Source: Glycomyces sp. L485 (GTDB taxonomy: Bacteria > Actinomycetota > Actinomycetes > Mycobacteriales > Micromonosporaceae). Taken from it: DNA of 64,000 bases. How positions within the stretch are numbered: position 1 is the stretch's first letter; each line of letters starts with the position of its first letter. This document shows, one piece after another, positions 1 through 64,000 of this stretch. A program made the position numbers and the translations under genes. The notes under the pieces are model-generated. The model saw nothing but the letters and a program-made list of their open reading frames with translations, was not told where the DNA came from and made no database searches. The stretch lies in the NCBI RefSeq assembly GCF_022548875.1, contig NZ_JAKZEW010000005.1, forward strand, positions 62,001 to 126,000. Direction: 5' to 3'.

Positions 1-867
1 TGGCCGATCTTCCCGCTCGCCGTCGGCGGCAAGCGGCCCGCGATCAAGCGATGGGAGGAGCGCGCCACCACCGACCCCGAACGTATCGAACGATGCTGGT
101 CCGCAGGGGAGTGGAACATCGGACTCGCCTGCGGGCCCGCCGGGCTGGTCGTGGTCGACCTCGACCGCCCCAAGGGCGGGCAGGAGCGCTACAACCCGGA
201 CGGGTCCATCTACACCGGCGCGGTCGGTTACGACGCCCTCGCTGCCGAAGCGGGCGGCGCGAGCGGGTTCGGTGAGACCTTCACCGTCGCCACTCCCTCT
301 GGCGGCTGGCACCTGTACTTCACCCGCCCTGCCGGGATCGAGCTACGGAACACCGCGAGCGGCCTCGCCTACCTGGTCGATACGCGCGCCGTCGGCGGCT
401 ACGTCGTCGCACCGGGCTCGCGCACCGATGCCGGCACCTACACCGCCGTCCACACCGGCGAGGTCGCGCCACTGCCCGACTGGCTCGCGCAGCGCCTCAA
501 GCCCGTCGAGCGGCCCCAGCACAGGGCTGTCGCTGCGGCGGCTCCCGGCTCAGCCCGGCTGCGTCGCGCCGAGCGACGCTCGGCGCGCCTGGAGCGCTAC
601 CTGGCCGCCGCCATCGACCGCGAGACGGCCGCTGTCGCCGCCGCGCACGAGGGCGGGCGCAACCACCGGCTCTACTGCGCCGCCGTCGCCCTCGGACAAC
701 TCGTCGCGGGCGGCTACCTCACCGAGCCCGACGCCGCCGGGCCGCTCACCGAGGCCGCCGCCGCAAGCGGGCTCAGCGTCAACGAGATCGCCCGCACCAT
801 CGCCTCCGGCCTCACCGCCGGAGCCAAGACACCCCGCACCCTGCCCGCCGAGACCACCGACCACTAA
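1..867 (+). CDS. Bifunctional DNA primase/polymerase (prim-pol), 5' end outside window
   Basis: Probable replication primase of the integrated element. The frame is open from base 1, so the N-terminus lies before the window; the first ATG-like codon (GTG at 151) is internal. Visible prim-pol features are the early PLAVGGKRP and NIGLACGPAGL segments, an acidic VVDLD motif at about 154-165 (metal-binding DxD), and TPSGGWHLYF at about 292-321 containing the family's SGxHxYF motif. The C-terminal third is Ala-rich and helical, as in plasmid and AICE primases. A RecA-fold ATPase follows after about 25 bases, which makes a primase/helicase-type replication pair. Family assignment is firm; the AICE-replication role is inferred from context. 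Confidence 0.85.
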   Translation, partial: WPIFPLAVGGKRPAIKRWEERATTDPERIERCWSAGEWNIGLACGPAGLVVVDLDRPKGGQERYNPDGSIYTGAVGYDALAAEAGGASGFGETFTVATPSGGWHLYFTRPAGIELRNTASGLAYLVDTRAVGGYVVAPGSRTDAGTYTAVHTGEVAPLPDWLAQRLKPVERPQHRAVAAAAPGSARLRRAERRSARLERYLAAAIDRETAAVAAAHEGGRNHRLYCAAVALGQLVAGGYLTEPDAAGPLTEAAAASGLSVNEIARTIASGLTAGAKTPRTLPAETTDH

Positions 868-892
868 CAGCACCACAGAGAGGAGCCCGATC

Positions 893-1906
893 ATGTTCGA
901 TTCCGCCACCGATCCCGGCCCGGGCAGCGACGCCGAGGACGTCTTCGATCCCGAACCGCGCCAGATCGCCTGGACCGCCGACCAGCTCATGGCCACCGTC
1001 TTCCCCGAGCCGAAGTGGGCCGTACCCGGGATGCTCTGCGAGGGCCTGTCACTGCTGTGCGGGCCGCCGAAGGTCGGCAAGTCCTGGGCCTCCCTGGCTT
1101 TGGCCCTCGCCATCGCCTCCGGTGGCCGGGCGTTCGGCAAGATCCCCGTCGACGCCGGCGCCGTCCTCTACCTCGCCTTGGAGGACACCGCCCGGCGCCT
1201 CCAAGCCCGGATGCGCACCATCCTCGCCGGGCAGGACGCGCCAGAGGGCCTGACGCTGCTGACCGAATGCCCCCGGCTCGACCGGGGCGGCGACGAGTGG
1301 ATCGAGGCCTGGATCCGCAAGCACCCCGACGCCCGCCTGATTGTGGTCGACGTGTTCGCCAAGGTCCGTCCCGCACCCACCCCGGGCGTGGGCGCCTACG
1401 ACGGCGACTACGCCGCCGTGGGCGTTCTCAAGCGCTTGGCCGACAAGCACGGCATCGCCATCGTCGCCGTCCACCACATCCGCAAGGCAGGCTCTGAGGA
1501 CTTCCTGACCGAGGTGTCGGGCACCAACGGCATCGCCGGGGCCGCCGACGCCACGCTCGTGCTCAAGCGCGGCAGAGGCCAGGCGGACGGCATCCTCAAT
1601 ATCACCGGCCGCGACGTCGAAGAGACCGAACACGCCATGGGCTTCAACCCCGCCACCGGCGCCTGGACGCTCCTCGAAGGTGACCCGCGCCAGCTCACCG
1701 CCACCGACAACCAGTCGGTAGTCCACGCATGGCTGCGCGAGCATCCCGACTCCGGCCCTTCTGCCATCGCTGCGGGGACGGGCCTGAGCCCGGATTCGGT
1801 CAAGACCACGCTGCGGCGTGGCGCTCAAGACGGCTGGTTCGTCCAGGCCCGGCGCGGTCAGTGGGCCGTGGCCGACGACGGCGACGAAGCCGAGGAGCTG
1901 TGGTGA
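893..1906 (+). CDS. RepA-like AAA/RecA-fold ATPase (putative replicative helicase)
   Basis: A protein of 337 residues. The ATG at 893 follows GAGAGGAG at good spacing; the open frame extends upstream but only as a shadow of the primase gene. Walker A is GPPKVGKS at residues 57-64, followed by a hydrophobic helix; Walker B lies in RLIVVDVFAKV, and VAVHHIRK fits the RecA/DnaB/KaiC sensor strand. The last about 70 residues look like a winged helix (GPSAIAAGTGLSPDSVKTTL). This architecture is typical of RepA-like AAA_25 ATPases paired with prim-pol proteins on plasmids, phages and AICEs. It probably unwinds or remodels the element origin; the repeat cluster immediately downstream is a candidate target. 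Confidence 0.8.
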   Translation: MFDSATDPGPGSDAEDVFDPEPRQIAWTADQLMATVFPEPKWAVPGMLCEGLSLLCGPPKVGKSWASLALALAIASGGRAFGKIPVDAGAVLYLALEDTARRLQARMRTILAGQDAPEGLTLLTECPRLDRGGDEWIEAWIRKHPDARLIVVDVFAKVRPAPTPGVGAYDGDYAAVGVLKRLADKHGIAIVAVHHIRKAGSEDFLTEVSGTNGIAGAADATLVLKRGRGQADGILNITGRDVEETEHAMGFNPATGAWTLLEGDPRQLTATDNQSVVHAWLREHPDSGPSAIAAGTGLSPDSVKTTLRRGAQDGWFVQARRGQWAVADDGDEAEELW

Positions 1907-1918
1907 TCACCCGGGGTC

Positions 1919-2008
1919 TGAACCCTTTGAAACTTTGAACCCTTTGAACCCTTTCCCGGTCTTTCCGCAGGTCAGGCCATGTTTCCGAAAGGGTTCACGA
2001 AGGGTTCA
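1919..2008. repeat. Cluster of TGAACCCTT repeats (iteron or Xis/Int site candidate)
   Basis: Three direct copies of TGAACCCTTT start at 1919, 1936 and 1945, and two inverted copies (AAGGGTTCA) end at 1997 and 2008. All lie in the short non-coding gap between the ATPase and Xis genes. Local composition is less GC-rich than the flanking genes. The arrangement suits an iteron-type origin, arm-type recombinase sites or a repressor target; sequence alone does not decide which. Confidence 0.6.
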
Positions 2009-2079
2009 GCCAGGCAAGGAAAAAGGCCCCGGCGCGAGCTGCAAACCCGCCGAGGCCCTCAGAAAGAAGTGAGCCCAGC

Positions 2080-2298
2080 ATGACACACCCGAACACCACC
2101 ACTACACCCGCCAGTGTCGAGCCGTTCTACACCCCCGAAGAAGCCGGGGCGGTCCTACGGATCGGACGCAGCCGCATCTATGAGGAGCTGCGCCGCTGCC
2201 GACTCCGCTCGGTCAAGGTCGGACGCTCCCGACGCATCCCGGCCGAATGGCTCAACGAATACCGCACCCTGCTCATCACCGAAGGAAGCGAGGAATAG
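2080..2298 (+). CDS. xis: Excisionase-like helix-turn-helix protein
   Basis: A 72-residue protein made almost entirely of one MerR/HTH_17-type DNA-binding domain: YTPEEAGAVLRIGRSRIYEE forms the helix-turn-helix and VKVGRSRRIPAEWLNEY the wing and C-terminal helix. Size and position directly before a tyrosine integrase are those of a recombination directionality factor (Xis) of AICEs and phages. It ends 5 bases before the integrase start, so the two are probably co-transcribed. It could alternatively regulate the element. Confidence 0.75.
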   Translation: MTHPNTTTTPASVEPFYTPEEAGAVLRIGRSRIYEELRRCRLRSVKVGRSRRIPAEWLNEYRTLLITEGSEE

Positions 2299-2303
2299 CG
2301 ATC

Positions 2304-3656
2304 ATGAGCGACAAGGCACCGCGCCGCAAGAAGGGTCGTAGTGGTGACGGCACGATCTACTGGAGCGAGGCCGAAGGCTGCTTCATCGGAGAGATCTCGC
2401 TAGGTTACAAGCCCGACGGGAGCCGCAACCGGCCGAAGGTGAGGGGCCGCACCAAGGGGGAAGTCCGCGACGGCTTCAAGGAACTCAAAGAGGACTTCGC
2501 CAACGGCGTCGAGCTGGGGGACAAGTACACCGTCGAGGAAGCCTGCCGCGACTTCATCAAGCGCGGCCTGCCGCAGCACCAGGAGGACGACGAGACGTTC
2601 AAACGCATCCGCAGCGACATCGAGAACCACATCATCCCGGGCCTGGGCAAGGCCAGGCTCAAGCGGCTCAACGCCGACGACATCGACGACTTCCTGGCAG
2701 GGTTCACCAAGACTCACGCGACCAGCACGATCCGGCGCATCCTCGGGACTCTGCGCCGGATCATCAAGCTCGCGCAACGGCGCAACAAGATCGCGCGCAA
2801 CGTCGCCGACCTGGTCGAAGCGCCCAAGGGGACGAAGGGCCGACCGAGCAAGGCCCTGACTCTTGAAGAGGGCAAGGCCATCGTCCGGCAATGCCGCAAG
2901 AGCCGTGAGACTTGGGCGCACGCCTACGTGGCACTGTCGATGTTCACAGGGGTCCGGACGGAGGAAGCCCGGCCGTTGAAGTGGACGCACACCCACCTCA
3001 ACCCGGTCAAGGGCGAGCGGTGCACCTGTGGGCGAATCCATCGCGAGCACCTACGACCGCACGTCGAGGTCTGGCGCTCCGTACGGGTCGGCGGCGACAC
3101 CAAGACTGAGAAGAGCCGCCGCACGATCGCGCTGCCGAAGTACGTGGTCCGGATCCTCACCGAATACCACGCCAAACAGATCCAGGACCGCAAGCGCAAC
3201 GGCCACAAGCACGAGGACATCGTCTACGTCTTCGGCACCCGCGACGACACCGTGAAGGACGCCGGCAACGTCCGCCGCTACTTCAAGACCGTGGTGGAGC
3301 TTGCAGAAGTGAAGGGGAACTGGGCCCCGCGCGAGCTGAGGCACACCTTCGTCTCTTGGATGTCCGACGAAGGGGCAGAGGAGGAGCTGATAGCCGACCT
3401 GGTCGGGCACAGGACCACCACGACGACGAGGACTGTCTACCGGCATCAGCTTCGACCGGTCATTACCACGGGTGCCGATCTACTCGATGACGTATTCGGA
3501 GAGGACTTCCTCGACACCGAATTACACCGCCCATGGCCCCGGATATGGCGACATACGGCCCTCAGCGGAAGTCCGCTGAGGGCCGTATTGGCTGGTGGGC
3601 GCTACTGGGTTCGAACCAGTGACATCTGCCTTGTAAGGGCAGCGCTCTACCGCTGA
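2304..3656 (+). CDS. int: Tyrosine recombinase (site-specific integrase)
   Basis: Integrase of 450 residues; the ATG at 2304 follows GGAAGCGAGGAA. An N-terminal AP2-like/arm-binding part is followed by a SAM-like core-binding domain (about residues 75-165) and the catalytic domain. Catalytic residues visible are R218 in MFTGVR, R346 in RELRHTF (the usual first His of HxLR is Arg343 here), H369 in LVGH and the Tyr379 nucleophile in TVYRHQ. Homology should end near residue 405, but no stop occurs. The frame continues through a perfect hairpin (3553-3588) and terminates inside the tRNA-Val gene, so the last residues are encoded by the attachment site and would differ after excision. The gene is convergent with the tRNA. 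Confidence 0.9.
   Translation: MSDKAPRRKKGRSGDGTIYWSEAEGCFIGEISLGYKPDGSRNRPKVRGRTKGEVRDGFKELKEDFANGVELGDKYTVEEACRDFIKRGLPQHQEDDETFKRIRSDIENHIIPGLGKARLKRLNADDIDDFLAGFTKTHATSTIRRILGTLRRIIKLAQRRNKIARNVADLVEAPKGTKGRPSKALTLEEGKAIVRQCRKSRETWAHAYVALSMFTGVRTEEARPLKWTHTHLNPVKGERCTCGRIHREHLRPHVEVWRSVRVGGDTKTEKSRRTIALPKYVVRILTEYHAKQIQDRKRNGHKHEDIVYVFGTRDDTVKDAGNVRRYFKTVVELAEVKGNWAPRELRHTFVSWMSDEGAEEELIADLVGHRTTTTTRTVYRHQLRPVITTGADLLDDVFGEDFLDTELHRPWPRIWRHTALSGSPLRAVLAGGRYWVRTSDICLVRAALYR
3553..3588. terminator. Perfect 17-bp hairpin between integrase core and tRNA-Val
   Basis: Two 17-base arms (3553-3569 and 3572-3588) are exact reverse complements separated by only AG. No T-run follows on either strand. 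It sits at the element/chromosome boundary within the 3' extension of the integrase frame. It could act as a bidirectional terminator for integrase and tRNA transcripts, or as a recombinase recognition structure. Confidence 0.6.
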
Positions 3657-3667
3657 GCTAAGCACCC
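3593..3667 (-). tRNA. tRNA-Val (anticodon TAC), CCA encoded
   Basis: The complementary strand folds as a standard cloverleaf: acceptor GGGTGCT pairs with AGCGCCC (one T-G pair), the anticodon stem CTGCC/GGCAG encloses loop CTTACAA, the T-arm carries GGTTCGAAC, and a discriminator A is followed by encoded CCA (3593-3595). Anticodon TAC reads GUA/GUG Val codons. The gene abuts the integrase and is the likely integration target; the element keeps the tRNA intact at this end. Confidence 0.95.
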
Positions 3668-3809
3668 TGGGCACGCGCAAGGGGCGCGCCGAGCCTGAAA
3701 AAGGGTACCTGAATGCGGGCTTGGGCGCGAGTCCAGGGTGTGGGGGCTTCGGCGGCTCTTGAGTCGGCCATCACGAAATTTCGGCGACAGGCGGTTCGTT
3801 GAAGCTTCT

Positions 3810-4519
3810 ATGACTGAGAAACTTCGCGTCGACATCTGGTCCGACATCGTCTGCCCGTGGTGCTACGTGGGCAAGGCCCGCTTCGACAAGGCGGTTGAGC
3901 AGTTCGCCCACCGCGACGACGTCGAGATCCGCCTCCGCTCTTTCGAGCTCGACCCCAGCCACGGCACCGAGGACACCGTCCAGGTCACCTCGATGCTCTC
4001 CAAGAAGTACGGCATGAGTCCCCAGCAGGCGCAGGACGGCGAGTACCGCCTCCGCGAGCTCGCCGCCGCCGAAGGCCTCGAATACCAGGCCGAAGGCCGC
4101 GAAGTCGCCGGCACCTTCGACGTCCACCGGGTCCTGCACCTCGCCGCGGACCGCGGCCTCGCCGAAGCGGCCTGGAAGGCCTTCTACGCTGCCAACTTCG
4201 CCGAGGAGGCCTCGCTGTTCAAGCGCGAGCGCATCATCGACGTCGCCGTCTCCGCGGGACTGGAGAAGGACGAGGTCACCGCCGTCATCGACGACCCCGA
4301 GCCCGCGACGCCGTCCGCGCCGACGAGTCCGAAGCCGCCGGACTCGGCGCCACCGGCGTGCCGTTCTTTGTCATCGACGGCAAGTACGGCGTCTCCGGCG
4401 CCCAGCCCACGGAGATGTTCAGCCAGGTCCTCGACAAGGCCTGGAGCGAAAGGAAACCCGGCCTCGTCGCTCTGAACGGCGACGCCGAGGCCTGCGGCCC
4501 CGAAGGCTGTGCCATCTGA
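3810..4519 (+). pseudogene. DsbA-family FrnE-like oxidoreductase, single frameshift
   Basis: The start at 3810 gives MTEKLRVDIWSDIVCPWCYVG, a DsbA/FrnE-type N-terminus with the redox CPWC at residues 15-18. Homology continues to DDPE at about 4300, where the frame shifts. The second frame supplies the expected C-terminal part, including GATGVPFFVIDGKYGVSGAQ with its cis-Pro loop, and ends at TGA 4517-4519. The shift corresponds to one missing base near 4301-4303. The protein would otherwise be a normal-length thiol-disulfide oxidoreductase of about 236 residues. A recent mutation or an assembly error are equally possible because both halves look conserved. Confidence 0.8.
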
Positions 4520-4595
4520 CCCGGCGAATCCTTCCCGTGCGGCCTCCTCCCGGAATATCCTGAGGCGAATGCCGCTCAAGGAAGAGGAGGCCGCC

Positions 4596-5762
4596 ATGCC
4601 GATGGACCGCGAGACACAACTCCGTCTGGTCAACCTGCGCGACGACACCGGTGTGCTCTCGCTTTACGTCAACGCCGACCCCAAGCAGGTGGGGTCGCAG
4701 CCGCCCTGGAAGAACCGCCTCGAGAAGGGCGTCAAGCTGCTCCTCGAGTCGGTCGACGGATCCACCCGGAGCGCCCTCGACCGCCGGCTCCACGACCTGG
4801 AGCTGGAGATCGAGCAGCTCGTCCGCCCCGGATCCCCCGGCATCGGCCGCGCGCTGTTCGTCCCGCTCAGCAACGGCGAGACGTTCCACGTCGAGATGCA
4901 GACGCCCTTGACCGACCGGGTCGCGTTCGCGCCCCGCTCCCACATCGCCCCCATGTTCGCCGCCTGGGCCGAAGGCTCGCCCTGCGGCATCGCCGTCGTC
5001 GACGGCAGGGGCATGCGCATCCTCGACAGCCGCTTCGGCCAATGCGAGGAGATCTCCGGGCTCGCGTTCGAGCTCGCCACCGAGGAATGGCGCGAGTTCG
5101 CGGGACCGGCGACTCAGCGCAGCGCCTGGGGCAAGAAGGAGGGCCAGTCCTCCTCGTCGCAGCGGGACCTGTTCGACTTCCGCATCGCCGAGCACCTGGC
5201 CAGGTTCCTGGCCGCCGCGCACACAACATTGGAGGCCCATGTGGCGGCCTTCGGCTGGGAGTTCCTCGTCCTCACCGGCGAGCCGGAACTGGTCGAGTCG
5301 GCATCCAAAGCGCTCAGCAACTCCCTGAAGACCGAGGTCGTGGCATCACAGCTCGTGCTCAGCCACGCCACGCCGGCGCAGATCGAGCACGCGCTGGCCC
5401 CGGAGATGATCCAGGCCAGGCGACACAGGGACGAGCGACTCGCCGCCGACTTCGCAGAGGCGCCGCCGAAGGCCGCGCTCGGCTCCACGGCGGTGCTGGA
5501 GGCGCTCCAAGGCGGCCGGGTCGACCGTCTGCTGCTCAAGAACGACTCGGTGTGGAGCGGCCACCGCATCCCGGCCGGGTCGGTGCTGGCCGACGGGATC
5601 GTCCCGGGCGACCCCGACCTCGCGACGGCGGTGGCGGAGGCGCGGCTGGGGGAGCAGATGATCGAGTTGGCGCTGGGCACCGACGCCTCTGTGTCCATTC
5701 TCAGCGACGACGCGCAGATGTCGGAGAAAGCCGAGGGGATCGGTGCGTTCCTACGCTGGTGA
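4596..5762 (+). CDS. Bacterial eRF1-like (baeRF/VLRF1-type) protein
   Basis: A protein of 388 residues. I chose ATG 4596 because AGAGGAGG lies directly upstream; an in-frame ATG at 4569 has no such site. The N-terminal DDTGVLSLYVNADP segment and alternating alpha/beta blocks fit the actinobacterial relatives of archaeo-eukaryotic release factor 1. The C-terminal part (GGRVDRLLLKNDSVW onward) resembles the L7Ae-like third eRF1 domain. No GGQ loop is obvious; many bacterial members lack or vary it. Such proteins are proposed to act on ribosomes or in stress response, but the substrate is not known. The gene stands alone. Confidence 0.65.
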   Translation: MPMDRETQLRLVNLRDDTGVLSLYVNADPKQVGSQPPWKNRLEKGVKLLLESVDGSTRSALDRRLHDLELEIEQLVRPGSPGIGRALFVPLSNGETFHVEMQTPLTDRVAFAPRSHIAPMFAAWAEGSPCGIAVVDGRGMRILDSRFGQCEEISGLAFELATEEWREFAGPATQRSAWGKKEGQSSSSQRDLFDFRIAEHLARFLAAAHTTLEAHVAAFGWEFLVLTGEPELVESASKALSNSLKTEVVASQLVLSHATPAQIEHALAPEMIQARRHRDERLAADFAEAPPKAALGSTAVLEALQGGRVDRLLLKNDSVWSGHRIPAGSVLADGIVPGDPDLATAVAEARLGEQMIELALGTDASVSILSDDAQMSEKAEGIGAFLRW

Positions 5763-5781
5763 CACTCCTCGACCTTCATAG

Positions 5782-5800
5782 TTAGGCTATGCTAACCTAA
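5782..5800. promoter_or_regulatory. IdeR/DmdR-type iron box
   Basis: TTAGGCTATGCTAACCTAA matches the 19-bp DtxR/IdeR consensus TTAGGTTAGSCTAACCTAA at 17 positions. It lies 20 bases after the eRF1-like gene and has no intact gene within 600 bases downstream, only a monooxygenase remnant. Fe(II)-IdeR binding is predicted from the match. The site looks orphaned. Confidence 0.7.
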
Positions 5801-5816
5801 TATCGGCAGTACGCAT

Positions 5817-5848
5817 GGGGCTGCGGGTATCTCACCTCCCGCGGCCCC
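5817..5848. terminator. Hairpin after the eRF1-like gene
   Basis: An 11-bp GC-rich stem (5817-5827 with 5838-5848, one G-T pair) encloses a 10-base loop and is followed by the T-rich GTTGTCGTCTTC. It probably terminates the upstream transcript. Its position just after the iron box means any iron-box promoter would be terminated almost at once. Confidence 0.5.
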
Positions 5849-5938
5849 GTTGTCGTCTTCTGGGCCATTTCGCTTGTCGCGTCGTGATCCTGCGGATCCC
5901 GGCTCTCGAATGCCTTTCTCCCGATCGGGTGCTACCTT

Positions 5939-5962
5939 TTAATTCATCATATGATGAATTAA
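5939..5962. promoter_or_regulatory. 24-bp perfect AT-rich palindrome (operator)
   Basis: Arms TTAATTCATCAT and ATGATGAATTAA are exact inverses with no spacer, about 32 bases before the start of the FAD monooxygenase remnant. Size and symmetry fit a MarR or TetR operator. It is markedly AT-rich against the surrounding sequence, and no regulator gene is adjacent. Confidence 0.65.
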
Positions 5963-5993
5963 TGATGTCGGTCGCACCTCGAAGGAGGCGGCC

Positions 5994-6187
5994 ATGACTG
6001 CTCAGGTCATCGTCGTAGGCGCGGGACCCGCCGGCCTGATGCTCGCCGGCGACCTAGCCGAAGCCGGAGTAGAGGTCACCGTCCTTGAAAACGCATCGTC
6101 AGGCCCGACGGCTACATCGGCTGGGTCGGCGAAGGCGACGCCGGCGAAATCACCGCCTATCTCGACCATCACGCAGGACAATCCTGA
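5994..6187 (+). pseudogene. FAD-dependent aromatic monooxygenase, internally deleted
   Basis: The first 31 residues are a complete FAD-binding start (VIVVGAGPAGLMLAGDLAEAG, ending VTVLE) behind a GGAGG site. Directly after, in a different frame from 6092, comes a typical C-terminus of the same family (RIVRPDGYIGWVGEGD, ending at TGA 6185-6187). Members are about 400-500 residues, so nearly all of the substrate domain has been lost between the two ends. The frame change confirms it is not functional. The class resembles phenol/rifampicin-type hydroxylases. Confidence 0.8.
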
Positions 6188-6452
6188 AGGGACTCCTGAG
6201 CATGGGGGCACAGGGCGAGCAGATCACCCATGAACGGGGAACCGGAACGGCTGGGACCCCCAGCGAGGAGGCCAACCGCATCTACCGGGCCATGGCCATC
6301 CCCGACGTCCGCGTCCACAGGCTGCCGTGAACACCTGCTCCAGGAACGTCCGGCCTCTGGCCCGCGCAGGCCCGCGTCTCACTTCCGGCGCACTGCGACC
6401 GGTGGCCGGCGTTCGACCCACGGTCCGCGTTCGGGACGCTATCGTCGCACTC
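6188..6452. other. Non-coding gap
   Basis: I see no convincing gene here; the open frames are unstructured Arg/Pro-rich shadows. A possible -10-like GACGCTATCGT precedes the nuclease start. Confidence 0.4.
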
Positions 6453-7295
6453 ATGGTCGACGCCGAAGATCAGCCCGAGCCAGACCGCGACCTGCCGCTC
6501 ATCGGCGCCGCGCGTGCTCCCGGCATCCACGTGATGACCTACAACCTCCGCACCGCCGGCGGCAGGCGGCCCCACTCGTGGGCCGAGCGCCGCCCTCTCG
6601 TCGGCGCCGTCCTCGAACGCGAGCACCCGACCGTGCTGTGCACACAGGAGGGACGCTTCCGCCAGCTTCTCGACGTCAAGTCCGACCTGGACGGCTACGA
6701 CTGGCTCCATCTCGGACGTGGCGGCGGCAGCCGCAGCGAGTCCACCGCGATCTTCTGGGACGAGTCCCGCCTGGCGCCGATCGAATACGACCACCTGTGG
6801 CTCTCCCGCCGCCCCAACGTCATCGGCTCGCGCAGCTGGGGGAGCCGCACCGTCCGCATGCTCACCTGGATCCACTTCGAGGACCTGGAGGCCGGCAGGG
6901 ACTTCTACGTCGTCGACAACCACCTCGACCACCGCTCCGAGCGCGCCAGACGCAAGGGCGCCGGGCTCAACCTCGACGTCCTCGCCCGGTTCGGGGCCCC
7001 GGCGATCGTCGCCGGCGACTTCAACTGCGGCGCCGACTCGAAGGTCCATCGGATGCTCACCGCCGCAGGACTCACCGACGCCTGGGACGCCGCCGCCGAG
7101 CGGCTCACCCCAGCCTGGGGCACCTTCAACCGCTGGCGCACCGACCCAGCCGAAGGAGACAGGATCGACTGGATCCTCGTCCAGCCCGGCATCGAGGTCC
7201 ATCAGGCCGCCGTCAACACCTACGCCGAGGACGGCCTGACGCCCTCGGACCACTGGCCGGTCCAGGCACTCCTCAGCCTGCGAGGAGCTCTCTGA
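6453..7295 (+). CDS. Endonuclease/exonuclease/phosphatase family protein
   Basis: A protein of 280 residues with the EEP fold signature: N31 in MTYNLRT, E66 in TQEG, H157 in VDNHLDH, D189 and N191 in VAGDFNC, and D266/H267 in the terminal SDHWPV. All catalytic positions are present, so it should be an active metal-dependent phosphodiesterase (nuclease, sphingomyelinase-like or phosphatase; the substrate cannot be read from sequence). The frame is open back to 6327, but the extension is Arg-rich with no homology and ATG 6453 begins the plausible protein. No signal peptide is visible, so it is probably cytosolic. Confidence 0.8.
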   Translation: MVDAEDQPEPDRDLPLIGAARAPGIHVMTYNLRTAGGRRPHSWAERRPLVGAVLEREHPTVLCTQEGRFRQLLDVKSDLDGYDWLHLGRGGGSRSESTAIFWDESRLAPIEYDHLWLSRRPNVIGSRSWGSRTVRMLTWIHFEDLEAGRDFYVVDNHLDHRSERARRKGAGLNLDVLARFGAPAIVAGDFNCGADSKVHRMLTAAGLTDAWDAAAERLTPAWGTFNRWRTDPAEGDRIDWILVQPGIEVHQAAVNTYAEDGLTPSDHWPVQALLSLRGAL

Positions 7296-7396
7296 CCGCG
7301 ACGGACGTCCGCCCGTGCTCGCCCGACGGCCCGTAGCCGACCAGGCGGAGGCGCGGGTCGGCGGCGGGCAACTCAGCGGAACGGTCGTGAGCGCAT

Positions 7397-7858
7397 TCAC
7401 GACACCGAGGCGGCAAACCGCTCCCTCATGGTGAACGCCTCGGGCGTCGGGCCCTTCTCGCGCAGGAGCGTCAACCGCTTCTCGGCCTCGGAGATGGTCG
7501 GCTCGTGGCCGGCCGGGACCCACCACAGCGCCGTGACGGCCTCGTCGAGGTGCTCGAACCACTGGCGCCGCTGCTGGAGCACCGGCCGGTGATCCTCGCC
7601 GAAGACGTAGGCGACGAGCGCTTCGGGGGAGGTCCACACCGACATGTTCACGATGAGCCAGTCGTCGCCCCAGAAGCGGAAGTCGGTGGCGCTGGAGCCG
7701 TCGGAGTCGATGAGCCGCCACACGAACCCGTCGGCGGAGTCGGCGGCGGCGTTGACCGCGTCGAGCTTCTCGACGAAGCCGCGCATCCGCGGAGTGTCGA
7801 GTGGGGCGAGCATCCTGGCGATGTTCACCTGCGCGAGGTGGTGCGTCTGAGAGGCCAT
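7397..7858 (-). CDS. DUF3291 domain protein
   Basis: A 153-residue protein starting MASQTHHLAQVNIARML; upstream in-frame codons to 7894 are unlikely because they overlap the VOC gene. The pattern AQVNIARM, FVEKLDAVNAAADSADGFVWRL, and the Trp-rich WFEHLDEAVTALWWVPAGHEPT is that of DUF3291, an alpha/beta ferredoxin-like family related to antibiotic-biosynthesis monooxygenases. Function is unknown. It lies 25 bases downstream of the VOC-family gene on the same strand, so the two are probably one transcript. Confidence 0.8.
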   Translation of the reverse strand: MASQTHHLAQVNIARMLAPLDTPRMRGFVEKLDAVNAAADSADGFVWRLIDSDGSSATDFRFWGDDWLIVNMSVWTSPEALVAYVFGEDHRPVLQQRRQWFEHLDEAVTALWWVPAGHEPTISEAEKRLTLLREKGPTPEAFTMRERFAASVS

Positions 7859-7883
7859 GCCCCGAGACTGCCAGTCGCCCCGG

Positions 7884-8294
7884 TCATTCGTCAACGGCCG
7901 CCATGAATTCGAGCCGGTTGCCGAGCGGATCGCGGGTGTGGAACCGTCGGAACCCGATGAAGTCCTCGTCCCACTCGACGGCGTGCCCGGACTGTTCGAG
8001 CCGCTCGGCGAGGGCGTCGAGGCCGGCCGCGAGGATACCCGGATGCGCCTTCTTGGACGGCGAACAGCCCTCCTCGATCCCGAGGTGGATCTCGAGACCG
8101 TCGGTGCGCAGCCACAGCCCGCCTCGCTTCGCCAGCTCCGGCGGCTTCTCGACCTCGGTCATGCCGAGGACGTCGACATAGAACGCGCGGCAGCGGTCTT
8201 CGGAGCCGGGCGGGACGGGGATCTGCACGTGGTGGAGTCCGTAGCCGAACGCCGAGGTGCCGCGCGAGTCGCGGTAGCGGTCGATGTCCGCCAT
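7884..8294 (-). CDS. VOC (glyoxalase/bleomycin-resistance fold) protein
   Basis: A 136-residue single VOC module. FGYGLHHVQIPVPPGSED starts the first beta-alpha-beta-beta-beta unit and RRFHTRDPLGNRLEFM closes the second with the usual Asp-Pro-x-Gly-Asn turn and a terminal Glu metal ligand. Members are small metal-dependent isomerases, dioxygenases or resistance proteins, and the substrate cannot be assigned. It is downstream of and co-directional with aconitase (63 bases), with no clear terminator between. Confidence 0.8.
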   Translation of the reverse strand: MADIDRYRDSRGTSAFGYGLHHVQIPVPPGSEDRCRAFYVDVLGMTEVEKPPELAKRGGLWLRTDGLEIHLGIEEGCSPSKKAHPGILAAGLDALAERLEQSGHAVEWDEDFIGFRRFHTRDPLGNRLEFMAAVDE

Positions 8295-8357
8295 GGAGAG
8301 CTCCGGGAGGTGAAGGAGGGGCGGGCCCGCAGACCCGCCCCTCGATGAATTGCGTGA

Positions 8358-11081
<2,724 letters not shown>

Positions 11082-11456
11082 CTAGAGCTCCTCATTCCGA
11101 TCTGAGTTGTCGGGCCCAGTCTGCCGCAGTGCCCGACGTCGGCGACGGAGGTCGGCCGAGAGGGGAGCGGCGGCACAGAGCTCGAACTAGTAAACAGTAC
11201 GTCCGTCTTATTTAACGAATGCAACCTTACCACGCCGAGTCCAGGCGCCGACGGTCGCCTGATCGGGGAAAGGGAGTGGCACTCGCACCAAGGATCTTCA
11301 AAGGCCGGCGGCGGCGGGCGGTTGGTGTGCGGTGTTGACCGCCGCCGCCGGCCCGGTGCGGTGGATAAAAGCCTGAATTCGGACTATACGCGGAGGCTCG
11401 TCGGGCGCTGCACGCGCCCTGACCTAGGCATCGAGACCAGCAGGTACTCCATATAG
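11082..11456. other. Intergenic region between aminopeptidase and aconitase genes
   Basis: No gene is supported. It should hold the aconitase promoter near its left edge. An AT-rich patch (about 11185-11225, TAGTAAACAGTACGTCCG followed by TTATTTAACGAATG) is a candidate regulatory site, and the right part carries a hairpin terminator for the aminopeptidase gene. Confidence 0.5.
11303..11353 (-). terminator. Long GC stem downstream of the aminopeptidase gene
   Basis: A 15-bp exact stem (11303-11317 with 11339-11353) encloses a 21-base loop, about 100 bases past the end of the minus-strand aminopeptidase gene. No clear U-tract follows. Probable terminator. Confidence 0.5.
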
Positions 11457-12932
11457 TCAGGTCGCCGAGCGGGGTCCGGCTTCGCGCTGCGCCGCGAGCC
11501 ACTCCTCGACGTCCTCGGCGGTCCTCGGGAGCCCCGCCGAGAGGTTCTCGCAGCCTTCGGCGGTGACGCGCACGTCGTCCTCGATCCGGATGCCGACGCC
11601 GCGCAGCTCCTCGGGCACGAGCTCGTCGTTGGCCTGGAAGTACAGTCCCGGCTCGACGGTCAGCACGTAGTTCTCCTCGACCCGGCCCCTGTAGTAGTGC
11701 TCCGGGCGCGAAGCGGCGCAGTCGTGGACGTCGAGGCCGAGCATGTGCCCGAAGCCGTGGAGCGTCCAACGCCGGTAGACCAGCGAGTCCTTCGACAGCG
11801 CCTCGTCGACCGGCACGGGCAGCACGCCCAGGTCATGCAGGCCCTCGGCGAGCACCCGCATGCAGGTCTGGTGGATCTCCTGGAACTCGGTGCCCGGCTT
11901 GATGACGTCCATGCCCGCCTGCTGCGAGGCGTGGACGATGTCGTAGACCTGCCGCTGGAGCGGGGTGAACTCGCCGCTCACCGGGATCGTGCGGGTGACG
12001 TCGGCGGTGTAGAGGTGGTCGTTCTCCACGCCCATGTCCATCAGGATGAGCTCGCCGGGCGTCGTGCGCCCGTCGTTGGTGATCCAGTGCAGCGTCGTGG
12101 CGTGCGAGCCGGCGCCCACGATGGAGTCGTACCCGAGGCCGTTGCCCTCCACGCGCGCCCGGGTCCCGAAGACGCCCTCGATGAGCCGCTCGGGGATCGA
12201 GCCTGTCGCCGGAAGGATGCGCGCGACGTCCTCGAAGCCGCGCACGGTGGCGTCGATCGCGTCCTGGAGCTGCGCGAGCTCCCAGGTGTCCTTGGTGAGC
12301 CGCAGCTCCGAGAGGACGGAGGCCAACTCCTGGTCGCGGCTCCGCACCGGCTTGCCGTCGGCGTCGGTGCCGGCCTGCTCGACCTCGAAGCGGGCGTCCA
12401 CGTCCGCGTCGACGCCGCGCAGCACGCGCACCTGCGAGCGGGAGAGGTCGTCGAGCACGCTCTCGAGGCCCTCGAGGTCGCGGCACTCGATGCCGAGCAT
12501 TGTGGAGGCCTCTTCCAGGGAGTTCTTGCGCCCGATCCACAGCTCCCCGTACTTCGCCGAGCGGAAGAACTCGTCGGAGTCGGTGCCCTTGCGGGGCCTG
12601 CGGTAGAGCACCGCGTCGTGGCCCGAGCCGTTCGGGTGGAGCACCAGGACGCCCTCGGGGTCGAGGTCGCCGGTCAACCACGCGAAGTCCGAGCAGGCCC
12701 GGAAGCGGTAGTGCGTGTCGTTGGCGCGCACCTTCTCCTCGCCGGTGGGCACCACGATCACCTCTCCGGGGAACGCGGCCGAGACGGCCTCGCGGCGCCG
12801 CGCGCAGTACGGCGCCTGCTCAAGCTCGGCGACATCGAGATCTGAAGGGCCCCAACCCGAGCGCATGAACTCCAGGAACTTCTGGGGGAACTGGGGGTCG
12901 TGCGGCCGCTCGCCGGGCTTCTTCTCGGTCAT
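11457..12932 (-). CDS. pepP: Xaa-Pro aminopeptidase (aminopeptidase P, M24B)
   Basis: A 491-residue pita-bread metallopeptidase that removes N-terminal residues preceding proline. The N-terminal creatinase-like domain (to about residue 215) is followed by the catalytic domain, with dinuclear metal ligands visible as two Asp in LILMDMGVENDHLYTADVTR, His in HGFGHMLGLDVHD, Glu in LTVEPGLYF and Glu in GIRIEDDV. Length matches actinobacterial PepP. Start ATG at 12932 follows AGGAGAAGGACGAG. It is monocistronic and divergent from the toxin-antitoxin-like pair. Confidence 0.93.
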   Translation of the reverse strand: MTEKKPGERPHDPQFPQKFLEFMRSGWGPSDLDVAELEQAPYCARRREAVSAAFPGEVIVVPTGEEKVRANDTHYRFRACSDFAWLTGDLDPEGVLVLHPNGSGHDAVLYRRPRKGTDSDEFFRSAKYGELWIGRKNSLEEASTMLGIECRDLEGLESVLDDLSRSQVRVLRGVDADVDARFEVEQAGTDADGKPVRSRDQELASVLSELRLTKDTWELAQLQDAIDATVRGFEDVARILPATGSIPERLIEGVFGTRARVEGNGLGYDSIVGAGSHATTLHWITNDGRTTPGELILMDMGVENDHLYTADVTRTIPVSGEFTPLQRQVYDIVHASQQAGMDVIKPGTEFQEIHQTCMRVLAEGLHDLGVLPVPVDEALSKDSLVYRRWTLHGFGHMLGLDVHDCAASRPEHYYRGRVEENYVLTVEPGLYFQANDELVPEELRGVGIRIEDDVRVTAEGCENLSAGLPRTAEDVEEWLAAQREAGPRSAT

Positions 12933-13055
12933 CGCTCGTCCTTCTCCTCAGCTCGGGATTTCAAGCGTTCCCTCCGACGGTACCTCCGCGCCCATGAGGG
13001 CGAATACCGTCATGTCGGGTACCGGCCGAGCGCCGACTCCCGTTAACCTGAGACG

Positions 13056-13361
13056 GTGACCGATCGCGCCAATTCGTCGCTCAATCCGCCTCACCGAGCG
13101 GGGGCGGGCTCCCAGCGTTCGACCATCTCGCTCCCGGCCGAGCAGATCGAGCAGATCCGCCGGCTCGTCGCGGTGGGCCGGGCCGCCTCGGTGTCCGACT
13201 ACGTCCAGGCGGCGGTCGCCGAGCGGCTCGAACGCGACCGTTCCCTGACCGAGCTCCAGGACCTGTTCGAGCGCAAGGGCCAGGCCCCGGGCGCCGAGCA
13301 TCTGGCCTGGGCTCGCGAAGTCCTCGGCGTCAACGACGACGAAGGAGAGGGCAAGAAGTGA
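13056..13361 (+). CDS. Ribbon-helix-helix antitoxin-like protein
   Basis: A 101-residue protein; RSTISLPAEQIEQIRRLV then ASVSDYVQAAVAERLER forms a ribbon-helix-helix (CopG/ParD-like) domain at about residues 21-60, and the acidic/Lys tail would bind a toxin. The GTG start lies 7 bases after TTAACCT, a -10-like element, suggesting a leaderless transcript. Its stop overlaps the next start (GTGA), the tight coupling typical of antitoxin-toxin operons. Confidence 0.7.
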   Translation: MTDRANSSLNPPHRAGAGSQRSTISLPAEQIEQIRRLVAVGRAASVSDYVQAAVAERLERDRSLTELQDLFERKGQAPGAEHLAWAREVLGVNDDEGEGKK

Positions 13362-13753
13362 TCGGCGGCCGAATCCTGGACGTGTCGGCCATCGTAGGGT
13401 TCGCCACCTCCATGCCATACCCGCAGGCCGTGGTGTTCACCGCGCTCGAGCAGAACGTGGTGCTCGCGATCCCCTCGGGGGCGCTCGCTGAGGCCTGGGC
13501 TCAGGCGCGCCGGCGCGACCGCGACGCCCTGCTCGTGCTACTCGGCCTGCCGGTGACCGTGGTCATGGAGCTCGACAAGAAGTCGGCTCGCGACGTCGGC
13601 CTCATGCTCTCGCGCTCGCGCCAGCACGGCAACATAGCCGCCGGGCATGTCGCCTGGTGTGGCCTGAAACGCCCCGGCTGGCCCATCGTGACCGGCGAGC
13701 CGAAGACTCTGCTGGCATTCGACTCGGGTCTGGAGATAGACCAGCTGCCGTAG
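13358..13753 (+). CDS. PIN-domain-like toxin candidate
   Basis: A 131-residue protein starting GTG within the previous stop. ILDVSAIVGFA gives the first acidic PIN residue on strand 1, and there are further acidic positions in PSGALAEAWAQA and the C-terminal WPIVTGEPKTLLAF. The middle HGNIAAGHVAWCGL resembles the segment around the third acidic residue in VapC proteins, but the Asp expected there is not obvious. It pairs with an RHH antitoxin-like protein, as VapBC modules do. RNase activity is inferred and uncertain because the acidic set seems incomplete. Confidence 0.6.
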   Translation: MIGGRILDVSAIVGFATSMPYPQAVVFTALEQNVVLAIPSGALAEAWAQARRRDRDALLVLLGLPVTVVMELDKKSARDVGLMLSRSRQHGNIAAGHVAWCGLKRPGWPIVTGEPKTLLAFDSGLEIDQLP

Positions 13754-13773
13754 GGGAATCCAGAGGGAGAACC

Positions 13774-14241
13774 ATGAGTGCCGTACAGGAGAAGCGCATG
13801 ACCGAGGTCGGCCCGCTCGATTACAAGCCCCGCAAGTCGCGAATCGGAGCGTGGGTCGGCGCGACCCTGTTCGCCGGGTCGTTCCTCGCCCTGTCGTTCT
13901 CCCTAGGCGCCCGGACCGACGGCGGCGGCGCCGTCCACCCCGCCGACCAGGCCGCCATGATCGGCATCGGTCTCCTCGGCGCCGGGATCATCCTGTCCTT
14001 CCTGCGGCTGCGCGTCCGCGCGGACCAGGAGGGCATCGAAGTCCGCAACGTCGCCACCACCACGCGGGTGCCCTGGGACGTCGTCGTCGACGTCTCACTG
14101 CCCGAGCGGGTCCAGTGGGCCACGCTCGAACTGGCCGACGACGACGAGGTCTCGATCATGGCCATCCAGATCACCGACAAGGAGCGGGCTGTGGCGGCGA
14201 TCAAGCATTTGCGGGCGCTGTTGGAGCAGTCCCGCCGCTAG
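13774..14241 (+). CDS. PH-domain-containing membrane protein
   Basis: A 155-residue protein; ATG 13774 follows AGAGGGAGA. Two hydrophobic segments (about residues 26-46 and 62-80, the second IGIGLLGAGIILSFLRL) form a hairpin in the membrane, followed by a cytoplasmic bacterial PH domain (ADQEGIEVRNVATTTRVPWDVVVDVSLP). It is found just upstream of infC and its last codons overlap the proposed infC promoter. Function is unknown. Confidence 0.7.
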   Translation: MSAVQEKRMTEVGPLDYKPRKSRIGAWVGATLFAGSFLALSFSLGARTDGGGAVHPADQAAMIGIGLLGAGIILSFLRLRVRADQEGIEVRNVATTTRVPWDVVVDVSLPERVQWATLELADDDEVSIMAIQITDKERAVAAIKHLRALLEQSRR

Positions 14242-14250
14242 TGCTAATAT
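14221..14250 (+). promoter_or_regulatory. Probable infC operon promoter
   Basis: TTGGAG (14221-14226) and TAATAT (14245-14250) are separated by 18 bases, giving a start near 14257. The -35 lies in the end of the previous gene. This predicts a leader of about 300 nt before infC. Confidence 0.55.
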
Positions 14251-14293
14251 TGCGTGTCGATCGCATCGCCACGCGCGATGCAGAGCAAGCGGA

Positions 14294-14416
14294 GTCCAGC
14301 TCCCACCTGCGGCCGGGTCCCCAAAGGGAACCCAGAGGCTACCGGGTCACGCACGGCGGCCAGCGCTGCCGTGCCACGGAGTGGACCTCAGCTGCGAGCT
14401 GAGGTCTTTTCTTTTT
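14294..14416 (+). promoter_or_regulatory. infC leader attenuator
   Basis: A perfect 10-bp stem (14384-14393 with 14397-14406, loop GCG) followed by TTTTCTTTTT is a textbook intrinsic terminator lying 137 bases before the infC start. GTCCAGCTCC at 14294-14303 can pair with GGAGTGGAC at 14378-14386 (one bulged G), which would block the first bases of the terminator stem. That gives a plausible terminator/antiterminator switch for the infC-rpmI-rplT operon. The trigger (L20, IF3 or translation state) is not shown by sequence. Confidence 0.65.
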
Positions 14417-14553
14417 GGGACCTCTTCCCGAGGCGTGCTGGGTATCGCTTGCGCGACCACGTCACCGACGGCCCCCGCCGTCGGCGGCGGCCCGAACAGC
14501 CAGAGGGGCGCCGGTGCGACGCACCGGCGAGAATCGCGAAACAAGGAGGCCCC

Positions 14554-15132
14554 ATCAGCGATTTGCGCGTTAACGACCAGATCCGGGCACGTGAAGTGCG
14601 CCTGGTCGGCCCGCAGGGTGAGCAGGTCGGCATTGTGTCGATCGACAAGGCCTTGCAGTTGGCCGCCGACGTCGACATGGACCTGGTCGAGGTTGCGCCC
14701 ACCGCCCGCCCGCCGGTCTGCAAGCTCATGGACTACGGCAAGTACAAGTACGAGTCCGCTCAGAAGGCCCGTGCCTCGCGCCGCAACCAGCAGCAGACCG
14801 TCATCAAGGAAATGAAGCTTCGGCCGAAGATCGACACGCACGACTATGAGACCAAAAAGGGTCACATCGTGCGGTTCCTCAAGGCCGGCGACAAGGTCAA
14901 GATCACCATCATGTTCCGCGGTCGCGAGCAGTCGCGCCCCGAACTGGGTCGGCGCCTGCTCGACAAGCTCGCCGAGGAGATTTCCGACCTCGGAGGCGTC
15001 GAGTCGGCCCCGAAGCAGGACGGCCGGAACATGGTCATGGTGGTCGCACCGCACCGTCCCAAGGGCGATGTGAAAGGCGGCGGCCGCAAGGGCGGCCGCG
15101 ACCGCGACGGCGAAGAAGCAACCGCGGAGTAG
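14554..15132 (+). CDS. infC: Translation initiation factor IF-3, ATC start
   Basis: IF-3 of 192 residues; it binds the 30S subunit and enforces start-codon fidelity. The frame contains no ATG, GTG or TTG at the right place. The protein begins (M)[16 protein letters not shown] at ATC 14554, five bases after a strong AGGAGG. Rare AUU/AUC starts are a known hallmark of infC and allow autogenous control by IF-3. The N-domain (to about 75), linker helix and C-domain ([17 protein letters not shown]) are complete, and a basic Gly-rich tail follows. It is first gene of the L35/L20 operon. Confidence 0.95.
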
Positions 15133-15210
15133 ACCGCCCGTCCGCCGCGGGCCACAGCGGGCGCCCAGCGCCCGCTAGAGCCGCGGCCATCGAACATAAG
15201 GAGAAGCACG

Positions 15211-15405
15211 ATGCCGAAGATGAAGACCCACAGTGGCGCCAAGAAGCGGTTCAAGGTCACCGGTTCCGGCAAGCTGATGCGCCGCAAGGCCGGCAAGAAC
15301 CACCTCATGGAGCACAAGTCCGCCAGGTTCAAGCGTGACCAGGAAGGCCGCACCGAGGTGGCCAAGGCCGACCAGAAGCAGGTCAAGAAGCTGCTGGGCC
15401 GTTAG
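15211..15405 (+). CDS. rpmI: 50S ribosomal protein L35
   Basis: A 64-residue basic protein starting [20 protein letters not shown], diagnostic for bL35, with AAGGAG before the ATG. It lies between infC and rplT in the conserved order and is a structural part of the large subunit. Confidence 0.98.
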
Positions 15406-15451
15406 CTCCCCCCGTTGACTCACATCCGCTTTATCGCAAGGAGATAGAACT

Positions 15452-15835
15452 GTGGCACGCGTCAAGCGTTCGGTGAACGCCAAGAAGAAGCGTCGCACCG
15501 TACTCGAGGAGGCCAAGGGCTACCGAGGCCAGCGCTCCCGCCTGTACCGCAAGGCAAAAGAGCAGCTGCTGCACTCGTACACCTACTCCTACAGGGACCG
15601 CAAGGCCCGCAAGCGCGAGTTCCGCAAGCTGTGGATCACCCGCATCAACGCGGCCGCCCGCACCAACGGCATCAGCTACAACCGGTTCATGCAGGGCCTG
15701 AAGCTCGCCGAGGTCGAGGTCGACCGCAAGATCCTCGCCGAGCTCGCCGTCAACGACCCGGCCGCCTTCACCGGGCTGGTCGAGGTGGCCAAGGCCGCCC
15801 TCCCCGAGGACGTCAACGCGCCGGTCGAGCAGTAG
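15452..15835 (+). CDS. rplT: 50S ribosomal protein L20
   Basis: A 127-residue protein with a GTG start after [25 protein letters not shown] and the central [16 protein letters not shown] segment identify bL20, an early assembly protein of the 50S subunit and, in several bacteria, a repressor of its own operon. Its stop is immediately followed by the ATG of an rRNA methyltransferase. Confidence 0.98.
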
Positions 15836-16642
15836 ATGACCGCCGCTGAACCCGGGACGGACGCGCTCACACCGCGATCGTCCCGGGTTGTCGCTGCCCG
15901 GAAGCTGCAGCGCAGGCGTGGCCGCGACAAGGCCGAGCGGTTCCTCGCCGAGGGCCCGCAGGCCGTGCGCGAGGCGATCGGCGCGGGCGTCGTCGAGGAC
16001 CTGTTCTACACCGTCGACGCCGACGTCCGGCACGACGACCTGATCGACGCCGCTCACGCGGCCGGGGCGCACCTGCACCCGGTCACCGACGAGGCGCTCG
16101 AATCGCTGGCGGAAACGGTGACCCCGCAGGGGCTGGTCGCGGTCTGCCGGTTCCTCGACCAGCGGCTGCCTGCCGAGGCGAACCTGGTCGCGGTGCTCCA
16201 CGGCATCACCGATCCGGGCAACGCCGGGACGGTCCTGCGCGCGGCCGACGCCGCCGGAGCCGACTGCGTCGTGTTCGGGACCGACTCGGTCGACCCGTAC
16301 AACGGCAAGTGCGTGCGCGCCTCCGCCGGGAGCCTGTTCCACCTGCCGGTCATCCGCGGCGCCGACACCGCCGAGTTGCTCGACGTGTTCAACGAGACGC
16401 AGATCCTCGCCGCGGCCGCTCAAGGAGAGAACCTGTTCGCGCTGAGCGCGAACGGCGAACTCGACGTGCCCACGGTCTGGCTGTTCGGCTCCGAGGCCCA
16501 CGGCCTCGACGACGGCATCGCGGCGCTCGCGCACCGCCGCGTCGGCGTCCCCATCTGGGGGAGGGCCGAGAGCCTCAACCTCGCCGTGGCCGCGGGCGTC
16601 TGCCTTTATGCGAGTGCTTCCGCCCAGCGTATGGCGCTATGA
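15836..16642 (+). CDS. TrmH/SpoU-family RNA 2'-O-methyltransferase
   Basis: A 268-residue SPOUT enzyme transferring methyl from S-adenosylmethionine to a ribose in rRNA or tRNA. The N-terminal substrate-binding domain (KAERFLAEGPQAVREA) is followed by the knotted domain with motif 1 (LHGITDPGNAGTVLRAADAAG), motif 2 (WLFGSEAHGL) and motif 3 (WGRAESLNLAVAAGVCLY). There are no bases between it and rplT, so it is translated as part of the ribosomal operon. Target could be 23S rRNA as in TsnR/RlmB relatives; not provable here. Confidence 0.9.
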   Translation: MTAAEPGTDALTPRSSRVVAARKLQRRRGRDKAERFLAEGPQAVREAIGAGVVEDLFYTVDADVRHDDLIDAAHAAGAHLHPVTDEALESLAETVTPQGLVAVCRFLDQRLPAEANLVAVLHGITDPGNAGTVLRAADAAGADCVVFGTDSVDPYNGKCVRASAGSLFHLPVIRGADTAELLDVFNETQILAAAAQGENLFALSANGELDVPTVWLFGSEAHGLDDGIAALAHRRVGVPIWGRAESLNLAVAAGVCLYASASAQRMAL

Positions 16643-16787
16643 TCGACGCATGTCAAGTAGCTTGCGCAAGTTTATTCAGCCCGCCGGGTGCGGGCTGTGG
16701 CGCTAGCTGTCCACACTCCCTCTGGCGGGCTGCGGCCGAGCCGCACGGCTTCCTTAGACTCCTTTAGGTCCCGCCAGGAGAGAGCGA
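16643..16787 (+). promoter_or_regulatory. pheST leader region
   Basis: A TATGAT -10-like element spans the end of the methyltransferase gene (about 16638-16643). The leader carries a 7-bp hairpin (CAGCCCG with CGGGCTG, 16677-16697) but no U-tract, no T-box specifier and no Phe-rich leader peptide. AGGAGAG precedes the pheS ATG. Confidence 0.4.
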
Positions 16788-17855
16788 ATGAGCAACGACA
16801 ACGAGAACCAGGCTGGCCTGCTCCAGCCGGAGGCCCTGTCCAGGGCCGTCAAAGAAGCGAGCGCGGCCATCGAGTCCGCCGACAGCCTCGGCGAGCTCGC
16901 CGCCGCCAAAACCGCGTGCCTTGGCGACAAGGCCCCGGTGTCCTTGGCCCGCCGAGCGATCGGTTCGATCCCGGGCAAGGAGCGCGGTGAGGCCGGCCGG
17001 AACGTCAACGCCGCCCGCGCCGAGATCACCGGGGCCTATGAGGCCCGCAAGGCCGTCCTCGAGGCGGCCGAGGCCGAGCGGATCCTCCGTGAGGAGACCG
17101 TCGACGTCACCGCCCGCACCCCGAGGCGCCGCTCGGGCGCCCGCCACCCGATCAACGTCCAGATGGACCGCATCGCCGACCTGTTCGTCGCGATGGGCTA
17201 CGAGATCGGCGAGGGCCCCGAGGTCGAGTTGGAGTGGTTCAACTTCGACGCGCTGAACATCCACCCCGACCACCCGGCCCGGACCATGATGGACACGTTC
17301 CACATCGCCGACGGCGACGGCGAGTACGGGTCGAACATGGTGCTGCGCACTCACACCTCGACGGTGCAGATCCACACGATGCTCACCAAGAAGCCGCCGA
17401 TCTACACCGTCGCGCCCGGTCGCGTCTACCGCACCGACGAGGTCGACGCCACTCACTCGCCGGTGTTCCACCAGACCGAGGGTCTCGTCATCGACGAGGG
17501 CATCACCATGGCCGACCTCAAGGGCACCCTCGACCACTTCGCGAAGTCGGTGTTCGGCCCTGATGCGAAGACCCGGCTGCGCCCGTCGTACTTCCCGTTC
17601 ACCGAGCCCAGCGCCGAGGTCGACGTGTGGTTCTCGGCGCACAAGGACGGCGCCCGCTGGATCGAGTGGGGCGGCTGCGGCATGGTCAACCCGCGCGTCC
17701 TGCGCGCCTGCGGCATCGACCCCGGGGTCTACTCCGGCTTCGCCTTCGGCATGGGCGTCGAGCGCGCGCTCATGCTGCGCCACGGCATCACCGACCTGAG
17801 GGACATCATCGACGGGGACGTCCGCTTCCCCGCCGGCCTGCGAGTGGAGGATTAA
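16788..17855 (+). CDS. pheS: Phenylalanyl-tRNA synthetase alpha subunit
   Basis: A 355-residue catalytic subunit of the alpha2-beta2 enzyme that charges tRNA-Phe. An N-terminal coiled coil (residues 5-100) binds tRNA; class II motifs follow: VQMDRIADLFVAMGYEIGEG (motif 1), RTDEVDATHSPVFHQ (motif 2) and GMGVERALMLRHGI (motif 3). The Phe pocket segment WGGCGMVNPRVL is intact. It precedes pheT by three bases. Confidence 0.97.
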   Translation: MSNDNENQAGLLQPEALSRAVKEASAAIESADSLGELAAAKTACLGDKAPVSLARRAIGSIPGKERGEAGRNVNAARAEITGAYEARKAVLEAAEAERILREETVDVTARTPRRRSGARHPINVQMDRIADLFVAMGYEIGEGPEVELEWFNFDALNIHPDHPARTMMDTFHIADGDGEYGSNMVLRTHTSTVQIHTMLTKKPPIYTVAPGRVYRTDEVDATHSPVFHQTEGLVIDEGITMADLKGTLDHFAKSVFGPDAKTRLRPSYFPFTEPSAEVDVWFSAHKDGARWIEWGGCGMVNPRVLRACGIDPGVYSGFAFGMGVERALMLRHGITDLRDIIDGDVRFPAGLRVED

Positions 17856-17858
17856 TCG

Positions 17859-20324
17859 ATGCGGATCCCAGTCTCCTGGCTGTCCGAGTACGCCGCCCTG
17901 CCCGAGGGCCTGTCCACCGCCGAGCTCGACGCGGCCCTGGTCGACGCCGGGCTCGAAGTCGAAGAGGTCCATGACCTGCGCGAGCAGGTCGCCGGCCCGC
18001 TCGTCGTCGGCCGCGTCGCCTCCGTCGAGGAACTCACCGAGTTCAAGAAGCCGATCCGGCACTGCCATGTCGAGGTCGGCGAGGACGAGCCCCGATCGAT
18101 CATCTGCGGAGCCCGCAACTTCGCCGAAGGCGACCTGGTCGTCGTCGCGCTGCCCGGCGCGGTCCTGCCCGGCGGTTTCACGATCGGCTCCCGCAAGACT
18201 TACGGCCGCCTGTCCGAGGGCATGATCTGCTCCGCCCGCGAGCTCGGCGTCTCCGACGACCACGAGGGCATCATGGTCCTGCCCGAAGGAACCGTTGGCG
18301 AGGACGCCAGGGCACTGGTCGGCCTCGACGACGTCGTCTTCGAGCTGGCCATCACCCCCGACATGGGCTACTGCTTCTCCGTTCGCGGCATCGCCCGCGA
18401 GGTCGCCCACCGGCTCGGCGTCGCCTTCGCCGACCCGGTGGCGAAGGCCGTGGAGCACCCGGCTACCGACGAGCCGCCGCACCCGATCCGCGTCGAGACC
18501 GACGGCTGCACCCGTTTCACGCTGCGCGCCGTCCACGGCGTCGACGCGAACGCCGAGTCGCCCGAATGGATGGCGAAGCGCCTCACTCAGGCCGGGATGC
18601 GGCCGATCGGGCTGGCCGTCGACGTCACGAACTACCTCATGCTCGAACTGGGCCACCCGCTCCACGCCTTCGACCTCGACCGGCTCTCCGGCGACCTGGT
18701 CGTGCGGCGCGCGAGCTCGGGGGAGAAGCTCACCACCCTCGACGACGTGGAGCGCGCCCTCGACCCCGAGGACATGGTCATCTACGACGACTCGGGCCCG
18801 CTGTCGCTGGCAGGCGTCATGGGAGGCGAGTCCTCCGAGGTCGGACCGGGCACCCGCAACGTCCTCATCGAGGCCGCCCACTGGGACCCGGTCGCGATTG
18901 CCCGCACCTCCAGGCGGCACCGGCTCACCAGCGAGGCCTCCAAGCGCTACGAGCGCGGCGCGGACCCGGCGATCAGCATGCTCGCCGCCCAACGGGCCGC
19001 GGACCTGCTCGTGGAGTACGGCGGCGGGACGCTCGCCGACCAGGTCGCCGACGTCGACCACCGCGGGCCGGTCGAGGCGATCGAGCTGCCGGTCGACCTG
19101 CCCGCCAAGACCACCGGCGTCGACTACGACCGTGCCACGGTCGTCGCGATGATCGAGGCCGCCGGCTGCACCGTGGAAGGCGACGAGGTCCTCACGGTCA
19201 CGCCCGCCTCTTGGCGCCCCGACCTGACCGACCCGGCCGACCTCGTCGAAGAGGTCGCGCGCCTCCACGGTTACAAGCACATCCCGTCGAGCATCCCGCG
19301 GGCCATCGCCGGGACGGGGCTGACCCCGGAGCAGCGTCGCCGCCGCCGCGTGGCCCGCGCGCTGGCCGACAACGGCTTCGTCGAGACGTACACCTTCCCG
19401 TTCGTCTCGCGTGAGCGCGCCGACGAGCTGGGCCTGGACGAGAAGGACCCGCAGCGCGACGCCGTCGCCGTCCTCAACCCGATGGACGATGCCGCGCCGC
19501 TGCTGCGCACCACGATCCTCGCGAGCCTGGTGGGAGCCGTCAGGACGAACCTGGCCCGCGGCACGAGGGACCTCGCCGTGTTCGAGGAGGGCCTGGTGTT
19601 CGTGCCCTCCGAGGGCTGGAGCGAGCTGGAGATCGTCGACCTGCCGGTGTCCAAGCGGCCCGAGGACGAGGCGATCTCAGCGGCGATCCAACGCCTGCCC
19701 GTCCAGCCGCGGCACGTCGCCGCGATCCTGTGCGGCCAGGCCGTCCCCGCCGGCGTCGACAGCGCCGGGCGAGCGGTCGACTGGGCTGACGCGGTCGAGG
19801 CCGCCGAGATCGTCGCCGAGGCCTCCGGAGTGAAGCTGGAGACCGCCCAGGGCGAGTCGGCGCCGTGGCACCCGGGTCGGTGCGCCGAGCTGCGCGTCGA
19901 CGGTGAGGTCGTGGGCCACGCCGGCGAGCTGCACCCTGAGGTGTGCGAGGCGCTCGGCCTGCCGAGGCGCACCGCCGCCGTGGAGATCGACCTGACCGCG
20001 GTCGCGCTTCCCGGTCCGGCCTCCGCGCCGGAGATCTCGCACTACCCGGCGACGCTTATCGACGTCGCCGTCGTCGTAGCCGAGGTCGTCCCGTCCGGCG
20101 AGGTCGAGGCCGCGCTGCGCGAGGGCGCGGGCGAGCTGCTCGACTCCCTGCGCCTGTTCGACGTCTACCGAGACGCGAAGCTCGGCGAGGACCGCAAGTC
20201 CCTGGCGTTCAAGATGGAGCTTCGCGCGGGCGACCGGACGCTGACCAACGAGGAAGGCGTCGCGATCCGCGACGCCGCGGTCGCGGTCGCGGCCGCGCGC
20301 TTCGGGGCCACCATCCGCGAATAG
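17859..20324 (+). CDS. pheT: Phenylalanyl-tRNA synthetase beta subunit
   Basis: An 821-residue subunit with the normal modular order: EMAP/tRNA-binding OB fold (about 40-150), B3/B4 editing domain (about 210-390, including THPLHAFDLD-like GHPLHAFDLDR), B5 DNA-binding-like domain, inactive catalytic-like core (MDDAAPLLRTTILASLV), and C-terminal anticodon-binding FDX-ACB domain (HYPATLIDVAVVV). Start ATG 17859 is coupled to pheS. Editing removes mis-charged Tyr. A strong terminator follows. Confidence 0.97.
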   Translation: MRIPVSWLSEYAALPEGLSTAELDAALVDAGLEVEEVHDLREQVAGPLVVGRVASVEELTEFKKPIRHCHVEVGEDEPRSIICGARNFAEGDLVVVALPGAVLPGGFTIGSRKTYGRLSEGMICSARELGVSDDHEGIMVLPEGTVGEDARALVGLDDVVFELAITPDMGYCFSVRGIAREVAHRLGVAFADPVAKAVEHPATDEPPHPIRVETDGCTRFTLRAVHGVDANAESPEWMAKRLTQAGMRPIGLAVDVTNYLMLELGHPLHAFDLDRLSGDLVVRRASSGEKLTTLDDVERALDPEDMVIYDDSGPLSLAGVMGGESSEVGPGTRNVLIEAAHWDPVAIARTSRRHRLTSEASKRYERGADPAISMLAAQRAADLLVEYGGGTLADQVADVDHRGPVEAIELPVDLPAKTTGVDYDRATVVAMIEAAGCTVEGDEVLTVTPASWRPDLTDPADLVEEVARLHGYKHIPSSIPRAIAGTGLTPEQRRRRRVARALADNGFVETYTFPFVSRERADELGLDEKDPQRDAVAVLNPMDDAAPLLRTTILASLVGAVRTNLARGTRDLAVFEEGLVFVPSEGWSELEIVDLPVSKRPEDEAISAAIQRLPVQPRHVAAILCGQAVPAGVDSAGRAVDWADAVEAAEIVAEASGVKLETAQGESAPWHPGRCAELRVDGEVVGHAGELHPEVCEALGLPRRTAAVEIDLTAVALPGPASAPEISHYPATLIDVAVVVAEVVPSGEVEAALREGAGELLDSLRLFDVYRDAKLGEDRKSLAFKMELRAGDRTLTNEEGVAIRDAAVAVAAARFGATIRE

Positions 20325-20338
20325 CGAAACCCGGGTCC

Positions 20339-20367
20339 GGACCGGCGGGAACGAAGCCCGCCGGTCC
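20339..20367 (+). terminator. Terminator after pheT
   Basis: An 11-bp perfect stem (20339-20349 with 20357-20367) with a 7-base loop begins 15 bases past pheT; it is followed by a short GTCTCATATAG tail rather than a long U-run. Confidence 0.7.
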
Positions 20368-20444
20368 GTCTCATATAGACGGCTATACGGTGAAAGTCGG
20401 GTGCCGGGGCCTGTCGGGTAGTCCGCGCCTTTTAAGGTACGTAT

Positions 20445-21920
20445 GTGGATAACGGGAGTGCCCCTCGCTTCGGCGCCGGTAAGCGGCGCACGACCGCCGA
20501 CCGCCGCGGTACCCACCGCGGCCGCGGCGCGGGCCGACACCGCGCCGAGACCGGCTTCGAACTGCCCGGACTTCCGGCCAACCTCAACAAGATCCACTTC
20601 ACCGTCGCCGCGGCCGTCGGCCTGGTGATCGCCGTCGGCCTCGCGATCGGCACCGAGTTCTTCCCCGACGACGAGCCCGCCGCGGGCCGCGCGGACGATG
20701 CACCATTCCTGTATTCCAGCGGCGAGGCCGTCCCCGAGGACTTCGCCGCGCGCCACGCCGGCCTCGTCGAGCGGATCACTGCCGAACTCGCGAGCCGCTA
20801 CGGCATCACCCTCGACGGGCTCTTCGAAGCCGAGTCCAATCCAGACGGCGCCCGCGTGGTCCTCACCATCGATCGGCGCCTGCAAGAGGTCGCCGAGGCG
20901 TCCGGCACCGCCACCGGCGTCGCCGCCGTCGAACCGGGCACCGGCGCGGTCCTGTGCTACTACGGCGCCGCCACCCCGCACCCACCGGCCTCCGTGTTCG
21001 ACATGGTCACCGCCGCGGCCGCCATCGAGAACGGCACCGCGCCCGACTCGAAGTGGAGCGACGGCGACGAGTCGGTCACGCTCGCCGATGCGGTCCGCGA
21101 GTCCCGACAGGACGCGATCACGGAGGTCGCCGAAGCGCAGGGCGCCCAGGCCGTCCTCGACACCGCGGCCGCTCTCGGACTCTCCGAGATGACCGACGAG
21201 TTCGGCACCGTCCACGACTTCGGACAAGGCATCGACTACAGCGCCTTCGACACCGCCGCCTTCGGCCGCTACCCGGTCAGCGCCGTCGACATGGCCGCCG
21301 TGTACGCCACCATCGCCGCCGACGGCCTCCGCGCCGACACCCACTTCATCGAGCGCGTCCTCGTCGGCGACGACATGGTCCAGGCAGACCAGGGCATCAG
21401 AACCGCCCAAGCCGTCTCGGCCGACACCGCCGGCGGGCTCCAGGCCATCGGCATCGGCCACGGCGACGCCATCGAAGGTCGCGACTTCTTCGGGCTCTCC
21501 GGCGCCTGGCCCGACGATCCGCCGCAGTCGTGGTATGTCGGCGCCATCCCGCAGTTGAGCGTCGCGGCCTGGATCGGCGAGGCCGGATCGTCCGACGCCG
21601 ACACCGCCGGGATGCCGGTGTGGCGGCAGGTCGTCGACACCGCGATCGAAGTCATGGACTACGAACCCGAGTCGTGGGACGGCGGCTCCGGCGGCGGCGA
21701 GTCCCCCAGCGGCGAGGAGCCCTCGTCCCAGGAACCGACCTCGGAAGAGCCCAGCGAAGAGGAACCCTCGTCCGGGGAGCCGACCACGCAGGAACCGCCG
21801 GACGAGCCGAACGATCCGCCCGCCGACCCCACCCCCGACGATCCGCCGCCGGACGATCCGCCGCCGGACGAACCCTCCGAAGACCCCCCGACGAGCGACG
21901 ACTGCTGGTTCGTCTGCTGA
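20445..21920 (+). CDS. Penicillin-binding-protein-like pseudoenzyme, membrane anchored
   Basis: A 491-residue protein (GTG start) with a basic N-terminus, one membrane helix at about 52-70 and an extracellular transpeptidase-like domain. VVLTIDRRLQ, VAAVEPGTGAVL, RYPVSAVDMAAVYATIAADG and SWYVGAIPQLSVAAWIG align with class A PBP landmarks. The catalytic positions are changed: the SxxK serine is present as S183 but Lys is Asp186 (SVFD); the SxN site reads SRQ (220-222); and the KTG box reads GLSGA with Leu351 for Lys. The last about 75 residues are Pro/Glu/Asp/Ser-rich and end CWFVC. It is probably a non-catalytic wall-associated scaffold or regulator. Its stop overlaps the PAP2 gene. Confidence 0.75.
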   Translation: MDNGSAPRFGAGKRRTTADRRGTHRGRGAGRHRAETGFELPGLPANLNKIHFTVAAAVGLVIAVGLAIGTEFFPDDEPAAGRADDAPFLYSSGEAVPEDFAARHAGLVERITAELASRYGITLDGLFEAESNPDGARVVLTIDRRLQEVAEASGTATGVAAVEPGTGAVLCYYGAATPHPPASVFDMVTAAAAIENGTAPDSKWSDGDESVTLADAVRESRQDAITEVAEAQGAQAVLDTAAALGLSEMTDEFGTVHDFGQGIDYSAFDTAAFGRYPVSAVDMAAVYATIAADGLRADTHFIERVLVGDDMVQADQGIRTAQAVSADTAGGLQAIGIGHGDAIEGRDFFGLSGAWPDDPPQSWYVGAIPQLSVAAWIGEAGSSDADTAGMPVWRQVVDTAIEVMDYEPESWDGGSGGGESPSGEEPSSQEPTSEEPSEEEPSSGEPTTQEPPDEPNDPPADPTPDDPPPDDPPPDEPSEDPPTSDDCWFVC

Positions 21921-22645
21921 TGACGCCCAGAGCATTCCCCACCTCGCGGCTCGCGCTGCCGCTGGCACTGGTACTGCCGCTCGCGGTGCTCGCCATCGCG
22001 CTGTGGGTCCGCGCCGACCCGGCGTCGCCGCCGTTCCAAGGCCTCGACGACGCCTGGCTTCGGCTCATGAACGGCGGCCGCGACCAGCCCCTGTGGTTCG
22101 TGGCCGACGCGTTCGACAACTCCGGCGGGCGCATCGGCGTCCTCTCCGCGCTGCTGCTCGCATCGATCCTCGTCGCGTGGCGGCGCTGGCGGTCGGCCGT
22201 GTTCGCCCTCGCCGCCGTCAGCGCGACCCACCTCGCGATCGCGCTGATCAAGCTCGTCGGCGACCGGGACCGTCCGACCGGCATCATGGTCGACGCCTCC
22301 TCCAACGCGTTCCCCTCGGGACACTCGGCCCGCATGGCCTCGGTGGTCGTGGTGCTCACCGTCGTAGCGATCCCGGTCGCGGCCGGGCGCTGGTGGTGGC
22401 CGCTCGCCGCGGCGCTGGTCCTCGCGATGATGTGGTCGCGAACCTGGCAGCACGCCCACTGGCTCTCCGACACCATCTGCGGCGCCGCCACCGGCATCGG
22501 AGTGTCGATGCTGTGTTGGCGGGCGTGCGGTCCGCTGCTGGAACGCGAGCGTGCCGAGATATTGGCGCGAACCCGTGATGACCCGAGCGAACCGGAGGCA
22601 TTACCTTTGGCGGGTCCGCCGCCCGACCGTCCAAGGTGCACATGA
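21920..22645 (+). CDS. PAP2-family membrane phosphatase
   Basis: A 241-residue polytopic protein with about six membrane helices. The acid-phosphatase motifs are intact: KLVGDRDRP (KxxxxxxRP), PSGHS, and SRTWQHAHWLSD (SRxxxxxHxxxD). Such enzymes dephosphorylate undecaprenyl pyrophosphate or phosphatidic acid at the outer face of the membrane. ATG 21920 overlaps the stop of the PBP-like gene, and its own stop overlaps the next ATG, so the three are one operon with a likely cell-envelope role. Confidence 0.88.
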   Translation: MTPRAFPTSRLALPLALVLPLAVLAIALWVRADPASPPFQGLDDAWLRLMNGGRDQPLWFVADAFDNSGGRIGVLSALLLASILVAWRRWRSAVFALAAVSATHLAIALIKLVGDRDRPTGIMVDASSNAFPSGHSARMASVVVVLTVVAIPVAAGRWWWPLAAALVLAMMWSRTWQHAHWLSDTICGAATGIGVSMLCWRACGPLLERERAEILARTRDDPSEPEALPLAGPPPDRPRCT

Positions 22646-23064
22646 TGACCTCTCAATCCGAACAACCCGAACAGCAGCCGCCGCCAGGCCCGCCGCCCCC
22701 GATGTACCCCTATCCACCGATGTACGGCTATCCGTACTACCAGCCGCCCCCTCCCATGAACGGCATGGCGATAGCGGCGATGATCCTCGGCATCGTCGGC
22801 GTATTCAGCCCGATCGGCGTGCTCGGCCTGATCTTCGGCATGGTCGCCAAGCGGCAGATCCGCGAACGCGGAGAGCGAGGTGACGGCTTCGCCGTGACCG
22901 GAATCGTCCTCGGCTGGATCGCCGTCGCCTCGATCGTCTTCTGGGCCCTGTACATCATCTTGATCTTCACGGCGACCGGATTTGTGGTCAACGAGATCAC
23001 CGATTACGAGCCCGATTCCTGGCCGACCGACGACGCCACGGACTTCGCTCTGCTGCTCCTTTAG
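22642..23064 (+). CDS. DUF4190 membrane protein with Pro/Tyr-rich N-terminus
   Basis: A 140-residue protein. The first 40 residues are rich in Pro, Tyr and Gln (PPPPMYPYPPMYGYPYY), followed by two membrane helices flanking the conserved cytoplasmic loop VAKRQIRERGERGDGFAVTG of DUF4190, and an acidic tail. ATG 22642 overlaps the PAP2 stop. Function is unknown; the low-complexity tail may bind partners in the wall-synthesis machinery. Confidence 0.75.
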   Translation: MMTSQSEQPEQQPPPGPPPPMYPYPPMYGYPYYQPPPPMNGMAIAAMILGIVGVFSPIGVLGLIFGMVAKRQIRERGERGDGFAVTGIVLGWIAVASIVFWALYIILIFTATGFVVNEITDYEPDSWPTDDATDFALLLL

Positions 23065-23290
23065 GCTCGGTCGTACGGAAGGACATCGCACGAATCGAAC
23101 TCGGGCGTCAGCGGTTCGACGGCGCGGAAATCCCGCGATCGAAGATCCGGTTGGTCTCATAGCGGTGGACCAGGGTGGTGCCACCCGTTCACCGGTGGCA
23201 TCCGATCGCGGCCCGTGCGACCAAAGGAGGAGGCCCGTCTCGGTACCGAGGTCGACGCCGCAGCCGCACCGCCGTGATGGGATGGGGAGC

Positions 23291-24448
23291 ATGGCCAGCC
23301 CCCTCCGCCGCGCCCCGCGCGCCGACCTCATCGCAGCGGTCGCGCTCTTCGCGGCCGGAAGCGTCCTCATCGGGCTCGGCAGCTTCGAGCCCTACCGGGC
23401 CGAAGTGCCCCTGGCGATGCGGTTCGTACCACCGGCACTGGTGTGCCTCGGCGTCACCGTCCGCCGCGCCGCGCCCGGCTGGTGCCTCGCGCTCGGCGTG
23501 GCCGGGTTCGGCACCGAAGTGGCCGTCGGGTTCACGCTCGTGACCGTCTGCGTATTCACCGACAACCTCTACTCGTACGCGCGATACGGGCCGCGGAGCC
23601 GCACCCGGTTCCTCATCGGCGGTGCGGGAGCGGCCATAGCCGTGTTCGTCGTCTGGGCATTCTCCGAGGGCAGCGACGCGGGCGGCGTGATCAGCACCGC
23701 CGCGGTGGCCGCGGTCGTACTGGTCTCGCCGATCGGCACCGCGATCATCGTCCGCCAGGCCCACGACCGCGCGAGCCTGGAGGCCGAGCGCGCCGAGCAG
23801 ACCGCGCGGCTGGCCGACGTGCGCCGCCGCGAAGCGGTGCTGCGCGAGCGCACCAGTATGGCCCGCGAACTCCACGACACCGTCGCGAACTACCTGAGCG
23901 CCATCGCCCTCCAATCCACCGGACTCCAGGCCCGCCACGACCTCGACGAGGAGACGGTCAAGCGGTCGGTTGCGGCGATCCGCCAGAGCAGCGTCGAGGG
24001 CCTGGCCGAACTGCGGCGCATCATCGGGCTGCTGCGCACCCCCGATGCGGCAGAGGAACTCGCGTCCTACCGCCTGGAGCAGATTCCCGAGCTGGTCGAG
24101 CGGATGCGGCGCGTCGGCCTCAAGGTCGACTACACCGCAGACGGGCCCGACCGCAAGCTGACAGGCGAGGTCGAGACCGCGGCCTTCCGCGTCGTCCAGG
24201 AGGCGCTGACCAACGCGCTCAAATACGGCACGGACGCGTCGGTCGCCGTCGCATACGGACCCGAGCGGCTGACGGTCGCCGTCGAGAACACCGTCGACTC
24301 CGAGGCCGACCCGGTGCCGAGCGGCGGGGCCGGACTGGTCGGCATGTCCGAGCGTGTCAGACTGCTCGGCGGCTCCCTCCGGGCCGGGCCCGACGGCGGG
24401 CGCTGGCGCGTCAGCGCCGAGATACCCACGGAAGGCAACGCCATATGA
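23291..24448 (+). CDS. Sensor histidine kinase (NarL-type pair)
   Basis: A 385-residue kinase. About five hydrophobic segments occupy residues 12-155, followed by a coiled coil (ASLEAERAEQTARLADVRRR) and HisKA_3 with phospho-accepting H195 in ARELHDTVANYLS. The HATPase_c domain has N-box EALTNALKYG and G-box GGAGLVGM. I prefer ATG 23291 (GGATGGGG upstream) over ATG 23282. The stop overlaps the response regulator start (ATGA). The signal is unknown. Confidence 0.88.
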   Translation: MASPLRRAPRADLIAAVALFAAGSVLIGLGSFEPYRAEVPLAMRFVPPALVCLGVTVRRAAPGWCLALGVAGFGTEVAVGFTLVTVCVFTDNLYSYARYGPRSRTRFLIGGAGAAIAVFVVWAFSEGSDAGGVISTAAVAAVVLVSPIGTAIIVRQAHDRASLEAERAEQTARLADVRRREAVLRERTSMARELHDTVANYLSAIALQSTGLQARHDLDEETVKRSVAAIRQSSVEGLAELRRIIGLLRTPDAAEELASYRLEQIPELVERMRRVGLKVDYTADGPDRKLTGEVETAAFRVVQEALTNALKYGTDASVAVAYGPERLTVAVENTVDSEADPVPSGGAGLVGMSERVRLLGGSLRAGPDGGRWRVSAEIPTEGNAI

Positions 24449-25086
24449 CCAGGGTCCTGCTCGCCGACGACCACGCCGCAGTCCGCGCCGGTCTGCGCAT
24501 GCTGCTCGATAGCGTCGACGACATCGAGGTCGTCGGCGAGGCCTCCGACGGCGTCGAGGCCGTCGCACTCGCCAGGCGCCTGCTCCCGGACGTGGTGGTC
24601 ATGGACGTGCGCATGCCCCGCAAGGACGGCATCGCGGCCGCCGCCGAACTGCGCGGCGTCGCCGACGTCCTCGTCCTCACCAGCTACGGCGATGACGCGA
24701 ACGTCTTCGACGCCCTGCGGGCCGGGGCGAGCGGCTTCCTGCTCAAGGACGCCGACGCCGAGACCCTCGTCGAAGCCGTCCGCGTCGTCGCCCGAGGCGA
24801 CGGCCTCATCTCCCCGGCCGTCACCCGCAATCTCATCGCCGAGTTCGGGCGCGCCCGACCCTCATACGCGCCGATCGCGGTCGACGGCGAGGGCCTGGCC
24901 GCCCTGACACCCCGGGAGACCGAGGTCCTCTCGCTCATCGGCGAGGGCCTGTCGAACGCGGAGATCGCCGCCGTGCTCGGCACAGCCGAGACCACGGTCA
25001 AGTCGCACGTGACGCGCCTGCTGGCGAAGCTGGGCCTGAGCAGCCGCGTCCAAGCCGCCATATTCGCGCGTGAACAGGAGCGATAA
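24445..25086 (+). CDS. NarL/FixJ-type response regulator
   Basis: A 213-residue regulator. The receiver has acidic pocket D8/D9, phosphorylation site D54 in VVMDVRMP and K101 in FLLKDAD. A LuxR-type HTH covers LTPRETEVLSLIGEGLSNAEI to SHVTRLLAKL. It is translationally coupled to the kinase upstream, forming a complete two-component system. Targets may include the neighbouring envelope operon, which is inference from position only. Confidence 0.93.
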   Translation: MTRVLLADDHAAVRAGLRMLLDSVDDIEVVGEASDGVEAVALARRLLPDVVVMDVRMPRKDGIAAAAELRGVADVLVLTSYGDDANVFDALRAGASGFLLKDADAETLVEAVRVVARGDGLISPAVTRNLIAEFGRARPSYAPIAVDGEGLAALTPRETEVLSLIGEGLSNAEIAAVLGTAETTVKSHVTRLLAKLGLSSRVQAAIFAREQER

Positions 25087-25293
25087 CGGGATCCCGATCA
25101 CAGTGTTGAAAAAGCGCTGAAGATTTCAGCGACGGGCGTTTGGCAGTCGTTCAACGTCTCGTCGGAGCCGGTCGGCGACTTGATCAACCTCTCGGGCTGC
25201 GAAGGCTACGTCTTAACACCCGAGCCGGCCGAACTGCAAGTGAGCTTCTGATTCGGTGCCCAGGGGGGAATTCTGCTACAGCGTGCGGGCCGC

Positions 25294-25839
25294 TCACGAC
25301 AGTGAGGTGAGGTCAGGCTCCTCGCAGCCGTAGACGTTGCCTTCGTCGAAGGTGCCGCCACCGAAGGCGATCGGCGAACCCAGAATCCAGGGCTCCACAT
25401 CATCGCGCGGGAAGTCCCCGAACACGGCGAAGCGGGTGAAGTGGGCGTCGACCACGTCGCAAAGGACGATGGTCGCCTCATAGCCGTCCTCGCAATCGGG
25501 CCAGCAAAAACCTGAGACACGTCCGCTCGCCACAGCGGTATCGGGTCCCCAGGTCTGCCACTCGAGATCGGAGGTGAAGGTGAATTCCTGAAGCATCAGG
25601 GCATCGGGCATCTGGTCGCTGTACAGCTCCCCGTCGCCTTCCAAAGTGGTGATCCGCGTGACGTAGACGTCGGCGGCGGGCTCCACTGGACCAGCGGTTT
25701 CCGTCTCTTCGACAGTGCCGCTCGATTCAATCGGAGCGCTCGAATCGGTCGTATTGGTCTCGTCGCCGACGGTGCAGCCGGTCAAGAACGCCAGCGTGAG
25801 CGCCATGGCGGCAGAGGGCATCAGAGGGGTGCTTCTCAT
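25294..25839 (-). CDS. Secreted lipoprotein of unknown function
   Basis: A 181-residue protein. ATG 25839 gives MRSTPLMPSAAMALTLAFLTGC, a signal peptide ending in lipobox LTGC (Cys22). A Thr/Ser/Glu-rich linker (about 25-55) precedes a globular acidic domain with Cys pairs near FCWPDCEDG and VYGCEEPD. No family is recognised. The in-frame extension to 25929 would bury the signal peptide and is rejected. Confidence 0.7.
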   Translation of the reverse strand: MRSTPLMPSAAMALTLAFLTGCTVGDETNTTDSSAPIESSGTVEETETAGPVEPAADVYVTRITTLEGDGELYSDQMPDALMLQEFTFTSDLEWQTWGPDTAVASGRVSGFCWPDCEDGYEATIVLCDVVDAHFTRFAVFGDFPRDDVEPWILGSPIAFGGGTFDEGNVYGCEEPDLTSLS

Positions 25840-26041
25840 GGACCCCACCTTAGGGGCTCTCTGCAATGACCGTCGGCGTGCACTATCCGGGAATGCCGTG
25901 GCTCGGGATCGCGCGTGTCGCGTCCTCATCGTCGTGATGCTGGAACTCCCGGCCGATACGCACCCCGCAAGCGACGGTGATCACACTACGATTTGTGATG
26001 GCGCACTTGGTCGTCTCGGCTATCGGAAAGGATCAAGACAG

Positions 26042-27047
26042 TGAGCTTTTGTCAGCAAGATGATCGGTGCTCTGGGTGAGGTTCATGCGATCCGGGCGTG
26101 TTCGTGCTGGAAAACCGCAAGACAGGCGCGGGCGATCACACCGATCCGCCAGGGGTTGAGCCCGGTACGGCACAGCGCGCGGAAGCGCATCTTCAGATCG
26201 GCGTTGGCCTTCTCGGCCATGGCGCGGAGCGCGCCGAGGGCTTTGTTGTACTGCCGCTGGTAGACGGCCAGCTCCTTCCCCCTCGGTTTCTTGTGCGGCA
26301 AGCGGACCGGCTCGGCATCGGCGAACTTCTCATACCCCAGGTCGACCAGCGCCAGCAGCCGCCTGGCCTCATCCTCGGCATTGAGCTCGGCGAACCACAC
26401 ATCGAGCCCGGCCGCGATAGCGGCGGTCGAGTCGTGCTCGCGACCAGGACGAACGTCGGAAACCCACATCGGGAACCCGTCCGGGGCGGAAACGACCTGG
26501 AGGTTCCCGCCGTGCGCGGCGTGCTTGCCCGACCACCACAGGTCAACGCCCTTCGTGGGCCCTTCAACGTGCGCCTTGTCGATCGGAATCAGGGTGCCGT
26601 CCAGGCCCACATGCTCGTATCCGGCCGCTCGGGCCGCCTCGATCACCTCGTCCAGCGAGGGCACCTGGGCGGCCAGGATGTCCAGGCCCTCGTGGAGATA
26701 CCGGTACCCCGTCGAGGAACTCACGGCGTTGTCACACGTCAGCTGGGTCATTCGGGTGCCGTCGAACAGCCACCGGAGCACCATGACCGCTTGGCGGAAG
26801 GCCCCAAGCGACCGGGTGCCCTTGCGAGTGCGGCGCCGGCGCCGACCGGTCTGGAGCTTCGCCGCGAACCAGGTGACGACCTCCCGGTCAACCGGCAGGA
26901 CGCAGCGGTATGTGACACTGGAGGACAAGCGAAGCCCTTCTGGCGCAACAATGTTGTGTGGTAACTCCATTGTTCACCAGGGGGCTTCGTTGCATCTCAG
27001 GGCATCTCATCACAGACAGTCAGAAGAGCCTTGCTGGGAAAAGCTCA
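26042..27047 (-). mobile_element. Complete IS5-family insertion sequence (about 1.0 kb)
   Basis: The element is bounded by 18-bp terminal inverted repeats: TGAGCTTTTGTCAGCAAG at 26042-26059 and its imperfect inverse at 27030-27047 (two mismatches). It encloses one transposase gene. No clear target-site duplication is visible, with flanks CAG and GTC. It is inserted 6 bases past the stop of a small membrane-protein gene without disrupting a coding sequence. Confidence 0.85.
26083..26970 (-). CDS. IS5-family DDE transposase
   Basis: A 295-residue, apparently intact transposase. An N-terminal HTH_Tnp_4-like region (SLGAFRQAVMVLRWL to SSSTGYRYLHEGL) precedes the DDE_4 domain: first Asp D124 in GLDGTLIPIDK, the conserved DVRPGREHDS, second Asp D210 in LVDLGYE, and the basic C-terminal LKMRFRALCRTGLNPWRIG. 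It has no frameshift, so the element may be active. Another codon preference or foreign composition is not obvious. Confidence 0.92.
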   Translation of the reverse strand: MELPHNIVAPEGLRLSSSVTYRCVLPVDREVVTWFAAKLQTGRRRRRTRKGTRSLGAFRQAVMVLRWLFDGTRMTQLTCDNAVSSSTGYRYLHEGLDILAAQVPSLDEVIEAARAAGYEHVGLDGTLIPIDKAHVEGPTKGVDLWWSGKHAAHGGNLQVVSAPDGFPMWVSDVRPGREHDSTAAIAAGLDVWFAELNAEDEARRLLALVDLGYEKFADAEPVRLPHKKPRGKELAVYQRQYNKALGALRAMAEKANADLKMRFRALCRTGLNPWRIGVIARACLAVFQHEHARIA

Positions 27048-27053
27048 GTCATC

Positions 27054-27239
27054 CTATTCGTCGCGTTCCCACGGGCGGCGCGGTTTGGTCGGTGGCGGTG
27101 GATCGCCACCGTTCCGACGCTCTAGGTCACGCCTCCAGAGACGCGCGGTGCGGACACTCCACCGGACTAGCCCGATCACGACTAGCACGATGATTGCACC
27201 TATGACGAGCATCAACGCTCCCCATGATTCTGCTGGCAT
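27054..27239 (-). CDS. Small single-pass membrane protein
   Basis: A 61-residue protein starting MPAESWGALMLVIGAIIVLVV; one membrane helix (about 8-26), then a strongly basic/Pro-rich tail (RLWRRDLERRNGGDPPPP). AGAAGAGG lies 10 bases before the ATG. No family is recognised. The insertion sequence sits directly behind its stop. Confidence 0.55.
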   Translation of the reverse strand: MPAESWGALMLVIGAIIVLVVIGLVRWSVRTARLWRRDLERRNGGDPPPPTKPRRPWERDE

Positions 27240-27353
27240 GCTCGGTTACCTCTTCTCCAGTCTCTTCCACAAGAGTGCGCGCTCAAGTACCCGCTGAAAC
27301 CCAGGGGCCGCTACCGAAACGTTCCGTGCGCTCTCAATCACCGGAATATATCG

Positions 27354-27400
27354 TTGAACCACCTTCTGAATGCTGATACAGTGTCATGCATAAGCATTCA
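27354..27400 (+). promoter_or_regulatory. argC promoter with ArgR-box-like site
   Basis: TTGAAC (27354-27359) and TACAGT (27377-27382) are 17 bases apart, predicting a start near 27389. The sequence ATGCATAAGCATTCA at 27386-27400 resembles actinobacterial ARG boxes (TGCATAA/ATTCA halves) and covers the predicted start site, ideal for repression by the ArgR encoded in this operon. Confidence 0.65.
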
Positions 27401-27415
27401 AATCGGAGGTTTCCA

Positions 27416-28429
27416 GTGACGTACCAGGTCGCCGTGGCCGGTGCCAGCGGCTACGCGGGAGGCGAGGTGCTCCGGCTGCTCGCCGACCACCCGCAGCTCG
27501 ACGTCGTAGCCGCCAGCGCCCACAGCCAGGCCGGTGAGCCGATCACCGCAGTCCACCCCCACCTCTCCGCTTACGGCGACCGACGATTCTGCGAGACCAC
27601 CCCGGAGGCCCTCGCGGGCGCCGACCTGGTCGTCATGACCCTCCCGCACGGCCAGTCCGCCGCGCTGGCCGCACAGTTGCCCGCCGACGTCAAGGTCGTC
27701 GACCTGGGCGCCGACCACCGGCTCGAAGACGCCGACGCCTGGGAGGCCTACTACCACAGCCCGCACGCAGGGACCTGGACCTACGGCCTGCCCGAGCTGC
27801 CCGGCGGTCGAGAGGCCATCGCCGCCTCGAACCGGGTCGCCGCCACCGGCTGCTACGCGGTCGCGACCACCCTGGCGCTGCGTCCGCTCGTCGAGGCCGG
27901 CATCGCCGACCCGAACGACATCGTGGTGGTCGCCGCCTCCGGCACCTCAGGGGCCGGCAACGCGCCCAAGAAGCACCTGCTGGCGAGCGAGGTCGTGGGC
28001 TCGATGAGCCCCTACAAGGCCGGCGCGCACCAGCACGTACCCGAGATCAAGCAGGCCACCGGGGCGGCGAGCCTGTCGATGACGCCGCTGCTGGCCCCGA
28101 TGCCGCGCGGCATTCTCTCGACGGTCACCGCGAAGCCCGCCGGGGACGTGAGCGCCGCAGAGGTCCGCGCGGCCCTGTCCAAGGCCTACGACGCCGAGCA
28201 CTTCGTCCGCCTGCTCCCCGAAGGGGCCTGGCCCGCGACGGCCTCGACGTACGGCACCAACGCCGTCCACCTCCAGGGCACGGTCGACCTCGACTCGGGC
28301 CGCATCATCGTGTGCGCGGCCATCGACAACCTCGGCAAGGGCGCGGCCGGGCAGGTCGTCCAGTGCGCCAACCTCATGCTCGGCCTGCCCGAGGCGAGCG
28401 GTCTGACCGTGAACGGAGTCGCACCATGA
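27416..28429 (+). CDS. argC: N-acetyl-gamma-glutamyl-phosphate reductase
   Basis: A 337-residue enzyme reducing N-acetylglutamyl phosphate to the semialdehyde with NADPH (arginine step 3). I chose GTG 27416 behind GGAGG; the upstream in-frame ATG at 27386 lies in the operator. The Rossmann start VAVAGASGYAGGEVLRLL and catalytic Cys146 in AATGCYAVA are present. First gene of the arginine cluster; its stop overlaps argJ. Confidence 0.97.
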   Translation: MTYQVAVAGASGYAGGEVLRLLADHPQLDVVAASAHSQAGEPITAVHPHLSAYGDRRFCETTPEALAGADLVVMTLPHGQSAALAAQLPADVKVVDLGADHRLEDADAWEAYYHSPHAGTWTYGLPELPGGREAIAASNRVAATGCYAVATTLALRPLVEAGIADPNDIVVVAASGTSGAGNAPKKHLLASEVVGSMSPYKAGAHQHVPEIKQATGAASLSMTPLLAPMPRGILSTVTAKPAGDVSAAEVRAALSKAYDAEHFVRLLPEGAWPATASTYGTNAVHLQGTVDLDSGRIIVCAAIDNLGKGAAGQVVQCANLMLGLPEASGLTVNGVAP

Positions 28430-29580
28430 CGGTGACAGCACCGAAGGGTTTCCGGGCCTCCGGCGTCATCGCCGGGCTCAAGCCGTCGGGCAAGCCCGAC
28501 GTCGCGCTCGTCGTCAACGACGGGCCCTCCCAAGTCTCCGCCGGCCGATTCACGGGCAACCGCGTCAAGGCCGCCCCGGTCAAGTGGACCCAGCAGGTCA
28601 TCACTTACGGCAGGCTGAAGTCCGTCATCCTCAACTCCGGCGGTGCCAACGCCTGCACCGGTCCCGAAGGCTTCCAGGACACGCACGCCACCGCCGAGAA
28701 GGTCGCCGCGGTCCTCGGCTGCGGCGCGGCCGAGGTCGCCGTCTGCTCCACCGGGCTCATCGGCGAGCGCCTCCCCATGGGCAAGCTCCTGCCGGCCGTC
28801 GACGAGGCCGCCGCCGCACTCACCGAGACCGGCGGCGAAGCCGCCGCCACCGCGATCATGACCACCGACTCCGTCGCGAAGAACGCCGTGGTCACCAGCC
28901 CTGCCGGCTGGACGGTCGGCGGCATCGCCAAGGGCGCGGGCATGCTCGCGCCCGGCCTGGCCACCATGCTCGTCGTCCTCACCACCGACGCGGTGATCGA
29001 CGCCGCGCAGGCCGACGCAGCGCTCGGCACGGCCTGCCGGTACTCGTTCGACCGGCTCGACTCCGACGGCTCGATGTCGACCAACGACACCGTCCTCCTG
29101 CTCGCCTCCGGCGCCTCGGGCGCCGAGGCCGACGCCGACGAGTTCACCGCCGCGCTGACCGACCTGTGCAAGGATCTCGCCCGCCAGCTCCTGACCGACG
29201 CCGAAGGTTCCACCAAAGACATCGCCATCACCGTCTCGGGGGCGCAGACTGAAGACGACGCAGTCGAGGTCGCCCGTGGCGTCGCCAGGGACAGCCTCGT
29301 CAAGACGGCGATGTTCGGCTGCGACCCGAACTGGGGCCGCATCCTCGCCGCGGTCGGCTGCGCGAAGGCGCCGTTCGACGCCGACGAGGTCGACGTGGCC
29401 GTCAACGGCGTGTGGATCTGCAAGGCCGGCGCCGCCGGTGTCAGCCGCGACGAGGTGGACCTCAAGGGCCGTGACGTCGCGATCGACATCGAACTCCACA
29501 ACGGCCCGGCATCGGCCACGATCTGGACCAATGACCTTTCCCACGATTACGTCCACGAGAACTCGGCTTACTCGACATGA
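28426..29580 (+). CDS. argJ: Bifunctional ornithine acetyltransferase/N-acetylglutamate synthase
   Basis: A 384-residue self-cleaving enzyme that recycles acetyl groups between N-acetylornithine and glutamate. The cleavage and nucleophile site is in [14 protein letters not shown], with Thr180 as the expected nucleophile (Leu stands where many family members have Met). [10 protein letters not shown] and the terminal [18 protein letters not shown] segments are typical. ATG 28426 overlaps the argC stop, and its stop overlaps argB. Confidence 0.96.
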
Positions 29581-30476
29581 GCATCAGTGATCTAGCACCG
29601 CATCTGAAGTCGGCGCTCGGCAAGGCCGAGACACTCATCGAGGCCCTGCCGTGGCTCCAGCGCTTCGCCGGCCACGTCGTCGTCGTCAAGTACGGCGGCA
29701 ACGCCATGATCAACCCCGAGCTCCAGTCGGCGTTCGCCGCCGACATGGTGTTCCTGCGCTGCGTCGGCATCAAGCCGGTCGTCGTCCACGGCGGCGGCCC
29801 GCAAATCTCGAAGATGCTCGACAAGCTCGACATCGAATCCGAGTTCAAGGGGGGCCTGCGGGTCACCACGCCCGAGGCGGCCGACGTCGTCCGGATGGTC
29901 CTGGTCGGCCAGGTCGGCCGGGAACTCGTCGGCCTGATCAACAACCACGGCCCGCACGCGGTCGGCATGAGCGGCGAGGACGCTCAGCTGTTCACCGCGA
30001 AGCGGCGCTGGGCCGACGTCGACGGCGAGCAGGTCGACGTGGGCCGCGTCGGCGACGTCGCCAGCGTCAACACCGCCGCTGTCGACGACATCATCGCGGC
30101 CGGGCGCATCCCCGTCGTCTCGACCGTGGCGCTCGACCACGACGGCGTCCTGTACAACCTCAACGCCGACACCGCCGCCGCCGCGCTCGCCGAGGCCCTC
30201 GGCGCGCAGAAGCTCGTCATTCTCACCGATGTCGAAGGGCTGTACGCGAACTGGCCCGAGAAGGACTCGCTGCTGCGGCAGGTAGTGACCTCGCAGCTCG
30301 CCGAACTGCTGCCGAGACTCCAGTCGGGCATGGTCCCGAAGATGGAGGCCTGCCTCCGGGCGGTCAAGGGCGGCGTCCCCCAAGCGCACGTCATCGACGG
30401 GCGCGTCCCCCACTCGACCCTGCTGGAGATCTTCACCTCCGAAGGCGTCGGAACCATGGTCGTGGAGGAACAATGA
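29577..30476 (+). CDS. argB: Acetylglutamate kinase
   Basis: A 299-residue amino-acid kinase for arginine step 2. [10 protein letters not shown] near the N-terminus, [20 protein letters not shown] and [14 protein letters not shown] are signature segments for ATP and substrate binding. The N-terminal helix and length fit arginine-sensitive hexameric forms, so feedback inhibition by arginine is likely. It overlaps argJ and argD by 4 bases each. Confidence 0.97.
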
Positions 30477-31671
30477 CCTATTCGGACGAACTCAAGTCGC
30501 GGTTCCAGGCGGCCATCATGGGCAACTACGGGCTTCCCCCGGTCGCCATCAGCTACGGCGAGGGCCGCCACGTCACCGACGTCGACGGCACGACCTACCT
30601 CGACATGATCGGCGGCATCGCCGTCTCCAGCCTCGGCCACGACCACCCGGCCCTTGTCGATGCAGTGAGCACCCAGGCCGCGCGGCTCGCCCACACCTCC
30701 AACCTCTACCTGCACGAGAAGGAGATCGAGCTGGCCGAGAAGCTGCTCGAACTCGCGCGGGTCGAGGGCAAGGTGTTCCTGTGCAACTCCGGCACCGAGG
30801 CCAACGAGGCCGCCCTGAAACTGGTCCTGCTGGCCGGCAAGGACAGCGGCAGGACGAAGATCGTCGCCGCCGAGAACGGCTTCCACGGCCGCACCCTCGG
30901 CTCGCTGTCCATCACCGGCAAGGCCTCCATCCGCGAGCCGTTCGAGCCGCTCGGGCGCAACGTCGAGTTCGTGCCATACGGCGACGTCGACGCCCTCAAG
31001 GCAGCCGTCGACGACGAGACCGCCGCGCTCTTCCTCGAACCCGTCCAAGGCGAGGCCGGCATCTTCACCGGCGCGCCCGGCTACCTCGCCGCGGCCCGCG
31101 AACTCACCGCCACGCACGGCGCCGCCCTCGTCGTCGACGAGATCCAGTCCGGCTTCGGGCGCACCGGCGACTGGTTCGCCCACCACGCCGAAGGCATAAC
31201 CCCCGATGTCATCACCGTCGCCAAGGGAATGGGCGGCGGCCTCCCCATCGGCGCCGCCATCGGCACCGGCGCCTACGCCGAGGCCCTCACCCCCGGGACG
31301 CACGGCTCCACCTTCGGCGGCAACCCCATCGCCTGCGCCTCCGCGCTCGCCGTCATCGACACCATCGAGCGCGAGCACCTCCTCGACAACGTCACCGCAC
31401 TCGGCGAACACCTCGACGCCCGGCTCGGAGGCGTCGCCCAGATCACCGAGGCGCGCGGCAAGGCCCTGTGGCGCGGCATCGCCCTGACCGGCTCGTACGC
31501 CGCCGACGTCGTCGCGAAGCTCGCCGAACTCGGCGTGCTCGCCAACGCGCCCCGGCCCGACACGATCCGCATCGCGCCACCGCTCACCATCACCGCCCCC
31601 GAACTCGACGAGTTCTGCGACAAGCTCATCGCCGCGCTCGACGAGGTTCAGCCGGCCCCAGGAGGACGACC

Positions 31672-31675
<4 letters not shown>
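30473..31675 (+). CDS. argD: Acetylornithine aminotransferase
   Basis: A 400-residue PLP enzyme converting N-acetylglutamate semialdehyde to N-acetylornithine. The Schiff-base Lys251 lies in [13 protein letters not shown], the PLP-phosphate segment is [16 protein letters not shown], and [13 protein letters not shown] is the class III motif. ATG 30473 overlaps the argB stop. Confidence 0.96.
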
Positions 31676-32619
<944 letters not shown>

Positions 32620-32686
32620 GCCCCCACCCGTCGCCCCGCCCGACCGGCCCGCTTCACTCGCCCACCCCGAACCGGAGTGAACGCTG

Positions 32687-33257
32687 ATGAACTTGCCGAC
32701 CACGAAGGCGGCGCGCCAGTCCCGCATCGTCGAACTCATCTCCAGTGAGGCGATCAAGTCCCAGTCCGAACTGGCCGAACTCCTCGCCGAATCCGGCATC
32801 GAGGTCACCCAGGCGACCCTGTCGCGCGACCTCGAAGAGCTCGGCGCCATCAAGGTCCGCGGCACCGACGGCGGCGGCGCCGTCTACTCGATCTTCCCCG
32901 AAGGCGAACGGCCCCTGCGTGACGCCGAGGCCGCCCCCGACCGGCTCAAGCGCCTGCTGCGCGAACTGCTCGTCGGGGCGGACTACTCGGCCAACATGGC
33001 CGTGCTGTGGGTCCCGCCCGGGGCCGCCCAGTACCTCGCCAGCGCCATCGACCGGTCCGGCCTCGCCGACGTCATCGGCACCATCGCCGGCGACGACACC
33101 ATCGCCGTCATCGCGAGCGACGGCGTGACCGGCCGCAAGGTCGCCGACCAGATGCTCCAGTGGGCCGGCAAGGCCCCCACCCAAGACGCCGGAGGCGACG
33201 CCGCCTCCATCGAGACCGCCATCCCCTACACCACCAGTGAGATGAAGGAGAACAGCA

Positions 33258-33265
<8 letters not shown>
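32687..33265 (+). CDS. argR: Arginine repressor, long C-terminal tail
   Basis: A 192-residue repressor. The winged-helix DNA-binding domain (residues 5-70: [33 protein letters not shown]) and arginine-binding hexamerisation domain (about 88-160: [37 protein letters not shown]) are complete. About 25 extra residues ([20 protein letters not shown] onward) extend past the usual end and overlap the argG start. It should repress argC at the box upstream when arginine is high. Confidence 0.95.
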
Positions 33266-35868
<2,603 letters not shown>

Positions 35869-35872
35869 GTCG

Positions 35873-36622
35873 TTACCGCGGCGCGGTCCGCGCGGGCTCC
35901 TCGGTCGGCTCCGTACGCCGGTCGAGGAGCCGCAGCACCCAGATCCCGTAGCCGATGAAGCCGACCGCCACCGCCGCCTGCACGGGCCAGGCGGCGGCGC
36001 CCGGGCTGGCGTACTGCGCGAAGTTGTAGAGCGCGTGCGAGGCGACCAGGGGCCAGACCGTGGTCAGGTGGAACCGCACGGCCGCGTAGCCGAACCCGAA
36101 CGCGGCGGTGCTGACGACCTGGAACAGCGTGTCGCCGAGGTCCCGGCCGAACCAGAGGCCCGACAGCGCGTGGCCCAGCCCGAAGAGCACGCCGACCCAG
36201 ACCGCCGCGGGCAGTCGGCCCACGCTCGTGAGCGCGCGCTGCACGACGCCTCGGGACAGGCTCTCCTCGGTTATGCCGACGACGAGGCAGAAGACCGCCA
36301 GTCGCAGGAGTGTCTCTCCGTCGCCTTCGATGCCGGGCACGATATAGACGGCGCTGACCAGGAACAGTGGCACCGTGACCCCGAAGACGGGGACGCCGGA
36401 GCGGATCGGAGCGAACCCCGTGTAGCGCCAGTCGCCCATGGCGAGGGCGGCGAGCACCGGGACCGGCAGGGTGCAGAGGGTGATGAGCGTGGCCCCGAGG
36501 TGTGGTGATTCCTGGGAGGGGACGAGCTCCGCGGCCGTGAACAGGACCGCGTGCCAGAGCAGCGTCAGGCCCGCGGCCAGGACGAGCGGGGGCGGGGAGA
36601 ACCTGGATTCGCGAAGGGACAC
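35873..36622 (-). CDS. CPBP-family intramembrane metalloprotease
   Basis: A 249-residue protein with about eight membrane helices. The Abi/CPBP motifs are visible: TEESLSRGVVQ (EExxxR), FGLGHALSG (FxxxH) and ASHALYNFAQ (HxxxN). These form a glutamic-type prenyl-protease-like active site in the membrane. I chose GTG 36622 because TAGCAT lies 7 bases upstream, a leaderless arrangement. The frame stays open to 37237 and includes a hydrophobic stretch (about 36668-36877) that might be an N-terminal extension or a remnant of another gene. Confidence 0.8.
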   Translation of the reverse strand: MSLRESRFSPPPLVLAAGLTLLWHAVLFTAAELVPSQESPHLGATLITLCTLPVPVLAALAMGDWRYTGFAPIRSGVPVFGVTVPLFLVSAVYIVPGIEGDGETLLRLAVFCLVVGITEESLSRGVVQRALTSVGRLPAAVWVGVLFGLGHALSGLWFGRDLGDTLFQVVSTAAFGFGYAAVRFHLTTVWPLVASHALYNFAQYASPGAAAWPVQAAVAVGFIGYGIWVLRLLDRRTEPTEEPARTAPR

Positions 36623-36960
36623 GCCACGAATGCTAGTCGGACAGCGCCGCCGGATCGGTACGGCTGCTGAGCTCCTTCGCGAGGCGCGCAACCTGACGCT
36701 GGTGACGATCGTGATGGCGCCCCAGATGATCGCGAAGAACCCGATCGCCGGCGCCAGTGCGCCCTCGGACGGCCAGAGGAGCCGGAACCACGGCGGGCCC
36801 AGGGCTTCGGGGTGCTCATCGCTATAGGAGTCGACTTCTTGAACGGCGAAGACATGGAGCAGGTCGAATATGCGGTCACCCGCTGTCGCGGACTGCCGGG
36901 TTGAACACCGACGGCCTCGGCGCGAAACGCCGGGGCCGCTCATCGGTTGTCGTGTGGTGC

Positions 36961-37224
36961 TTATCGGGTGTGGGCCGGCTCGCGCTGTTGGGCGCGCGGG
37001 GCCTCGGCCTCGGGTTCGACCGTCACGTGCGGGAGGACCCGGTCGAGCCACCTCGGCATCCACCAGGCCGCCCTGCCCATGATCTTCATGATCGCCGGGA
37101 CCAGCAGGCAGCGGATCACGATCGCGTCGATGAAGATCGCCACGGCCAGGCCGATGCCGAACTGTTGGAGCAGCCGTGCCTCGGAGAGCATGAACGCGCC
37201 GAACATGACTATCGCCGTCGGCGG
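36961..37224 (-). pseudogene. C-terminal remnant of an MMPL/RND-type transporter
   Basis: About 88 residues match only the end of MMPL transporters: VMFGAFMLSEARLLQQFGIG, LAVAIFIDAIVIRCLLVPAI (last two membrane helices), then GRAAWWMPRWLDRVLPHV. Full proteins exceed 700 residues; everything upstream is missing and the adjoining sequence is unrelated. Dead gene fragment. Confidence 0.8.
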
Positions 37225-37308
37225 CCCCGGTCCGCATCGGCCCGACAGAGGCGATCGGCCTACCACCGGGGCGTCAGGCGGGCCCCGAGGCGTACTCCCC
37301 GAGTCGCA

Positions 37309-37980
37309 TCACTCGCCGTCGGTCCAGGTCGGGCGCACCAGCCCCGACTCGTACGCGGTGACCACCAGCTGCGCCCGATCGCGGGCCGATAGCTTCGACA
37401 TGATGCGACTGACGTGCGTCTTCGCCGTCGCCGGAGCCAGGAAGAGCGTTCCGGCGATCTCGTCGTTGCTCATGCCGGTCGCCACGAGCTTCAAGACCTC
37501 GGTCTCGCGCTCGGTCAGCGAGTTCAGTTTCGGGCTCGGCTCGGGCCTGGCGACGCGCCCGGCGAACTCGCCGATGAGCCGCCGCGTGATCTTCGGTGAG
37601 ATCAGCGCCTCGCCCGCGGCGACCACGCGGATGCCCCTGAGCAGCTCGTCCGGGTCGGTGTCCTTGACCAGGAACCCGCTCGCGCCCGCCCGCAGCGCCC
37701 GGTAGACGTAGTCGTCCTCGTCGAACGTCGTCAGGATGACGACCTTGACCCCTTCGAGCCTCGGGTCCGAACCGATCCGGTCGGTCGCCTCCAGACCGTC
37801 CACACCGGGCATGCGGATGTCCATGAGGACCACGTCGGGGCGGTGCCTGCGGATCAGCTCCATGGCCTCGCCGCCGTCGTTCGCCTCGGCGACGATCTCG
37901 ATGTCGTCCTCGTCGCCCAGGATCGACGCGAACCCGGCGCGCACCAGCCGCTGATCGTCGACCAGCATCACTCGGATCAC
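37309..37980 (-). CDS. NarL/FixJ-type response regulator
   Basis: A 223-residue regulator with GTG start overlapping the kinase stop (GTGA). The receiver carries D8/D9, phospho-site D54 in VVLMDIRMPGVDG and Lys in FLVKDTD; the LuxR HTH is LTERETEVLKLVATGMSNDEI to THVSRIMSKL. With the kinase it forms a complete two-component system. Targets unknown; the MMPL remnant next door may once have been regulated by it. Confidence 0.94.
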   Translation of the reverse strand: MIRVMLVDDQRLVRAGFASILGDEDDIEIVAEANDGGEAMELIRRHRPDVVLMDIRMPGVDGLEATDRIGSDPRLEGVKVVILTTFDEDDYVYRALRAGASGFLVKDTDPDELLRGIRVVAAGEALISPKITRRLIGEFAGRVARPEPSPKLNSLTERETEVLKLVATGMSNDEIAGTLFLAPATAKTHVSRIMSKLSARDRAQLVVTAYESGLVRPTWTDGE

Positions 37981-39119
37981 TGCTGCACCTCCAGCGGCCA
38001 CGTGGCCTCGACGACGAAGCCGCCGTCGTCGCGAGGCTCCGCGTTGAAGGTACCGCCGAGCCCCTCGGCCCGCTCACGCATCCCCGCCAGCCCGTTCCCC
38101 GCGATCACCTTGTCCGCCTTCACCGATGCCGTACCGTCGTCGGTGACGCTCACCGCCAGCGTCGACGTCCCGGTCACCACGTTGATCCGCGCTCGGCCCG
38201 CGTCCGCGTGCCTGACCACGTTCGTCAGCGCCTCCTGCACCACCCGGTAGGCCGCCGCGTCCACCGCCGCCGGCAGCTCGGCCCGCCCGTCCTGGCGCAG
38301 CGTCACCTCCAGACCGGTCGCCTCGGCCGCCGCCACAAGCGACGGCAACTGATCGAGGCTCGGTCCCGGACCGGTCGGCGAGTCCTCACCGGCTTCGCGC
38401 AGCACTCCGACCATCGAGCGCAGCTCCCGAAGCGACAGCCGGCTCGTCTCCGAGACGATCTCCAGCGTCTCGCTCGTCGCGTACTCGGGGTTCCTCTTGA
38501 GCCTGCGCAGCGCCGCCGCGGTCTGCACGTTGATGAGCGACAGGTGGTGGCCCACCGCGTCGTGCAGCTCCCTGGCGATCCGCAGCCGCTCTTCGGCGAT
38601 GCTGCGCCGCTGCCCCTCGGCCAGGGCGGTCTCCATCTCGGCACGGTAGCGCCTGTAGTGGGCGACCACCGTGCCGATCGCGACGATCGCGATGATCCAC
38701 CCCGACAGCAGCAATGTCTCGCCCTCGGTCATGTGCGCGAAGCCGGCGAGGGTCTCCGAGACCACCGTCAGCACGAACGTCACCGCGCCGACGACGGTGG
38801 CCGCGATCGTCCTGCCATGCGCCGCCAGCGAATACAGGGCGATGACGAACGCCAGCAGCATCGGTCCGTCGACCGCGGACGCCGGGTAGTACACCATCGT
38901 GCACACCCAGGTGACGATTGTGACCGTCAGCGGATACGCCGAGCGGAAGAACACCACCGCGCAGGCGACCAGCAGCGCCGCCCACGCGACCGGCTCGGAG
39001 AGCCCGATCGGATCGGGCTCTCGCAGTGCCGCGTCGACGCCCGTCCACGCCAGGATGACGAAGGCGTTGGCGATCCCGACGATGAGGTCGCCCTTGCGGT
39101 CGGAGTAGCGGTCGAACAC
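37977..39119 (-). CDS. Sensor histidine kinase
   Basis: A 380-residue kinase with GTG start. Five to six membrane helices span residues 11-155, followed by HisKA_3 with H186 in ARELHDAVGHHLSLINVQ and HATPase_c with N-box EALTNVVRHAD and G-box GNGLAGMRERAEGLGG. No periplasmic domain of size is visible, so it probably senses within or at the membrane. Translationally coupled to the response regulator. Confidence 0.93.
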   Translation of the reverse strand: MFDRYSDRKGDLIVGIANAFVILAWTGVDAALREPDPIGLSEPVAWAALLVACAVVFFRSAYPLTVTIVTWVCTMVYYPASAVDGPMLLAFVIALYSLAAHGRTIAATVVGAVTFVLTVVSETLAGFAHMTEGETLLLSGWIIAIVAIGTVVAHYRRYRAEMETALAEGQRRSIAEERLRIARELHDAVGHHLSLINVQTAAALRRLKRNPEYATSETLEIVSETSRLSLRELRSMVGVLREAGEDSPTGPGPSLDQLPSLVAAAEATGLEVTLRQDGRAELPAAVDAAAYRVVQEALTNVVRHADAGRARINVVTGTSTLAVSVTDDGTASVKADKVIAGNGLAGMRERAEGLGGTFNAEPRDDGGFVVEATWPLEVQQ

Positions 39120-39129
39120 GGCTCTGAAC

Positions 39130-41469
39130 CTATTGGCTCAGGCCGGCCCGCCTGAGCGCCTCCGCCATCGCCCCCTGCGGCTGGGACTGGCCGCCGCGCG
39201 CCTGGCGCTGCTGCTGACGGCCGCCCTTCTCGCTCTTGCCGCTCTTGCCGCGCCGGCCTGCGCCCTCGCCTCCGCGGCTCTTGCCGCCGCCGGCCTCGGG
39301 CTCGTCGTCGAGCCGCATCGACAGTGAGATGCGCTGGCGTGGAATGTCGACCGACAGGACCTTCACGCGGACGACGTCGCCTGGCTTGACCACCTCGCGC
39401 GGGTCCTCGACGTAGCGGTTCGCGAGCGCCGAGATGTGGACGAGGCCGTCCTGGTGGACCCCGACGTCGACGAACGCGCCGAACGCGGCCACGTTCGTGA
39501 CCGCGCCCTCGAGGATCATGCCCTCTTCGAGGTCGGAGACCTTCTCGACGCCCTCTTTGAACGTGGCGGCCTTGAACTCCGGGCGCGGGTCTCGGCCGGG
39601 CTTCTCCAGCTCGGTGAGGATGTCCGAGACCGTCGGGACGCCGAAGCGTTCGTCGGCGAAGTCGCCGGGCTTGAGCTTGCGGAGCGTCGCCGCGTTCCCG
39701 AGCAGGCCGGTGATGCCCTCGCCGGTGCCGGCGAGGATGCGCTCGACGACCGGATAGGCCTCGGGGTGGACGGCGGAGGCGTCGAGCGGGTTCGACCCGC
39801 CGGGGACGCGCAGGAACCCGGCGGCCTGCTCGAACGCCTTCGGGCCGAGCCTGGCGACGTTGAGCAGGTCCTTGCGGTCGTTGAACCGGCCGTGCTCGTC
39901 CCTCCAGGCGACGATGTTGGCCGCGATCGACTGGGTGAGCCCGGAGACCTGGCTCAGCAGCGGGACGCTCGCGGTGTTGAGGTCGACCCCGACGGCGTTC
40001 ACGGCGTCCTCGACCACGGCCTCAAGGGATTTGGTGAGTTTCGACTCAGTCAGGTCGTGCTGGTACTGGCCGACGCCGATGTGCTTGGGGTCGATCTTGA
40101 CCAGCTCGGCGAGCGGGTCCTGGAGCCTCCTGGCGATGGACACGGCGCCGCGCAGCGACACGTCCAGGCCGGGCAGCTCCTTGGTGGCGTAGGCCGACGC
40201 GGAGTAGACCGAGGCGCCCGCCTCGGAGACCACGAGCTTGGCGAGCTCGGCCTTGCCCGCGAGCGCCTTCACCAGATCCCCGGCGAGCTTGTCGGTCTCG
40301 CGGGAGGCGGTGCCGTTGCCGATGGCGATGAGCTCCACGCCGTGCTTCTGCACGAGCGCCGCCAAGGCGGCGAGCGAAGCGTCCCACTGGTTCTGGGGCT
40401 GGTGAGGGTAGACCGCGGCGGTCTCCAGGACCTTCCCGGTCGGGTCGACGACGGCGACTTTCACACCGGTGCGGTAGGCCGGGTCGAGGCCCATGACGGT
40501 CTTCTGCCCGGCAGGAGCGGCCAGCAGCAGGTCCTTGAGGTTCGTGGCGAAGACCTTGACTGCCTCGTCCTCGGCGCCCTGCCACAGCCGCATCCGAAGG
40601 TCGACGCCGAGCTTGACGAGGATCCTCGTGCGCCACGCCCAGGAGACGGTCTTGGCGAGCCAGGCGTCGGCGGCGCGCCCGAGGTCCTGGATGCCGAACT
40701 TCGCGGCGATCATGGCCTCGTAGTCGGCCGCGTCGGCCTCGTCCCCGCCCGGCTCCAGCGTGAGGGAGAGAACTTCCTCCTTCTCGCCGCGCAGGAGCGC
40801 CAGGACCCGGTGGGACGGAAGGGTGGTGAACGTCTCGGAGAATTCGAAATAGTCGGAGAACTTGGCGCCCTTCTCCTCGGCGCCGTCCCTGACGCGGGAG
40901 GCGACGCGGCCGCGTCGCCACATGCGTTCGCGCAGCTCGCCGATGAGGTCGGCGTCCTCGGAGTACCGCTCGGTGAGAATGGCGCGGGCCCCGGCCAATG
41001 CCGCCGCGGCGTCGTTGACCTCCGCTTCGGGGTTGAGGAAGCCGGCGGCGACGGTCTCGGGGTCCTGTGTCGGATCGTTCAGCAGCGTGTCGGCGAGCGG
41101 TTCGAGCCCGGCCTCGCGCGCGATCTGAGCCTTGGTCCGGCGCTTCTGTTTGTATGGGGCGTAGAGGTCTTCGAGCCTGGCCTTGGTGTCGGCGGCGTCG
41201 ATCTGCGCCCGCAGCTCGGCGGTCAGCTTGCCTTGTTCGGAGACCGATTCGAGGATCGAGGTGCGTCGCGCCTCCAGCTCGCGAAGGTAGCCGAGGCGCT
41301 CTTCGAGCGCGCGGAGCTGTTCGTCGGTGAGGCCCCCGGTGGCCTCCTTGCGATAGCGGGCGACGAACGGGACGGTCGAGCCGTCGTCGAGTAGAGCGAC
41401 GGCGGAGCGGACTTGGTGGGCGCCGACCGAGAGTTCTTCGGCGATGCGTTGATCGATAGCTTGAGCCAC
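39130..41469 (-). CDS. tex: Tex-family RNA-binding transcription accessory protein
   Basis: A 779-residue protein. I chose GTG 41469 (VAQAIDQRIAEELSVGAHQV); the frame extends upstream into the tRNA-Gly region, which cannot be coding. Order: Tex N-terminal helical domain, YqgF RNase-H-like domain (VMGLDPAYRTGVKVAVVD), two HhH domains (NAVGVDLNTASVPLLSQVSG), and C-terminal S1 domain (GMILEGAVTNVAAFGAFVDVGVHQDGLVH split by me into its strands). A Gly/Arg/Lys-rich tail (GGGKSRGGEGAGRRGKSGKS) is an actinobacterial addition. It acts with RNA polymerase or ribosomes in nucleic-acid binding. Confidence 0.94.
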   Translation of the reverse strand: MAQAIDQRIAEELSVGAHQVRSAVALLDDGSTVPFVARYRKEATGGLTDEQLRALEERLGYLRELEARRTSILESVSEQGKLTAELRAQIDAADTKARLEDLYAPYKQKRRTKAQIAREAGLEPLADTLLNDPTQDPETVAAGFLNPEAEVNDAAAALAGARAILTERYSEDADLIGELRERMWRRGRVASRVRDGAEEKGAKFSDYFEFSETFTTLPSHRVLALLRGEKEEVLSLTLEPGGDEADAADYEAMIAAKFGIQDLGRAADAWLAKTVSWAWRTRILVKLGVDLRMRLWQGAEDEAVKVFATNLKDLLLAAPAGQKTVMGLDPAYRTGVKVAVVDPTGKVLETAAVYPHQPQNQWDASLAALAALVQKHGVELIAIGNGTASRETDKLAGDLVKALAGKAELAKLVVSEAGASVYSASAYATKELPGLDVSLRGAVSIARRLQDPLAELVKIDPKHIGVGQYQHDLTESKLTKSLEAVVEDAVNAVGVDLNTASVPLLSQVSGLTQSIAANIVAWRDEHGRFNDRKDLLNVARLGPKAFEQAAGFLRVPGGSNPLDASAVHPEAYPVVERILAGTGEGITGLLGNAATLRKLKPGDFADERFGVPTVSDILTELEKPGRDPRPEFKAATFKEGVEKVSDLEEGMILEGAVTNVAAFGAFVDVGVHQDGLVHISALANRYVEDPREVVKPGDVVRVKVLSVDIPRQRISLSMRLDDEPEAGGGKSRGGEGAGRRGKSGKSEKGGRQQQRQARGGQSQPQGAMAEALRRAGLSQ

Positions 41470-41604
41470 GGGAGCATTCTGCCAGAACGCTGCGACAACG
41501 GCGGCCGAAGCCGCGGTACCGGACCCCCGAGTGGACGCCCCCGCGAGCATTGGGTAAAGTTCTATCCCGTCGCCGGGGGGCAACGGAAAACCTCCTGATG
41601 ACAT

Positions 41605-41677
41605 GCGGACGTAGCGCAGTTGGTAGCGCGACACCTTGCCAAGGTGTAGGTCGCCGGTTCGATCCCGGTCGTCCGCT
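41605..41677 (+). tRNA. tRNA-Gly (anticodon GCC)
   Basis: Acceptor GCGGACG pairs with CGTCCGC, D-arm GCGC AGTTGGTA GCGC, anticodon loop TTGCCAA with GCC, T-loop GGTTCGATCC, discriminator T as expected for Gly. CCA is not encoded here. The body is identical to the copy at 47893. Confidence 0.95.
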
Positions 41678-41701
41678 CGGAGCTCGAAAGAGCGCTATCC
41701 C

Positions 41702-41773
41702 GGACGATTAGCTCAGCGGGAGAGCACTCCCCTGACACGGGAGAGGTCACTGGTTCAATCCCAGTATCGTCCA
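41702..41773 (+). tRNA. tRNA-Val (anticodon GAC)
   Basis: Acceptor GGACGAT pairs with ATCGTCC; anticodon loop CTGACAC gives GAC, reading GUC/GUU. T-arm GGTTCAATCC is standard. No encoded CCA. It lies 24 bases after tRNA-Gly in one cluster. Confidence 0.94.
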
Positions 41774-41822
41774 CCGCCGCGGAGGGGTCCGGGTCGTAAG
41801 ACCTGGGCCCGCTTCGCATCAG

Positions 41823-41896
41823 GGTGGGTTGGCCGAGTGGCGAGGCAGCGGCCTGCAAAGCCGTATACACGGGTTCGACTCCCGTACCCACCTCCA
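41823..41896 (+). tRNA. tRNA-Cys (anticodon GCA), CCA encoded
   Basis: Acceptor GGTGGGT pairs with ACCCACC; anticodon loop CTGCAAA gives GCA; T-arm GGTTCGACTCC; discriminator T (U73 is the Cys identity base) then encoded CCA at 41894-41896. Last member of the Gly-Val-Cys cluster. Confidence 0.94.
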
Positions 41897-41921
41897 CACC
41901 TTCAGTACCTCCACAAACGGA

Positions 41922-41954
41922 CCCCGAGAACATGAGAAATGTTCCCGGGGTTTT
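41922..41954 (+). terminator. Terminator of the tRNA cluster
   Basis: Arms 41922-41933 and 41939-41950 pair with one A-C mismatch around loop GAGAA, followed by TTTT. Confidence 0.75.
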
Positions 41955-42075
41955 CGCATGCGTATGTAGAAGTACTGGCACTCTCGGGCGGCGAGGCGAG
42001 GTCGCCTCAAGTGAAGAGTCCCCTCGGCCCCATCTTTCTTCGCGGATACGACGTCGCGGTACTCGTTGGGCTCGG

Positions 42076-43545
42076 TCAAGCGCTTCTCGTGAATCCGTAG
42101 AGATCGGGTAGCCCGATCAGGACCACATCTTCCCGTTGCGGCAGGGAGTCCGAGAATCCGGAGCCGCTGAACAGCGCGAGTTTCGTTCGGCTGGTGTCGA
42201 ATCGGGTCGACAGCAGTGTGCGAATGTGCTCCAGCCGTTCGAGGTGGGCCTTGCCCATGGTTTCGCTCAGCTTGCATTCGCCGATGGCCAGTAGGGATTC
42301 GCTGCCGTCGTCTGCGGTAGTGAAGACCGCCAGGTCGACCTCGTGGGTGGTGCGATCGGCCGGATCGTTTACGGTGCCGCTCCCGACCCGATCGGCGAAA
42401 CCATCGAAGACCTCTTCATCCGCGTAGGTCTGAGCCCATTCGCGGCAGATTTGCTCGAAGCGGGGGCCGAGTACCTGCGGATTGAATCGCGATTGCGCGC
42501 GGGACCAGAGGCGCTCGGGCTGCCGGCCCAGTTCCCAGTCGGTCCAGTTCGGGCGCAGGACGGCCTGATGGAAGGCGATGAGCGGCTCGTTCACGCGGTA
42601 GACCGTGCGGTTCTTGCGGAACGCATCCGTCTCCTTGCGGAGGAGCCCGGCGTCTTCGAGGACATGTAGTGGATGGGCGATGTCGCTTGCCTTGCGGCCG
42701 ACGTAGCCGGCGATGCCGCCGCTGGTCGCGTTCCCTGCGGTCACGGCCGCGAGCACCGAGTGGTACAGCCCCGGATCGCGGATCTCGGTCTCTTCGCTCA
42801 ACAGGTAGCGGGCTTCCCTGAACAGCGGGCTGGCCGGGTTCAGCGGGTGTCGCAGCATCCACGGATCGAAATCCTCGATGGAGGAGGGTGCGTCGTCGGC
42901 GGTGAACTGCCTGCGGTAGGCGGGTGTGCCGCCGACGACGGCATTGACTTTGAGCGCGAGCAAGGGGTCGGTGATGCCCCAGAATTCGGCGGCGAGCCGG
43001 AAGTCGAGCGTGGGGACGACCAGCTCCATCCCGGCCCGGCCTCGCAGGGGCGCGGTTCCGGACAGGAGTGACCCCATGAAGGACATCGCTGATCCGCAGA
43101 GCAGCAGCCTCGTGCGCGATGCGGTGAATTCGGCGCGTCGGGGTGCGAACGCGGCCTGGATGATCGAAGGCAGTTGCGGGCTGGCCTTGACCAGGTAGGG
43201 AAACTCGTCGATGACGACCGGGATCTCTCTGTCGACCCCGACGGCGAGGAGTGCGTCGACAGCTTGGCGCCAGTCAGTGAAGGCGATCGGCAGCGGCGAC
43301 CTTGCGAAGGTGCCTACTGCGGCCGCGAAGGATCGCAGCGATTCGGCCTCCGAGGCTTGTTCCGCTGCGATGTACAGCCCGCCTGCCGCCTCGCAGAGCG
43401 CCTCGAGCAGGAACGTCTTGCCCTGGCGGCGGCGTCCGGACACGACCCCGAGGGTCGCACTCGACTGCCCGCTCCCGGCGAACCGGTCCAGCGCCGACCA
43501 CTCGCGTTCGCGGTCGAACATGTCGACAGGCTTCAGTAGAGTCAC
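42076..43545 (-). CDS. Archaeal-type AAA ATPase with DUF234 nuclease-like tail
   Basis: A 489-residue protein. GTG 43545 is 6 bases behind GGGGAGG; ATG 43521 is the alternative. Walker A is GRRRQGKT at residues 37-44 and Walker B VVIDEFPYL with D113/E114. A winged-helix region (about 265-320: GNATSGGIAGYVGRKASDIAHPLHVLEDAGLL in two helices) leads to a PD-(D/E)xK-like tail with EVDLAVF and GECKLS. This ATPase/DUF234 family is widespread in archaea and scattered in bacteria, often beside mobile genes. DNA-linked or defence functions have been suggested; none is proven. Confidence 0.82.
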   Translation of the reverse strand: MTLLKPVDMFDREREWSALDRFAGSGQSSATLGVVSGRRRQGKTFLLEALCEAAGGLYIAAEQASEAESLRSFAAAVGTFARSPLPIAFTDWRQAVDALLAVGVDREIPVVIDEFPYLVKASPQLPSIIQAAFAPRRAEFTASRTRLLLCGSAMSFMGSLLSGTAPLRGRAGMELVVPTLDFRLAAEFWGITDPLLALKVNAVVGGTPAYRRQFTADDAPSSIEDFDPWMLRHPLNPASPLFREARYLLSEETEIRDPGLYHSVLAAVTAGNATSGGIAGYVGRKASDIAHPLHVLEDAGLLRKETDAFRKNRTVYRVNEPLIAFHQAVLRPNWTDWELGRQPERLWSRAQSRFNPQVLGPRFEQICREWAQTYADEEVFDGFADRVGSGTVNDPADRTTHEVDLAVFTTADDGSESLLAIGECKLSETMGKAHLERLEHIRTLLSTRFDTSRTKLALFSGSGFSDSLPQREDVVLIGLPDLYGFTRSA

Positions 43546-43567
43546 GCAGCCTCCCCAAATTGAAATG

Positions 43568-43590
43568 TAGTTCAACTAACTATAGTTCAA
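43568..43590. repeat. TAGTTCAA direct repeat before the ATPase gene
   Basis: Two exact TAGTTCAA copies (43568-43575, 43583-43590) are spaced 15 bases start to start, 23 bases upstream of the GTG start on the minus strand, in an AT-rich promoter patch containing TTGAAC. Candidate regulator binding site, possibly autogenous. Confidence 0.45.
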
Positions 43591-43717
43591 GTCTTGCGAA
43601 AGAGCGGTTAGCTGTTCGAGCACTCGCATTGTCGAGCCGGTCCCACTCGTCCCGGGTGAGTATGCCGCGGAGGTTGGAGCCCCAGACCTGTTCGGGGAGC
43701 AGGTCTGGGAGCAACCG
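43580..43717 (-). pseudogene. Remnant of an HNH-type protein
   Basis: About 45 residues (LLPDLLPEQVWGSNLRGILT then RDEWDRLDNASARTANR) resemble the segment LVP...NLRS...WDRLR just before the CxxC of a family of HNH-like proteins. The following Cys/His part is missing and the reading frame stops. Only the weakly conserved front survives. Low-confidence identification from memory of the motif. Confidence 0.4.
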
Positions 43718-43899
43718 CCGATTCGGGGGGATTCGATGACTTCCCAGAATCCGTTCCGGGAACGCCCCTCGCGCCCGTATGCGGCTATTCGGCCTCGATC
43801 TCCGCTTTTCGGGCCCGTGGCGCCCGCAGGCGCTTCCAGGCAGAGAATGCCGCGATCGCCATCCGCCCCGAGCTCGGCCGACCTGACAGTCCTCGACGG

Positions 43900-44364
43900 C
43901 TAGAAACCGTGGTCGTCGGGGTCGGTCCGCCCGGCGTCCTTGGTGGCCGTGGCCTTCGCCAGACCGTACAGCGGCATGTTGGAGTAGGAGGTCTCGAATT
44001 CGCCCGCGCGGGTCGGATAATGCTCGTGCCACAGCCCCACGTCGCCGTCGCCCTTGACGTTCTGGTTGAACCACTTCCAGAAGCGCCGATGCGAGTGGTC
44101 GGTGGAGTGCGCGAAGCGTTCCAGGTGGCCGGCGCTCTTCCAGTACTGGACGCCCATGATGACGCGCCCGCCGATCATGTTGCGCGAGTCCAGGAGCCCG
44201 AGTTCGGGATCGTCCTGGAGCTCGCGCAGCATCCGCGGCATCGAGACGAACACGGGCCACCACTTGTGGATCTTCCACAGCCGGTTGATCCGCATCCCGA
44301 CGGTGAACACGCTGAATTCCTCGTCGTGGTCCGCCACTACACGGCCGGCTCGGATGTTCGCCAT
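43900..44364 (-). CDS. DUF4188 (monooxygenase-like) protein
   Basis: A 154-residue protein. FSVFTVGMRINRLWKIHKWW, the MPRMLRELQDDPELGLL segment and IMGVQYWKSAGHLERFAHST fit DUF4188, a dimeric ferredoxin-like alpha/beta family related to haem-linked oxygenases and aldoxime dehydratases. GGAGGACTTCAC stands before ATG 44364. It lies 77 bases downstream of phosphoketolase on the same strand. Substrate unknown. Confidence 0.8.
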   Translation of the reverse strand: MANIRAGRVVADHDEEFSVFTVGMRINRLWKIHKWWPVFVSMPRMLRELQDDPELGLLDSRNMIGGRVIMGVQYWKSAGHLERFAHSTDHSHRRFWKWFNQNVKGDGDVGLWHEHYPTRAGEFETSYSNMPLYGLAKATATKDAGRTDPDDHGF

Positions 44365-44441
44365 GTGAAGTCCTCCAAGGGAAGCGGTGGGGCCCCTCCC
44401 CTCAAGGGGGAACGACACGTGCCGACGGCGCCACCCATGCC

Positions 44442-46823
44442 TCAGTGGCGCCACCGCCACTCGGCCACTTCCGGAATGTCCGTGCCGTGGGCGCGGGTGT
44501 ACTCGCGGGCGGCGTGGCGGGCGTCGACCATCTGCTGACGCAGCCCGGCCGCGTTGTGTCCCAGTCCCGGCACTCGGTCGATGACGTCGATCACGAGCCG
44601 GTACCGGTCGAGGTCGTTGAGCATCACCATGTCGAACGGCGTGGTCGTGGTGCCCTCCTCCTTGTAGCCGCGCACGTGGATGTTGTGGTGGTTGGTGCGC
44701 CGGTACGTCAGCCGGTGGATGAGCATCGGGTAGCCGTGGTAGGCGAACAGGACCGGCTTGTCGGTGGTGAAGATCGTGTCGAACTCCTTGTCGTTCAGGC
44801 CGTGCGGGTGCTCGGTGTCCGGCTGGAGCCGCATGAGGTCGACGACGTTGACCACCCGGACCCGCAGGTCGGGCAGGTGCGTGCGCAGCAGGTCCGCCGC
44901 GGCGAGCACTTCCAGCGTGGGGGTGTCGCCGGCGCAGGCGAGCACGACGTCGGGGGCGAGGCCGTCGTCGGTGGAGGCCCACTCCCAGATGCCCAGGCCC
45001 CGTTCGCAGTGTCGGACGGCCTCCTCCATGCTGGTGTACTGGAGCGCGGGCTGCTTGCCGGCCACGACGACGTTGACGTACTGGCGCGAGCGCAAGCAGT
45101 GGTCCATCGTAGACAGCAGCGTGTTCGCGTCCGGGGGCAGGTAGACGCGCACGACGTCGGCCTTCTTGTTCATGACGTGGTCGATGAACCCCGGGTCCTG
45201 GTGCGAGAATCCATTGTGGTCCTGGCGCCAGACGTGGCTGGACAGGAGGTAGTTCAGCGAGGCGATCGGCTGGCGCCAGGGGATGTCGTTCGTCGACTCC
45301 AGCCACTTCGCGTGTTGGTTGAACATGGCGTCGATGATGTGGATGAACGCCTCGTAGGAGGTGAAGAGCCCGTGCCTGCCGGTGAGGAGGTAGCCCTCGA
45401 GCCAGCCCTCGCACAAGTGCTCCGAGAGCACCTCCATGACTCGGCCGTGCGGTGCCTGGTTGACGTCGGTGGGGTACAGCTCGGCCTCGTACTGGCGGTC
45501 GGTGACCTCGAGGGTCGCACCGAGGCGATTCGACTCGACCTCGTCGGGGCCGAAGAGCCGGAACCGGTCCGGGTTGGCGGAGATGACGTCGCGTAGCCAC
45601 GCGCCGAGCGCCTTCGTGGCCTCGGCGACGGTCTGACCGTGGTCCTCGACCTCGACGCCGTAGTCGCGGTAGTCGGGGAGCACGAGCTCGCGCAGAATGA
45701 GTCCGCCGTTGGCGTGCGGGCTCGCACTCATGCGGGCCGTGCCCTCGGGGTGGAGCCCGCGCAGCTCCGGAATCGGTGCGCCGGTGGCGTCGAACAGCTC
45801 CTCGGGGCGATAGGACCGCATCCACTCCTCAAGTGCCGCGAGGTGCTCGGGATTATTGCGGACATTCGCGAGCGGGACCTGGTGGGCCCGCCAGGTGCCC
45901 TCGACAGGGACGCCGTCGACCTCGTCGGGGCCCGTCCAGCCCTTCGGGGTGCGCAGGACGATCATGGGCCAGCGCGGCCGCGGCGGAGAAGCCGGGTGGC
46001 GCCGGGCCTCGGTCCGTATCTCGGTGATGCGGTCGAAGCACATGTCGAGCGTCGCTGCCAGCTGCTGGTGGACGGACTGCGGGTCGTCGCCTTCGACCGT
46101 GAACGGCTCGTAGCCGCAGCCGCGGAAGAACGATGTGCGGTCCTCGTCGGAGATGCGCGCGAACATGGTCGGATTCGCGATCTTGTAGCCGTTGAGGTGC
46201 AGGATCGGCAGGACCGTGCCGTCGGAGACCGGGTTGAGGAACACGTTCGACATCCACGAGCCGGCCAGCGGGCCGGTCTCGGCCTCGCCGTCACCGACGA
46301 CGCACGCGACGGTGAGGTCGGGGTTGTCGAAAGCGGCGCCGTAGGCGTGCGAGAGGGCGTAGCCGAGCTCGCCGCCCTCGTGGATGGAGCCGGGAATCTC
46401 GGGGGCGACGTGTGAGGGGATGCCGCCGGGGAAGGAGAACTGGCGGAAGAGCTCCTTCATGCCCTGCTCGGAGTGTCCGACCGATGGGTAGAGCTCAGGG
46501 TAGGTGCCTTCGAGCCAGGTGTTGGCGACGATCGCGGGTCCACCGTGGCCGGGGCCGGTCACGTAGATCATGTCGAGGTCGCGGGCCCTTATGCAGCGGT
46601 TGAGGTGCGCGTAGATGAGGCTGAGGCCGGGGCTGGTGCCCCAGTGGCCGAGGAGGCGGGGCTTGATGTGCTCGGGTTGGAGAGGTTCGCGCAGGAGCGG
46701 ATTGTCGAGAAGGTAGATCTGGCCGATGGTGAGGTAGTTGGCGGCGCGCCAGTAGGCGTCGATACGGCGGAGTTCGTCCGCAGACAAGGGACTCGCCTTG
46801 CGATTGGTCTCAGAAGTGCTCAT
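44442..46823 (-). CDS. xfp: Phosphoketolase (Xfp)
   Basis: A 793-residue ThDP enzyme that splits xylulose-5-phosphate and/or fructose-6-phosphate to acetyl phosphate plus an aldose phosphate. [20 protein letters not shown] and [20 protein letters not shown] are the family signatures; [14 protein letters not shown] is the ThDP/Mg motif; the C-terminal [19 protein letters not shown] part is intact. Start ATG 46823 (MSTSETNRK); the upstream in-frame codons are excluded as the promoter. Product acetyl phosphate feeds the pta/ackA genes 4 kb away. CTTGCGAA (minus strand, 46863-46870) upstream is a weak RamB-like core. Confidence 0.95.
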
Positions 46824-47004
46824 GGGTTCGAGACTGCCGCATCCGGGGCGTGATTTGAACAATTCGCAAGAACTATTCGGGCCAGGTTGCGGCACACCGG
46901 CCCTGCTTAGCTGGAGCGCCGGGATCCGCCCAGGGACGTTGGGCCCCGCGTAGGTCCCGGATCGGTGGGCCGGAGCGGGCCCCGGCCCGCGTCGCGACCG
47001 GCGA

Positions 47005-47250
47005 TCATTCCACCTCTTTCAACATCCGCTCGATCGCGGCCACCCGGCCCTTGATCTCCGAGAGCGACGCCTTGGTCTCCGCTGCGTCCATGCTGGTCTT
47101 CTCTGCCAGTTCGCGGTAGTTGGCCTCTCGGGCGGCCGAGGCCTTCGCCTTCGTGGTGGACGCTCCCCAGACGATCCCGGCGATGATGACGGCCGTGATG
47201 AGTAGCAGTACGCCGAATACGAACAGCATTCCGGCATTGGCGGTGTCCAT
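47005..47250 (-). CDS. Small membrane protein with cytoplasmic coiled coil
   Basis: An 81-residue protein. One membrane helix (about 8-30, [20 protein letters not shown]) is followed by a charged helical tail with heptad pattern ([20 protein letters not shown] to [11 protein letters not shown]). Its start overlaps the ArsR-type gene stop (TGATG), so they are translationally coupled. No family recognised; it could be an effector or partner of the regulator. Confidence 0.65.
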
Positions 47251-47597
47251 CAGTTGGTTTCCTCTCCCTTGTCGGCCGGCTCGGGGAGAGTCGGCACGAT
47301 CGCTTTGATGGCCTGAGGAGTGACGCGGAGCGTGAAGTGCGTCGCCGAGAAGTACTTGACGGCCTTGCCGTCCTCGGACAGCTCCAGCTCGCCGGTGACG
47401 AGCCCGGCGGCCTCCAGCTTCTGCAGGTGCATGTGGAGCAGCGGGCGGCTCATGCCGAGCTGCCGGGCCAGCAGGCTCACGTACTGCCTGCCGTCCGCGA
47501 GTGCGCCGAGGATGCGCAGGCGGTGCGGGTTGGACAGGGCCGCGAAGGCCGCGACCAGCTCCGCCCCTGTCAGTTCCTCCGAGTCCATGTCAACCAT
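47250..47597 (-). CDS. ArsR-type winged-helix regulator
   Basis: A 115-residue regulator. AFAALSNPHRLRILGALAD and the LARQLGMSRPLLHMHLQKLEAAGLV recognition helix are a canonical ArsR fold. No ArsR metal-binding CVC motif is present, so it probably senses something other than a metal. I chose ATG 47597 (MVDMDSEEL); the upstream frame to 47711 crosses the putative operator. Operon with the coiled-coil membrane protein. Confidence 0.8.
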   Translation of the reverse strand: MVDMDSEELTGAELVAAFAALSNPHRLRILGALADGRQYVSLLARQLGMSRPLLHMHLQKLEAAGLVTGELELSEDGKAVKYFSATHFTLRVTPQAIKAIVPTLPEPADKGEETN

Positions 47598-47619
47598 CCC
47601 TGCTATATGTAAGAAAAGT

Positions 47620-47633
47620 CTGACACATGTCAG
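47620..47633. promoter_or_regulatory. Inverted repeat upstream of the ArsR-type gene
   Basis: CTGAC-ACAT-GTCAG forms a perfect inverted repeat 23 bases before the ArsR start. Position and symmetry suit autoregulation. Confidence 0.5.
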
Positions 47634-47696
47634 TGTGATGACGCAAGCCTTGGAAATCGGATTGCCGGTGAACCGCGCCACGACCAGAATCGATGC

Positions 47697-47814
47697 ATGC
47701 TCACCGAGCACCTGCCGATCTACAAACTCCGGTCCGGACCGAACAACTTGAGCTGCGCCTGCCCGACCACGAGGAGTTCGGCGCGCTCGCCGACCTCGCC
47801 GCCGAGGGACAGAG
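47697..47814 (+). pseudogene. N-terminal remnant of a GNAT acetyltransferase
   Basis: MLTEHLPIYKLR in one frame and TEQLELRLPDHEEFGALADL in the next frame together match the start of RimJ/RimL-like GNAT proteins, separated by a one-base frameshift near 47733. After AAEG the homology stops and tRNA flanking sequence begins, so at least three quarters of the gene is missing. Confidence 0.6.
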
Positions 47815-47892
47815 GAGACGCCCTAGGCCCCGTGTGCAAAGCCTGAATCATGCGCTACAGTATTCATCGTTCGCGGGGTAAACCCGTGAAAT

Positions 47893-47968
47893 GCGGACGT
47901 AGCGCAGTTGGTAGCGCGACACCTTGCCAAGGTGTAGGTCGCCGGTTCGATCCCGGTCGTCCGCTCCA
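47893..47968 (+). tRNA. tRNA-Gly (anticodon GCC), CCA encoded
   Basis: The body (47893-47965) is identical to the copy at 41605; here CCA follows the discriminator T. Normal 8-base D-loop. It belongs to the tandem duplication. Confidence 0.95.
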
Positions 47969-47971
47969 GGG

Positions 47972-47996
47972 GCCCGGCGGCAGCGCCGGGCTTTTT
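47972..47996 (+). terminator. Terminator after tRNA-Gly copy
   Basis: An 8-bp perfect GC stem (47972-47979 with 47984-47991, loop GCAG) followed by TTTTT. Confidence 0.85.
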
Positions 47997-48033
47997 CGTT
48001 GTTCGGGTGGTTCGCGGGGTGAACCCGTGAAAT

Positions 48034-48134
48034 GCGGACGTAGCGCAGTTGGCGGTGTTGTTGGCAGCACTTCGTGCTGGTGCGACACCTTGCCAAGGTG
48101 TAGGTCGCCGGTTCGATCCCGGTCGTCCGCTCCA
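48034..48134 (+). tRNA. tRNA-Gly (GCC) variant with 33-nt D-loop, possibly pseudo
   Basis: Acceptor, anticodon and T arms are identical to the two normal copies and CCA is encoded. The D-stem GCGC (48043-48046) now pairs with GTGC (48080-48083, one G-T pair) across a 33-base loop instead of 8. Within that loop CAGCAC (48065-48070) and GTGCTG (48074-48079) form a 6-bp hairpin with loop TTC. It may be a dead copy or a structured tRNA variant. Confidence 0.75.
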
Positions 48135-48137
48135 GGG

Positions 48138-48162
48138 GCCCGGCGGCAGCGCCGGGCTTTTT
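48138..48162 (+). terminator. Terminator after variant tRNA-Gly
   Basis: An exact copy of the 47972 terminator: 8-bp stem, GCAG loop, TTTTT tail. Confidence 0.85.
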
Positions 48163-48225
48163 CGTTGTTCGGGTGGTTCGCGGGGTGAACCCGTGAAATG
48201 CGGGTGCCTCTCTCCGTCGGTTCCC

Positions 48226-48864
48226 CTATCCTTCAAGGTGCTTCCAGCGGGCGCCCATCTCCTCCTCGGTCGGGGCCGATCCGGGCAGCGGCTCGGCCCC
48301 CGGCGCTCGCAGCGCCTCCAGATGCAGCTCCAGGCACCGTAGGCGCAGTTCGCGGGTCCGCTCGGCCCCGCCCAGGTTGATCGAGGCGACCGACTCGGTC
48401 ACCAACGCCAAGTCCCCGTTCTCGATCTCGGCGCGCAGCAGTCCGGCGTCCTTGAGACGGTCGATCAGCGCCCGGTTGAATGCGTCGGCGGCCACCGCCG
48501 CCTCGAACAGGTCGGGCGACGGTGTGAACGTCCCGGCGAGTCTCGTCGTGATCGACGGCGTATCGGCCTCCACGACCTTCCGCAGGAACGTGCAGAAGGC
48601 ATCCCAAGGGTCGCCCTCGGTCTCGACCGCCTCGCGTACCAGCTCCGTGTAGCGGGACAGTCCGTCGCTGCACAGCTTCCGCAGCAGGTCCTCCTTGCTC
48701 GGATAGCGCCGGTACAGTGCGCTGATGCCGACGCCGGCCAGCTTGGCGACGTCCGCGATCGGCGCCTCCGGGTCGGTGATGAAGACCTCGCGGGCGGCTT
48801 CGAGGATGAGCTTGTCGTTGCGGGCGGCCTGGGCCTTGCGCCCGCCCATCGGCTTGTCGGCCAT
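48226..48864 (-). CDS. TetR-family regulator
   Basis: A 212-residue regulator. The HTH (LILEAAREVFITDP to KLAGVGISALYRRYPSKEDLLRKL) is typical; the C-terminal helical domain (about 75-200, FLRKVVEADTPSITTRLAG) would bind a ligand. TATGAT lies 6 bases before the ATG, indicating a leaderless mRNA, and a palindrome fills the promoter spacer, so autorepression is likely. No obvious efflux or enzyme target lies next to it. Confidence 0.87.
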   Translation of the reverse strand: MADKPMGGRKAQAARNDKLILEAAREVFITDPEAPIADVAKLAGVGISALYRRYPSKEDLLRKLCSDGLSRYTELVREAVETEGDPWDAFCTFLRKVVEADTPSITTRLAGTFTPSPDLFEAAVAADAFNRALIDRLKDAGLLRAEIENGDLALVTESVASINLGGAERTRELRLRCLELHLEALRAPGAEPLPGSAPTEEEMGARWKHLEG

Positions 48865-48870
48865 GAGGAC

Positions 48871-48899
48871 ATCATACTGGAACAGAATGTTTTGTTCTG
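48871..48899 (-). promoter_or_regulatory. Promoter and operator of the TetR gene
   Basis: On the minus strand TATGAT (48876-48871) stands 6 bases from the ATG. The interrupted palindrome GGAACAGAA...TTTTGTTCTG at 48879-48899 lies directly upstream, covering the -35/-10 spacer. A related AGAACAATCCGTTC lies at about 48930. Candidate TetR binding sites. Confidence 0.55.
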
Positions 48900-49009
48900 A
48901 TCGCCGAAGCGGTCGCCACCATAACAGACCAGAACAATCCGTTCCGTTAAAATTCTCGAGAACGCCCGTGAACAGGGGATCGAGCGGCGCGAAAGGCCGC
49001 CCGACGGCA

Positions 49010-49192
49010 TCAGCTCTGCTGGCCGGCCCCCATGTAGCCGAAGATGATGATCATCGCGACCGCGACGAGCACCAGCCACAGCGTGGCCTTGCGGAACTTG
49101 TGGCGCGCTCCGGGGGAGAACCACATTACCGCTGCGATGATGAGCAGAATCCCTACCGCCACACCGGGAGCGGCGCTCAAATCTTCGTTCAT
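49010..49192 (-). CDS. Small two-helix membrane protein
   Basis: A 60-residue protein with two hydrophobic helices (about 12-27 and 37-54, VAVGILLIIAAVMWF and TLWLVLVAVAMIIIFGYMGA) joined by a basic turn SPGARHKFRKA. Typical of uncharacterised actinobacterial small membrane proteins. The ribosome site is weak. Confidence 0.5.
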   Translation of the reverse strand: MNEDLSAAPGVAVGILLIIAAVMWFSPGARHKFRKATLWLVLVAVAMIIIFGYMGAGQQS

Positions 49193-49391
49193 CCGGAGAC
49201 CAATCAGATCAGGGGGCTACCGTCTGTTGCTATGGTGCCAGAGAGGCCGGTTTCGCATGAGAGGTGACACAGGTCCCCACCGCTGTGACACCGCCCGGCC
49301 CATTGGCACTACTCTTCGGCTCCATCCACCGTTCCGAAAACGGACAAAGTTAATTTATGGCTCGCAAGCCTCGCCATGGTCGGGAGACGCT

Positions 49392-50531
49392 ATGACCGAA
49401 TTCATCGAAGTTCCCCGAGGCCTTGACCGCGTCATCGTCGCCGACACCGAGATCGGCGACGTCCGGGGCGAAGAGGGCTTCTACCATTACCGCCAGTATG
49501 ACGCCGTCGAGCTCGCCGAGCGCTGCTCCTTCGAGCAGGTCTGGCACCTCATGATCCACGGCGAGCTCCCAGACGAGGCGCAGCTCGCCGAGTTCAAGGA
49601 CTCCGCGGCCCCTTACCGGCGCCTCAGTCCCGAGCTCCTCGACCTGCTTCCTCACCTCAAGGGCACTTCGCCGCTCGACGGGCTCCGCACCGCACTCTCC
49701 GCCGCCTGTGCCGCCCGGCCCATGAGGCCGCTGATCGACATCGACGACGACGCGCGCCGCGACGACGCGCTCTTCGCCTGCGCAGTCACGCCCGCGATCC
49801 TCACTGCATTGTGGAGACTCAGCCGGGACGAGGAACCGCTCCAGCCGCGCGAGGACCTCGGCTACGCCGCCAACTACCTGTACATGATGACCGGCGAGGC
49901 GCCGACCGAGGCCAACGCCCGCGCCATCGAGCACTACCTGATCCTCACCATCGACCACGGCTTCAACGCCTCCACATTCACCAGCCGCGTCATCACCTCC
50001 ACCGGAGCCGATCTCGGTGCGGCGCTTGTCGGTGCGGTCGGCGCGCTCTCCGGCCCGCTCCACGGGGGCGCTCCCTCCCGGGCTCTGGACGCGCTCGACG
50101 CCATCGGATCAGCCGAGAACATCGACCCGTGGATGCGCGGCGAGCTAGAGGCCGGTCGCCGGATCATGGGCTTCGGCCACGCCGTCTACAAGACCGACGA
50201 TCCGCGCTCGCTGCACCTGCGGGACGTCGCCACCGAGCTCGACGGCGATCTGGTCGAATTCGCCAAGGCCGTTGAGCGGCGCGTGGTCGAGATCCTCGCC
50301 GAGGTCAAGCCCGGCCGCAGCCTCTATGCCAACGTGGAGTTCTACGCGGGCGTCGTCATGGAGCTCGCGGGAGTTCCGCGCCAGATGTTCACGCCGACGT
50401 TCACGACCAGCCGTGTCGTCGGCTGGAGCGCGAACATCCTTGAGCAGTCCCACGATTCGAAGATCATCCGCCCGCGCGCCCGCTACGTCGGCCCTCCGCC
50501 GCCGCAGCCGGTTCCGGTCGCCCACCGGTAG
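49392..50531 (+). CDS. Citrate synthase (type I fold, citrate/2-methylcitrate)
   Basis: A 379-residue enzyme condensing acetyl-CoA (or propionyl-CoA) with oxaloacetate. His ligands appear in TIDHGFNASTFTSR and GPLHGGAPSRALDAL; MGFGHAVYKTDDPRS binds CoA. The catalytic acid position reads NVEFYAG, with Glu where E. coli-type enzymes have Asp; I believe this occurs in other actinobacteria. ATG 49392 follows GGGAGACGCT. The short length favours the CitA/PrpC-like group; substrate preference cannot be fixed from sequence. Confidence 0.88.
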   Translation: MTEFIEVPRGLDRVIVADTEIGDVRGEEGFYHYRQYDAVELAERCSFEQVWHLMIHGELPDEAQLAEFKDSAAPYRRLSPELLDLLPHLKGTSPLDGLRTALSAACAARPMRPLIDIDDDARRDDALFACAVTPAILTALWRLSRDEEPLQPREDLGYAANYLYMMTGEAPTEANARAIEHYLILTIDHGFNASTFTSRVITSTGADLGAALVGAVGALSGPLHGGAPSRALDALDAIGSAENIDPWMRGELEAGRRIMGFGHAVYKTDDPRSLHLRDVATELDGDLVEFAKAVERRVVEILAEVKPGRSLYANVEFYAGVVMELAGVPRQMFTPTFTTSRVVGWSANILEQSHDSKIIRPRARYVGPPPPQPVPVAHR

Positions 50532-50636
50532 ATCCCGGCAACGGCAGCCGATCTGCCGCCCCTGCACCCAAGGTCACAGGTGAGCCGCCGCGCAGATCGG
50601 CTGCGCGGCGCTCCTGTGATGGATAGCGTTGGAACC

Positions 50637-52685
50637 GTGGCTCAAAGTCTGTACCTCGCCAGCCTGGACACCAAGAGCGGCAAGTCCGGCGTCGCCTTCG
50701 GCGTCATGGACCTGCTCACCAAGCGCGCCGGCTCCGTGGCTGTGTTCCGTCCGATCGTCCGCGACGAGCATACGAACGCCGGCGACCCTGTCATCACCCT
50801 CCTGCGAGATCACTACCGACTACCCGATCCCTATGAGGACAGCGTCGGCGTCACCTACACCGACGTCCGCGACGACGCCGACGAGGCGCTCACTCGGATA
50901 GTCGAGCGCTACCACGCCCTCGCCGACGACCACGAGGTCGTCCTCGTCGTCGGCAGCGACTACTCCGATGTGGCGGCCTCCGTCGAGTTCAACTTCAACA
51001 CCCGCGTAGCGGTGAACCTCGCCGCGCCGATGCTGCTGATCATCACCGGATTGGGGCAGACCCCCGCCGACATCGACGCGGCCCTGCGATTCGGCGTAGG
51101 CCAGGCCGAGGCCGCACACGCCACCGTTCTCGGCACCATCGTCAACCGCGTCGACCCCACCGAGGTCGACGCGGTCCGCGCCGCCCACCCCGGCACCGGT
51201 GTCATCGCCGAGAACCCGGCTCTGGGCGCCCCCACCGTCGCCGAGCTCATCGAGGCAGCCGACGCCACCCTCATCTCCGGCGACCCCGAGGTCCTCACCC
51301 GAATCGTCGGCGACGTGGTCGTCGCCGCCATGACCCTTCCGAACCTCCTGCTGCGCCTCGCCGACGACAAGGCCGTCATCCTCCCCGGCGACCGTTCCGA
51401 AGTGCTCCTCGGGCTTCTCGCCGCCCATCAGGCCGAAGGCACCCCGAGCCTGTCGGCGGTGTTCCTCACCGGCGGCATCCGGCCAGCCCCGCAGATCCTC
51501 GACATCGTCGCCGGTCTCGACTCCCGGCTGCCGATCGCGCTCGTCCAGCACGACACGTTCGACATGGCCAACCTCGTCGGCGACGTCACCGGCTCGCTCG
51601 CCTCCGGCGGAGCGCGCAAGGCCGCGCTCGTCTTGGAGGGCTTCTCGGCGGGCGTCGACGGCGACGACCTCCTCGACCGGCTGCGGCTGTCCAAGCCGAC
51701 CGTGGTCACCCCGATCATGTTCGAGCACTCCATGCTCGGACGCGCCAAGAGCCTCGACAAGCACATCGTGCTGCCCGAAGGAGCCGAGCCGCGCATCCTC
51801 AAGGCCGCCGAGATCCTCATACGCCGCGACGTCGCCCGCCTGACGCTCCTGGGCGAGGAGTCCGAGATCCGTTCGCACGCAGCGCAACTCGGCGTCGACA
51901 TCACCGGGGCCGCGATCCTCAACCCCGGCGACCACGAGATCCGCGAGCGCTTCGCCAAGGAGTACGCGAGCCTGCGCGCCCACAAGGGCGTCACCGTCGA
52001 GGCCGCCTACGACACCGTCGCCGACGTCTCCTACTTCGGCACCATGATGGTTCACACGGGCATGGCCGACGGCATGGTCTCCGGCGCCGTCCACACCACC
52101 TCCCACACCATCCGGCCCTCCTTCGAGATCATCAAGACCAAGCCCGGGGTCGCCGTCGTCTCCTCGGTGTTCTTCATGTGCCTGGCCGACCGCGTCCTGG
52201 TCTACGGCGACTGCGCGGTCAACCCCAACCCCGATGCGGGGCAGCTCGCCGACATCGCGCTATCCTCTGCTGACACCGCCACCGAGTTCGGTGTGGAACC
52301 GCGCGTGGCGATGCTGTCCTATTCCACCGGCACCTCGGGCCACGGCGTAGCGGTCGAGAAGGTACGAGAGGCCACTGAGATCGTCCGCACCCGCCGGCCA
52401 GGCCTGCCGGTCGAGGGCCCGATCCAGTACGACGCCGCCGCCGACGCCGGCGTCGCAGGCACCAAGATGCCGGACTCGCAGGTGGCGGGGAAGGCGACGG
52501 TCTTCATCGTCCCCGACCTCAACACGGGCAACAACCTGTACAAGGCCGTGCAGCGCTCCGCCGGCGCCATCGCCGTCGGCCCGGTCCTCCAGGGGCTCCG
52601 CAAGCCCGTCAACGACCTATCGCGCGGTGCGACCGTGCCCGACATCGTCAACACCGTCGCACTGACCGCGATCCAAGCAGAGTAG
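50637..52685 (+). CDS. pta: Phosphate acetyltransferase (long form)
   Basis: A 682-residue enzyme converting acetyl phosphate plus CoA to acetyl-CoA. An N-terminal P-loop-like domain (SLYLASLDTKSGKSGVAFGV, about 3-22) and DRTGG domain precede the C-terminal catalytic PTA_PTB domain (SMLGRAKSLDKHIVLPEGAE, then VEGPIQYDAAAD and STGTSGHG). I chose GTG 50637 because TAGCGT lies 7 bases before it (leaderless); ATG 50619 and GTG 50580 are in frame. It is followed by ackA after 10 bases. Confidence 0.94.
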   Translation: MAQSLYLASLDTKSGKSGVAFGVMDLLTKRAGSVAVFRPIVRDEHTNAGDPVITLLRDHYRLPDPYEDSVGVTYTDVRDDADEALTRIVERYHALADDHEVVLVVGSDYSDVAASVEFNFNTRVAVNLAAPMLLIITGLGQTPADIDAALRFGVGQAEAAHATVLGTIVNRVDPTEVDAVRAAHPGTGVIAENPALGAPTVAELIEAADATLISGDPEVLTRIVGDVVVAAMTLPNLLLRLADDKAVILPGDRSEVLLGLLAAHQAEGTPSLSAVFLTGGIRPAPQILDIVAGLDSRLPIALVQHDTFDMANLVGDVTGSLASGGARKAALVLEGFSAGVDGDDLLDRLRLSKPTVVTPIMFEHSMLGRAKSLDKHIVLPEGAEPRILKAAEILIRRDVARLTLLGEESEIRSHAAQLGVDITGAAILNPGDHEIRERFAKEYASLRAHKGVTVEAAYDTVADVSYFGTMMVHTGMADGMVSGAVHTTSHTIRPSFEIIKTKPGVAVVSSVFFMCLADRVLVYGDCAVNPNPDAGQLADIALSSADTATEFGVEPRVAMLSYSTGTSGHGVAVEKVREATEIVRTRRPGLPVEGPIQYDAAADAGVAGTKMPDSQVAGKATVFIVPDLNTGNNLYKAVQRSAGAIAVGPVLQGLRKPVNDLSRGATVPDIVNTVALTAIQAE

Positions 52686-52695
52686 AGGAACCGCA

Positions 52696-53880
52696 ATGAG
52701 CGCACCGGTCCTGGTGATCAACTCCGGTTCGTCGTCGATCAAGTACCAGTTGGTCGACGGCGACACCCAGGAGGCGTCGATATCCGGGCTCATCGAGCGA
52801 ATCGGACAGTCTGAATCGGTCATCACGCATAAGACCGCCGACGGGAAGCAGACTTGGAACGGGCAGCTGCCCGACCACGCCGCTGGACTCGAAGCAATGG
52901 TCACCGCTTTCGACGAGTTCGGCACGCCGCTCTCGCACGCAGGACTCATCGCCGTCGCCCACCGCGTCGTCCACGGCGGCGACCGCTTCGTGCAGCCGGT
53001 CGTCGTCGACGACGAGGTCGAGACCGCGATCGACGAGCTCGCCGCGCTCGCGCCGCTGCACAACCCCGCCAACCTCGCGGGCATACGGGTGGCGCGCAAG
53101 CTCTTCCCGAAGCTGCCGCAGGTCGCCGTGTTCGACACCGCTTTCCACGCCACCATGCCCGAGCGCGCCCATGTCTACGCCGTCCCCGCCGAATGGCGCG
53201 AGCAGCACGGCGTGCGGCGGTACGGCTTCCACGGGACCTCGCACGCCTACGTCTCGCGCAAGGCCGCCGAACTGCTCGGCAGGCACCCCAAGGAGGTCAA
53301 CGTCATCGTCGCCCACCTGGGCAACGGCGCGTCGGTCACCGCGGTCGAGCGGGGCCGCTCGATCGACACCTCCATGGGCCTGACGCCCCTCGAAGGCCTG
53401 GTGATGGGTACACGCTCGGGCGACATCGACCCGGCGATCGTCTTCCACATGCACCGGCGCACCGGCGCCTCCTTCGAGGATCTCGACGACGCGCTCAACA
53501 AGCGATCGGGGATGCTCGCGTTGGCCGGCATGATCGACATGCGCAGCATCGAGGAGGCCGCCTCGGACGGCGAGCAGGCCGCCGAGGACGCGCTGGAAAT
53601 CTACTGCTACCGGATCAGGAAGTACATCGGCGCCTACATCGCCGCCCTCGGCGGCGCCGACGCCATCGCGTTCACCGCCGGGGTGGGGGAGAACAGCCCG
53701 GAGGTGCGGGCCAAGTCGTTGGAGTCGCTGGTGGCGCTCGGGGTGCGGCTCGACGAGGCCGCCAACCAGGCCGGCGGGCCGGTCATCTCGACCTCCGACT
53801 CGCCCATCACCGCGATGGTGGTCTCGACGAACGAGGAGGGCGAGATCGCCCTCCAGACCGCAGCGCTGCTGCGGTCCTGA
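52696..53880 (+). CDS. ackA: Acetate kinase
   Basis: A 394-residue ASKHA-fold kinase interconverting acetyl phosphate/ADP and acetate/[15 protein letters not shown] (phosphate 1), [23 protein letters not shown] and [12 protein letters not shown] motifs are intact. AGAGGAACCGCA stands before ATG. Second gene of the pta-ackA operon. Its last 250 bases are overlapped in antisense by the SsgA-like frame. Confidence 0.97.
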
Positions 53881-54383
53881 GACAGACATGCAGAGGGGCG
53901 GCCGGCGATGCCGGCCGCCCCTCTGCGCGTCAACGCCGCACGCCCGGTTAACACGCCCCCTGCCAGCAGCTTCGTCAACGTCGAGTCCAAATCCACGTGC
54001 CCCGACTCCCGGCCTCGCGGGACCAGGCTGTACGCCCTCCTGAGGAACCGCTGCACCACGCCGCGGTTGATCTCGAACAGGGCGTTCCCGTCCGGGGAGG
54101 ACAGCGCCAGCGCGATCGACTCGCCCCTCGGTGTCGTCCACGGCCACACCCGCACGTCACCGATGCCCGTGGGCTCCTCCAGCCCCTTCGCGAGCAGCTC
54201 CCTCGAGAAGGACCACGCCACCTGGTCGGCATCGGAGCCGTCGGGGTGGAACATGACGCAGACGGCGTACGGGTCGTCCGGGTCGTAGCGCAGGCTCGCG
54301 CGCACGCTCACGGTCGCGAAATCGGGCGCGACGAGTCGCATGGTGGTGCCGATGTCGACGGTTGCCGATCGTGCCATGCTCAT
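53634..54383 (-). CDS. SsgA-family sporulation/cell-division regulator with read-through tail
   Basis: The open frame has 249 residues, but only the first about 145 are SsgA-like: [53 protein letters not shown] and [21 protein letters not shown]. SsgA-like proteins (about 135-145 residues) steer septum formation or wall synthesis in sporulating actinomycetes. No stop occurs after TKLLAGG; a stop exists in the neighbouring frame at 53948-53950, exactly where the family ends. The frame instead runs across the ackA terminator and antisense to ackA. A one-base frameshift or a stop loss is likely. Start ATG 54383 follows GGGGGG. Confidence 0.7.
53891..53925. terminator. Bidirectional hairpin after ackA
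   Basis: Perfect 16-bp arms (53891-53906, 53910-53925) with loop GAT, placed between ackA and the convergent SsgA-like gene. No U-run on either side. Confidence 0.75.
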
Positions 54384-54809
54384 AGCGATACCCCCCAGTG
54401 TGCGGCCGACTCCCCCCGAAGTCGACCGGCTTTCGTGCTCGCCCGGCGCCGGTGCCGATCCGGATTCGCGGCGGCGAACATGTCGTGATTCAGGTCTATC
54501 ATTCAAGCTGTTGCGCCGTACGACGATCCGCAAGACCGATCGCGGCGCGTTCTGGTGATACAGGGGCAAAAGCTGACAAATGTCCACCGCCTATTCCGCG
54601 TCAATGTCGTAATTACAATAACGGCTTTCATGCTTTGGGAGTACCATTTCCCGCTTCGGTGAAACCCGGTTCTCCATTCGCCGAGTGGCGCTCTGTTGTG
54701 GTCACGCGCGCCTCTCGCGTCCGGTGGTGCGATTGATCGACGCGGCCCGCTTGAGGTGCAGATGATAGGTTTTCGCAATAGTTGTCGAACTCCGCGGAAG
54801 GGGCACCCC

Positions 54810-55478
54810 ATGGGTCAAGCGCAGTGGAACGAAGTCGACGAATTCCTCGACACGCTCCTGATCGGAGAAGACGACGTCCTCTCGGGGGCGGTGGACTCCA
54901 GCGAGCGCGCCGGGCTCCCACCGATCCAGGTCTCGGCCGCCCAGGGCAAGCTGCTGTACCTGCTCGCCAAGATCCACGGCGCGAAGCGCGTCCTTGAGAT
55001 CGGCACGCTCGGCGGCTACAGCGCCATCTGGATGGCCCGGGCGCTGCCCGAGGACGGGCACCTCATCAGCCTTGAGTCGAGCCCCAGACACGCGGAGGTC
55101 GCCAGCGGGAACGTCGCCAAGGCCGGCCTGGTCGGCACCGTCGAGATCAGGGTCGGCCTAGCCGCCGAGAGCCTCCCGAGGCTGGCCGCCGAGAACCCCG
55201 AGCCGTTCGACATGGTCTTCATCGACGCGGACAAGGCCGGTTACCCCGGCTACCTGGACTGGGCGCTGAAGCTCACCCGCCCGGGCAGCGTCATCGTGGC
55301 CGACAACGTCGTGCGCGGCGGCGCGGTGGCCGACGCGCTCAGCCGCGACTCGAACGTCCAGGGCGTGCGCGCCTACCTGGAGGCGGTCGCCGCGAACCCG
55401 AGCCTCGAAGGCACCGTCATGCAGACGGTCGGCTCCAAGGGCTACGACGGGATCTCCATCGCCCGCGTCGTCGACTAG
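54810..55478 (+). CDS. SAM-dependent O-methyltransferase (family 3)
   Basis: A 222-residue class I methyltransferase of the caffeoyl-CoA/catechol type. VLEIGTLGGYSAIWMARALP is the SAM-binding loop, FDMVFIDADKAGYPGYLDWA supplies the metal-binding Asp, and VIVADNVVRGG carries the D-N pair. Mg-dependent methylation of a catechol-like hydroxyl is predicted. ATG 54810 follows GGAAGGGG. Monocistronic; target unknown. Confidence 0.9.
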   Translation: MGQAQWNEVDEFLDTLLIGEDDVLSGAVDSSERAGLPPIQVSAAQGKLLYLLAKIHGAKRVLEIGTLGGYSAIWMARALPEDGHLISLESSPRHAEVASGNVAKAGLVGTVEIRVGLAAESLPRLAAENPEPFDMVFIDADKAGYPGYLDWALKLTRPGSVIVADNVVRGGAVADALSRDSNVQGVRAYLEAVAANPSLEGTVMQTVGSKGYDGISIARVVD

Positions 55479-55481
55479 CGG

Positions 55482-55787
55482 CTACCGCCGATACGCGCCG
55501 GCGAAGCGGTGCAGCACCGCGCCGACCAGCCGCGCCATGAGCTTGCGCGGGCGCCGGGGGACCAGGTGCGCCTCCAGCCGGTTGCGCTGGTCGGGCGCCA
55601 CGTAGCCCTTGTCCTCGTCGAGCGCCACGTAGCCCTTGTCCTCGTCGAGCGCCGCCAGCGCCTCCAGCTTCTCCGTCGACCGCGCCACGAGCGCCACCCG
55701 GTGCCCGCGCCCCGCCAGCCGCCTGGCGAACTCCTCGACGATCCCCGACGAGGCCCCCGTCACCAACGACCACGATCGGTCGTCCAT
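55482..55787 (-). pseudogene. Short-chain dehydrogenase, internally deleted
   Basis: A 101-residue frame beginning [20 protein letters not shown] (SDR nucleotide-binding Gly motif) and ending [20 protein letters not shown], like the C-terminus of DltE/YqjQ-type SDRs. The central about 160 residues with the catalytic Ser-Tyr-Lys are gone, replaced by a 9-residue tandem repeat (LDEDKGYVA twice). It cannot be an active dehydrogenase. Confidence 0.75.
55595..55648. repeat. 27-bp tandem repeat inside the SDR remnant
   Basis: Two exact 27-base units (55595-55621, 55622-55648), followed by the first bases of a third. In frame, they encode a repeated nonapeptide at the deletion junction of the SDR remnant. 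Confidence 0.9.
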
Positions 55788-55898
55788 CCGCGGCCCCCTT
55801 CGGACCGGACGCGCGTCGAGGCCCACACTATCGGTGTGGGCCCGGTAGAAATCGGGCCCGGATCACCAGCGGTAACACGCAGGTACGATTGGAGCACC

Positions 55899-57194
55899 AT
55901 GTCGATGCTGAACAACTCGATCACACGGCGGCTCGCGCTGCCCGCCTGGTCCGTGTTCCGATTCAGCCTGACGCTCGCCGCGGCCGTACTACTGGCCATC
56001 TCGCTCCTCACCGGAGCCCTCGTCGTCTTCTGGATCGGCATCCCGATCACCGTCACGGTGATCCTCGCCGTCCGAGCATGGGCCAACTCCGAGCGGCGCG
56101 TCATCGGCGAACAGCTCGGCATCGCCGTCCCCGTCCCCTACCGACCGCGCGTCAAAGCCCGACTCGACCAGCAGGCGCTGGCGCTCATCCGCGAACCCGC
56201 GACCTGGCGCGACGTCGCCTGGCTCGCGATCGACGCCACCCTCGGCTTCCTCGTCCACCTGCTCTACCTCGGTGTCTTCGGCATCGCCGTCTACTACCTG
56301 GTGCAGCCGCTGCTGCTGGTGACCGTCCTCCCCGACCCGACGCAGCCGATCGTCAACAACTTCGGCCTCTACGACTTCGACACGCCCGCCAAGACGCTCA
56401 TCCTCGTGCCGGTGGCGCTCGCCTGCGGCGCGGCCTGGTGGCGCTGGGGCGAGCTGTTCCTGCGCTGGTACGCCCACCTCGGCGCGAAACTCCTCGGGCC
56501 GACCGCGAACGCCCTGCTGACTGCCCGGGTCAGCGAGCTGCGCGAATCGCGCGACCAGACCGTCGACTACGCCGCCGCCGAACTGCGGCGCATCGAACGC
56601 GACCTCCACGACGGCGCGCAGGCCCGCATCGCCGCCGTAGGCCTCACCCTCGGCATGGCCGAGGAGATGCTCCACAACGCCAATCCCGACGAGGCCGCGA
56701 AACTCGTCGGCGAGGCCCGGGAGGCGTGCTCCGAAGCGCTCAACGAGGTCCGCCAGCTCGTCCGCGGCATCCACCCTCCCGTCCTCGCCGACCGCGGATT
56801 CGCCGGCGCACTGCAGGCGATGTCGCTCGACCACCCGCTGCCGGTCGCCATCGTCGACCGGTTCCACGACCAACTCCCCGCGCCCGTGGAGGCGGCCGCC
56901 TACTTCGCGACCAACGAGGTCCTCACCAACATCACCAAGCATGCCGAGGCCTCCAAGGTCCGAATCCTGGCCGAGCACGTCGACGGCGAAATCGTCATCG
57001 AGATCTACGACGACGGCAGGGGCGGCGCCACGATCGCGCCCGGCGGCGGCCTCGACGGCGTGCGCCGTCGACTCGCCGCCTTCGACGGCACGTTCTCGGT
57101 GGTCAGTCCCGTAGGCGGGCCGACGGTCGCGACATTGAGGATCCCTTCGGCGGCGAGCGTGCGAGCCGCCGGACAGCCCAGCACCACCAGCTGA
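55899..57194 (+). CDS. Sensor histidine kinase
   Basis: A 431-residue kinase. Two helix pairs (about 22-60 and 105-180) with a proline-rich extracellular loop (LPDPTQPIVNNFGLYDF) form a sensor domain; HisKA_3 has H237 in IERDLHDGAQARIAAVGL and HATPase_c has N-box NEVLTNITKHAE and G-box GGGLDGVRRR. ATG 55899 has GGAG 5 bases upstream and TACGAT just before. Its regulator follows after 13 bases. Confidence 0.93.
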   Translation: MSMLNNSITRRLALPAWSVFRFSLTLAAAVLLAISLLTGALVVFWIGIPITVTVILAVRAWANSERRVIGEQLGIAVPVPYRPRVKARLDQQALALIREPATWRDVAWLAIDATLGFLVHLLYLGVFGIAVYYLVQPLLLVTVLPDPTQPIVNNFGLYDFDTPAKTLILVPVALACGAAWWRWGELFLRWYAHLGAKLLGPTANALLTARVSELRESRDQTVDYAAAELRRIERDLHDGAQARIAAVGLTLGMAEEMLHNANPDEAAKLVGEAREACSEALNEVRQLVRGIHPPVLADRGFAGALQAMSLDHPLPVAIVDRFHDQLPAPVEAAAYFATNEVLTNITKHAEASKVRILAEHVDGEIVIEIYDDGRGGATIAPGGGLDGVRRRLAAFDGTFSVVSPVGGPTVATLRIPSAASVRAAGQPSTTS

Positions 57195-57207
57195 AAAAAG
57201 GAACACC

Positions 57208-57852
57208 ATGGACGTCGTCCTCGCCGAAGACCACTCACTGCTGCGTGACGGCCTCACCAGGATGCTGGAGGCACACGACTGCACCGTCGTCGAAGCCGTC
57301 GACAACGGCCCCGCGCTCACCGCCGCCCTGCTCGAACATCGCCCCGATGTCGCCGTCGTCGACATCCGGCTCCCTCCGACGTTCACCGACGAGGGCCTGC
57401 GGGCCGCCATCGAGGCGCGCCGCACCATCCCGGCCCTGCCGATCCTCGTGCTCTCGCAGTACGTCGAGCAGCTGTACGCGCGCGAACTCCTCGGCGACCG
57501 CCGCGGCGGGGTCGGCTACTTGCTCAAGGACCGCGTCTCCAACGTCGGCGAGTTCATCGAGGCGCTGCGGCGCGTCGCCGCCGGCGGCACCGCCATGGAC
57601 CCCGAGGTCGTCGCCCGACTGCTCGGCAAGCAGCAGAACCGCCTCGACGCCCTGACCACCCGCGAACAGGAGGTCCTGGGGCTCATGGCAGAGGGCCGCA
57701 CCAACGCCGCGATCGCCTCCCAGCTGTTCATCAGCGAGAAAGCCGTCGGCAAGCACTCCGCCAACGTCTTCCGCAAGCTCGGGCTCCACCAGTCCGAAGA
57801 CGACAACCGGCGCGTCATGGCCGTCCTCGCCTACCTCGAAGGCAGCCTCTAG
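57208..57852 (+). CDS. NarL/FixJ-type response regulator
   Basis: A 214-residue regulator. The receiver has E7/D8, phospho-site D52 in VAVVDIRLPPTFTDEG and Lys in YLLKDRV; the LuxR HTH reads LTTREQEVLGLMAEGRTNAAI to KHSANVFRKL. AAAAGGAACACC precedes the ATG. Completes the third two-component system of the window. Desaturase lies downstream and could be a target. Confidence 0.93.
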   Translation: MDVVLAEDHSLLRDGLTRMLEAHDCTVVEAVDNGPALTAALLEHRPDVAVVDIRLPPTFTDEGLRAAIEARRTIPALPILVLSQYVEQLYARELLGDRRGGVGYLLKDRVSNVGEFIEALRRVAAGGTAMDPEVVARLLGKQQNRLDALTTREQEVLGLMAEGRTNAAIASQLFISEKAVGKHSANVFRKLGLHQSEDDNRRVMAVLAYLEGSL

Positions 57853-57863
57853 GGGACCTTTAC

Positions 57864-57881
57864 CCCCCTGTGGCGAGGGGG
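57864..57881 (+). terminator. Weak hairpin after the response regulator
   Basis: A 6-bp CCCCCT/AGGGGG stem with a 6-base loop 12 bases past the stop, without U-run. Tentative. Confidence 0.35.
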
Positions 57882-57973
57882 CCTGGCGGCCGGAAACGCG
57901 GTGGTCCGGCCCATTGCGCACTCGTCCCGGCCAGACCACGATTGAGAGGTCAAACCAGTCGAGAGGACGTTGC

Positions 57974-58930
57974 ATGGCCGTACTGACCGACATCGGGCCC
58001 ACTCCGGCACCCGCCAAGGGGCCCAGACCCGTCATGGGGGAGCGGCGCGACGTCGGGCGCCAGTCGCTCATATACCTCTTCCTGATCGTGCCCATGGCCG
58101 CGCTGGCGCTCGCCGTCCCGTTCGCGTGGTCGACCGGGCTGCTCAGCTGGACCGACATCATCCTCGCGTTCGTCTTCTTCGAACTCACCGGTCACGGTGT
58201 CACCATCGGCTTCCACCGGCTGTTCACCCACGGGTCGTTCAAGCCGAACCGGCCGCTGAAGATCGCGCTGGCGATCCTCGGCAGCATGTCGGTTCAGGGT
58301 CCGATCATCAATTGGGTGGCCGACCACCGCCGTCACCACGCGTTCTCCGACAAGGAGGGCGACCCGCACTCGCCGTGGCTGTTCGGCACCTCCGCCTGGG
58401 CGCTCACCAGAGGCTTCTGGCACGCGCACATGGGCTGGATGTTCCAGCGGCACAACACGACCAACCAAGAGCGCTACGCCCCGGACCTGATCGGGGACAA
58501 GGACATCGTCGCGGTCGACAAGCTCTTCTGGCTGTGGACCGTCCTCAGCTTCTTCACGCCGGCCGCCCTCGGCTTCGCCTTCACCGGCACCTGGACGGGC
58601 GCTCTGACCGCGTTCTTCTGGGCCAGCCTGGTCCGCGTCTCGCTGCTGCACCACGCCACCTGGTCGACCAACTCGATCTGCCACATGATCGGCGAGCGGC
58701 CCTTCAAGAGCCGCGACAAGGCCGCGAACTTCTGGCCGCTCGCGCTGCTGTCGTTCGGCGAGTCCTGGCACAACTCCCACCACGCCGACCCGTCCTGCGC
58801 CCGCCACGGCGTCAAGCGAGGGCAGATCGACACCTCCGCGAGGTTCATCTGGATGTTCGAGAAGGTCGGCTGGGCCAAGGACGTCAAGTGGCCCAGGGCG
58901 GAACGGTTCGCCAAGCTCGCCAACGACTGA
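57974..58930 (+). CDS. Membrane acyl-CoA/acyl-lipid desaturase
   Basis: A 318-residue integral membrane diiron desaturase. Three His boxes are intact: HRLFTH, HRRHH and HNSHH, with about four membrane helices between them (IYLFLIVPMAALALAVPFAW and others). Such enzymes introduce a delta-9 type double bond to tune membrane fluidity. ATG 57974 follows GAGAGGACGTTGC; the in-frame extension upstream is rejected. It follows a two-component system, reminiscent of DesK/DesR arrangements, but that link is only positional. Confidence 0.92.
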   Translation: MAVLTDIGPTPAPAKGPRPVMGERRDVGRQSLIYLFLIVPMAALALAVPFAWSTGLLSWTDIILAFVFFELTGHGVTIGFHRLFTHGSFKPNRPLKIALAILGSMSVQGPIINWVADHRRHHAFSDKEGDPHSPWLFGTSAWALTRGFWHAHMGWMFQRHNTTNQERYAPDLIGDKDIVAVDKLFWLWTVLSFFTPAALGFAFTGTWTGALTAFFWASLVRVSLLHHATWSTNSICHMIGERPFKSRDKAANFWPLALLSFGESWHNSHHADPSCARHGVKRGQIDTSARFIWMFEKVGWAKDVKWPRAERFAKLAND

Positions 58931-58989
58931 CGCTGCGCGGCACGAGGCGACGACCTGCACCCGAGCTGTTCACCGCTGACTTCCGCGGC

Positions 58990-60513
58990 TCATTTCGATG
59001 AGTGCTTCTCCACGAATCGGTAGACCTCGGTCTCGTCGACCCCCGGGAAGGACCCCAGCGGAATCGCGGCCAGTTGCGACGAGGCCGCCCGCGCCGTCGG
59101 CCAGACCTGCCCGGCCCAGGTCTCGGCCAGCTCACGCGGCGGATTGCGGCAGCAGTCCGGGTCCGGGCACTGCGACACCGACCGCGCCTGCGTCTCCTTG
59201 CCGCGGAACCACTTCGCCGACTCGTACGGAACCCCGATGCTCATCGAGAACTCCCCGTCCGGTCCGCGCTCGGTCCGCGCGGTGCACCAGTAGGTGCCCG
59301 TCGCCGTATCGGTGTACTGGTTGAACGAGTTGAACTTGTCGGGCACGTCGAACACCTGGCGGCTCGTCCAGAACCGGCACACCGTCTGGCCCTCGATCGC
59401 CCCCGTCGGGTCGGCGGGGAAGGCCACGTCGTCGTTCTCGTAGGCCTTGAAGATGATCCCCGACTTGTGGACCTTCTGGAAGTGCGTGCGGATGCCGAGG
59501 TGGTGCGTCGCCAGGTTCGTGAAACGGTGGGCGGCGGCCTCATAGGACACCGCGAAGTTGTCGCGCAGGTCCTCCACCGCGATCTCCTTCTCCGTCATGG
59601 CCGCCCGCAGGAACTTCACTGCGCTCGACTCGGGGATCAGCAGCGCCGCCGCGAGGTAGTTCGTGGACACCCGCTGTCCCAGGAACTCCAGGTACGTCCG
59701 CGGCACCTGCTGCTCCAGGACGTGACTCGCGATCGCCTGAAGCAGGACGGTCCGCGGGTCGTGGGACGAGTCCTTGTTCGGCGTGAGGTAGATCCGACGG
59801 TTCCGCAGGTCGGTCACCGAGCGCGTCGAGTGCGGGAGGTCGTCGACGTGGTGGAGGGTGAACCTGAGGTGGGAGGCCAGGTCTGAGATCTGGTGCTGCG
59901 AGAGCGGACCGCTCGCGTAGCCCACGTGCTTGAGCAGCCGGCGGGCCTCGGCCTCGATGTCACCGAAGTAGTTGTCCTTCTCCCGCATCCGCCGCCGCAG
60001 CTCGGTGTTCGCCCGCCTGGCCTCCTCGGGGGTGGCCGCGTGCAGGTTGACCTGCCGTTCGACTTCGCGGTGCAGACCTACGAGCGCCTCGAGCACTTCG
60101 GTGGGGATGCGTGAGGACGGCTTGACGCCCGGCAGCCCCAGCGACTGGTACTGCTTGCTGCGCTGCGCGCGTTCGAGCTCGATCTCCAGGGCCACGCGCC
60201 GGTTGGGCGGGTCGGCCCCGAGCAGCTCATCCGAGCTGACCCCGAGCGCGCGGGCCAGCGCCCGCAGCATCGACAGCTTCGGCTCCTTCTTGCCGTTCTC
60301 GATGAGCGACAGCTGCGACGGCGCCGTGCCGACGGCCTCGCCGAGCGCGTCGAGGCTCATCTCCCGCTGCTTGCGCAGGTGCCGGATCTGTTTGCCGAGA
60401 CTGATGAGGTCGATGGCGGTGTCGTCGTCGGCGGACAGTTCTGCCGCCTCGGCTGCGCCCCACGGGCGGTGCTCCGGCGCATGGGAGCGCTCGCTCTGAA
60501 AATTCTTTGCCAC
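58990..60513 (-). CDS. ramB: RamB/ScfR-like XRE regulator of acetate metabolism
   Basis: A 507-residue protein with GTG start. The Xre-type HTH ([20 protein letters not shown], then [21 protein letters not shown]) sits at about 40-100, followed by an IrrE/ScfR-like region and a C-terminal Cys-containing SCFA domain ([11 protein letters not shown]). This architecture is that of RamB, which controls isocitrate lyase, malate synthase and acetate genes in Corynebacterium and Mycobacterium. It is divergent from aceA with a 138-base shared promoter region, strong support for that role. Confidence 0.85.
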
Positions 60514-60651
60514 TTCTTCATTATTAGCGAAGAACTGCCAATCTTTCCAGTCCGAACCGCTTACGGATGCGCTCCAGACGGGAAAAAATTCTGTTACCTG
60601 CAAGTAATGGCCGTTCTTGAAGACGGTCAACGGCGACCACGGGAGAACACG
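60514..60651. promoter_or_regulatory. Divergent ramB-aceA promoter region
   Basis: A comparatively AT-rich intergenic stretch. AAAATTCTTTGCC at 60499-60511 overlaps the ramB start and resembles the AAACTTTGCAAA-type RamB motif; TTAGCGAAGAACTGC (about 60533) is weaker. ATTCTGTTACCTGCAAGTAATG (about 60588-60608) may contain the aceA -10 region. Binding is unproven. Confidence 0.4.
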
Positions 60652-61956
60652 ATGTCCGACACAGACCGCGACAAGAACCTCGCCGCCGAGCGAATCGCCC
60701 TCGAATGGGCCGCCGACGAGCGCTGGGAGCACGTCGCCCGCGACTACCGTCCCGCCGACGTCGTCAAGCTGCGCGGCCGCGTCACCGAGGAACACACCCT
60801 CGCCCGCCGCGGCGCCGAGAAGCTCTGGAAGCAGCTGAAGGAGGACGCCGCCACCGGCGGCTACACCAACGCGCTCGGCGCGCTCACCGGCAACCAGGCC
60901 GTCGAACAGGTCAAGGCCGGCCTGCGCGCGATCTACCTGTCCGGCTGGCAGGTCGCCGCCGACGCCAACCTCGCCGCCCAGACCTACCCCGACCAGTCGC
61001 TGTACCCCGCGAACTCCGTTCCCCAGGTCGTGCGGCGCATCAACAACGCGCTCATGCGCGCCGACCAGATCGAGTTCGCCGAGGGCGTCGAGACCGTCGA
61101 CGACTGGCTCGTCCCGATCGTCGCCGATGCCGAAGCCGGATTCGGCGGCCCGCTCAACGCCTACGAGCTCATGAAGGGCATGATCGCCGCCGGCGCCTCC
61201 GCCGTCCACTGGGAAGACCAGCTCGCCTCAGAGAAGAAGTGCGGCCACCTCGGCGGCAAGGTCCTCGTCCCGACCTCGCAGCATCTGCGCACCCTCAACG
61301 CCGCCCGCCTCGCCGCCGACGTCGAAGGGGCCCCGACGCTCATCATCGCCCGCACCGACGCCGAGGCCGCCACCCTCCTGACCTCCGACATCGACGAGCG
61401 CGACGCAGCCTTCCTCACCGGCGAGCGCACCGCCGAGGGCTACTACCGGGTTCGAAGCGGCATCGAGCCGTGCATCGCCCGCGCCAAGGCCTACGCGCCG
61501 TACTCCGATCTGCTGTGGATGGAGACCGGCACGCCGGACCTGGAGACCGCCCGCGCCTTCGCCGAAGCGGTCAAGGCCGAGCACCCCGACCAGATGCTCG
61601 CCTACAACTGCTCGCCGTCCTTCAACTGGAAACGGCACCTGGACGACGACACGATCGCCAAGTTCCAGCGCGAGCTCGGATCGATGGGCTTCACCTTCCA
61701 GTTCATCACCCTCGCCGGCTTCCACGCTCTCAACTACTCGATGTTCGACCTCGCCCACGGCTACGCCCGTGAAGGCATGAGCGCCTACGTCGACCTCCAG
61801 GAGCGCGAGTTCGCCGCCGAGGAGCGGGGCTACACCGCCACCAGGCACCAGCGCGAAGTCGGCACGGGGTACTTCGACCAGGTCACCAGCGCGCTCAACC
61901 CGAGCGGCTCCACCCTGGCGCTGGCGGGCTCCACCGAATCAGGCCAGTTCCACTGA
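60652..61956 (+). CDS. aceA: Isocitrate lyase
   Basis: A 434-residue enzyme splitting isocitrate into succinate and glyoxylate. The catalytic KKCGHLGGK motif, [13 protein letters not shown] and the C-terminal [12 protein letters not shown] active-site segment are present. ATG 60652 follows GGGAGAACACG. First gene of the aceA-aceB glyoxylate bypass operon. Confidence 0.97.
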
Positions 61957-61985
61957 ACACCGCTCACGACACAAGGAGAAGAACC

Positions 61986-63602
61986 ATGGGAATCCTCACC
62001 GAGACCCGTACCGCCGAGGCGGTGACCGTCACCGGTCCGGCCATCGAACGTCAAGACGAGATCCTCACTCCCGAGGCGCTCGACTTCCTCGCCGAGCTGC
62101 ACCACGCCTTCGTCGGCCGCCGCCAGGAACTGCTCCAGCGCCGCCAACAACTCCGCACGCAGATCGCCAACGGACTCGACCCGCGCTTCCTGCCCGAAAC
62201 CACCGACATCCGCGACGACATCTCCTGGAGCGTCGCCACGCTCGCGCCCGGACTGGAGGACCGAAGGGTCGAGATCACCGGTCCCTGCGAGCGCAAGATG
62301 ACCATCAACGCGCTCAACTCCGGCGCCAAATGCTGGCTGGCCGACATGGAGGACTCCTCCACACCCAGCTGGTCCAACGTGGTCAACTCGCAGATCAACC
62401 TCATCGACGCGATCGAACACCGCATCGACTTCACCACCGAGAAGGGCAAGAGCTACCGGCTCAACGGCGCCGCCCTCACGGACCTGCCGACCATCATCGT
62501 CAGGCCCCGCGGCTGGCACCTGGCCGAACGCCACCTGCGCGTCGACGGCGTGCCGATGAGCGGCAGCCTCGTCGACTTCGGGCTGTACTTCTTCCACAAC
62601 GCCGAACGGCTCCTCGAACTGGGCCGCGGACCCTACTTCTACCTGCCCAAGCTCGAATCCCACCTCGAAGCGCGGCTGTGGAACGACGTGTTCGTCCTCG
62701 CCCAGGAAATGCTCGGCATCCCGCGCGGCACCATCCGCGCCACCGTCCTCATCGAGACGATCACCGCCGCCTTCGAGATGGAGGAGATCCTCTACGAGCT
62801 GCGTGAGCACTCCTCCGGCCTCAACGCCGGACGCTGGGACTACATCTTCTCGGTCATCAAGAACTTCCGCGAACGGGGCGGCCGCTTCGTCCTGCCCGAC
62901 CGCGAACTGGTGTCGATGACCCAGCCGTTCATGCGCGCCTACACCGAACTGCTCGTGCGCACCTGCCACCGGCGCAGCGCCTCCGCGATCGGCGGCATGG
63001 CCGCGTTCATCCCGAACCGGCGCGACCCCGAAGCCAACGCGACGGCCATGGCGAAGGTCAGGGCCGACAAGGCCCGCGAGGCCGACGACGGCTTCGACGG
63101 CTCCTGGGTCGCCCACCCCGACCTGGTGCCGGTCGCCATGGAAGTCTTCGACGAGGCACTCGGCGGCATCCCGAACCAGATAGACCGGCTCCGCGAGGAC
63201 GTCGTCCCCGACGAGCGCGCCCTGCTCGACGTCGCCGCCACCGAAGGCGACATCACCGAGCGCGGCATCCGGGCCAACATCGACGTCGGAATCCGCTACG
63301 TCGAGTCCTGGCTGCGCGGCAACGGGGCCGCGGCCATCAACAACCTCATGGAGGACGCCGCGACCGCCGAGATCTCCCGCTCCCAGATCTGGCAGTGGAT
63401 CCACTGCGAGGCTGTCACCGACACCAAGCGCGTCATCACGCGCGAGTGGGTCGCCGAGCTCGTGCGCGAGGAGTTCGCCGCGATGGAGCGGTTCGAGGGC
63501 GACCGGTTCGACGACGCGCTGGCGATCTTCGCCGAGTGCGCGCTCGGCGAGGATTACCCGACGTTCCTGACCCTGCCGGCCTACGCGCGCTTCCTCTGCT
63601 GA
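61986..63602 (+). CDS. aceB: Malate synthase A
   Basis: A 538-residue enzyme condensing glyoxylate and acetyl-CoA to malate. Typical isoform-A length and motifs: GAKCWLADMEDSSTPSW, VRPRGWHLAERHL, ATVLIETITAAFEMEEILYE (catalytic Glu/Arg region) and the RSQIWQWIH C-terminal segment. AAGGAGAAGAACC stands before ATG. A strong terminator follows. Confidence 0.97.
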   Translation: MGILTETRTAEAVTVTGPAIERQDEILTPEALDFLAELHHAFVGRRQELLQRRQQLRTQIANGLDPRFLPETTDIRDDISWSVATLAPGLEDRRVEITGPCERKMTINALNSGAKCWLADMEDSSTPSWSNVVNSQINLIDAIEHRIDFTTEKGKSYRLNGAALTDLPTIIVRPRGWHLAERHLRVDGVPMSGSLVDFGLYFFHNAERLLELGRGPYFYLPKLESHLEARLWNDVFVLAQEMLGIPRGTIRATVLIETITAAFEMEEILYELREHSSGLNAGRWDYIFSVIKNFRERGGRFVLPDRELVSMTQPFMRAYTELLVRTCHRRSASAIGGMAAFIPNRRDPEANATAMAKVRADKAREADDGFDGSWVAHPDLVPVAMEVFDEALGGIPNQIDRLREDVVPDERALLDVAATEGDITERGIRANIDVGIRYVESWLRGNGAAAINNLMEDAATAEISRSQIWQWIHCEAVTDTKRVITREWVAELVREEFAAMERFEGDRFDDALAIFAECALGEDYPTFLTLPAYARFLC

Positions 63603-63619
63603 ACTCGCTGCTCGACGAC

Positions 63620-63650
63620 TGAGCCGGGCGGGGCCTCCCCGCCCGGCTCA
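63620..63650. terminator. Bidirectional hairpin after aceB
   Basis: Perfect 14-bp arms (63620-63633, 63637-63650) with loop CCT lie between convergent aceB and the YdcF-like gene and include the latter's stop codon. No U-run. Confidence 0.75.
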
Positions 63651-64000
63651 GTCGTGGCTCGGCTCGGTTCCCTCCGCGCGGAGGACGGCGTCGTGCAGAC
63701 GTCGCATCGAGCGAATCGCCGAGCGGGTCTCCTGGAGGTATCCGCTGGCGGTGTACTCCTTTCGGAAGTGGGTCTCGGGGAGCGAGGCGGTGTCCACGCC
63801 CACGGTGTCGACCGCGCACTCGTACGGCAGTCCCATGTGGGACACCGCCTCGCAGTGCTGGAAGGGCACGAACAGCGAGGAGGTGACGACCAGGACGCTG
63901 TCGCCGGGCGCGAGTTCGGCGACGCGGTCGGCCCAGAAGCGGCAGGTGTCCACGGTGTCCGCGCGGCGCGTGCCGGGCTCTGAGGAGGGCGCGGCGACGG
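63648..64000 (-). CDS. YdcF/DUF218-like protein, 5' end outside window
   Basis: The frame is open to the window edge; about 117 C-terminal residues are visible. SVLVVTSSLFVPFQHCEAV and GLPYECAVDTVGVDT resemble the late beta-strand region of DUF218/ElyC-like proteins, where a conserved VTS motif precedes a basic or His residue. Possible substrate: nucleotide or lipid-linked phosphate; unknown. Assignment rests on a partial domain. Confidence 0.55.
   Translation of the reverse strand, partial: VAAPSSEPGTRRADTVDTCRFWADRVAELAPGDSVLVVTSSLFVPFQHCEAVSHMGLPYECAVDTVGVDTASLPETHFRKEYTASGYLQETRSAIRSMRRLHDAVLRAEGTEPSHD

What the first reader, a model, noticed from the sequence alone, without database searches (positions are those of the whole stretch)
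48034..48134. tRNA-Gly copy with a 33-nt D-loop containing its own hairpin
This gene keeps the acceptor, anticodon and T arms identical to the two normal tRNA-Gly(GCC) genes in the window, keeps encoded CCA and a terminator, yet its D-loop has grown from 8 to 33 bases. The insertion is not random debris: the D-stem still closes (GCGC with GTGC) and the added bases form a 6-bp hairpin with a TTC loop. It is either a decaying duplicate or a structured tRNA derivative that could be processed into a small RNA or have a non-translational role.
Basis: partly seen in the sequence, partly recalled or inferred. Interest (0 to 1): 0.75.

Follow-up and report, generated by a model that had tools for sequence, protein, structure and literature searches.

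The report
Conserved tRNA copies with extra hairpin
Soil bacteria of the genus Glycomyces carry, next to an ordinary glycine tRNA gene, a second copy with an added RNA hairpin that evolution has kept almost unchanged, and some carry a proline tRNA copy built the same way, which suggests a tRNA-like RNA with a job that is not yet known.

Summary
Window 48034-48134 is a tRNA-Gly(GCC) copy whose other arms equal those of the normal gene just upstream. After G18-G19 a 29-nt stretch replaces 4 nt and can form a 6-bp hairpin. It is not debris. The window is Glycomyces: 15 of 22 genomes carry the inserted copy (one more has a remnant), up to 4 in tandem, in both halves of the genus tree. On that tree the hairpin stem has 0.17 changes per site, the linker beside it 4.2, the intergenic spacer 2.8. 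The same insertion at the same position occurs in tRNA-Pro(CGG) copies: three near-complete, one a remnant in the window's own genome. Across Gly and Pro the hairpin shows compensatory changes, though few. Samples of 278 other genomes of the family and 386 of the order (overlapping) gave no convincing further case. The promoter-like motif of the normal gene is missing before every inserted copy that could be checked, so read-through is inferred. Best reading: a genus-specific, selected tRNA paralogue with an accessory arm, probably chargeable, probably not mainly for decoding. The function is inferred. Whether the insert enlarges the D-loop or forms a separate arm is unresolved.

The parts
47893..47968 (+). 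normal tRNA-Gly(GCC) directly upstream, with encoded CCA; preceded by the promoter-like motif GCGCTACAGT
   Evidence: motif counts
47968..47995 (+). terminator-like hairpin between normal and inserted copy
48034..48134 (+). tRNA-Gly(GCC) copy with the inserted arm (acceptor 48034-48040/48124-48130, U73 48131, CCA 48132-48134)
48043..48046 (+). D-stem 5' strand GCGC
48055..48058 (+). candidate D-stem 3' strand 1 (GTGT here, GTGC in most relatives): would give a normal 8-nt D-loop and a separate extra arm
   Evidence: RNAalifold consensus; pair counts
48059..48064 (+). variable linker plus the G before the stem; the first five positions are hypervariable (4.2 changes/site)
48065..48079 (+). conserved hairpin CAGCAC-TTC-GTGCTG (6 bp, 3-nt loop)
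48085..48101 (+). anticodon arm with GCC at 48092-48094
48107..48123 (+). T arm
48134..48161 (+). terminator-like hairpin, same sequence as at 47968
48163..48203 (+). leftover of a further tandem unit (leader plus the first bases GCGG)
   Evidence: sequence

Best explanation
It is a tRNA paralogue with an accessory arm, maintained by selection in the genus Glycomyces. A tandem copy of tRNA-Gly(GCC) (and, in some genomes, a copy of tRNA-Pro(CGG)) carries a 25-nt net insertion right after G18-G19, able to form a conserved 6-bp hairpin at the D-arm or between D-arm and anticodon arm. Shown here: age, position, conservation, some compensation, recurrence in two isoacceptors. Inferred: it is transcribed by read-through of the terminator after the normal gene, is processed and can be charged with glycine (the bases recalled as GlyRS determinants are kept in the window copy), but the bulky arm makes it a poor decoder, so it works mainly outside ordinary elongation; the hairpin would be the handle by which an unknown protein or RNA recognises it.
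For: 15 of 22 Glycomyces genomes carry it, 20 copies in all: in 13 directly after the normal gene, in G013 beyond a run of N, in G015 on a contig that begins inside the copy. Carriers lie in both groups of the phosphoketolase tree. Parsimony: hairpin stem 2 changes in 12 sites, loop 1 in 3, following GTGC 0 in 4, adjacent linker 21 in 5, spacer 2.83/site. The Gly-trained model R1 also hit tRNA-Pro(CGG) copies with the same insertion (G003, G011), the joint model R2 a third (G015). Hairpin pairs 2 and 5 change on both sides, pair 3 in the G015 Pro copy. Normal and inserted copies share changes on both sides of the arm, yet the arm stays in the second copy only. For non-decoding: the promoter-like motif precedes 21 of 21 first normal copies and 0 of 19 inserted copies examined, 17 with readable upstream sequence; 7 of 13 fully readable genomes have body changes or damage while the hairpin still pairs.
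Against: No expression, processing or charging data. 5 of 22 genomes have the locus without the copy, and G009, G017 and G021 have broken ones, so it is dispensable. In 6 of 13 fully readable genomes the body equals the normal gene, which also fits a decoding tRNA, although gene conversion blurs this. Compensation is modest: the number of pairs changed on both sides is not above shuffles (1, reached in 405 of 500; 2, reached in 118 of 500), and pair 5 in Gly may be one event. The hairpin is in the best RNAfold structure of 6 of 11 copies only, and the window copy's best fold is not a cloverleaf. The promoter motif was defined by me from the alignment and is also absent before most copies of the other normal tRNA-Gly(GCC) gene and before the second normal copy of G021 (22 of 31 normal copies have it, one locus counted twice), so its absence does not prove lack of a promoter. 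No partner gene was identified.
Confidence: 0.5

Rival explanations
1. It is an ordinary decoding tRNA-Gly that happens to tolerate a D-arm ornament: the third GCC gene of the genome, useful for dosage.
For: Acceptor, anticodon, T arm, U73 and CCA are intact in the window copy; anticodon kept in all copies read; amplified to 3 and 4 copies in G001 and G014; body identical to the normal gene in 6 of 13 genomes.
Against: No promoter motif like that of the first copy; acceptor, anticodon-stem, T-stem or T-loop changes in G002, G008, G009, G011, G012, G014; it does not explain why the hairpin itself is so conserved.
Confidence: 0.22
2. It is a non-functional duplicate: an old hairpin-bearing copy kept alive by gene conversion with its neighbour and by tandem-array turnover.
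For: Concerted evolution and a dynamic array with copy gains, losses and remnants; broken copies in G009, G017, G021; no copy at the locus in five genomes.
Against: Conversion with the normal gene cannot maintain the insert, since the normal copy has none; the hairpin changes about 20-fold less than its linker and the Gly and Pro versions both keep the pairing.
Confidence: 0.17
3. DNA-level role or origin in integrative elements: the extra 3' half acts as a spare attachment site for integrases that use tRNA genes.
For: tRNA-Pro(CGG) looks like a frequent integration site in these genomes, judged by eye from duplicated tRNA 3' ends and shared flanks; in G015 the inserted Pro copy itself is followed by such a flank. 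No integrase was confirmed by a family search.
Against: No integrase among the 12 reading frames tested with Pfam around the Gly locus (four of them gave no match above Pfam's cut-offs); the conserved hairpin lies outside the 3' half that integrases use.
Confidence: 0.05
4. Decoy against an enzyme that cleaves or modifies tRNA-Gly and tRNA-Pro in the D-arm or anticodon.
For: Same anticodon and body as the target tRNA, altered D-arm, patchy retention.
Against: No such enzyme was sought here; low inferred expression suits a decoy poorly.
Confidence: 0.06

Closest known systems
canonical bacterial tRNA-Gly(GCC) (Rfam RF00005)
   Same: acceptor, anticodon and T arms, U73, G18-G19, CCA in the window copy; passes the tRNA model
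   Different: 33 nt between the D-stem strands instead of 8, with a conserved hairpin
non-proteinogenic tRNA-Gly of staphylococci used for cell-wall bridges (recalled, not looked up)
   Same: a duplicated tRNA-Gly thought to serve outside ribosomal synthesis
   Different: those lose G18-G19 and weaken EF-Tu contacts (recalled); here G18-G19 and mostly the T-stem are kept and an arm is added
tRNA-Sec and other non-canonical natural tRNAs reviewed in PMC7609411 (12 of 31 passages seen)
   Same: departures from the standard cloverleaf in the D-arm or other arms
   Different: the passages seen describe a 6-bp D-stem, a variable arm and arm losses; none describes an extra hairpin at the D-arm
engineered tRNA-aptamer fusions (PMC7590224, 12 of 42 passages seen)
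   Same: a hairpin tag grafted on a tRNA
   Different: those seen are artificial and mostly in the variable arm; this one is natural and at the D-arm

Membership tests
tRNA (RF00005) | scores above the family's gathering score with acceptor, anticodon and T stems | tested here: met
   51.5 bits against 29
tRNA (RF00005) | normal-sized D-loop closed by a 4-bp D-stem | tested here: inconclusive
   33-nt loop if strand 48080-48083 closes, 8-nt loop plus extra arm if 48055-48058 closes; both supported
tRNA-Gly(GCC) isoacceptor | anticodon GCC, U73, G1-C72, C2-G71 (determinants recalled) | tested here: met
   window copy; C2-G71 is lost in the four G014 copies
tRNA-Gly(GCC) isoacceptor | charged with glycine and used at GGC/GGU codons | not testable with these tools
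   needs acid-gel and polysome data
staphylococcal non-proteinogenic tRNA-Gly | loss of G18-G19 (recalled) | tested here: not met
   G18-G19 invariant in the 11 rows of A1
pseudogene | no part of the insert evolves slower than neighbouring sequence | tested here: not met
   hairpin stem 0.17 against linker 4.2 and spacer 2.83 changes/site
dispersed palindromic repeat | many copies across the genome | tested here: not met
   pattern GCAGCRCTNCGYGCTG: 25 matches in 22 genomes, 20 of them these tRNA copies; the reversed control pattern gave 16, so the other 5 are at chance level
glycyl T-box regulon partner | a T-box specific for glycine in the genome | tested here: not met
   only one T-box-like match (33.1 bits, below the cut-off of 93), before a gene that I read as ileS from its sequence, no family search made

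The most novel reading that the evidence does not exclude
Glycomyces holds a class of accessory-arm tRNAs, built at least on tRNA-Gly(GCC) and tRNA-Pro(CGG) by the same D-arm insertion, which are charged but routed by their extra hairpin to a dedicated partner outside the ribosome, for example as amino-acid donors in cell-wall or peptide synthesis. This would be a tRNA fold with five arms, or with a hairpin-bearing D-loop.
Probability: 0.25. Interest if true: 0.88.

Novelty: new variant of a known kind. Interest (0 to 1): 0.7.

Why it matters
Bacterial tRNAs are held to keep the canonical cloverleaf; the start of the abstract of PMC11551756, seen in the listing, says all known ones do. A natural tRNA copy with an added, selected hairpin, found in two isoacceptors and kept across most of a genus, is a possible counter-example to test. 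If it is charged but not decoded, it would mark a new use of aminoacyl-tRNA; if it decodes, it shows how much extra RNA the ribosome accepts at the D-arm. It also shows that an annotation tool can misname such genes.

Tried and rejected
Rejected readings: assembly artefact (same insertion in 15 assemblies); dispersed repeat; glycine T-box partner; spread by phages or plasmids (no record covers 80% of the query, listed rows at most 52%); presence in other genera (278 of 300 family genomes lie outside the genus, 9 of them match at E 0.01, best 32.3 bits; 386 of 397 order genomes lie outside the genus, best 32.8 bits, weak matches in many). Of these weak loci seven were run through ARAGORN and gave no tRNA; six were also read by eye; the others were not examined. 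ARAGORN's tRNA-Glu(ttc): the triloop has no U33, and the hairpin sits inside a tRNA-Gly.

Inconclusive: which D-stem 3' strand is used. The upstream strand pairs 98.1% of cells with some variation, the downstream one is invariant and pairs 100%; a third fold with a second small hairpin pairs 98.7%; energies favour the upstream strand by 1.6 to 5.3 kcal/mol. The nucleotide tree was out of register and was not used. A stricter pattern matched 11 of 22 genomes. Weak R2 hits: ARAGORN found no tRNA in L109, L111, L112, L113, L115, L119, L121, L122, L123; G001:C12 and G012:C40 were read by eye; L125 and L128 were fetched and not examined; many lower hits were not looked at. ARAGORN also gave nothing for L091, L108 and L118, which hold inserted Pro copies, so its blank is weak evidence. 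Paper searches listed no report of such a tRNA; two returned no paper, 75 was swamped by DNA D-loops; the library holds open-licence papers only.

Full report
What is there. The window copy at 48034-48134 is a tRNA-Gly(GCC) in which the four bases TAGC after TTGG (G18-G19) are replaced by 29 nt. The other 69 positions equal the upstream gene. Rfam's tRNA model accepts it at 51.5 bits. ARAGORN calls it tRNA-Glu(ttc), with the added triloop as anticodon. The copy follows the normal gene in tandem, each with the same terminator-like hairpin, and a leftover of a further unit follows at about 48163-48203.

Where else. The window lies in G000:C108 of a 4.4-Mb genome. A pattern for the arm found 15 stretches in the public genome collection, all in Glycomyces records (14 genomes); an earlier, longer pattern found none. 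In the genus, 15 of 22 genomes have the inserted copy, 20 copies in all, with 3 in G001 and 4 in G014. In 13 it is read directly after the normal tRNA-Gly(GCC); in G013 a run of N and in G015 a contig end lie between, and the 5' part of these two copies is unreadable. G017 keeps the hairpin but has lost the 3' half. G009 has a further hairpin-bearing insertion in the T-loop. G021 keeps only the start of the D-arm and is not counted. G003, G004, G018, G019 and G020 have the locus without the copy. In G006 (92% complete) no tRNA-Gly(GCC) gene was found.

Age. A protein tree of the neighbouring phosphoketolase (21 genomes, midpoint root, several nodes below 70% support, one partial sequence) splits the genus in two groups, with the inserted copy in both. 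One ancestral origin with five losses on this tree is the simplest history.

Selection. On that tree (14 rows, one partial) the five linker sites have 21 changes and the 12 stem sites 2, both belonging to one compensated pair. The loop has 1 change in 3 sites, the four bases after the stem 0, and the spacer between the two genes 2.83 changes/site over 64 columns in 13 genomes. A site permutation of linker against hairpin gave p = 0.0002; it treats sites as exchangeable. Gene conversion with the normal neighbour cannot explain the conservation, because the neighbour lacks the insert. Conversion or concerted change is visible: in G002 both the normal gene of the array and the inserted copy have C16 and G59 (states also seen in the outgroup genome G033), while its other tRNA-Gly(GCC) gene has T16 and G59, and all other Glycomyces copies readable at these sites have T and T. 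In tRNA-Pro, pair 28-42 is T-A in both the normal and the inserted copy of G003, and C-G in the inserted copy of G011 and in the G011 normal gene on another contig. The arm survived this.

A second isoacceptor. A model trained on the Gly copies only (R1) also hit G003 and G011 at other places, at 31.6 and 35.3 bits. These are tRNA-Pro(CGG) genes with the same insertion: TTGG-CAGTGC, linker, CGGCAC-TCC-GTGCCG. In G003 the normal tRNA-Pro(CGG) lies directly upstream with a terminator-like hairpin between. In G011 only a tRNA-Pro 3' half lies upstream, in line with an integrated element. The joint model R2 found a third in G015 with CGACAC-TTC-GTGTCG, 2.1 kb downstream of the normal gene and with several further changes. 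A 5'-truncated remnant with CGACGC-TTC-GTGTCG lies in the window's own genome, 8.5 kb from its normal tRNA-Pro. So 4 of 22 genomes show it, in both groups of the tree; other remnants may have been missed. Over Gly and Pro rows, pairs 2 and 5 of the hairpin change on both sides and all 84 hairpin cells pair. The number of such pairs is not above the shuffles (118 of 500 reach it), while cells paired, cells changed on both sides and the covariation score exceed all 500; related rows can do so without structure. Pair 3 changes in the G015 Pro copy, which was not in that count.

Fold. RNAalifold prefers a normal 8-nt D-loop followed by a separate arm between D-stem and position 26. The upstream strand varies and stays paired in all rows read there but G017; the downstream strand never varies in the Gly copies. 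In the Pro copies the upstream strand is intact in two and lacks one pair in G015, and the downstream strand would need a bulged base (my reading). Free RNAfold puts the hairpin in the best structure of 6 of 11 Gly copies, and for several, the window's included, the best structure is not a cloverleaf, while the normal gene folds as one. I leave this open.

Expression. A -10-like motif GCG[CA]TA[CAG][AG][GC]T, which I defined from the alignment, lies before 21 of 21 first normal copies of the array (one per genome, G006 missing) and before 0 of 19 inserted copies (G017 not examined, 17 with readable upstream sequence). The motif is also missing before most copies of the other normal tRNA-Gly(GCC) gene and before the second normal copy of G021, so other promoters exist or read-through serves normal genes too. 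The general sigma-70 scan found nothing in 47700-48300, not even for the normal gene, and so says nothing. Read-through of the terminator is the likely route, which is inferred.

Body of the copies. Of 13 genomes readable over the whole gene, 6 have a body identical to the normal gene at 69 positions (G000, G001, G005, G007, G010, G016), 3 differ at one site (G008, G011, G012), G014 at two in all four copies, G002 at three, and G009 and G017 are broken. The readable 3' parts of G015 and G013 differ at none and one site. Several of these changes break pairs of the acceptor, anticodon or T stem or alter the T-loop. The hairpin pairs fully in all 14 rows of A2.

Scope. R1 over 300 family genomes (278 outside the genus) and R2 over 397 order genomes (386 outside) gave nothing outside Glycomyces above 32.8 bits; the two samples overlap, are partial and use strict filters. 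Full-length Gly inserts score 77.7 to 85.9 with R1, Pro copies 35.5 to 53.5 with R2; a Gly copy cut by a contig end scores 29.0 with R2, so a truncated or diverged relative elsewhere could be missed. Phage and plasmid records gave only partial matches, at most 52% of the query in the listed rows (14 of 30 records listed); three of the four phage places are annotated tRNA-Gly.

Judgement. That the feature is real, old and selected is well supported. What it does is not. The most economical reading is a tRNA-derived RNA whose accessory hairpin is the selected part, with a body identical to the normal tRNA in about half of the fully readable carriers.

Noticed in passing
G009:C3:73202-73282 and downstream (L061): The inserted tRNA-Gly copy has a second insertion in its T-loop, with its own possible hairpin CCAGC-TTC-GCTGG of the same style.
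   Followed up: no
L129-L158, L159-L161: tRNA-Pro(CGG) looks like a hot spot for integrated elements in Glycomyces: many genomes have duplicated tRNA 3' ends kilobases apart with shared flanks.
   Followed up: partly
L070 about 1501-1700 (G000:C113:26037-26201): A T-box-like leader (33.1 bits, below the cut-off of 93) precedes a gene that I read as ileS.
   Followed up: partly
spacer upstream of the inserted copy, e.g. L063, L065, L068: A G-rich leader GCCCGGG..CGGGG....TCGGGG directly before the inserted copy is shared by many species, but not by G000 or G002, where it resembles the leader of the normal gene.
   Followed up: no
G008 and G013 inserted copies: Both have the same T-to-C change in the anticodon stem although they are not neighbours in the tree.
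   Followed up: no
window 48034-48134: ARAGORN names the gene tRNA-Glu(ttc); public annotations may carry a similar misnaming (not checked).
   Followed up: no
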